From Alphaproteobacteria bacterium (GTDB taxonomy: Bacteria; Pseudomonadota; Alphaproteobacteria; JAEUKQ01): DNA of 34,184 nucleotides. Positions 1-34,184 of the stretch are shown here, in pieces. The translations under genes were made by a program, and so were the position numbers. Each line of letters opens with the position of its first letter. Position 1 is the stretch's first letter. The stretch spans positions 1-34,184 of the forward strand of contig JAEUKQ010000011.1 of assembly GCA_016794225.1 (NCBI GenBank), given 5' to 3'. The notes under the pieces are model-generated. The model searched no databases. It saw only the letters and a list, made by a program, of their open reading frames with translations, and was not told the DNA's origin.

Positions 1-75
1 ATGTGATACTTGTGTTAATCCATATTGGGTTAAAATAATTAGCGCTAGTGCTGTTAGCACATTTGACCGTTTCAT
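1..75 (-). CDS. N-terminus of an exported protein (partial, runs off the left edge)
   Basis: An open frame on the minus strand begins with ATG at 75-73 and stays open to the window edge, giving 25 codons. A clear ribosome binding site (AGGAG on the minus strand, 87-83) sits 7 nt before the ATG. The residues read MKRSNVLTALALIILTQYGL and onward: a short basic start followed by a hydrophobic stretch, which is a Sec signal peptide. The mature protein is outside the window, so no function can be given. A 13-nt palindrome (AAAGTTTAACTTT, 99-111) lies in the leader just upstream of the ribosome binding site and could be an operator or leader hairpin. The start and strand are well supported; the identity is not. 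Confidence 0.6.
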   Translation of the reverse strand, partial: MKRSNVLTALALIILTQYGLTQVSH

Positions 76-377
76 ATACATTCTCCTGGAAAGGGTTAAA
101 AGTTTAACTTTCCAAGTAATCACATGAATACATGCTTTATACTATGAACTAGCTTACTATAATTTATTATTTTGCTAATTAGCATGATTTATATTATGTC
201 GTAAAAGCCTTGGTTTAAGTATGGCTAATTACTATCCAGACTTGCTAACAACTTGTTCCAATTAATCCTCAGATTTGGATTCAATATTTGTTGATTTTTA
301 TGCTGCCGATACTTCATGGTAAGATTTGCAAATTTTTCTCTTTATTTTCGGGCATACGGGTGGCAAGATGCGTGCAT
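76..377. other. Gene-free stretch between the leftward partial gene and tRNA-Ser
   Basis: About 300 nt of very AT-rich sequence. It must hold the promoter and leader of the leftward gene starting at 75 and the promoter of tRNA-Ser. I see the 13-nt palindrome at 99-111 but no convincing -35/-10 pair. The open frame that starts at 288 runs straight through the tRNA and is not a gene. Confidence 0.5.
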
Positions 378-467
378 GGACGGGTGGCAGAGCGGCTGAA
401 TGCACCGCACTCGAAATGCGGCATACTCGTTAGGGTATCGGGAGTTCAAATCTCCCCCCGTCCGCCA
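378..467 (+). tRNA. tRNA-Ser (anticodon CGA)
   Basis: A 90-nt tRNA with a long variable arm, as expected for serine. The acceptor stem GGACGGG (378-384) pairs with CCCGTCC (457-463), followed by discriminator G and an encoded CCA. The anticodon stem CCGCA/TGCGG encloses loop CTCGAAA with anticodon CGA at 412-414, reading UCG. The T arm contains the usual GTTCAAAT. No repeat of the tRNA 3' end was noticed elsewhere in the window, so there is no sign that it is an occupied integration site. Confidence 0.95.
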
Positions 468-573
468 CGTTCTTTAAAAGCAAAAACTTTAAGTAATGCA
501 CTCTCTCTTTTCAAACGCAGTTTCCAAAAAATATCAAATACTGTTTGAATCTTTGCAAAGCAAATCTTGATTT

Positions 574-805
574 ATGAAAGATCGAATATTTAAAGCTGTT
601 AAAAGTAAGAACCCTACCTTACGTCTTAGGATGATCGTCAAAGCATTAAACGTTAAAGGAATCCCCAAAGAAGAAGTCATCCAATTTTTACCAGTATATG
701 AATAGCTTATCTGAACAAGATAACGAGAAAGAAATAGCTATATTAGGAGACATTCTGGATATGATGACTGATTGGTATGTGGGTCAGAACCTAGACATCA
801 AATAA
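574..805 (+). pseudogene. Small conserved-looking protein gene split by a one-base frameshift
   Basis: Two short overlapping frames, 574-705 (43 aa) and 698-805 (35 aa), look like halves of one gene. Removing one T from the run of five at 685-689 joins them into a single 76-residue protein. It would start MKDRIFKAVKSKNP, pass through KEEVIQFYQYMNSL at the junction and end in GDILDMMTDWYVGQNLDIK. The composition is that of a real acidic helical protein. From memory, small bacterial proteins with a similar GD(V/I)(M/L)DM..WYVG(Q/K)NL ending exist, but I cannot name the family. A TGA stop lies two codons before the ATG, so 574 is the only likely start. There is no good ribosome binding site. It may be a true pseudogene, a sequencing error in the T run, or slippage. 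Confidence 0.5.
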
Positions 806-1097
806 TTGACATCTTATTTTAAAATTTTCTAGATCAAAGACGTTTTTTTAGAAAAGTTGTATAAAAAACTTAGAATTTCATACTATACCTCCTCCCTGGT
901 AGTTAAATTAAGCTTAGAACCTAGTTATGGCCAGACTAATCTCCTGGATATAATTAACAACAATTAGGTTATTATGACCGCTTTTATGGCCAGCTATAAT
1001 ACCATAAGGTATGTATTAACTGTGTCACATTAACTTAACTTTATTAATTACATTCTTGTTCCAAGCTGAATATATCTGCTAAATTTTGGCCATTTAT
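806..1097. other. Intergenic stretch with an orphan ribosome binding site
   Basis: AT-rich and without a supportable gene. On the minus strand a perfect AGGAGGT (893-887) is followed 5 nt later by ATG (881-879), but the frame stops after three codons. A small hairpin ATACC-ATAA-GGTAT lies at 999-1012. A 10-mer, TTATGGCCAG, occurs twice (925-934 and 984-993). Confidence 0.4.
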
Positions 1098-1125
1098 TTG
1101 ACAATTTTCCAAAAAAAAGTATTAT
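1098..1125 (+). promoter_or_regulatory. Probable sigma-70 promoter of the secreted-protein gene
   Basis: A consensus -35 TTGACA (1098-1103) is followed, after a 16-bp spacer, by -10 TATTAT (1120-1125). Transcription would start near 1132, ahead of the ATG at 1163. This also argues against an ATG at 1124 as the start codon, because it lies inside the -10 box. Confidence 0.6.
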
Positions 1126-1162
1126 GTGTAAAAAATTTTATCTTCTTAAAAAGGAACTGATT

Positions 1163-1807
1163 ATGAAGAAATTTTTTTATGCATTTTTTGTGTTGTTTAC
1201 AACTAGCTCGCTTGCGTTTGCGCAGACACCTGAAAGCCGCATTACTAGCAATGGCGAAATTCTAAGAGCATGGCACAATGATTTTATGAGTCCAGAAAAA
1301 TTAAAATCAATGAGCGATAATGATTTAAACTTTGTTTTAGAACGCAGTAGTTTGTTATTAGCTGACATTGAAAAATATGGCCGTCAGGTTAAGTCTGACT
1401 ATGTCTTTAAGTTTTTTGGGATTGATGCCATGAATATAACCCAAGTTAAGGCATGGGCTGAAAATTTTCAGAAACTTGCGAAAAATGAATTAGCAAGCCG
1501 TCAAAGTGGTAATGATCCACACAAAGATTTCTTAGCTTTGTTAAAAGGTGATAAGTTAAAAATATACCAAACAGAAGTGATAGATGATTCTGTCGTTTTT
1601 TATGATGGAAATGGCAAAATGCTTGAAACACCTGAAGATTTCGCCAAAGCTAAATACTGGATTTTTCCTTGGACAACCTACTCTGGTGCAATTAAAATTT
1701 GGAAATTACAAGGGTATGTTTTCAATTCGGATATGACCCTTAAGCAAGAGTTTTATGTTGATGGCGTTGGAGATCGTGTTCCAAGAACTGCTTGGCCTAA
1801 AGAATAA
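1163..1807 (+). CDS. Secreted protein of unknown function, 214 aa
   Basis: The protein begins MKKFFYAFFVLFTTSSLAFA, a classic Sec signal peptide with a likely signal peptidase I site after AFA or AFAQ. The mature part (about 190 aa) is soluble, rich in Lys, Asp and aromatic residues, and has no cysteines or membrane segments that I can see. I do not recognise a domain. The start was set at 1163 rather than the in-frame ATG at 1124. AAGGAA stands 7 nt before 1163, the signal peptide begins there, and 1124 falls within the promoter -10 box. The gene stands alone, with its own promoter (1098-1125) and a strong terminator (1834-1863), so it is a single-gene transcript. It is periplasmic or secreted; the function is unknown. 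Confidence 0.75.
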   Translation: MKKFFYAFFVLFTTSSLAFAQTPESRITSNGEILRAWHNDFMSPEKLKSMSDNDLNFVLERSSLLLADIEKYGRQVKSDYVFKFFGIDAMNITQVKAWAENFQKLAKNELASRQSGNDPHKDFLALLKGDKLKIYQTEVIDDSVVFYDGNGKMLETPEDFAKAKYWIFPWTTYSGAIKIWKLQGYVFNSDMTLKQEFYVDGVGDRVPRTAWPKE

Positions 1808-1833
1808 GTAAGTTATATTTCACTATAGAGACA

Positions 1834-1863
1834 ACTAGGGGGTTAACGCCCCCTAGTTTTTTT
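1834..1863 (+). terminator. Strong intrinsic terminator
   Basis: A perfect 9-bp stem ACTAGGGGG (1834-1842) / CCCCCTAGT (1849-1857) with a 6-nt loop is followed by a run of Ts to 1863. It ends the secreted-protein gene and sits before the end of the converging multicopper oxidase gene. Confidence 0.9.
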
Positions 1864-1895
1864 GCTATAATGGGCATTGCTAGTCTTTCAGTGTT

Positions 1896-3293
1896 TTATG
1901 TATCTAGGTAGACAAGGCTTGTCATCATACCAGCCATCATATGATATAAATGGTGACAATGGAAAGCCCACTTGCCTGGGTTAAGCGCATCAAAAACGAT
2001 TTCAGCTTTCCCATGAACCGGCAACCAAATCGTATCCCGAACAGCGCCGCTGATCTTTTGATTATCAAGGGACACTACTTGAAAACGGTGGCCATGCACA
2101 TGAATCGGGTGTGACATGCTGGTATGATTTTCTAAACGTAATCGTACCCGCTGACCTAATTTAACATAAATAGGCAGTCCTGCCTTGCCCTGTTCATACA
2201 TTCCCCATTGATATCCTGTCCCTTCACCTAATACAACCTCTATGTCGCGGTCAATAGACCGATTGGGTAATGGTGTCATTGCTTGCAACTGACGCTCTAA
2301 ATTATTGTTCAGTTGTCGGGTACGCTGATTGGCCAGCATAGAGATTTTATTAATCTTTTGGCCTGATGTTGCTAAAATAAGGCCCGCTTGCTGATGCTCG
2401 CCCTCTCTTTTAGCCAATACAGGAAAAACACCCCCATGTTTTGGTATTGAAACAAGTACATCTAGCCGCTGGGCAATTGCAATATCTGGAGCAATAACAG
2501 ACACATTTTTTACGGGCACACCATCAACGGCAATCAATTTTGCCTGTAGCCCTGAAAAATCCATCACAAAGTTGGTTGTAGCAGCGGCATTAATAATGCG
2601 CAAAAGGATCGTTTCACCCGATTCAACATAAATAATATCTGGATCATCAAGGGTTTTTTGGTTTGTTAGAAACGCATCAGGCTCAAAATCATGGAGATGG
2701 CTTGTTGACACGCCCATCGACATACCAGCATGGTGGGCATGTTCATCATGTTTACCCCCGCGTAATTTTTCAAAAATCTCTACCGGATCAGCAAAAACGA
2801 AATCTTGCAAAAACAATATAATCTCGCGGTAAGCAGGTGTATTATTAGCTGGGTGTATGATTAGGGGGGCAGCCAAAAGTTTTTGTTCCTGCAGACCAAA
2901 ATGCGAATGCATCCAATGTGTGCCAGGTTCATCTATCATGAAATCATAAATAAACGAACTACCCGGTGCTAAAGCTGCTTGCGACAATTCGGGTACCCCA
3001 TCTTGATCTGACGGAGGAAGTAACCCATGCCAATGAATTAAAGTATGTTCCGTCAAAGCATTTTCTAACTGCACATAAAAACGTCCTGGCGCTTCAAAAG
3101 TTAAATCCTTATTACCTGGGCTTGTTAAAGCCATAATTTTTGCCGGCTTTTTATTAATTTCAATTATTTTATTTTCGGCTTTTAACAAAATTGGTTTCAA
3201 GTTGGGCGCCGATAATAATATTTTTGGCATTAGCCCGACCGCAGCTATTGCTACGCCGCCACTTAGAAATTGACGCCGTGTTGTTCGCTTCAT
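1896..3293 (-). CDS. Tat-exported multicopper oxidase (copper resistance type)
   Basis: A 465 aa protein with an N-terminal twin-arginine signal (TTRRQFLSGG then a hydrophobic stretch). It has the four copper-binding motifs of multicopper oxidases in order: HWHG near residue 86, HWMHSH near 124, HPIHVHGH near 393 and HCHHLYHMMAGM near 442. The last pair supplies the type 1, 2 and 3 copper ligands. The family (CueO, CopA/PcoA) oxidises Cu(I) in the periplasm. A His/Met-rich insert (EHAHHAGMSMG, about residue 185) may bind extra copper. A ribosome binding site AGGA lies about 8 nt upstream. It is second in an operon with copZ (18-nt gap), transcribed from the MerR-type promoter at 559-589 of the 3.5-kb region. 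Copper tolerance is a confident inference; CueO-like versus PcoA-like assignment is open. Confidence 0.92.
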   Translation of the reverse strand: MKRTTRRQFLSGGVAIAAVGLMPKILLSAPNLKPILLKAENKIIEINKKPAKIMALTSPGNKDLTFEAPGRFYVQLENALTEHTLIHWHGLLPPSDQDGVPELSQAALAPGSSFIYDFMIDEPGTHWMHSHFGLQEQKLLAAPLIIHPANNTPAYREIILFLQDFVFADPVEIFEKLRGGKHDEHAHHAGMSMGVSTSHLHDFEPDAFLTNQKTLDDPDIIYVESGETILLRIINAAATTNFVMDFSGLQAKLIAVDGVPVKNVSVIAPDIAIAQRLDVLVSIPKHGGVFPVLAKREGEHQQAGLILATSGQKINKISMLANQRTRQLNNNLERQLQAMTPLPNRSIDRDIEVVLGEGTGYQWGMYEQGKAGLPIYVKLGQRVRLRLENHTSMSHPIHVHGHRFQVVSLDNQKISGAVRDTIWLPVHGKAEIVFDALNPGKWAFHCHHLYHMMAGMMTSLVYLDT

Positions 3294-3311
3294 ATTCCCA
3301 ATCCTGGGGCA

Positions 3312-3512
3312 TTAAAATGTTGCTTCATAACCCGCATTTTTCAATTCATTCAACAGTTTTGGAGGCAACAGTTTCTCTAAAGAACGAATGGTTACCGTTT
3401 TTTTTGAAACATCAATAGTAATTGAGGCGTCCGGTTGATGTTTTTGAATAATCTGCCGTATGTGCCCTGCACAGGATTGGCAATGAATAGTTGGAATTTT
3501 AAGAATGAACAT
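3312..3512 (-). CDS. copZ: Copper chaperone, CopZ-like HMA domain protein
   Basis: A 66 aa single heavy-metal-associated domain. Its metal site is HCQSC near residues 10-14, the CxxC that binds Cu(I), and it ends in the usual GYEA segment. CopZ proteins carry Cu(I) in the cytoplasm to CopA or to the regulator. The first strand reads TIHCQSC instead of the common GMTC, a mild variation that keeps both cysteines. AGGGAAAA precedes the ATG. It is the first gene of the leftward copper operon, directly ahead of the multicopper oxidase and divergent from copA. Confidence 0.88.
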   Translation of the reverse strand: MFILKIPTIHCQSCAGHIRQIIQKHQPDASITIDVSKKTVTIRSLEKLLPPKLLNELKNAGYEATF

Positions 3513-3558
3513 CGACTTTTCCCTATATTATATTTGGTTTTGCACTTAACACACACTT

Positions 3559-3589
3559 AGTCTAGGCTATGCCCATAGGGTAAGGTCAA
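3559..3589 (-). promoter_or_regulatory. MerR/CueR-type promoter of the copZ-oxidase operon
   Basis: On the minus strand, -35 TTGACC (589-584 of the 3.5-kb region, i.e. 3589-3584) and -10 TAGACT (3564-3559) are separated by 19 bp, TTACCCTATGGGCATAGCC. The overlong 19-bp spacer with a central dyad is the hallmark of MerR-family activated promoters. The core TTACCCTATGGG is identical to that of the facing copA promoter. Confidence 0.8.
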
Positions 3590-3661
3590 GCAATATTGTC
3601 CACCATAACATCACAAACTTACCATGTAAAAATTAATAAGAAACTGCCCAACAGTTTTGTC

Positions 3662-3692
3662 TTGACATTACCCTATGGGGAAAGCTTATCAA
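3662..3692 (+). promoter_or_regulatory. MerR/CueR-type promoter of copA
   Basis: -35 TTGACA (3662-3667) and -10 TATCAA (3687-3692) are separated by a 19-bp spacer, TTACCCTATGGGGAAAGCT. It shares the 12-bp core TTACCCTATGGG with the divergent promoter of the copZ operon. It is probably bound and activated by the CueR-like protein encoded at 6250-6642. Confidence 0.82.
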
Positions 3693-3730
3693 TATTGAAG
3701 ATTATGTTTTGATGAGAATGGGGATAAAGA

Positions 3731-6205
3731 ATGAACAACCAGGTGCATAAACTTATTATTCCGATCGAAGGTATGACGTGTAATTCTTGTGTCAATCGGA
3801 TTGAACAAGCATTAAAACAAGTACCATTTGTTGATGCAGTCGCAGTGCACCTAAGTAATGGTAGTGCCCTGGTAAAAGGTTCTGAGCAACTAACCTCTAA
3901 ACCACTCGTTGATGCTGTTGCAAGCGCGGGGTATCAAGTACCACAAACGCAAACAAATATGCAATTTTCAAACACCGCAACGGACGCCCAATTAGAGAAA
4001 TTACTGCATAAGCTATCTGAAATGAAAAATATTGTTCATGTAGAAATGCAAAAACCCGAACGACAAATTAGACTAACACATCTGAAAAATTCTTTGGCTA
4101 TGACATCGATCGAACAACTTGTTCGAGAAATAGGACTTACCTTTACTGTCATTCCAGATTCTCCTAGCCATTCGCTTCAACAACGTCATCATCACAATAA
4201 TATAAATTCTGGACAGCATAAACACCTTGGGGAATTGGTAAATCACCAAGATCCACAATCACGGTTGGTTTTATTACTGGGTCAATGGCGTCTTATTTTG
4301 TCACTTGTATGTGCGGTAATCTTAAGCATCCCCATGCTCGGCATGATCATCGGCACCCATGTAGAAATTAATGGGTTTGTTCAGTTATCATTGGCAAGTT
4401 TTGTTCAGGTGTTTGGTGGCTACACTTTCTACCGCGACAGCTGGCGCGCCCTTCGGCATGGACATAGCACGATGGACACACTAGTTACACTGGGCACAAG
4501 TGCTGCTTATTTATTAAGCATGGTTCTTTTCCTAAAGTCCCCATCCGCAAATATACATTTATATTTTGAAACATCGGCCGTTGTAATTGCCTTGGTTCTA
4601 CTTGGCAAAAGACTTGAACAAAAAGCCTTGCGCAAAACAAACCAGGCTGTCAAGAGCTTGATGAATTTATGGCCACAGCAAGCCTATCTTGTTCAGGACG
4701 GACAGTTAATTGCTACTTCCCCAGATAAACTTCAACCCGGTGACCTGGTTCGTGTACGTCCATTTGAACGAATCCCAGCAGACGGCTTATTAAAAAGCTT
4801 AGAAGCAAGTATTGATGAATCATCAATTACCGGCGAAAGCACTCCTGTTATCAGAAAGTCGGGACAGCAAGTTGTTGGTGGATCAACCAATATGGGTGAT
4901 ATGATTGAAATACAAGTTACACACAGTAAAAACCATGGTTTTCTGGCACGCATGATTGCGTATGTAGAGCAAGCGCAAATGGAAAAACCACCAATTCAAC
5001 GTTTGGTTGATAAAATTAGTGCTATATTCGTGCCACTTGTTTTAGGGATTGCAACCCTAACTTTTGCAATCTGGTATTTAACTGGGCATCAATTTGCAGA
5101 GGCATCTTTGCATGCGATTGCGGTATTGGTTATTGCGTGTCCTTGTGCCCTTGGTCTTGCAACACCAACAGCATTAACAGCGGGTTTGGGAATTGCGGCA
5201 AGAAATGGCATCTTAATTAAAAATGCTGCCAGCTTGGAACAAGCAAAAAAAATTAAAGGGATCATTTTTGATAAAACTGGTACGTTAACACTTGGTAAAC
5301 CAACATTAACCCACATCATTACCAATCAACCTGAACAGGACATGATGCGCAAAATATATGCTGTGCAACGCCATAGCACGCATCCTCTGGCTCAGGCCGT
5401 TATTGATTGGGGACAGCAACATTTAACAGATACTGACAAAATTGAAACACCAAATGTTCAAGTCAAAATTGGTCTTGGCTTGGTTGGAGATTTTGGATCA
5501 TCCCGCTTTATCCTTGGGACAGACCAATTAATGAAGGAATATGGTGTAAAGCTTGATTCGCTGGGTCAAAAAGCCTTAAAACTTGAACAAGACGGCCATA
5601 CGGTGTCCTGGTTTGCACAGATAGCACCAATATCAAAGCTTTATGGCCTCATAGCTTTTATTGACCAATTACGTCCAAATGCCTTGGAAACCGTGCAAAG
5701 GTTAAAATCCAAAGGTTTTAAGATAAGTCTGCTTAGTGGTGATAATATATCGATTGTTCAGGCAACAGCCCAGAAATTAGGGATTGAACATGCAAGGGGG
5801 CGCGTTTTACCACAGAATAAAGCCGAAATTTTGACCCAACTACGTCAGCAATGGGGTGCAATAGCCATGATTGGTGATGGGGTAAATGATGCCCCAGCCC
5901 TTGCCAAAGCAGATTTAAGTATTGCAATGTCTGGCGCCAGTGATGTTGCCATTAACACTGCCGATATTACCTTACTGAACAATAACCCGACCTTGGTTGT
6001 ATCTGTCCTGCACCTAGCTGCTTTAACTGAGAAAAAAATATGGCAGAATTTATTTTGGGCTTTTATCTATAATATTATCGGTATTATATTGGCCGCAATT
6101 GGTTTACTAAGCCCAACTTTTGCAGGAATGGCTATGGCTTTTAGTAGTGTCAGCGTTATTACCAATGCGTTATTCCTGTATCGCTGGAAACCCGGCAAAT
6201 TATAA
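3731..6205 (+). CDS. copA: Copper-exporting P1B-type ATPase
   Basis: An 824 aa inner-membrane ATPase that exports Cu(I) from the cytoplasm. An N-terminal HMA domain carries GMTCNSC (residues 14-20). A second N-terminal segment (about 80-140) has HMA-like length but no CxxC, and is followed by a histidine-rich linker (RHHHNN...GQHKH, about 155-170). The catalytic landmarks are in order: TGES near 367, the CPC transmembrane motif (IACPCALG) near 471, the phosphorylation site DKTGTLT near 514, the HP motif (STHPLA) near 550 and GDGVNDAP near 715. Membrane helices flank these in the P1B arrangement. The gene is divergent from copZ, has a 19-bp-spacer promoter, and is followed 44 nt later by the CueR-like gene. 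A silver role is also possible. Confidence 0.95.
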   Translation: MNNQVHKLIIPIEGMTCNSCVNRIEQALKQVPFVDAVAVHLSNGSALVKGSEQLTSKPLVDAVASAGYQVPQTQTNMQFSNTATDAQLEKLLHKLSEMKNIVHVEMQKPERQIRLTHLKNSLAMTSIEQLVREIGLTFTVIPDSPSHSLQQRHHHNNINSGQHKHLGELVNHQDPQSRLVLLLGQWRLILSLVCAVILSIPMLGMIIGTHVEINGFVQLSLASFVQVFGGYTFYRDSWRALRHGHSTMDTLVTLGTSAAYLLSMVLFLKSPSANIHLYFETSAVVIALVLLGKRLEQKALRKTNQAVKSLMNLWPQQAYLVQDGQLIATSPDKLQPGDLVRVRPFERIPADGLLKSLEASIDESSITGESTPVIRKSGQQVVGGSTNMGDMIEIQVTHSKNHGFLARMIAYVEQAQMEKPPIQRLVDKISAIFVPLVLGIATLTFAIWYLTGHQFAEASLHAIAVLVIACPCALGLATPTALTAGLGIAARNGILIKNAASLEQAKKIKGIIFDKTGTLTLGKPTLTHIITNQPEQDMMRKIYAVQRHSTHPLAQAVIDWGQQHLTDTDKIETPNVQVKIGLGLVGDFGSSRFILGTDQLMKEYGVKLDSLGQKALKLEQDGHTVSWFAQIAPISKLYGLIAFIDQLRPNALETVQRLKSKGFKISLLSGDNISIVQATAQKLGIEHARGRVLPQNKAEILTQLRQQWGAIAMIGDGVNDAPALAKADLSIAMSGASDVAINTADITLLNNNPTLVVSVLHLAALTEKKIWQNLFWAFIYNIIGIILAAIGLLSPTFAGMAMAFSSVSVITNALFLYRWKPGKL

Positions 6206-6249
6206 AAAAATCAGCCAAACTTGGGAAATATACACCCTTGAGGGAAAAT

Positions 6250-6642
6250 ATGTTTAAGATTCATGAAGCGGCCAAATTAAGTGGTTTATCTAGCAAAATG
6301 ATTCGCAATTATGAGCGCCTTGGTCTTCTTAGGAATATTGCGCGTTCATCTAAGGATTACCGGCTATACCACGAGCACGACATACATAATTTGAAGTTTA
6401 TCCATCGCGCCCGCCAGTTAAATTTCCCGCTACAAACTATCAAAAAGTTATTAGCCTTATGGCAAAACTCAAGCCGCTTAAATAGTGAAGTACACAACAT
6501 AGCCAGCCAACATATAGCTGACATTCGCCAACAAATTCAACACCTTGAGTCAATTGCAGCCGTTCTTCAAAAGCTTGTTGATTGTTGCGGTGGCGAACAT
6601 CAACCTTCGTGCCCAATCCTTGAAGATCTTGCTAAAAATTAG
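6250..6642 (+). CDS. cueR: CueR/HmrR-like copper-responsive MerR regulator
   Basis: A 130 aa MerR-family regulator: winged helix at residues 1-70 (KIHEAAKLSGLSSKMIRNYERLGLL), a long dimerisation helix, and a C-terminal metal loop CCGGEHQPSCPI. C113 and C121 have the C-x7-C spacing of the Cu(I) site in CueR; C112 is extra. Where CueR has Ser77, alignment by eye puts Asn78, still not the Cys of divalent-metal sensors. The start at 6250 is chosen over a TTG at 6238 because GAGGGA (6240-6245) is well placed for it and the family begins M-x-I. It follows copA closely and probably controls both MerR-type promoters at 3559-3692. Its last 4 bp overlap the end of the converging EamA gene. Confidence 0.9.
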   Translation: MFKIHEAAKLSGLSSKMIRNYERLGLLRNIARSSKDYRLYHEHDIHNLKFIHRARQLNFPLQTIKKLLALWQNSSRLNSEVHNIASQHIADIRQQIQHLESIAAVLQKLVDCCGGEHQPSCPILEDLAKN

Positions 6643-7526
6643 TGACGTTGTTTCGGTTTATAAAGTATTGTAATATTCCCAACCAAAACCATAATTACCC
6701 CTATCACCGCCAACCAAGGCCAATGATAATCTTCAAATATTGTTGAAATCGTCAAGGCAACCAATGGAAAAAATAATGTTGCATATGATGTTTTATTGGC
6801 ACCAATTTTTTTAATTAAATAAAAATATATGCCAAAAGCTAAAATGGTTGCAAAAATTGCAAGATAAACTAAAGCAGTTATATACTGAACCGACCAGTCC
6901 ATGGTAACTGGTGTTCCTTTGGCTAGTGCAAATATTGCTGAAAACAAAGAACCATAAGTCATAGCCCATAATGTAGACGAAATTATTGAAATATTAGCCC
7001 TACCGTGACGCATGGCCATCATCGTCCCAAAAGAGGCACATAAAGTACCGCCCATAGAAAAACCCAACCCGATCCAGCTTTTGACCGTACCCTGAGTTGC
7101 TGTTAATTCGGGCCAAAAAACCAAGGCAAGTCCTGTAAGACCAATCATTGATGCAAGCAAAGCTTGGGGCGATATTTTCTGGCCAAAAAAGAGCGCGGCA
7201 TTAAAGATATTCAGAACAATGATAGCCGACAAAGCCACAGAAACCAACCCGCTCGTAAGATATTCGGTTGCCAAATAAAAAAACTGATAATTCAAGCAAA
7301 ATTGAAAAAAACCATGTATGGCAAACATGGTATGATTATAGCGCGAGAATCTTATACGTTGCTGGCTAATGACGGCAAAAATCCACATAATCACACTTGC
7401 CAAAACAAACCGGTAAACAACTGATAATTCGGGCGCCACCACCCCAAGCTGTAATTTGATACCTAACCAGGAAGTCCCCCAAATAAGTATCATTACCCCA
7501 TATAGAAATGATATATATAGCTTCAT
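6639..7526 (-). CDS. EamA/DMT-family transporter
   Basis: A 295 aa, very hydrophobic inner-membrane protein with about ten predicted helices. It has the duplicated EamA (drug/metabolite transporter) layout: WGTSWLGIKLQLG at the N-terminus and a second repeat beginning near residue 150 (SWIGLGFSMGGTLCASFG). Family members export amino acids, metabolites or drugs; the substrate cannot be told from sequence. A good ribosome binding site AGGGAG lies upstream of the ATG. It converges on the CueR-like gene with a 4-bp overlap and is divergent from rpe, with 105 bp between them. It is unlikely to be part of the copper island. Confidence 0.85.
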   Translation of the reverse strand: MKLYISFLYGVMILIWGTSWLGIKLQLGVVAPELSVVYRFVLASVIMWIFAVISQQRIRFSRYNHTMFAIHGFFQFCLNYQFFYLATEYLTSGLVSVALSAIIVLNIFNAALFFGQKISPQALLASMIGLTGLALVFWPELTATQGTVKSWIGLGFSMGGTLCASFGTMMAMRHGRANISIISSTLWAMTYGSLFSAIFALAKGTPVTMDWSVQYITALVYLAIFATILAFGIYFYLIKKIGANKTSYATLFFPLVALTISTIFEDYHWPWLAVIGVIMVLVGNITILYKPKQRH

Positions 7527-7631
7527 GCCTTTAGCTCCCTTGACCCTATCCCCGAACCATGAAAATATTCTGCAAATTATACATTCTATCTTTATACCAG
7601 CTTTTATATCTGGCGAAAGGATTTTCTAATC

Positions 7632-8291
7632 ATGGTTAAAATTGGCCCGTCGATGTTATCAGCAGATTTCTCAAAACTGGCCAACGAGATTACGGCTGTT
7701 GCATCTGCGGGTGCTGATTTCATTCACTGGGATGTTATGGACGGCCATTTCGTACCAAGTCTTACAATTGGTCCATTGGTTATTAAAGCCTTGCGCCCCC
7801 ATTGCAGTCTATTTTTCGATGTGCATTTGATGATTAGCCCGGTTGATCCTTATATCGATGAATTTGCGGCTGCAGGTGCAGATAGCTTAATTATTCACCC
7901 CGAATCAGGACCGCATGTCCACAGGACACTGCAAAAAATTCGTCGACTTGGTAAAAAAGCTGGTATCGCCCTAAATCCATCGACCCCATTAAATGTTCTT
8001 AACTGGATTATTCAAGATATTGATGTTGTTCTCCTGATGAGCGTTAATCCCGGTTTTGGTGGGCAAGAATTTATCCCTGAACAACTAGAAAAAATCAAGC
8101 AATTGCGGCAGTTTCTTGATCAACACGCACCCAACCGCTTTATTGATCTGCAGGTAGATGGCGGAGTTAACGAAAAAACAGCGCCACAGATTATCGCGGC
8201 AGGGGCAAACCGCCTAGTTGCCGGAACAGCCGTTTTTAGAGACGGCGTAACACAATACGCCCACAATATTCAAAAACTGCGCAAAGCTTAG
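7632..8291 (+). CDS. rpe: Ribulose-phosphate 3-epimerase
   Basis: A 219 aa TIM-barrel enzyme that interconverts ribulose 5-phosphate and xylulose 5-phosphate in the pentose phosphate pathway. Family motifs are all present: GPSMLSADF at the N-terminus, HWDVMDGHFVP (metal-binding His and Asp), DVHLMI, MSVNPGFGGQEF, and QVDGGVNEKT with a phosphate-binding end AGANRLVAGTAVF. The length is normal. AAAGGA precedes the ATG. The heparinase II/III-like gene follows after 8 nt, so the two are probably co-transcribed. Confidence 0.97.
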   Translation: MVKIGPSMLSADFSKLANEITAVASAGADFIHWDVMDGHFVPSLTIGPLVIKALRPHCSLFFDVHLMISPVDPYIDEFAAAGADSLIIHPESGPHVHRTLQKIRRLGKKAGIALNPSTPLNVLNWIIQDIDVVLLMSVNPGFGGQEFIPEQLEKIKQLRQFLDQHAPNRFIDLQVDGGVNEKTAPQIIAAGANRLVAGTAVFRDGVTQYAHNIQKLRKA

Positions 8292-8299
8292 GATTATTC

Positions 8300-9985
8300 A
8301 TGCAGAAACACTGGCGACAACGATTGTGGGAATTAACACCACGCTTTCTAACAAGTCGTTCTATCCCCCTTTCACTTGTTTTTCGTTCATCTTTAGCTTA
8401 TTTAAAGCGATTCTACCACCATACCTCCCTATATCGCTGGACGTTGCCTAACCAAGCAGATTCAGTGGTTAGTGCCGCTGTTCGGAGTTTATGGTTTGGA
8501 GATGAAAAAAATGGCGCAGCTATCAAAAATGGTACTTTTGCTTTTGGTTCAATCGAAACATCATACCCCAATTTATGGCAGCACCATATTCCAGAATACT
8601 TCTGGAGCTATTTTCACGGATTTAGTTGGTTACAAGATACAAAACCTACGACTGATGACCAAACAACAATTGTTGAACAGATAATTAATGACTGGATCAG
8701 TCGTCATCCTATTGGACATGGGCTGGCTTGGGATATTGATATAACAGCTAGACGCCTTGATGCTTGGATTAATTACCTTGATTCATCACCGACAATGCGT
8801 ACAGCAGATGTATTTGCAAACTTTGTACTTCATCTTAAAAAACACTGGTTTCATTTATATAATAACTTGCCTGGCCCGCTATTTGGTTCGACACTGATAT
8901 TATCTATTAAAAGCCTCCTGAAAGGCTGGCTATTGTTAAGCGAGCAATTGCCTATGCCTGATTATTTTTTCAATCGCTTCTCATACGAACTGCAGCAACA
9001 ATTTTTGTCAACAGAAAGTTATGCTGAACGAAATCCATCTGCGCAATTAATGTTGCTTGCCCATCTTATTGATTTGTCGACAGCTTTCCGTGAAAACAAC
9101 CAACCGGTACCAGATATTTGGCAAGAATCGATAGTTAAACTAGCAAAAACAATTTTTTATATTCAGCGACCTGATGGTGGATTACCAGGATTTAATGGTA
9201 GTAATCGTGAAGAATCGTGGCACGTGCAACAGATTTTATTACAAAGTCGCTTAAATGCATTAGAATTGTTTTCAAATGTTCCGGTACATCTATCGGGTTA
9301 TTGCCGACTACAAGCTGGTAAAAGTGTGGTATTACTCGATACAGGTCTGCTACCTGATGTTCCATATGACGCTTCGATGCATGCCGGCGCTTTAAGTTTT
9401 GAATTCTATGCAGGTAGCGATGCAATTATCGTTAACTGCGGTAGTAATCCAAATCCGATATGGCACGATGTTCAACGGGCAACCGCTGCTCATTCGACCT
9501 TGATTATGAATGATACCAATTCCTCGTTCTTGGGGCGCAATCATGGAATTATCAAGGGTCCACACCTAATTAAATGCCAACGACAAGAAGAAAATGGCAA
9601 TTGGTGGCTTGAAGCCAGTCATGATGGGTATCAAAAGCTTTTTGGCGCAACGCACACAAGACTTTTATATTTAAGTCACGATGGTTTCGATTTGCGCGGT
9701 GAAGATATTTTAGAAAGCAAAATAGGCCATCGTTGCGTTGTTCGTTTTCATCTACATCCAGACACATTGGTAAAACTAGAACCATCTCAACAGACAGCTA
9801 TTCTTAAGGTGCCTAGCGGTCAGTCATGGCAATTAAGAACCATGATCGGCAATATTGATGCTGAAGAAAGCGTGTATCTTGGGCATAATGGCATCATCCA
9901 TAAAAGCCAACAGCTAGTTATTGGTAACCTTCCAACCGACCCAAATTTAAAAATTAAATGGGCTTTAACCCGAAAAGAATCTTAA
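8300..9985 (+). CDS. Heparinase II/III family protein
   Basis: A 561 aa protein with an alpha-helical N-terminal part (Trp-rich, e.g. WDIDITARRLDAWINYL, about 145-165) and a C-terminal heparinase II/III-like beta domain from about residue 340. That domain includes the segments GALSFEFYAGSDAIIVNCG and WHDVQRATAAHSTLIMND. There is no obvious signal peptide. Family members include polysaccharide lyases, but the alphaproteobacterial version found beside rpe has no defined substrate as far as I know. It lies 8 nt after rpe with an AGGAT ribosome binding site. In many alphaproteobacteria purH follows; here the next gene is a converging transporter. Confidence 0.85.
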   Translation: MQKHWRQRLWELTPRFLTSRSIPLSLVFRSSLAYLKRFYHHTSLYRWTLPNQADSVVSAAVRSLWFGDEKNGAAIKNGTFAFGSIETSYPNLWQHHIPEYFWSYFHGFSWLQDTKPTTDDQTTIVEQIINDWISRHPIGHGLAWDIDITARRLDAWINYLDSSPTMRTADVFANFVLHLKKHWFHLYNNLPGPLFGSTLILSIKSLLKGWLLLSEQLPMPDYFFNRFSYELQQQFLSTESYAERNPSAQLMLLAHLIDLSTAFRENNQPVPDIWQESIVKLAKTIFYIQRPDGGLPGFNGSNREESWHVQQILLQSRLNALELFSNVPVHLSGYCRLQAGKSVVLLDTGLLPDVPYDASMHAGALSFEFYAGSDAIIVNCGSNPNPIWHDVQRATAAHSTLIMNDTNSSFLGRNHGIIKGPHLIKCQRQEENGNWWLEASHDGYQKLFGATHTRLLYLSHDGFDLRGEDILESKIGHRCVVRFHLHPDTLVKLEPSQQTAILKVPSGQSWQLRTMIGNIDAEESVYLGHNGIIHKSQQLVIGNLPTDPNLKIKWALTRKES

Positions 9986-10050
9986 TAAAATGAATAATCA
10001 CGAAAGTGTGCTAGAAGAGAGCATATCTAACCATCAACAGTACCTACAAA

Positions 10051-11325
10051 CTATCCACCTTTTGTTTGCTTAGCCAGTCGTGGCAAAAATATCATTAAAA
10101 CCAACCCCGTTAAAATAAAAACAAGTACTGTTGCCATGCCGGCCTGCTGACTGTTAAAAATTAGCGTAACCCAGCTTAGAATTGCTGGTCCTACAAAAGC
10201 GGTCGCCTTGCCGGCTAGCGAATAAAGACCAAAAAATTCACCGATCATCTCTGGCGGCGACAACCGAACCATCATACTGCGGCTGGCCGATTGAATAGGC
10301 CCAAAAAACATTCCGATCATCATACCAAGAAAGTAAAACCAGGCTTTATCCGTTATTAAAACTAATGATATCCCTAATATAAAAACTGCAACAAGTGCAA
10401 AAATAATTGTCTGGCGTGGCCCGATCCAATCATCAATCCAAGCAAATCCAAAGGCGCCTATACCTGCTGTAATATTAAGCAAAATACCAAAAAGCAATAT
10501 CTCGGGCATATCCATACCAAACTGACCAGCGGCATAAATGCCGCCAAAGGCAAATAATGTATTGAGGCCATCGATATAAATCATTTTTGCCAATAAGAAC
10601 CACGCTATATGCTTATAATTTCCCAATTTACGAATGACCATGACAACATTGGCCATTCCGGCCTTCATACTCTGATATAATGTAACACGTGGTGATTTTT
10701 GCTGTTCGTGCACAAAAAAGAAAATTGGCCCAGAAAATATCAGCACCCATAAAGCGCATACTACATTGGTTATACGCACGTGCTCAAAACTTGCTTTATC
10801 AAGACCAAACGGGGGTATTTCTGGTTGGACAAATACAAGCAGACAAATAATTAAACTGCAAAGACCACCTGCATAACCCAACGCCCACCCCCACCCAGAT
10901 AAACGCCCTATATGACTTGGGGGAACAAGATTTGGTAACATTGAATTATAAAAAACAATGGCAATTTCAAAACCGATAGTTGCAATGCCAGCCCATACCA
11001 AAGCCATTATAATTTGTTGTTCGCCAGGTGTAGCGAACCATAATCCGGCGGTAGCTATTGCGTTGACACAAGTAAAAATCAATAATAATGGTTTGCGACG
11101 TTGCTGATGGTCGGCTATTGCCCCTAGAAATGGGCTTAATATTGCAATAACCAGACCGACTAAGCTGGTCATCTGTCCCCAAAGTGCCATACCGGCTTCC
11201 TTATTAGGCGCGATAACACCGGTAAAATAAGCACTAAACACAAATGTTGAAATAATTGCGGGAAAAGCCGAGTTCGCCCAATCATATAAACACCAGCTAA
11301 TTTTTGCCTTTTGTCCGGCATCCAA
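10051..11325 (-). CDS. MFS transporter, UMF1 (Atg22-like) family
   Basis: A 424 aa protein with 12 predicted membrane helices. The N-terminal signature WCLYDWANSAFPAIISTFVF and the segment FYNSMLPNLVPPSHIGRLSGWGWALGYAGG are typical of the UMF1 branch of the major facilitator superfamily, related to the yeast vacuolar effluxer Atg22. Substrates of the bacterial members are mostly unknown; amino acid efflux is a possibility by analogy. It follows the glutamate dehydrogenase gene by 30 nt on the same strand and is probably co-transcribed, which would fit an amino acid link but does not prove it. Confidence 0.88.
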   Translation of the reverse strand: MDAGQKAKISWCLYDWANSAFPAIISTFVFSAYFTGVIAPNKEAGMALWGQMTSLVGLVIAILSPFLGAIADHQQRRKPLLLIFTCVNAIATAGLWFATPGEQQIIMALVWAGIATIGFEIAIVFYNSMLPNLVPPSHIGRLSGWGWALGYAGGLCSLIICLLVFVQPEIPPFGLDKASFEHVRITNVVCALWVLIFSGPIFFFVHEQQKSPRVTLYQSMKAGMANVVMVIRKLGNYKHIAWFLLAKMIYIDGLNTLFAFGGIYAAGQFGMDMPEILLFGILLNITAGIGAFGFAWIDDWIGPRQTIIFALVAVFILGISLVLITDKAWFYFLGMMIGMFFGPIQSASRSMMVRLSPPEMIGEFFGLYSLAGKATAFVGPAILSWVTLIFNSQQAGMATVLVFILTGLVLMIFLPRLAKQTKGG

Positions 11326-11355
11326 AATTTGGTTTCCTTTTTCTAAACCTTCCTT

Positions 11356-14300
11356 CTAGGCTAACAATAACTTTAGCTGTTGGCTAACAATAACCAACTT
11401 AGCCAAATCAATATTGGGCGCTTTACGCAGATCAGAAAGTAAGTTTTGTGTGTCCTCCCAAGCAGTTTGATGCTGTTTACCCCACTCTTCAATTAAAAAT
11501 TCTGCCGTTGCTTTAGATTTGCTTTTGTTTTGTAAGATTGAAATGCTTAAGGCATTTTGCTGCATATCTAGTTCTTCTAAAATAGCTGCCAAGGCCATTC
11601 GGTCCCAATGCGTTTGTTTATTAGCGCGCATAGCCGCATCACGCAACCAATCAAACTGTAATCTATCGCCAACCTTAAAATAAACAGCGGCAACTTCAAG
11701 AACATCGGCTTTTAGGTTTTGTGCAATCCGCACGATATCTAAACCTGCTTCCAAAAACTCAAGGGCATAAACTGCACGTGCCAAGTTTTCCGGAGTGCCA
11801 TGTTCAATAACCTGTTTGGCATTATCATGCCAATTTTTGCGGTCAAGATCACCCAACAAAGCTGATAAATTTTGTGCAACAAGATTTATTCCTGGCGAGA
11901 ACGCTTGAAAATGTTCGGCAATATTTAAAGATGGCTGACCATTTTTTAAAAACCATAAGGTTGCCGCCTCGGCCATACGATTGATAATAACAAATAGCTG
12001 TAATTGAATATCGGCCTTAACCTTGTTATCTAACTCCTCTATTCCCGACCATAGCTGGCGTAAATTGAATGTAGAACGCGTAATTGCATAGGCACGTGTT
12101 ATATCAGATGCTGTTTTTCCGGTTCTTTCCTTCATCACATGCAAGAAAGACGGACCAACCCTGTTCACCAAGCTATTGGTAACAGCTGTTGCAATAATTT
12201 CCCGCCGCAAACGATGCCGAGAAATGTCCTGCTGATAGGCTTGCTGTAGTGGCTTGGGGAAATAAAGATAAAGATCATCAATCAATTGCTGATCATCTGG
12301 CAAGCTAGAGGGCAAAAGCTCATCGTACAAGGTCATTTTCGCATAGGCCAGCAAAATTGCAAGTTCAGGCCGGGTTAAGCCAATTTGGGCATTTTGACGT
12401 TGACGCACGGATTCATCATCCGGAAGAAATTCTAACGCCCGATCCAGTTTACCTTGTTTTTCTAAGGCACGCATAAAACGCACCTGCTGATCCAACTGCA
12501 CCCAACCAGTATGTTCAGCTATACTTAACGCTTGGCTTTGCAGGTAATTATCGCGTAGAACCAATTGGGAAACCTCGTCCGTCATTTGCGACAATAAAAC
12601 ATTGCGTTTATCAATCGACAATTTGCCCTTAGCAACAATGCCATTCAATAAAATTTTAATATTGACTTCATGATCTGAACAATCAACACCAGCTGAATTA
12701 TCAAGGGCATCGGTATTAATACGTCCGCCTTTCATGGCAAATTCAATACGTCCGCGTTGGGTTAGACCAAGATTAGCACCTTCGCCCACAACACGACATC
12801 TCAACGAAGCACCGTCAACCCGTAATTGATCATTGGTGCGATCACCAACCTCGGCATGATTTTCTGTGGTGGATTTGACATATGTTCCAATACCCCCAAA
12901 AAATAGCAAATCAACCTGACTTTGCAGCAGGTGGCGAATAAGTTCGTTAGGGGTAACCGCTTCTTTTTTAATGCCAAAACATTCGCGTGCCTCGGCTGAC
13001 AATTTAATTGATTTTGCCTTGCGGTCAAAAACCCCGCCTCCCGATGAAATTAACTGTGTGTTATAATCCGTCCAGGCCGAACGCGGTAAATCAAACAACC
13101 GCTTGCGTTCTTGCCAACTTGCCGTAGGATCAGGGTTAGGATCAATAAATATATGAACATGATTAAAAGCACCCAGTAACCTTGTATGCTTTGATAGCAA
13201 CATACCATTGCCAAACACGTCACCAGACATATCACCAACCCCAACACAGGTGAAATCCTGCTTTTGAATATCACGCCCTATTTCCCGAAAATGGCGCTTA
13301 ACAGTTTCCCAAACACCTTTGGCCGTTATACCCATTTTTTTATGATCATATCCCGCTGACCCGCCAGAAGCAAAAGCATCATCAAGCCAAAAACCATATT
13401 GCCGTGAAATTTTATTGGCAGTATCAGAGAAAGTTGCGGTTCCCTTGTCGGCTGCAACAACAAGATATGGGTCATCATCATCCCGACGCACAACATCCTT
13501 TGGTGGTACAACACGATTCTCGGATAGGTTATCGGTTATATCTAATAATCCGCTAATAAATATCTTGTAACACTCTATACCTTCTTGCTGCATGGCTTCT
13601 CGACCGGTAGCGGGTGGGTTTTTAAGAACAAAACCACCTTTTGAGCCGACGGGCACAATGACCGAGTTTTTAACCATCTGCGCCTTAAGTAAGCCAAGTA
13701 TTTCAGTTCTAAAATCCTCGCGACGGTCAGACCAACGAATTCCTCCACGGGCAACCTTGCCGCCACGCAGGTGAATACCTTCAACCCTTGGGCTATAGAC
13801 AAATATCTCAACCATTGGACACGGTAATGGCAGATCTTCAATAAGCCTGGAATTTATTTTAAATGACAGGTAATTTTTCCAATACTGGTCAGACCCTTTT
13901 TGGTAAAAATTGGTACGTAATGTTGATAAAATAACGTTTAAGTATCGCCGAATAATTCGGTCTTGATCAAGGTTGCTAACACTTTCCAGTAATTTATCAA
14001 TTTCTTGTTTTAAAACTTGGCTTTTTTGCTCGTCATTCCCAGCAGCCGGATCAAACATCGACTGAAAAAGTTCGACAAGTTTAACTGTAATCACCGGGTT
14101 GGCCGATAAAGTTTCTTCCATATACTGCTGACTGAAAGGTATAGCCGCCTGTCTTAGATATTTTGCATAAGCGCGCAACATACTTACCTGACGCCAATCT
14201 AACCCAGCTTGCAAGACCAATGCATTGAACCCGTCATTCTCGATTTCGCGATTCCAGACTTTAATATAACATTCCTGAAAATTTGTTTGCAATTGACGAA

Positions 14301-16155
14301 TATCCGATAATTGCTGCTGGGCTGGCTTCATACGAAAATCATGAATCCATAGTTTGGTTTGTGCTTGATATGGCTCAATTGCATAAAACATCTCGCTTAA
14401 AACCCGCAGTCCCATATTTTCTAAAACAGGCAAAGCATCAGATAGGCTTATTTGTTGGGATGGGCTGTATATTTTGAGTCCAAGACAACCGGACTCGGCA
14501 GAGTCCTCTAACACATAAAGGTACAATACAACCTGGTCGGCACTTAAAGCCTTATCAATAAATATAATATCTGTAGAGGCTGTTTGTGGGCTAAAATGCT
14601 CGCGGTAGCTGAGGGGGAATGCATCAACAAATCTGCGAATAACACTGGCGGCCTTTTCGCCCCCAAAATTCTCAACCAATGTTTCCTTTAAACGACTTTT
14701 CCAAGAGCGGCCTATTTCAACCAGGCGCCGTTCCAATTCCTCGACATCAACTATCGCCTGATTGGTAGGATCGGTACGAATCATTAAATAAAGCCGGCCT
14801 AATGGGTCATCCCCCATATAGGTATTAGTAACAACCAACTGACCCTGAAATGCTTGCAGTAGGTTATCTTCAATTTGACGCCGTAAATCGCCATCATAAC
14901 GGTCTCGCGGTAAACACACAATCGCACAGTAAAAACGCTTGAACAAATCACGCCGCATAAACAGGGCAACACGCTGCCGCTCTTGCAACCTCAGTATGCC
15001 AAGGACTGTTTCAAACACTTGATTCTCGTCAGCTTGAAATAATTCATCCCGCGGATAGGTTTCAAGAATATGACGAAACGACTTTGCATTGTGGCTGGGA
15101 ACCGGAAAAGCTGCCCGTTCGGTTAAACGCTGCAGTTTGTGCCGCAATACCGGTATGTCTTTTAAGCTGGTGTTATAGGCACGCGCCGTAAGTAATCCAA
15201 CAAAAATATAACAACCGCCCAAAGTTCCCTGGTTCGTAACCTTGGCAATGATCACAACATCCATTAATGCATGCCGATGAACGGTGGAAAAAAAACCAGC
15301 CTTGGTTAAAACCGCAATTTTTTTGTTTGATAACTGAGTTACTTCGGGTGGTAAATGATGGTGAAAACCAGGATCAGCATAAAGTTTAAAAGCAGGGTTT
15401 TTAAATAAACCGTATCCCTGAACCATTTTGGATTGATTCATCATGGGCGATAATGGTCCGGTAAAGTCATACTCGGCCATCCCAAGGTAGGTAAAATGAT
15501 CTTCATCAAGCCATTTTAAAAATTGTTGATATTCAAGTGATTCAGGAATACTTAATAAACTAAGGCTTTTTTGTAGTTGGTTATTATGTTGGCGCATAAC
15601 AGACCAATCTGATACCGCACGTTTGACATCTTTTAAAACATTTAACAAACGTTCCTGGATTAATAGAATTCGTTCAGGCGATGTTTGTTCACTGATCCGA
15701 ATTTGCATAAACGATTCAGCATGTCCCTGACCTGTTTTCTGGCGTTTACCCTCAATCCGCTTAATTTGTATAACTGGGTGAATAACCAAATAGGCAGGTA
15801 AATCAAGTTGATGTAATGCCTTAACAACAGAATCGACCAAAAAAGACATATCATCATTGACGATTTCAATAATCGAATGGATACTGCTCCAACCATTTTC
15901 CTGCTGTTTTGGGGTATAGACACGTATTTTAATTTGCTCTGGATCACGGGATGCACCCCAATGCCACAACGACAAAGCTGCGCCCAACAAATTTTCAGGC
16001 GTCTCAGCAAGCAAATCGTCTGGCGAGACGTTGGCATAAAAACGCTGAATAAAATCTTTAACTTCTTGCTGTTCTGTTGCTTGGGCCTTAGTTAAGGCCA
16101 ATTGAAAAACTTGTGTCAATAAATCTTGCTTCAGTTTTTCAGCACGGTGCACCAT
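11356..16155 (-). CDS. gdhB: NAD-specific glutamate dehydrogenase, large (180 kDa) type
   Basis: A 1,599 aa protein, normal for the L-GDH180 family, which deaminates glutamate to 2-oxoglutarate with NAD. The long N-terminal part (about 1-700) holds the regulatory ACT-like domains of the family. The catalytic core contains GGIRWSDRREDFRTEILGL, the substrate lysine region VGSKGGFVLKNP near 838, DKGTATFSDTAN near 902, ASGGSAGYDHKKMGITAKG near 925 and GDMSGDVFGNGM near 980. A long helical C-terminal domain follows. A strong ribosome binding site (AAGGGGG, 7 nt before ATG) is present. The leader holds a terminator-like hairpin (16188-16209). The gene is also called gdhZ in Caulobacter. Confidence 0.97.
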   Translation of the reverse strand: MVHRAEKLKQDLLTQVFQLALTKAQATEQQEVKDFIQRFYANVSPDDLLAETPENLLGAALSLWHWGASRDPEQIKIRVYTPKQQENGWSSIHSIIEIVNDDMSFLVDSVVKALHQLDLPAYLVIHPVIQIKRIEGKRQKTGQGHAESFMQIRISEQTSPERILLIQERLLNVLKDVKRAVSDWSVMRQHNNQLQKSLSLLSIPESLEYQQFLKWLDEDHFTYLGMAEYDFTGPLSPMMNQSKMVQGYGLFKNPAFKLYADPGFHHHLPPEVTQLSNKKIAVLTKAGFFSTVHRHALMDVVIIAKVTNQGTLGGCYIFVGLLTARAYNTSLKDIPVLRHKLQRLTERAAFPVPSHNAKSFRHILETYPRDELFQADENQVFETVLGILRLQERQRVALFMRRDLFKRFYCAIVCLPRDRYDGDLRRQIEDNLLQAFQGQLVVTNTYMGDDPLGRLYLMIRTDPTNQAIVDVEELERRLVEIGRSWKSRLKETLVENFGGEKAASVIRRFVDAFPLSYREHFSPQTASTDIIFIDKALSADQVVLYLYVLEDSAESGCLGLKIYSPSQQISLSDALPVLENMGLRVLSEMFYAIEPYQAQTKLWIHDFRMKPAQQQLSDIRQLQTNFQECYIKVWNREIENDGFNALVLQAGLDWRQVSMLRAYAKYLRQAAIPFSQQYMEETLSANPVITVKLVELFQSMFDPAAGNDEQKSQVLKQEIDKLLESVSNLDQDRIIRRYLNVILSTLRTNFYQKGSDQYWKNYLSFKINSRLIEDLPLPCPMVEIFVYSPRVEGIHLRGGKVARGGIRWSDRREDFRTEILGLLKAQMVKNSVIVPVGSKGGFVLKNPPATGREAMQQEGIECYKIFISGLLDITDNLSENRVVPPKDVVRRDDDDPYLVVAADKGTATFSDTANKISRQYGFWLDDAFASGGSAGYDHKKMGITAKGVWETVKRHFREIGRDIQKQDFTCVGVGDMSGDVFGNGMLLSKHTRLLGAFNHVHIFIDPNPDPTASWQERKRLFDLPRSAWTDYNTQLISSGGGVFDRKAKSIKLSAEARECFGIKKEAVTPNELIRHLLQSQVDLLFFGGIGTYVKSTTENHAEVGDRTNDQLRVDGASLRCRVVGEGANLGLTQRGRIEFAMKGGRINTDALDNSAGVDCSDHEVNIKILLNGIVAKGKLSIDKRNVLLSQMTDEVSQLVLRDNYLQSQALSIAEHTGWVQLDQQVRFMRALEKQGKLDRALEFLPDDESVRQRQNAQIGLTRPELAILLAYAKMTLYDELLPSSLPDDQQLIDDLYLYFPKPLQQAYQQDISRHRLRREIIATAVTNSLVNRVGPSFLHVMKERTGKTASDITRAYAITRSTFNLRQLWSGIEELDNKVKADIQLQLFVIINRMAEAATLWFLKNGQPSLNIAEHFQAFSPGINLVAQNLSALLGDLDRKNWHDNAKQVIEHGTPENLARAVYALEFLEAGLDIVRIAQNLKADVLEVAAVYFKVGDRLQFDWLRDAAMRANKQTHWDRMALAAILEELDMQQNALSISILQNKSKSKATAEFLIEEWGKQHQTAWEDTQNLLSDLRKAPNIDLAKLVIVSQQLKLLLA

Positions 16156-16187
16156 CGTTTTACCCCCTTCTTAGCCGGTCGATAGAT

Positions 16188-16209
16188 AAAAGTGGGCGTC
16201 GCCCCTTTT
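16188..16209 (-). terminator. Terminator-like hairpin in the glutamate dehydrogenase leader
   Basis: Read on the minus strand, AAAAG then GGGC, a 3-nt loop, GCCC, one bulge and CTTTT. It lies 33 nt before the start codon and just upstream of the ribosome binding site. If transcription enters from the promoter near 16290, it is placed to act as an attenuator. Alternatively it is a second terminator for the gene at 16387-16827. Confidence 0.4.
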
Positions 16210-16261
16210 ACCGCATGGGGGATTATCTGCTTTTCCAAAAAAAAGGCAATGGTATTTTGTG

Positions 16262-16290
16262 ACTGTAGCTTAAAAGAACTATTAGAACAA
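16262..16290 (-). promoter_or_regulatory. Candidate promoter of the glutamate dehydrogenase gene
   Basis: On the minus strand, -35 TTGTTC (16290-16285), a 17-bp spacer and -10 TACAGT (16267-16262). It lies downstream of the terminator of the preceding gene, giving a leader of about 100 nt. The match is moderate. Confidence 0.35.
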
Positions 16291-16320
16291 ACTACGTTTT
16301 ATTATTCGTGTAGAAAGCCT

Positions 16321-16356
16321 AATAAAAAAACAAGGCGCACCAAATTTGATGCGCCT
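16321..16356 (-). terminator. Intrinsic terminator of the small membrane protein gene
   Basis: On the minus strand the stem AGGCGCA / TGCGCCT (16356-16350 with 16339-16333) is followed by TGTTTTTTTATT. The loop region CAAATTTG is itself self-complementary. It lies 31 nt past the stop of the gene at 16387-16827. Confidence 0.8.
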
Positions 16357-16386
16357 GTTATAGTTGTTGATAGAAGCTTAATTATC

Positions 16387-16827
16387 TTAATAACCGAATA
16401 GAGCGACTCTATAGATAATAAACCAAACGCCAAGAACAATTGCAGCAATACCAAGTGGCCCTTGGAATGCAGCCAATTTTTGGCGTAATTCTTCCGATTT
16501 TGCTTTGGCTGCTTCATTCGAACTCATCATTTTACTGATGAAGCCAAAACCCAGTAAAAACCCTAAGGCTACCTGAACCAAAGAAAGCAGTAAGAAAGAA
16601 ATCCCTAAGACCGGTGTATAGCCAAAAAATAACCCAATGTTAAACAGTAAATCAAAAATCAGCTTATAAAGACCCCAAACTAAAACAATAATACCGAAAA
16701 TCCCTTGGAACGGTACTAACTTAGATAACATTTCTTGTGCTTTAGGATTTTGACCCGCCAGCAATGTTGGAACAGCTAAAAGGCCAAGCAAAATAGCAAG
16801 CAAGCCATTGAAAATAAAAGCGCCCAT
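16387..16827 (-). CDS. Small membrane protein with an internal duplication, unknown function
   Basis: A 146 aa hydrophobic protein with about four membrane segments. Two halves repeat with an offset of 81 residues: EMLSKLVPFQGIFGIIVLVWG (32-52) against EELRQKLAAFQGPLGIAAIVLG (113-133). They share the K-L-x-x-F-Q-G...G-I motif, about 11 identities in 26. Each half is a hydrophobic helix, a short polar linker ending in FQG, then a second helix. I do not recognise the family. AAGGGAT precedes the ATG, and a terminator follows at 16321-16356, so it is probably a single-gene unit. It is an inner-membrane protein; any role would be a guess. Confidence 0.75.
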   Translation of the reverse strand: MGAFIFNGLLAILLGLLAVPTLLAGQNPKAQEMLSKLVPFQGIFGIIVLVWGLYKLIFDLLFNIGLFFGYTPVLGISFLLLSLVQVALGFLLGFGFISKMMSSNEAAKAKSEELRQKLAAFQGPLGIAAIVLGVWFIIYRVALFGY

Positions 16828-17060
16828 AATTTTTATCCCTTATGTAAAAAGTTTAAATTAGTATCTTGTTTTCTAACTTATCTGTACCACAGTGCTTTTT
16901 TTATGCCTGTTTTTGTAAAAAATTGCAAAGAAATTTTGCAATTATCGATATTTTTTACAAATTTTATGAAAATAGGAATAATAATATTAAGCTTTGTCAC
17001 CAAAGGTGCAATCACAAAAAACATTGATTGTGCCAGCATACAAAAGGCTTAAATAAAATA

Positions 17061-17088
17061 TTGTATTTTTTCCGATTATGCTTATGTT
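17061..17088 (+). promoter_or_regulatory. Candidate promoter of tRNA-Ala
   Basis: -35 TTGTAT (17061-17066), a 16-bp spacer and -10 TATGTT (17083-17088). The predicted start lies about 20 nt ahead of the tRNA. The match is moderate. Confidence 0.4.
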
Positions 17089-17113
17089 TAGCTTTACTAT
17101 TTCATTTGTTTTA

Positions 17114-17189
17114 GGGGTCGTAGCTCAGATGGGAGAGCGTCTCGTTCGCAATGAGAAGGTCAGGGGTTCGAATCCCCTCGGCTCCACCA
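17114..17189 (+). tRNA. tRNA-Ala (anticodon CGC)
   Basis: A 76-nt cloverleaf. Acceptor GGGGTCG pairs with CGGCTCC (two wobble pairs), then A and an encoded CCA. The anticodon loop TTCGCAA has CGC at 17147-17149, reading GCG. D loop TAGCTCAGATGGGAGAGC and T loop GGGGTTCGAATCCCC are standard. Confidence 0.95.
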
Positions 17190-17383
17190 GGTTTTGTTCC
17201 AACCTCCCTTTGGCAATTACCGCAAATCATAGCATGCATTCAACCACTAAACTACATATTATTTGGTGGCTTAAATCCAAATAAAAAGCCCTTTGATTTA
17301 TTCAATCAATCTGCTAGGCTGCCAAAATATGATTTTTTTGGATTTTAATGCTTCACAAAATTTAAAACTTAAGAAGGTAACAA

Positions 17384-17761
17384 ATGAAAGAGAATCCCGT
17401 TGGTTGGTTTGAAATTTATGTCGCCGATATTAAAAGAGCCAAAAATTTTTACGAAAATGTTTTTCAAACTAAATTAGAAAAATTGGGTTTTGATGACCCG
17501 AATTTCGAGATGTGGTCTTTTCCTGGCGCACCAACAATGGGCGGCGCATCAGGTGCACTTTGCCGCATGAAGGGCATAAACCCAGGACATAACAGCGTTC
17601 TTGTGTATTTTTCCTGCGTTGATTGTGCCATCGAAGAGAAACGTGTGCAGCAATTTGGTGGAAAAGTTCAAAAAGCCAAACAGTCGATTGGTCAATACGG
17701 TTTTATTTCTCTGGTTTATGACAGCGAAGGTAATATGATTGGCCTTCATTCCATGAAATAG
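17384..17761 (+). CDS. VOC-fold (glyoxalase/bleomycin resistance-like) protein
   Basis: A 125 aa single VOC domain: GWFEIYVADIKRAKNFYENVF at the N-terminus, the central FPGAP segment, and a C-terminal YGFISLVYDSEGNMIGLHS. The last stretch contains the usual D-x-E/D-G-N-x-x-G-L-H strand. The family holds glyoxalases, dioxygenases and binding proteins that share a metal-binding beta fold, but single-domain members like this usually have unknown substrates. GAAGG precedes the ATG. It is alone, between tRNA-Ala and the converging ccmC. Confidence 0.85.
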   Translation: MKENPVGWFEIYVADIKRAKNFYENVFQTKLEKLGFDDPNFEMWSFPGAPTMGGASGALCRMKGINPGHNSVLVYFSCVDCAIEEKRVQQFGGKVQKAKQSIGQYGFISLVYDSEGNMIGLHSMK

Positions 17762-17791
17762 CATTTGTTAAACTAGGGTACATTGGCTGTG

Positions 17792-17820
17792 CAGGCGGAA
17801 TTGTAAAGTAAAACCGCCTG
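17792..17820. terminator. Possible weak bidirectional terminator
   Basis: A 7-bp inverted repeat CAGGCGG (17792-17798) / CCGCCTG (17814-17820) with a 15-nt loop lies between the converging VOC gene and ccmC. There is no good T run on either side, so termination is only suggested by the location. Confidence 0.35.
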
Positions 17821-17830
17821 GAATGATCGT

Positions 17831-18550
17831 TTAAATCCTGTTTTGATGGGACAATCGATATAAATTATCCAATCGGCGTGATAGCAGAATTGTTTTAATA
17901 CGCACCATCCATAACACAAGAAACAAGGTGGCAAATGCTGCCATCATAACCAGCAGCGGGTATAAAAAGCTGTTGTGGATGGTTGATCCATCAAGCCGTA
18001 ATATGCTGGCCGGTTGGTGCAAAGTAAACCACCAATCAACTGAAAATTTAATGATCGGTACGTTAATACCGCCAATCATGGCCAACAATGCTGATGATTT
18101 TGCAGCCATTTCTTGGTCTTCAAAAGAACGACGCAAAATCATGATTCCGAGATATAAAAAAAATAGGATTAGGGTAGATGTTAGCCGTGCATCCCATACC
18201 CACCAAGCACCCCACATTGGCTTGCCCCATAATGATCCAGTTGCCAAGGCCAGAAAGGTGTAAATAGCTCCAATTGGTAGTGCTGCTTGCAGCATGATGT
18301 CGGCAACAGGCGCCCGCCAAACCAAAAAAACAAACCCCTGAACGGCTATCATCGCATAAATAAGCAGCCCAATAGATGCAGCGGGAACATGGATATAGAT
18401 AATGCGAACAGTTTCGCCCTGTTCAATATCTGCGGGTGACAGAACCAAACCCCAATATCCGCCAATACATAACAAAATAACGGCCAATACAGCTGCCCAT
18501 GGTAAAACCAAATTAATCCATCGGCGCAACCGTGTAACATTCTGAATCAT
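17831..18550 (-). CDS. ccmC: Heme export/transfer protein CcmC
   Basis: A 239 aa inner-membrane protein with six predicted helices and the tryptophan-rich WGAWWVWDARLTS signature (near residue 112), which contacts heme in this family. CcmC loads heme onto CcmE in System I cytochrome c maturation. Conserved periplasmic histidines of the family are visible (IYIHVPAAS and FTLHQPASI). A ribosome binding site GGAGA precedes the ATG. It is the last gene of ccmA-ccmB-ccmC. No ccmD frame is visible in the 69 bp between its stop and the VOC gene. Confidence 0.95.
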   Translation of the reverse strand: MIQNVTRLRRWINLVLPWAAVLAVILLCIGGYWGLVLSPADIEQGETVRIIYIHVPAASIGLLIYAMIAVQGFVFLVWRAPVADIMLQAALPIGAIYTFLALATGSLWGKPMWGAWWVWDARLTSTLILFFLYLGIMILRRSFEDQEMAAKSSALLAMIGGINVPIIKFSVDWWFTLHQPASILRLDGSTIHNSFLYPLLVMMAAFATLFLVLWMVRIKTILLSRRLDNLYRLSHQNRI

Positions 18551-18606
18551 TATCTTCTCCGTACATCAAATATCTATCTTGCACCTAAGTTCAGAGCTGG
18601 CTCGCA

Positions 18607-19272
18607 CTAACCTTGGCGAATAACCCAACCGCTAACCCAGGGACACAAAATAAGAAAAAATAAAAATAAGGCTGCAAGCAACATTAGGTTATTGTATGTA
18701 CCGCCGCCGCCAACCGGCATAGGATATGATAATCCAACTCCAAATAATAAGACCGGTATCATGAGTGGCAGTAAAATAATAGGTAAAATCAGTTGCTGGC
18801 GCACGGCACGCACTGTTAAAGCCGCCCCCATAACAGTTAGCAAACTAAGGCTAGGAAACGATAAAAGCAAAGAAAGCAAAACCCTTTCCCATTGCCCAAA
18901 AGACATATCCAATAAAATTGCCGCCAATGCTGTGGCTAGAAAAATGGTTGGCATCATAACCAAAAAATGCCGCAATGCTTTTATCAAAGCCAGCTGCCAC
19001 CCAGTAATCCCGCAGCTTAATAATTGCTCTAGAGTACCGTCGCGCCAGTCATCCGCCCACAAATGATCAAGCGGCATAAAGTTTGTTAATAGCAACAACA
19101 CCCAAATAATAGGTATGGCTGTCTGAGATAAAAGTAGCTGATCAGTACTAAGTGTGATAGCAAACACAAAAATAGCAACTAGAAAAAAGGCACTTGCAAC
19201 AACAACATCCTGCTGCTGACGCCAACCAATGACAACTTCACGATTTATCAGAAAAAATAGCTGCTTGATCAA
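18607..19272 (-). CDS. ccmB: Heme exporter subunit CcmB
   Basis: A 221 aa membrane protein with about six helices, the permease partner of CcmA. Family features include the N-terminal REVVIGWRQQQDVVVASAFFLV and the segment PLDHLWADDWRDGTLEQLL. The CcmAB complex uses ATP to release holo-CcmE. The start is set at the second TTG (19272) because AAGGGG lies 9 nt upstream of it. The first TTG at 19281 abuts the AAGGGG directly and would add three residues. It lies between ccmA and ccmC on the same strand. Confidence 0.92.
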   Translation of the reverse strand: MIKQLFFLINREVVIGWRQQQDVVVASAFFLVAIFVFAITLSTDQLLLSQTAIPIIWVLLLLTNFMPLDHLWADDWRDGTLEQLLSCGITGWQLALIKALRHFLVMMPTIFLATALAAILLDMSFGQWERVLLSLLLSFPSLSLLTVMGAALTVRAVRQQLILPIILLPLMIPVLLFGVGLSYPMPVGGGGTYNNLMLLAALFLFFLILCPWVSGWVIRQG

Positions 19273-19292
19273 AGTAAACAACCCCTTTATTC

Positions 19293-19925
19293 TTAATTAC
19301 TTGGGCGCAAACCACCATTATACAACATAAATTCATCAACACCGGAAAGCCGAATATTTGTATGGCTACTCATGATCAGAATTCCACCGCGTTTAAGAAA
19401 AGAAGAAACTTGCTGATAAAAAAGTTCTATGGCTTGCGAATCAAGCGCAGACAAAGGCTCATCTAATAACCAAAGATTTGCCCCAAGCATCTCCAAGCGT
19501 GCTAAAGCCAAGCGTCTTTGCTGACCCGCAGATAGGAATTGGGTTAAGTGTTTTTGCTCTCGGTGTAATCCCCAATATTCTAAAACTTCGTCAGCTTTTT
19601 TCATGAATCCGTTTCGTATGTTTTTCATAAACAACTTGGCGATCGATAAATTTTCAAGAACTGTCAAAAATCCTTTTAGACCATTTTGATGACCTAAATA
19701 ACCTATGCGAATCTGCTCTGACTGCATAATAGGTTCTTGATACCACAAAATTTGTTCTGGCTGCGGAATGGGAATAATATTGGCAATTATCTTGATCAAG
19801 GTTGTCTTGCCCGACCCGTTAACGCCATAAATAACAGCCCCCTGCCCGGCGTATAGTGTTAAAGACAGGTCTTGCAATATCAACCTTTGATTGCGCTGAA
19901 AGTGTAACTGGCTAATCTTCAGCAT
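19293..19925 (-). CDS. ccmA: Heme exporter ATP-binding protein CcmA
   Basis: A 210 aa ABC ATPase of the normal CcmA size. Walker A is GVNGSGKTT (near residues 34-42), the ABC signature is LSAGQQRRLALAR (near 130), and Walker B is LWLLDEPLSALD (near 152), followed by the H-loop region SSHT. LSAGQ and the short length are typical of CcmA. It is cytoplasmic, bound to CcmB and CcmC, and powers heme handling in cytochrome c maturation. It is the first gene of the ccmABC block. GGAG lies 12 nt from the ATG, a somewhat long spacing. Confidence 0.95.
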   Translation of the reverse strand: MLKISQLHFQRNQRLILQDLSLTLYAGQGAVIYGVNGSGKTTLIKIIANIIPIPQPEQILWYQEPIMQSEQIRIGYLGHQNGLKGFLTVLENLSIAKLFMKNIRNGFMKKADEVLEYWGLHREQKHLTQFLSAGQQRRLALARLEMLGANLWLLDEPLSALDSQAIELFYQQVSSFLKRGGILIMSSHTNIRLSGVDEFMLYNGGLRPSN

Positions 19926-20197
19926 CTTACATTTTTACTCCGCTCTCTAATTATGATCTGTACCTTGGCTTGTTGTTATCCTTGGTACCCTAAAATGATT
20001 GACGAATGCGTGGTTCCATTACATAGTGCAGGTGCGATAAAGTAATATCCTATTTAACCACGGTTTGACATGGTATCGTGCGCGTATGATCCTTATCATA
20101 TCAGGTATAAAAAGGTTATGTACATCATAAAAGTTTTCAATGCCACACAGGCCAGGTATGAATTTTACCCACTATATAATATAAATGGAGAATGATT

Positions 20198-22888
20198 GTG
20201 CAAGTCGGACAAGACACTCTAAGAACCCGCCGTCAACTTAAGGTTGGTCAACAAACGGTGGATTATTTTAGCCTAAAAGCCGCACAGCAACACTTAGGTG
20301 ATTTAACAAAACTGCCTTTTTCATTAAAAATTCTGCTTGAGAATTTATTGCGTTATGAAGATGGTCGCACAGTAACAACAGCCGATATCAAAGCGGTTGC
20401 TGAATGGTTGCAAAAAAGACAATCAACCCATGAAATCGCTTTTCGCCCTGCGCGTGTATTGATGCAGGACTTTACGGGTGTACCGGCCGTGGTGGATTTG
20501 GCGGTCATGCGTGATGCCATGCAAAAAATGGGCGATGATCCCAAAAAAATTAACCCCTTAACTCCTGTTGACTTAGTAATTGACCATTCGGTCATGGTAG
20601 ATCACTTTGGAACCAAAGATGCTTTTAAACAGAATGTCAGTTTAGAATACCAACGCAATGGTGAACGATATGCTTTTTTACGTTGGGGGCAAACTGCTTT
20701 CGATAATTTTCGTGTCGTACCACCTGGAACGGGAATCTGTCACCAAGTTAATCTTGAATATCTATCGCAAGTTGTTTGGACAAAAACACAAACAGGACAA
20801 ACAACACCATCAACCCTAGTTTACCCAGATACAGTTGTCGGAACAGACAGTCATACCACTATGGTAAATGGTTTGGCAGTTTTAGGCTGGGGAGTTGGCG
20901 GTATTGAAGCCGAAGCGGCCATGTTAGGACAACCTATTTCTATGGTTATTCCAGAAGTTATTGGTTTTAAGCTTACAGGTCAGTTAAAAGAAGGTGCAAC
21001 AGCCACTGATCTGGTTTTAACCGTAACAGAGATACTGCGTAAAAAGGGCGTCGTTAACAAGTTTGTTGAATTCTACGGACCAGGCCTTAACAATCTGTCG
21101 CTGGCAGATCGAGCAACTATTGCCAATATGGCACCAGAATATGGTGCTACCTGCGGTTTTTTCCCAATTGATGCCGAAACGATCCGTTACTTAAAATTTT
21201 CAGGTCGCTCAGCACAGCAATGTCAACTGGTTGAACTTTACGCAAAAGAGCAAGGATTGTGGCGTGATGACAAAATTGACCCTGTTTTTACTGACACAGT
21301 TACCTTAGATATTGGTACCGTTGAGTCATGCTTAGCTGGTCCTCGCCTACCCCAGGAAAAAGTTTTATTAAGCCAGGTTAAAGGCACTTTCATTTCAGCA
21401 TTACCAGTTTTTGGTAAAAAAACCATTCAGGTACGCCAAGCAGCAAAACGTGATCTAGCAAGTGAAAACCTCATGGATGGTGATGTTGTCATTGCCGCAA
21501 TTACCAGCTGCACCAATACATCCAACCCAAGTGTTATGATTGGTGCTGGTCTATTAGCGCGCAATGCTAATCTTAAAGGATTAAACGTAAAACCCTGGGT
21601 TAAAACGTCGCTTGCACCTGGCTCACAAATTGTTAGCGATTATTTTGCAAAATCGGGACTACAAGATGATCTAGATAAATTGGGGTTCCATTTGGTGGGG
21701 TATGGTTGCACAACCTGTATTGGTAACTCAGGCCCACTGCCAGAGAAAGTTGGAAAATCCATCGAAAAAGACCAACTTGTTGTTGCCGCTGTTTTATCTG
21801 GAAACCGTAATTTTGAAGGGCGGGTTAATCCACTAACCCGCGCCAATTATCTTGCTTCGCCTTTATTGGTTGTTGCATATGCATTAGCTGGTAGCGTAGC
21901 AATCGATCTTCTGAATGACCCATTAGGTTTGGATGCTCAAGGTAAACCGGTTTATCTTAAAGACATATGGCCAAGCAATAAACAAATTGCCGAAGCTGTA
22001 CAACAGGCTATAACACCCGAGATGTTCCAAAAACGTTATGGCAAGGTATTTGAAGGTGATTTAGATTGGAAAAACATTAAAATACCACAAGGATTGACAT
22101 ATAAATGGAACAATCAATCCACTTATGTCCGTCAGGCTCCTTATTTCGATCAATTTCAGGCAAAACCAGAAGATTTGCAAGATATTCGTGGCGCAAAGGT
22201 GCTGGCTATCCTTGGGGACAATATTACGACCGATCATATCTCGCCCGCCGGATCAATTGAAAAAAATAGTCCAGCCGCAACATATCTAGAAAAACATGGC
22301 GTTTCTTATGAAGACTTCAATTCCTATGGTGCACGGCGCGGTAATCACGAAGTCATGATGCGCGGTACCTTTGCGAATATTCGGTTAAAAAATGAACTGG
22401 CTGGTGGTAAAGAAGGCGGATATAGTAGGCTGGCCGATGGCCGAATCGCCAGCATTTACGATGTCGCGATGGATTACCTGCAAAAAAAGGTACCGTTGAT
22501 TGTTGTAGCCGGAAAAGAATACGGTACCGGTTCATCACGTGATTGGGCTGCAAAAGGTCCAAAATTGCTTGGGGTCACCGCTGTCATTGCTGAAAGCTTT
22601 GAACGTATTCATCGCTCGAATTTGATTGGCATGGGTATTTTACCCCTATTATTACCAACAGGTACCACAAGGCAGCTACTTAAACTTAATGGTCAGGAAA
22701 CCATTGATATAGTGGGCATTACAAAAGCTATAAAGCCTCGTATGCAACTAACCCTGGTCATTAAGCGCAGCACTGGCGAATCCGAACAAGTTAAAGTTAG
22801 CCTGGCAATTAATACCGAAGATGAAATTCAGTATTATAAAAATGGCGGTATCTTGCCTTGTGTTGTGCGCCAATTGCTGAAAAAATAG
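20198..22888 (+). CDS. acnA: Aconitate hydratase A
   Basis: An 896 aa aconitase that interconverts citrate and isocitrate in the TCA cycle using a 4Fe-4S cluster. The cluster cysteines are in SCTNTSNPS (Cys near 437) and CTTCIGNSG (Cys near 503 and 506), matching the AcnA layout. The C-terminal swivel domain includes [13 protein letters not shown] and [13 protein letters not shown] with the substrate-binding arginine. GTG at 20198 is preferred as the start: GGAG (20187-20190) is 7 nt before it, whereas the ATG at 20192 is too close. It is monocistronic, ends at a shared terminator and converges on htpG. Confidence 0.97.
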
Positions 22889-22908
22889 AATTTACTTAGT
22901 TAGATTAT

Positions 22909-22950
22909 CCGGATTATTGGTTTAAAAGCCAATAATCCGGCTTTTGTTTT
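22909..22950. terminator. Shared terminator between acnA and htpG
   Basis: A perfect 12-bp stem CCGGATTATTGG (22909-22920) / CCAATAATCCGG (22929-22940) with an 8-nt loop, followed by CTTTTGTTTT on the plus strand. It clearly serves acnA. It lies just past the htpG stop but lacks a good T run on that strand. Confidence 0.85.
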
Positions 22951-24817
22951 AACCCACTACACGGCGTAAGAATTTATAAACCTTTTTTTGGTAATCAGCC
23001 GGATTACTAAGGCCATCACCTTCGCTAAGCCGCGCTTGTTCATAAATAATCCAGGCAATATCTTGAATATCGTCCGCCTGATTGCCTTTGGCCAAATATT
23101 GGGACAAGTCCTGAACCAGCGGATGTGATAAGTTAATTTCAAGAATACGTTTGGTTTGCTGACTTGTTTGCTGATATTGGCGCAATAAACGCTCAAGACG
23201 AATATCTGCATCCCCCGCTTCGGCAACCAAACAGGCTATGGTATCGTATAAACGTTGGGATGGTTGCACATCTTTAACAACGTCCTTTAAGGCAATCTTA
23301 AACAGGGTTAAAATACCATCTGTTGCATTTGTTGTTGGCTGTTTTTCAGATGTCTGGGTTAGTGGTGCTATTTTATTTAGATCATGCCCGCTGCGGGTTA
23401 TGGAAATAAGTTTTTTTCCTTCAATCTCACCAATATTTGGAATCCAAAATTCATCTATTGGATCGACCATAAAAATTACCTCAATACCGCGTGCCTTAAA
23501 TCCCTCAAGATAATGACTATGTTGGGCACGCTCTATACTATCAGCAGAAAGATAATAAATATCTTGCTGGGTTGGTTTCATACGGGCTACGTAATCGCTA
23601 ATGGCGATCGTTTTTTCCTGGGCACTGCTTGCCACACGCAATAATTTTAACAATTGGGGTCGATGATCATAATCTTCCCAAAGCCCTTCTTTAAGGACTT
23701 GGCCAAAATTTTTCCAGAAAACAAGATATTCTTCAGGGTTTTGTTCGGCCTTTTTCTGCAAGTCGGCCAGTATACGCTTGATTAAACTTTGACGTATTTT
23801 GGCAAGAATAGGGTTATCTTGAAGTGTTTCACGACTGATATTTAACGGAAGATCTTCTGAATCAACCACGCCCGTAACAAACCGCAACCATTTTGGTAAC
23901 AACCCAGGACATTGATCGGTTACAAACACGCGCTTGACATGCAACCTGATATGACAACGCTGTTCCGGATGAAATAGATCAAAAGGTCGCTCGCTAGGGA
24001 TAAAAAGTAACGCTGCAAAATCAACTTTACCTTCTGCCTTAAAATGCAAATTCATCCAAGGATTGCTACCCAAGTGGGTCAAATGACGGTAGAATTCGCT
24101 GTATTGCTGGTCTGTTATCTCTGCTTTGGGGCGTATCCAAAGCGCTGTGGCCTGGTTAATACGTTCTTCCTTAGCACTGCCATCAATCAGAAAGATTGGT
24201 ATGCTAATATGATCAGAATATTTTTGAACGACTTCTTTAACAAGCGCGGCTTCTAAAAATTGCTTTTGATCATTTTTAAGATGCAGAATTATTTCTGTCC
24301 CACGCGTTTCATCTTCTGACTTATCAATAGTAAATTCACCCTTACCTTCAGAACTCCATTTCCAAGAATACTCATCGCCAATCTTGCGTGAGATAACCTC
24401 GACCAGGTCAGCCACCATAAAGGCTGAATAAAATCCAACCCCGAATTGTCCTATCAGACTTGGTGAACCAGAACTTTTATCTGTTTTTTCAAGATGTTCT
24501 TTGATAAATTTAGCCGTCCCGCTATGGGCAATTGTACCCAAATTGGTAATGAGCTCGTCACGATTCATACCAATCCCATTATCGATAATATGTATCGATT
24601 GCTGCTGTTGGTTCAATTTAATAGAAATTTGAAAATCGTTTTTTTCAGTCAGCAGGCCTGGATTTGTTACCGCAAGGTAGCGCAGTTTATCGCATGCGTC
24701 AGCAGCATTGGCAATCAACTCACGCAAAAAAACTGATCGATCGCTGTACAAAGAGTGTGTGACTATTTCCAACAACCGACTAACTTCGGCCTGAAAAGAC
24801 ATTTTCTGGGCTGTCAT
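22949..24817 (-). CDS. htpG: Chaperone HtpG (Hsp90)
   Basis: A 622 aa Hsp90 of normal bacterial length. The N-terminal GHKL ATPase domain has RELIANAADACDKLR (near 30-45), IIDNGIGMN and GQFGVGFYSAFMVAD. The middle domain has PLNISRETLQDNPILAKIRQ, with the catalytic arginine region. The C-terminal dimerisation domain has NLSHPLVQDL. It is a cytosolic ATP-dependent chaperone. GGGGAT lies just upstream of the ATG. No heat-shock promoter was recognised in the 180-bp divergent region with the helicase gene. Confidence 0.97.
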   Translation of the reverse strand: MTAQKMSFQAEVSRLLEIVTHSLYSDRSVFLRELIANAADACDKLRYLAVTNPGLLTEKNDFQISIKLNQQQQSIHIIDNGIGMNRDELITNLGTIAHSGTAKFIKEHLEKTDKSSGSPSLIGQFGVGFYSAFMVADLVEVISRKIGDEYSWKWSSEGKGEFTIDKSEDETRGTEIILHLKNDQKQFLEAALVKEVVQKYSDHISIPIFLIDGSAKEERINQATALWIRPKAEITDQQYSEFYRHLTHLGSNPWMNLHFKAEGKVDFAALLFIPSERPFDLFHPEQRCHIRLHVKRVFVTDQCPGLLPKWLRFVTGVVDSEDLPLNISRETLQDNPILAKIRQSLIKRILADLQKKAEQNPEEYLVFWKNFGQVLKEGLWEDYDHRPQLLKLLRVASSAQEKTIAISDYVARMKPTQQDIYYLSADSIERAQHSHYLEGFKARGIEVIFMVDPIDEFWIPNIGEIEGKKLISITRSGHDLNKIAPLTQTSEKQPTTNATDGILTLFKIALKDVVKDVQPSQRLYDTIACLVAEAGDADIRLERLLRQYQQTSQQTKRILEINLSHPLVQDLSQYLAKGNQADDIQDIAWIIYEQARLSEGDGLSNPADYQKKVYKFLRRVVG

Positions 24818-24997
24818 TTTTTATCCCCAATTACTATTTATTATTCCCAAATTGTTGCTCAGCAAGTTTTGTTTCAACATCATAAAGCCTATTTTAAGCT
24901 TTTGTAGCTGATGTTAAAAAACCCTTAATAAAAAGCTTGTTTTGATATAAGATTAACTTACCTTCTTATCAAGAGTTATGATGTAACGAGATTAATT

Positions 24998-27469
24998 TTG
25001 TCATCCACTTATTCAAAAAGTAAAATTATCGCAGTCCTGGGCCCAACAAACACGGGAAAAACTCATCTGGCGATGGAAAGGTTGCTGGCGCATCAATCTG
25101 GAATGATCGGTTTTCCCTTGCGATTATTAGCGCGCGAGAATTACGAACGCGCTGTTCGTTCTAAAGGACGTGATTATGTTGCATTAATAACAGGCGAGGA
25201 AAAAATTATACCCTCAAAAGCACGTTGGTGGATCTGCACTGTCGAAGCAATGCCCATTGATAAAAAAGTAGATTTTGTTGCTGTTGATGAGATCCAGCTT
25301 GCGGCCGATCGTGAACGGGGTCATATTTTCACTCAAAGGCTATTATTCGCTCGTGGGACAAGCGAGACTATGTTTATGGGTGCCACAACGATCCGTTCGA
25401 TCCTAAATCAATTATTGCCAGAAAGCGATTATATTGAACGGCCGCGTCTGTCTGTTTTATCCCATACAGGGTACCGCAAAATTTCTCGCCTTCCTAAACG
25501 CAGTGCTATTATTGCCTTCTCATTTGAAGATGTTTACCGTATTGCTGACTTACTGCGCCACCAATGTGGCGGAACATCTATTGTTATGGGTGGACTAAGC
25601 CCCAGAACACGAAATGCACAAGTCGAAATGTACCAATCTGGCGAAGTGGATTATTTAGTAGCCACCGACGCAATCGGTATGGGATTAAATATGGACATTC
25701 ACCATGTAGCCTTTGCAAAATTGCAAAAATTTGACGGCCGTTACTTTCGATCATTAACATCCGCAGAAATTGCCCAAATTGCTGGTCGTGCCGGACGCCA
25801 ACTTACGAACGGTTCTTTTGGTAGCACTGATCAGGCGGGATTATTAGATGCGTCAATTGTCGATTCTGTTGAAAATCATCGCTTTGACCAACTCGAACAA
25901 ATAGAGTGGCGTAACCACCAGCTTGACTTTACGTCGCCGTCCAAATTACTTCACAGCCTTGATCAAAAACCGGCTAAACCATTGTTAAAGCGATCACAAG
26001 AGGCTGATGATCAACGTTCTTTAAGCTTCTTGATTAAAGATCCTGAAATTCTTAAACTTTGCCAAACCCGCCAAGAAACCAGCCTTTTATGGGAGGTTTG
26101 TCAGATTCCTGATTTTCGTAAGATGATGACAGATGCTCATCTGCATCTTATCAAAAAGGTGTTTCTACTTCTACGCGAACAACAGCATTTACCAGAAGAT
26201 TGGGTTGCAAGCCAGGTTGAACGGCTTAATCATACAGAGGGCGATATTGATACGCTTATGAATCGTCTAGGGCATATTCGGACATGGACATACATTTCAT
26301 ACAGGCCTTCCTGGCTTAGTGCACCCCAGGAATGGCAAGAAAAAACACGCTTAATTGAAGACAAACTTTCTGACGCTTTGCATCGTCAACTTACTCAACG
26401 ATTTGTTGATCGTCGACGCACTGTTCTTGCCAAACATTTAAGTATGGAACAGCCCACCCTAGCAGGCATTCAGCAAAATGGTCAGGTTGTTGTTGAAGGT
26501 TATCCAATTGGCTGGTTGCATGGCTTTAGATTTATAGCCGAACCCGACCAAAATATTGCCTCTTATCATCAGCTGCACCAAGTGGCCCGGCGCGCTTTAC
26601 GCCAAGAAATTGACCGTCGTATTGCAACAATACGACAATCAGCCAATTTGACCCTTGATGATAATGGCTATATTTACTGGGAGAATGCACAAATTGCTTT
26701 AGTAACCAAAGGCAAAGATATTTTGTCGCCCTTGGTTCGGGTTATAGCAGACGACCTGGTTGAACAGGGGCAAAATCATCTTTTATCTAAATTATTAGAG
26801 GGATGGCTTAACCAATATCTACGCAATAACTTACCAATGCTTTATCTAAACTCCCTCAATACAAAACTGCCGGCACTGGGACGTGGTTTGTTGTTTCAAC
26901 TTCAGCAATCTCTTGGTTTTGTTAACAAATCAGTTCTTGATGAACTGGGACCAGAGCTACAAAAAACCGTTCCTATCACTCGTAAGGGCTTGTTTGCAAT
27001 TGGAAAATATGGCGCGTGGTTATATGGAATATTTCAGCCCAACAGAATGAGTTTAAGAACAATCCTTTGGCGTACCTTTTTCCAAAAAGAAACCAAAATT
27101 TCTCCGCCAACAAAAAGATTATTTTATGTCAATAAAAAATCGCCCCATAATTTTTATCAGGACATCGGTTATCATTATGTAAACTCTTTCATGATAAGGT
27201 GTGATATGCTTGAAAAAATCGAACTATATTTTGATAGTATTACCCGCCAAGGTGATTTTCAATTATCACAAAAACATGAAAATGATTTGCAAGTAACATC
27301 GAAACAATTGCCTGCTTTACTAAAATTTCTAGGATATCGACTCTATAAAAATGATCAGGGCGAATTTTATCGGCGTCGACACAAAATTTCCCAAGCAAAA
27401 CCAAGCGTTCTTGATTATTCTGATGATTCATCACCTTTTGCGATCTTAAAAAACCTGGGGACGGATTAA
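24998..27469 (+). CDS. SUV3-like DExH/D helicase
   Basis: An 823 aa helicase of the alphaproteobacterial family related to mitochondrial RNA helicase SUV3. Walker A GPTNTGKT is at residues 15-22, the Walker B box DEIQLAADRERGH near 96, ATDAIGMGLNMDIHHV near 225, and motif VI QIAGRAGR near 260. The long C-terminal half has no zinc motif that I can see and presumably contains the SUV3-type accessory domains. It probably unwinds RNA. The only usable start before Walker A is TTG at 24998, with a weak ribosome binding site (ACGAG). Its stop codon overlaps the start of the S4 gene (TAATG), showing translational coupling. Confidence 0.9.
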   Translation: MSSTYSKSKIIAVLGPTNTGKTHLAMERLLAHQSGMIGFPLRLLARENYERAVRSKGRDYVALITGEEKIIPSKARWWICTVEAMPIDKKVDFVAVDEIQLAADRERGHIFTQRLLFARGTSETMFMGATTIRSILNQLLPESDYIERPRLSVLSHTGYRKISRLPKRSAIIAFSFEDVYRIADLLRHQCGGTSIVMGGLSPRTRNAQVEMYQSGEVDYLVATDAIGMGLNMDIHHVAFAKLQKFDGRYFRSLTSAEIAQIAGRAGRQLTNGSFGSTDQAGLLDASIVDSVENHRFDQLEQIEWRNHQLDFTSPSKLLHSLDQKPAKPLLKRSQEADDQRSLSFLIKDPEILKLCQTRQETSLLWEVCQIPDFRKMMTDAHLHLIKKVFLLLREQQHLPEDWVASQVERLNHTEGDIDTLMNRLGHIRTWTYISYRPSWLSAPQEWQEKTRLIEDKLSDALHRQLTQRFVDRRRTVLAKHLSMEQPTLAGIQQNGQVVVEGYPIGWLHGFRFIAEPDQNIASYHQLHQVARRALRQEIDRRIATIRQSANLTLDDNGYIYWENAQIALVTKGKDILSPLVRVIADDLVEQGQNHLLSKLLEGWLNQYLRNNLPMLYLNSLNTKLPALGRGLLFQLQQSLGFVNKSVLDELGPELQKTVPITRKGLFAIGKYGAWLYGIFQPNRMSLRTILWRTFFQKETKISPPTKRLFYVNKKSPHNFYQDIGYHYVNSFMIRCDMLEKIELYFDSITRQGDFQLSQKHENDLQVTSKQLPALLKFLGYRLYKNDQGEFYRRRHKISQAKPSVLDYSDDSSPFAILKNLGTD

Positions 27470-27780
27470 TGATGAAAGATAGTTCTTCAGAAGAAATCAA
27501 GAAAATCAGGCTGGATAAGTGGTTATGGTGTGCACGTTTTTTAAAAACCCGAACACTTGCTACCAACTTTTGCACTGAAAACCGTGTTCGAATTAATGGG
27601 CATGCTGTGCAAAAAGCCGGCGCATTTATTCAAGTTGGCGATATTTTAACCTTTGCTTGGCAAAATAACATTGCCGTTGTGAAAGTGCTTGGTATTCCGA
27701 TCCATCGCGGCCCATCATCTGAAGCAAAAAAACTATATGAAAAAATTGATCAACCAGTACCGACAGTTTCAACGGATTAA
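27469..27780 (+). CDS. S4-domain RNA-binding protein, Hsp15-like
   Basis: A 103 aa protein with one S4 RNA-binding domain: IRLDKWLWCARFLKTRTLA near residues 13-31 and NRVRINGHAVQKAGAFIQVGDIL. It ends in an Lys/Glu-rich tail. The LDKWLWxxRFxKTR start is characteristic of the Hsp15/RNA-binding S4 subgroup, which in E. coli rescues stalled 50S subunits. It overlaps the helicase stop by 1 nt, so the two are translated together. The helicase-S4 pair is commonly seen in alphaproteobacteria. Confidence 0.9.
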   Translation: MMKDSSSEEIKKIRLDKWLWCARFLKTRTLATNFCTENRVRINGHAVQKAGAFIQVGDILTFAWQNNIAVVKVLGIPIHRGPSSEAKKLYEKIDQPVPTVSTD

Positions 27781-27820
27781 TAAAATTTTCCAAGGATAGT
27801 AATAGGAACAATAATTAAAT

Positions 27821-27850
27821 TTGGTTAGAACAATTCTAGCTTTAGATAAT
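27821..27850 (+). promoter_or_regulatory. Candidate promoter with a dyad, upstream of the indolepyruvate oxidoreductase gene
   Basis: -35 TTGGTT (27821-27826), an 18-bp spacer and -10 GATAAT (27845-27850). A 13-nt dyad TAGAA-CAA-TTCTA (27826-27838) lies in the spacer and could be an operator. The leader would be about 135 nt. The match is moderate. Confidence 0.35.
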
Positions 27851-27852
27851 TA

Positions 27853-27951
27853 ATGAATTACATGAATATTGCTGCATGGCAGCAAGCAAAAAAAATTGCC
27901 AAGCATGTTGAACTATTTTATGGTAGCAACCCGACTAGGGAAATTTTCTGA
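27853..27951 (+). CDS. Possible 32-residue leader peptide or chance ORF
   Basis: ATG at 27853 to TGA at 27951 encodes a 32 aa peptide (MNYMNIAAWQQAKKIAKHVE and onward). It sits within the predicted leader of the indolepyruvate oxidoreductase gene, 40 nt before its ATG. There is no ribosome binding site and I recognise no family. A hairpin GCTGC-ATG-GCAGC lies inside it. It could be chance; its single Trp codon is too little to argue for attenuation. Confidence 0.15.
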   Translation: MNYMNIAAWQQAKKIAKHVELFYGSNPTREIF

Positions 27952-27991
27952 TTTGCTATCTAGATAATACTTACGATAACGAGGTTTTTTT

Positions 27992-30900
27992 ATGGCACTT
28001 GCAAAGGTTACGCTTGATGACAAATATGCTTTGGAAACAGGGCGTATCTATTTAACAGGCACCCAGGCCTTGGTGCGGTTGCCTTTAATGCAGCGCCGGC
28101 GTGATCAAAAAGCTGGGTTGAACACAGGCTGTTTTATCAGTGGTTATCGGGGGTCACCACTTGGGGGGCTTGATCAGGCGTTATGGCGTGCTAAAAAATT
28201 TTTAAAATCGCACAATATTTATTTTCAGGCAGGTATTAACGAAGATCTTGCAGCAACAGCAATTTGGGGTAGCCAACAAACCCAGTTATTTGGCGACCAG
28301 AAGTATGATGGAGCTTTCGCTATGTGGTATTCCAAGGGCCCAGGTATTGATCGCTCTGGTGATGCCCTGCGGCATGGACATTTAGCCGGCAGCTCAAAAC
28401 ATGGTGGTGTTTTGCTGCTTGCAGGGGATGATCATGGCAGCAAATCATCAACAACAGCTAATCAATCTGAATTAACTTTCGTTGATTTAGCAATTCCTGT
28501 TTTAAATCCCTCAAATGTTCAGGAGTTCCTAGATTTTGGCATTCATGGTTGGGCAATGTCACGCTATTCTGGTTGTTGGATTGCCTTTAAGACGATTGCC
28601 GAGACCGTTGATTGTTCAGCTTCAGTATATGTTGACCCATATCGCGTAGTAATTACCACCCCGACAGATATGATTTTACCTCCGGAAGGCTTAAATATCA
28701 GACAACCAGACTCACCGCTGGTAACTGCTAATGCCCTTTATCAGGAAGAATTATTGCACCGCTACAAATTACCTGCCGTTATGGCTTATGTCCGTGCAAA
28801 CAAGTTGGATCAAATTATCTGGAAACCACAATCTAAGCGCTTGGGAATTATTACTTGTGGAAAATCTTATCTCGATGTTAGGCAGGCCCTTAGCGATCTC
28901 GGAATTGATGAGATCCGGGCACGTGATCTTGGGATTGGGCTTTACAAAGTTACAATGACCTGGCCACTTGAACCCCAAGGCGTATTAGAGTTTTCCAGGG
29001 GTTTTCAAGAAATACTAGTGGTTGAAGAAAAAAGATCGCTTTTAGAAAGCCAATTAAAAGAGTATTTATATCATATCGCCGCTGATCAGCGGCCAAAAGT
29101 TTTGGGGAAAACCGATGAAAACCATCGTTGGCTATTACCGCCAACCAACGAGCTTAATGCTGACTTGATTGCTGAAGTTATTGCCAGCAGGCTTGGTGAA
29201 GCTTTTCATAGCAAGGAAATAAAAAGCCGATTAACCTTGCTAACCCAAAAAAAGAATAGCCTGGCTCGATACGAACCGGCGATGAAACGCTTGCCTTATT
29301 TTTGTTCGGGATGCCCACATAATACCTCAACCAAAGTACCCGAGGGTAGCCGAGCTTATGGTGGTATAGGCTGTCATATTATGGCGACATGGATGGACCG
29401 TAATAACGATACATTCACTCAAATGGGTGGTGAAGGCGTAACGTGGATTGGGCAGGCCCCGTTTTGCAAAACCGATCATATTTTTCAAAATTTGGGCGAT
29501 GGTACCTATTTTCACTCGGGCATTTTAGCTATTCGGGCAACACTGGCTGCTAATGTTAACATCACTTTTAAAATTTTATATAATGATGCCGTTGCGATGA
29601 CGGGCGGTCAACCTGTTGACGGCCAACTTGATGTTTTATCAATGGTTCGACAATTACAGGCTGAGGGTGTTAAGCGTATCGCAATTGTCAGCGATGACCC
29701 AGAAAAATATCCTACAGCCGTTTTCGACGGCCGATTGGTCACCGTTCATCATCGTGACGATCTTGACAAAACCCAAAAAGAATTTCAGCAAATTTCTGGA
29801 ACAACCGTTATCATATATGATCAAACCTGCGCTGCTGAAAAAAGGCGTCGCCGCAAACGTGGATTGATGGATGATCCATCTAAAAGACTTTTTATTAATG
29901 AAGCCGTTTGCGAAGGATGTGGTGATTGTGGCGTACAATCAAACTGCTTATCGATTGTTCCGGTAGAGACCGAGTTTGGCCGCAAACGCGCCATTGACCA
30001 ATCAAGCTGTAACAAGGATTATTCCTGCGTCAAAGGTTTTTGCCCTAGTTTTGTTACCGTTCAAGGAGGGCAGTTGAAAAAACCAAAACTGGTTAGTTTA
30101 AATACAGGTTCTGATCAGCTACCAAAGCCCCTTTCCCCGTCTCTTAACCAGCCATATAATATCTTAGTTACAGGTGTGGGCGGGACAGGCGTAGTAACTA
30201 TTGGCGCTTTATTAGGCATGGCAGCACATCTTGAAGGTAAAGGCTGTTCTGTGCTAGATATGACTGGTCTTTCACAAAAAGGCGGGGCTGTTTTTAGTCA
30301 TATTCGCATTGCACAAAAACCTGAAGACATATTTTCGGCGCGTATTGCGATAGCCTCTACCCACCTGTTGTTAGGTTGCGATATGGTTGTTGCGGCCAGC
30401 CGCGATTCACTAACACGCCTTAACCCATTATTTAGCAAGGCAGTTATTAACACCCATGCGACAATGACTGGTGCATTTACCCAACAGCCTGATTTGGTTT
30501 TTCCAGCCGATCGAATGGTTAAAACCCTTGAAGATACGATCGGCTCTGATTCTATAGACCTTTTTGATGCCGGGGATATGGCCTTAAGACTGGTTGGTGA
30601 TTCAATTGCCACCAATTTACTAATGGTGGGCTATGCTTTACAAAAAGGGCTTGTCCCCTTATCACCCGAAGCTATAGAAAAAGCTATCGAACTGAATGAG
30701 GTTGGAATTGAAGAAAACCGCAAGGCTTTCCGGCTTGGTAGGCAAGCAGCACTTGATTTGCCCAAATTTCTACAGGCAACTCAGCCACCCCAAGACGAAA
30801 AAAAGATCGAACACCTACATCCTACCCAAGCGCTTGACTATTTAATTGATCGGCGGGTCCAATTTTTAACATCATACCAGAATAAAGCTTATGCACGGCA

Positions 30901-31489
30901 TTATCGTCGATTTGTTGAACGTGTCCGTCAAGTTGAAACAGTCAAAATACCTGGCTCTCTATCACTAACAAAAGCTGTTGCAACCTATTATTATAAGCTT
31001 ATGGCCTATAAAGACGAGTATGAAGTTGCAAGGTTATACACCAATGGCGATTTTCAACAAGCCATTTCCAGCCAGTTTGATGGTTCCTACAAGATAGAAT
31101 TTAACTTGGCACCACCACTTTTTGCCAAGCGCGACCCCGAAACAGGTCACTTAAAGAAGGCAAGTTTTGGTCCCTGGATGATGTGGGCTTTTCGTCTATT
31201 GTCAAAATTCAAATTTATGCGCGGCACCGCTTTGGATATTTTTGGATATACCAAAGAACGCCGCACCGAACGACACTTAATTCGTGCATACAGGGATCAG
31301 GTTTCGCAAGTTCTGGATTTCTTAAACAAAGATAATCTAGCACTGGCGGTTGAGTTTGCCCAGATTCCCGAATATATACGTGGTTATGGACATGTGAAAG
31401 AAAAACATCTTGCTACGGCCTTGAAAAAGCAGGCTGATTTATGGCAAAAACTTCAGCACAGTCAAGCACTGCTTAAACGTGCTGCATAA
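27992..31489 (+). CDS. Indolepyruvate ferredoxin oxidoreductase, fused single-chain type
   Basis: A 1,165 aa enzyme, normal for the fused proteobacterial form, that oxidatively decarboxylates arylpyruvates to aryl-acyl-CoA while reducing ferredoxin. In order there are: an N-terminal pyrimidine domain (FISGYRGSPLGGLD, GINEDLAATA, GPGIDRSGDALRHG); a CSGCPHNTSTKVPEG motif near 439; the thiamine pyrophosphate domain (GGEGVTWIGQAP near 476, YNDAVAMTGGQPVDG near 529); an iron-sulfur cysteine cluster (CEGCGDCGVQSNC near 640, then CNKDYSCVKGFC); and the gamma domain VTGVGGTGVVTIG near 726. It is cytoplasmic and used in aromatic (and perhaps branched-chain) amino acid breakdown. fdxA lies downstream and is a plausible electron acceptor. 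GAGG precedes the ATG. Confidence 0.95.
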   Translation: MALAKVTLDDKYALETGRIYLTGTQALVRLPLMQRRRDQKAGLNTGCFISGYRGSPLGGLDQALWRAKKFLKSHNIYFQAGINEDLAATAIWGSQQTQLFGDQKYDGAFAMWYSKGPGIDRSGDALRHGHLAGSSKHGGVLLLAGDDHGSKSSTTANQSELTFVDLAIPVLNPSNVQEFLDFGIHGWAMSRYSGCWIAFKTIAETVDCSASVYVDPYRVVITTPTDMILPPEGLNIRQPDSPLVTANALYQEELLHRYKLPAVMAYVRANKLDQIIWKPQSKRLGIITCGKSYLDVRQALSDLGIDEIRARDLGIGLYKVTMTWPLEPQGVLEFSRGFQEILVVEEKRSLLESQLKEYLYHIAADQRPKVLGKTDENHRWLLPPTNELNADLIAEVIASRLGEAFHSKEIKSRLTLLTQKKNSLARYEPAMKRLPYFCSGCPHNTSTKVPEGSRAYGGIGCHIMATWMDRNNDTFTQMGGEGVTWIGQAPFCKTDHIFQNLGDGTYFHSGILAIRATLAANVNITFKILYNDAVAMTGGQPVDGQLDVLSMVRQLQAEGVKRIAIVSDDPEKYPTAVFDGRLVTVHHRDDLDKTQKEFQQISGTTVIIYDQTCAAEKRRRRKRGLMDDPSKRLFINEAVCEGCGDCGVQSNCLSIVPVETEFGRKRAIDQSSCNKDYSCVKGFCPSFVTVQGGQLKKPKLVSLNTGSDQLPKPLSPSLNQPYNILVTGVGGTGVVTIGALLGMAAHLEGKGCSVLDMTGLSQKGGAVFSHIRIAQKPEDIFSARIAIASTHLLLGCDMVVAASRDSLTRLNPLFSKAVINTHATMTGAFTQQPDLVFPADRMVKTLEDTIGSDSIDLFDAGDMALRLVGDSIATNLLMVGYALQKGLVPLSPEAIEKAIELNEVGIEENRKAFRLGRQAALDLPKFLQATQPPQDEKKIEHLHPTQALDYLIDRRVQFLTSYQNKAYARHYRRFVERVRQVETVKIPGSLSLTKAVATYYYKLMAYKDEYEVARLYTNGDFQQAISSQFDGSYKIEFNLAPPLFAKRDPETGHLKKASFGPWMMWAFRLLSKFKFMRGTALDIFGYTKERRTERHLIRAYRDQVSQVLDFLNKDNLALAVEFAQIPEYIRGYGHVKEKHLATALKKQADLWQKLQHSQALLKRAA

Positions 31490-31655
31490 TTCGCGAGGAT
31501 TACAACTATCCATAATTAGTTTTAAAATATTTAGGATTAAGTTTACACCGAAGGAAGTTTTCAAATATAGCGTCAACTTAATGTAAACCCTGATGCAATT
31601 GTATTTGTTTGGTTGTTTCATTTTTGCAAAAGTATACTGATCCCCTGTTGACCTT

Positions 31656-31683
31656 TTGTAAAATAGTCGTTAATGGATATAAT
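31656..31683 (+). promoter_or_regulatory. Candidate promoter of the unknown membrane protein gene
   Basis: -35 TTGTAA (31656-31661), a 16-bp spacer and a perfect -10 TATAAT (31678-31683). The start codon is at 31737. It indicates that the membrane protein, and possibly tRNA-Thr, is transcribed separately from the oxidoreductase. Confidence 0.45.
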
Positions 31684-31736
31684 AGTTTTAAAATCAAAGA
31701 TATTCGTTATGTTATGATAATTAGGGAAATTATACT

Positions 31737-32618
31737 GTGAGCAATAATCATCCTTTGCCTGTTTTACAAACAGCCATACAAACCTTTACCAAAGGGCTTG
31801 GTGCTTTATTCACCCATCGTCAGTTCTTATTTTATTCGTTTATGACATTTGTTGCATACTATGCCGTTGGCTTCTTGTTTTTTAATATAGTCTATGCGAC
31901 ACGGGATTTTACAGTGATGGATCTGATGCTGCGTCTGTGGCTTGGGGCTGGTTTTTTTGTATCTGGCGCCCTGTTTGTGATTATGCTGAAATGGCTTGTC
32001 AAAGACGAATTACCACAGGAAAATTTCTTTAAAGCTTTTATTAACAGCACTAATTTAAAGTATGGCTTATTTATGATGGCCGTGATGATCGCTTTGCTGT
32101 TTCCAGGTTTTTTTGCCTTTTTAGTTATTGGGTCGCCAGTTTGGGCATCTATTTTTCGAATTATTTTTATCGTACCGATGATTTTTGTATTGGTTCGCTT
32201 CGGTCTTAGCCTTACCAACTGTGGCGTTCAGAACCAATGTATGCCCCTAAAAACTTCCTACCAACATACCAAAGGGCAAACTCTTAACATTATTGCCAGC
32301 CTTATATTAGTCTGTATCCCTATTGTTTATCTTGCAGATTATGGGTTAGATATCGTTGGTTTCTTGTTAAAACCCCTAATAATGGCTTTTATTGCACTGG
32401 ATACTCCTATTAATTATTTATTCAGTGGTGGCTCATTGGGGCAAACAAGCTATTTAGGGGTTACCCTAGTTGTGCTGCCCTTAATCAGTTTGGTATTTTT
32501 ACTGTTGACTCATTTAGTTGCTGCCTTTACGGCTTTGGTTCACCGGCATGTAGTCCAAGAATCCGCTGTAGAATCAGCAACACACAATGATAATCCAGCT
32601 GAAGCCTCAAATTCCTAA
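31737..32618 (+). CDS. Polytopic membrane protein of unknown function
   Basis: A 293 aa inner-membrane protein with about six hydrophobic segments (for example around 32-55, 68-88, 108-130, 137-160, 190-215 and 250-285) and a hydrophilic tail rich in Ser, Asn, Glu and Ala. The layout resembles the broad DUF975/YciC-like or GDPD-membrane-domain group, but I see no motif that fixes a family. The start is GTG at 31737 with AGGGA about 10 nt upstream. A promoter lies at 31656-31683. tRNA-Thr begins only 12 bp after its stop, so the two may be on one transcript. Confidence 0.75.
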   Translation: MSNNHPLPVLQTAIQTFTKGLGALFTHRQFLFYSFMTFVAYYAVGFLFFNIVYATRDFTVMDLMLRLWLGAGFFVSGALFVIMLKWLVKDELPQENFFKAFINSTNLKYGLFMMAVMIALLFPGFFAFLVIGSPVWASIFRIIFIVPMIFVLVRFGLSLTNCGVQNQCMPLKTSYQHTKGQTLNIIASLILVCIPIVYLADYGLDIVGFLLKPLIMAFIALDTPINYLFSGGSLGQTSYLGVTLVVLPLISLVFLLLTHLVAAFTALVHRHVVQESAVESATHNDNPAEASNS

Positions 32619-32630
32619 ATATGGTTTCGC

Positions 32631-32705
32631 GCCGTCGTAGCTCAGTGGTAGAGCACACCCTTGGTAAGGGTGAGGTCGACAGTTCAATCCTGTCCGACGG
32701 CACCA
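32631..32705 (+). tRNA. tRNA-Thr (anticodon GGT)
   Basis: A 75-nt cloverleaf with acceptor GCCGTCG pairing fully with CGACGGC, then A and an encoded CCA. The anticodon loop TTGGTAA has GGT at 32663-32665, reading ACC. D and T arms are standard. It starts 12 bp after the stop of the membrane protein gene and lies 80 bp before fdxA. Confidence 0.96.
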
Positions 32706-32785
32706 TTTTGTGAATGGTTTTAGAATTTTGTTAATTTCGTGCTGGCACGTTGGTTTGTATCGATAACCAGCCAAGGGAGATTAAA

Positions 32786-33127
32786 GTGGCTTACGTAGTA
32801 ACTGAAGCATGTATTCGCTGCAAATTTATGGACTGTGTTGAAGTGTGTCCTGTTGATTGTTTCTACGAGGGCGAGAATATGTTGGTGATTAACCCAGACG
32901 AATGTATTGATTGTGGTGTTTGTGAACCTGAATGCCCGGCAGAGGCTATTTTACCCGATACCGAACCAGGAACAGAAAAGTGGTTGAATCTTAACCGCGA
33001 ATTCGCGCCACAATGGCCAAACATTACAAAAAAAGGTACGCCACCTGGTGATGCTGAGACGTATAAAAAAATACCCGACAAGCTTGAAAAATACTTTTCG
33101 CCCAACCCGGCAAAATCTAAAAAATAG
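32786..33127 (+). CDS. fdxA: Seven-iron ferredoxin FdxA
   Basis: A 113 aa ferredoxin with one 3Fe-4S and one 4Fe-4S cluster. Cysteines 9, 17 and 50 fit the 3Fe-4S site and cysteines 21, 40, 43 and 46 the 4Fe-4S site, one residue offset from Azotobacter ferredoxin I. Motifs are [20 protein letters not shown] and [18 protein letters not shown]. The C-terminal tail is the usual polar extension. GTG at 32786 is chosen as the start: AGGGAG (32774-32779) is 6 nt before it, and the family begins with x-Y-V-V-T. An in-frame upstream start would add 12 atypical residues. It carries electrons in the cytoplasm and is a plausible partner of the indolepyruvate oxidoreductase. Confidence 0.95.
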
Positions 33128-33678
33128 GGCACCTTAAGTCATATTACCCACTATCCATTAACTACCCACCGGCGGGTGTTTGTGTGGTTGAAGCTTAATG
33201 GCAAGTGCAACAACAGATTTTGGCTAATTTGTTATAGTTTATATATACACTTAAGGTAAGGGGTAAATAGCCATCGTACCATTGTATTATAAAGTTTTTT
33301 CCAATAACAACATCAATTGGTTTGGCAAGATATTGTTTTTATTTTGCCTCGAAAAAATGCCAAGCTAATAAAATAACTCACTATAAGTTAGTCCGGCGGT
33401 AAAAATCTTTACAACAAACCTTGCGGTACATAAACCAACAAACCGGCGTTCATTCAAAATATACTTTAAATAAGGGCTTTAGCCTTCGCTAAACACCAAA
33501 TATACTTTTTAGCTTCCCTTTTAATTTTTACTCTACCAAATATTGATGAAATATCATCAAAACCTACCAAAAACAGGTCTTTATATATAAAGACAGGGAA
33601 TCGTCAAGATTTCTGAAATTACTCCCGCGTCAACCATTTTGTATATCAGCTCTTTGGATATTTATGTGCTAAGCAGGG
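33128..33678. other. 550-bp gene-free stretch with two sharp dyads
   Basis: No supportable gene on either strand. A weak GC hairpin CACC-GGCG-GGTG (33167-33178) followed by TTTGTGT may end fdxA. An inverted repeat TTGATGA-AATA-TCATCAA lies at 33543-33560. A perfect 18-bp palindrome GTCTTTATATATAAAGAC lies at 33577-33594. carD, which often follows fdxA in alphaproteobacteria, is not here. Confidence 0.5.
33543..33594. repeat. Pair of palindromic elements
   Basis: TTGATGA-AATA-TCATCAA (33543-33560) and the uninterrupted 18-bp palindrome GTCTTTATA/TATAAAGAC (33577-33594) lie 16 bp apart. They could be protein-binding dyads or parts of a folded RNA. No T run follows, so they are not simple terminators. 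Confidence 0.5.
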
Positions 33679-34098
33679 TTACTGATCACAATTGGCAACA
33701 CATGTGGTATGAGGGATAACTTTGCCGCCACAGCCCGCAAAGCAAGAACGATATAAATCGTCGCATTGATCCTGACAGCTATTTTTAACATTGCTACACT
33801 GGAAGGAATTATAGAAACTATCTGGTGTTTTTACAATTTTTTGTCCTTTTGCACGTTGTTCCTCGGCATATGCATAATATTCATTTTGTGCTCTTAGGCG
33901 CTCGTTATATTCACACATTTGGACTTGTGAATTACAATTCTGCCGACAAAATTGCTGGTTTTGTGTGCACTGATTGGCACAAAAACGACCCTCCGTGCTT
34001 AGTGGCGGACGTAGTTCGTAGCTGGTCTCATAAATTGGACCACAAGCACTTATAATAAAAAAAGAAAATAAGGACAATAAAAAGCGTGATATACTCAT
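33679..34098 (-). CDS. Cysteine-rich lipoprotein with a mirror-symmetric Cys pattern
   Basis: A 139 aa protein. Residues 1-18 are a lipoprotein signal peptide ending in the lipobox ISAC, so Cys19 would be lipidated. Twelve more cysteines follow at 40, 44, 51, 55, 62, 101, 108, 112, 119, 123, 133 and 137. The first five are spaced 4-7-4-7 and the next five 7-4-7-4, an 11-residue helical repeat. Paired from outside in, each pair sums to 163. This fits an alpha-helical hairpin closed by five disulfides, with a Tyr/Glu/Gln/Lys-rich turn around residues 70-95. The last two form an extra CX3C. The protein would be anchored in the envelope facing the oxidising periplasm. I do not recognise the family or function. 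GGGA lies 6 nt before the ATG. Confidence 0.8.
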   Translation of the reverse strand: MSISRFLLSLFSFFIISACGPIYETSYELRPPLSTEGRFCANQCTQNQQFCRQNCNSQVQMCEYNERLRAQNEYYAYAEEQRAKGQKIVKTPDSFYNSFQCSNVKNSCQDQCDDLYRSCFAGCGGKVIPHTTCVANCDQ

Positions 34099-34184
34099 GA
34101 TGATCCCAACAACGATTAGTTATTATGGTGGTGATATTAAGCTATTTGAACAATATGTAAATCATTTTATGAGTGACATCTGAA

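Follow-up and report, generated by a model that had tools for sequence, protein, structure and literature searches.

A cysteine-rich gene close to the end of an alphaproteobacterial contig (JAEUKQ010000011.1) raises the question of how the many cysteines of its product are joined to one another, and what a protein so built might do. The gene was analysed within a stretch of 34,184 nucleotides (the window); 86 bases of contig remain upstream of the start codon, and a Fer4/DUF3470 ferredoxin gene is the convergent neighbour. An earlier note on this DNA had placed a lipoprotein at 33679-34098 without giving a strand, and the open reading frame lies there on the minus strand (Table 1). The product of 139 residues begins with MSISRFLLSLFSFFIISAC-GP, in which the lipobox IISA-C19-GP is read directly, giving the window protein the signal peptide and lipobox cysteine of bacterial lipoproteins (Lgt/LspA substrates). 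Among 118 homologues, 105 show the lipobox motif with its cysteine in the corresponding position, and the residue after it is mostly G, A or S and never D. In E. coli, a residue other than D after the acylated cysteine favours the outer membrane; by that rule the outer membrane would be favoured here as well, and the protein would probably be anchored there via Cys19.

Table 1. Features of the lipoprotein gene and its product, in window coordinates
Feature	Coordinates	Strand	Evidence
139-aa cysteine-rich lipoprotein gene, stop codon included	33679..34098	minus	ORF list; homologues across several phyla
Signal peptide with lipobox (IISA-C19), predicted acylated Cys19	34042..34098	minus	sequence read
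N-terminal strand (predicted), residues 22-30	34009..34035	minus	AlphaFold2/DSSP E4-12 (mature numbering), pLDDT 95-98
Long helix 1 (predicted), residues 35-83, with Cys40, 44, 51, 55, 62	33850..33996	minus	AlphaFold2 H17-65
Helix 2 (predicted), residues 99-122, with Cys101, 108, 112, 119	33733..33804	minus	AlphaFold2 H81-104; co-loss with helix 1
C-terminal strand (predicted), residues 126-135, with Cys133	33694..33723	minus	AlphaFold2 E108-117

The cysteines of the window protein are at positions 19, 40, 44, 51, 55, 62, 101, 108, 112, 119, 123, 133 and 137. Recounting these positions bore out the layout described earlier, namely spacings of 4-7-4-7 and 7-4-7-4, five pairs (40/123, 44/119, 51/112, 55/108 and 62/101) that each sum to 163, and two extra cysteines, 133 and 137, in the tail. 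With twelve cysteines placed at random, five mirror pairs arose in 0.03% of simulated trials; when two cysteine-rich helices were given random helical spacings, the share was 0.24%, so the mirror layout has little likelihood of being accidental.

Extent of the family and conservation of the cysteine layout

At least 118 non-redundant homologues were collected from Alpha- and Gammaproteobacteria, Campylobacterota, Aquificota, Desulfobacterota and others. A three-sequence profile detected the family in 13 of the 385 alphaproteobacterial genomes sampled, and further profile searches were positive for 12 of 397 genomes in a phylum-wide sample, 22 of 370 in another class of the same phylum and 7 of 150 in the phylum of member L067; within the single family that holds the Legionella-type sequence L175, the figure rose to 51 of 77 genomes, some with two copies. 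A DNA pattern for the conserved tail (C-x6-C-x3-CGG-x-V-x5-C-x3-C) had at least 119 matches in named genomes, including Legionella, Coxiellaceae, Halothiobacillus, Allochromatium, Azospirillum, Ehrlichia, Sulfurospirillum and other Campylobacterales, as well as Aquifex, Persephonella, Thermovibrio, Desulfocapsa and Bdellovibrionales. Some of the pattern matches (L022, L075 and L082 among them) were dropped as lying outside the family after their open reading frames had been read. The family thus has a wide but uneven distribution.

Nothing meaningful was found for the window protein in Pfam or NCBIfam; the matches to nec1 (E 0.12) and Defensin_big (E 5.4) were below the cut-off and absent in homologues. 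A Pfam scan of 76 members (43 short, 33 long) assigned no family and returned only single weak matches of coiled-coil type, and profile searches of PDB sequences were empty or insignificant. The phmmer match to ROP protein in the PDB (E 0.0006) was a short match to one helix of another protein, which vanished under profile search. A viral origin was rejected, as neither viral contigs nor phages gave a match. Since Pfam, NCBIfam and the PDB leave the family uncovered, it marks an annotation gap, and a literature search, which covered few subscription papers, found no description of it, so the protein family is apparently undescribed so far.

Several members depart from the common form. One Legionella-type family has a divergent second paralogue (L196, L190, L188 and L210-L214) with a helix-1 spacing of 4-7-4-4-3 and a single tail cysteine. 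Two adjacent members, in tandem duplication, were found in L104 (about 5242-6392) and on contig 132 of genome G860. One gene (L012:1516-1902) has a TAA codon immediately before the tail cysteine pair and so misses the tail bond, and the product of another (L002:1225-1914) is extended at its C-terminus by a segment similar to an Agenet/Tudor domain (E 1.6e-5, narrowly short of the cut-off), which is odd in a lipoprotein.

The helix-1 cysteines stand at 0, 4, 11, 15 and 22 (spacing 4-7-4-7) in 76 of the 118 non-redundant members. Counted back from CGG, those of helix 2 are nearly always at 0, -4 and -11, the next at -15 or -13, and the last between -17 and -23. The full ten-cysteine mirror (4-7-4-7/7-4-7-4) was found in only 5 of 118 members, the window protein included, because the outermost helix-2 cysteine shifts (17-23 before CGG) and Cys108 stands at either -15 or -13; the 101-108 spacing varies among homologues, and the symmetry of the fifth pair is unconserved. 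The exact mirror claimed earlier therefore holds for the window protein and fails as a family rule. Exact symmetry is a chance feature of a few members, and what the family conserves is a fixed inner 4-7-4 core within a ladder whose staples number between three and five. In long-loop members from Campylobacterota (L067, L070 and L073) and Aquificota (L027 and L093), an extra cysteine pair appears together at -66 and -57 from CGG, and its place near the tip of the extended hairpin suggests a seventh bond.

Pairing of the cysteines by co-loss

A bonded cysteine is expected to vanish with its partner. Cys55 and Cys108 were both present in 80 of 118 members and both absent in 36 (L005, L006 and L010 among them); none kept Cys55 alone, and the two apparent exceptions (L031 and L042) are register errors from truncated sequences. 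Cys44 and Cys119 were both found in 117 members and both missing in the remaining one (L015). For the tail pair 133/137, 106 members had both, 10 neither and two only one, making the loss joint in 10 of 12 cases; the two members with a single tail cysteine (L188 and L190) have an additional helix-1 cysteine at +19, which restores an even total. The number of cysteines after the lipobox is even in 112 of 118 members, and the minimal member (L194) has only 40, 44 and 51 with 112, 119 and 123, which are the three innermost staples (40/123, 44/119 and 51/112). The pattern search demanded Cys112, 119, 123, 133 and 137, and at these positions only the 36 profile-found members are unbiased.

A tree built from 80 columns gives 11 changes at site 55 and 11 at site 108, and the supported branches hold one of these changes, a joint one; the number of independent 55/108 co-loss events is thus uncertain, and the lack of exceptions is certain. 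The pairs 40/123 and 51/112 are invariant across the family and so lie outside the reach of co-loss. Loss of single cysteines, named earlier as what would speak against the proposed pairing, was looked for and not seen, mirror pairs being lost instead, so that a disulfide pairing first proposed by inference has gained support from paired loss and even totals. In the aligned sequences, co-loss thus supports the mirror pairing itself, and we infer the disulfide chemistry.

Paired loss would equally suit metal sites of two cysteines each, and the thiols might instead stay reduced as a store or transfer site for a metal such as Cu(I), the mirror layout then providing paired two-coordinate sites. 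Copper storage proteins are four-helix bundles that form tetramers and bind Cu(I) by thiols, holding most of it within or between helices (PMC7558416), and a multicopper oxidase, an HMA P-type ATPase and a MerR regulator are encoded in the window, 27 kb away. The cysteine-rich helices resemble those of Csp1 and Csp3, of which Csp1 is exported; the family differs from both in its predicted two-helix hairpin (strand-helix-helix-strand) and its even, paired cysteines. The scanned members had no Pfam match, hence none to the copper storage family, and the predicted fold is not a four-helix bundle. Moreover, copper genes are absent among the recurrent neighbours of homologues, the signal is that of a lipoprotein rather than a Tat substrate, even cysteine totals would be unnecessary for metal binding, and an oxidising periplasm with DsbA and DsbB favours disulfides. 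A metal store is an unlikely reading, and a hairpin stapled by disulfides a very likely one.

Predicted fold and comparison with stapled hairpins

AlphaFold2, run on the window protein with 43 aligned family sequences, gave a model with a mean pLDDT of 97.2 and a pTM of 0.78. A short linker joins the predicted helices (35-83 and 99-122), Cys123 of the CGG motif directly follows helix 2, and Cys137 is just beyond the C-terminal strand. The model predicts, with high confidence, a helical hairpin whose base is closed by the two strands. A fold other than a hairpin, which would have contradicted the earlier proposal, was looked for and not seen in the prediction. A long Aquifex member was modelled similarly well (pLDDT 96.6), with a first helix of 86 residues. 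Searched against the PDB with Foldseek, the short and long models gave best E values of 0.058 and 0.16 with low TM-scores and nothing at E <= 0.001, and the short model had no fold match among viral models.

Helical hairpins stapled by disulfides typify the mitochondrial intermembrane space and, to our knowledge, are seldom discussed for bacteria. The family, which spans several bacterial phyla, is apparently a new variant of such hairpins; it has a larger number of staples, its inner core is conserved and its tip varies. As one scaffold bearing anywhere from three to seven predicted disulfides, it offers a natural ladder that may be useful for asking how DsbA/DsbB, together with an isomerase, sort many close cysteines correctly.

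Two mitochondrial likenesses had been drawn earlier, to twin-CX3C and to twin-CX9C proteins, and both survive as analogies of principle. Oxidised small Tims have two helices with CX3C motifs and mirror disulfides C1-C4 and C2-C3 (PMC3759932), and the likeness lies in the mirror order of disulfides linking the CX3C motifs, the outer cysteines bonding to each other and likewise the inner ones. The window protein has two CX3C motifs per helix with mirror co-loss, yet five cysteines per helix, their pairing being predicted; the helices of the family would be joined by three to five staples, with a further bond in the tail, and the family differs again in being bacterial, with strands at its base and a lipid anchor. 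Whereas small Tims reside in the mitochondrial intermembrane space after Mia40 import, the window protein is encoded by a bacterial genome with DsbA/DsbB and has a lipobox. The small Tim profile in Pfam was unmatched by the 43 short and 33 long members, and no fold match was obtained, so that membership of the small Tims falls on profile, compartment and cysteine number. With CHCH (twin CX9C) proteins the family would share an antiparallel helical hairpin stapled by disulfides; its spacings of 4-7-4-7 and 7-4-7-4 in place of 10 (CX9C) and the lack of a Pfam match in any scanned member speak against membership. The long member bears a weak likeness to the adaptors HlyD and EmrA, which likewise combine a long helical hairpin with basal strands, although the Foldseek matches (E 0.16 and 0.60, TM about 0.31-0.35) were not significant and no sequence relation to the family was found. 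We know of no disulfide zipping in these periplasmic adaptors.

The resemblance to small Tims invites the view that the protein is a periplasmic holdase, its hairpins assembling, like the hexameric small Tims, into a tentacled ring that protects exported or outer-membrane proteins. Small Tims have a helix-loop-helix form with mirror disulfides and build rings with tentacles (PMC3759932), and the variable, sometimes aromatic-rich helix extensions of the family could serve as such tentacles; against this, solved structures offered neither a sequence nor a fold match, and the family's scattered occurrence, in 3-6% of the genomes sampled from each large group, ill suits a general chaperone. We regard such a chaperone as improbable. 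Slightly less probable still is that bacteria of several phyla arrived independently at a mirror-stapled hairpin with a small-Tim-like periplasmic job of holding or bridging exported proteins.

Possible role and gene neighbourhood

The best overall explanation, and a probable one, is a periplasmic lipoprotein whose disulfide-zipped hairpin may act as a structural stalk or adaptor; the stalk or adaptor role taken by itself is tentative. The mature part would run strand, helix, helix, strand, with the two helices antiparallel and bonded at 40-123, 44-119, 51-112, 55-108 and 62-101, and a sixth bond, 133-137, would close the tail. The host genome encodes both DsbA and DsbB, making oxidation after export feasible, and these enzymes would form the bonds. 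The product would be a rigid, protease-resistant rod that might keep the variable tip off the membrane; in other members helix 1 lengthens to almost 90 residues, and a further cysteine pair near the tip is present in the longest forms. No set of conserved polar residues suggestive of catalysis was found among the aligned members, and instead of being an enzyme the rod may be structural, serving a protein partner as stalk or adaptor.

Members in Legionella, Coxiellaceae and Ehrlichia, and the fact that small disulfide-rich proteins are often secreted, could point to a protein displayed on the surface or released to act outside the cell. The lipobox of most members argues otherwise, as do the many free-living members (Aquifex, Halothiobacillus, Sulfurospirillum) and the lack of a link to secretion genes among homologue neighbours, and we consider an action outside the cell very unlikely compared with a structural part in the periplasm.

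No common neighbour was found among the homologue loci, and none supports any role. Neighbours differ between lineages, being SBP_bac_5/permease genes in Halothiobacillus and Guyparkeria, SDR in Campylobacterales, AhcY in Coxiellaceae and pyruvate kinase or polyprenyl synthetase in alphaproteobacteria, and a functional operon partner was rejected on that account. The window itself contains, at 1896-6642, a likely copper-resistance cluster made up of the multicopper oxidase, the metal P-type ATPase with its HMA domain and the MerR regulator. In the Halothiobacillus/Guyparkeria loci (L031, L042, L115, L112, L049, L059, L094 and L121), the gene adjoins that of a family-5 solute-binding protein, a binding-protein-dependent permease gene, or both, and in at least two of them (L031 and L115) it lies between the solute-binding and permease genes, as if inserted in a peptide-transporter operon.
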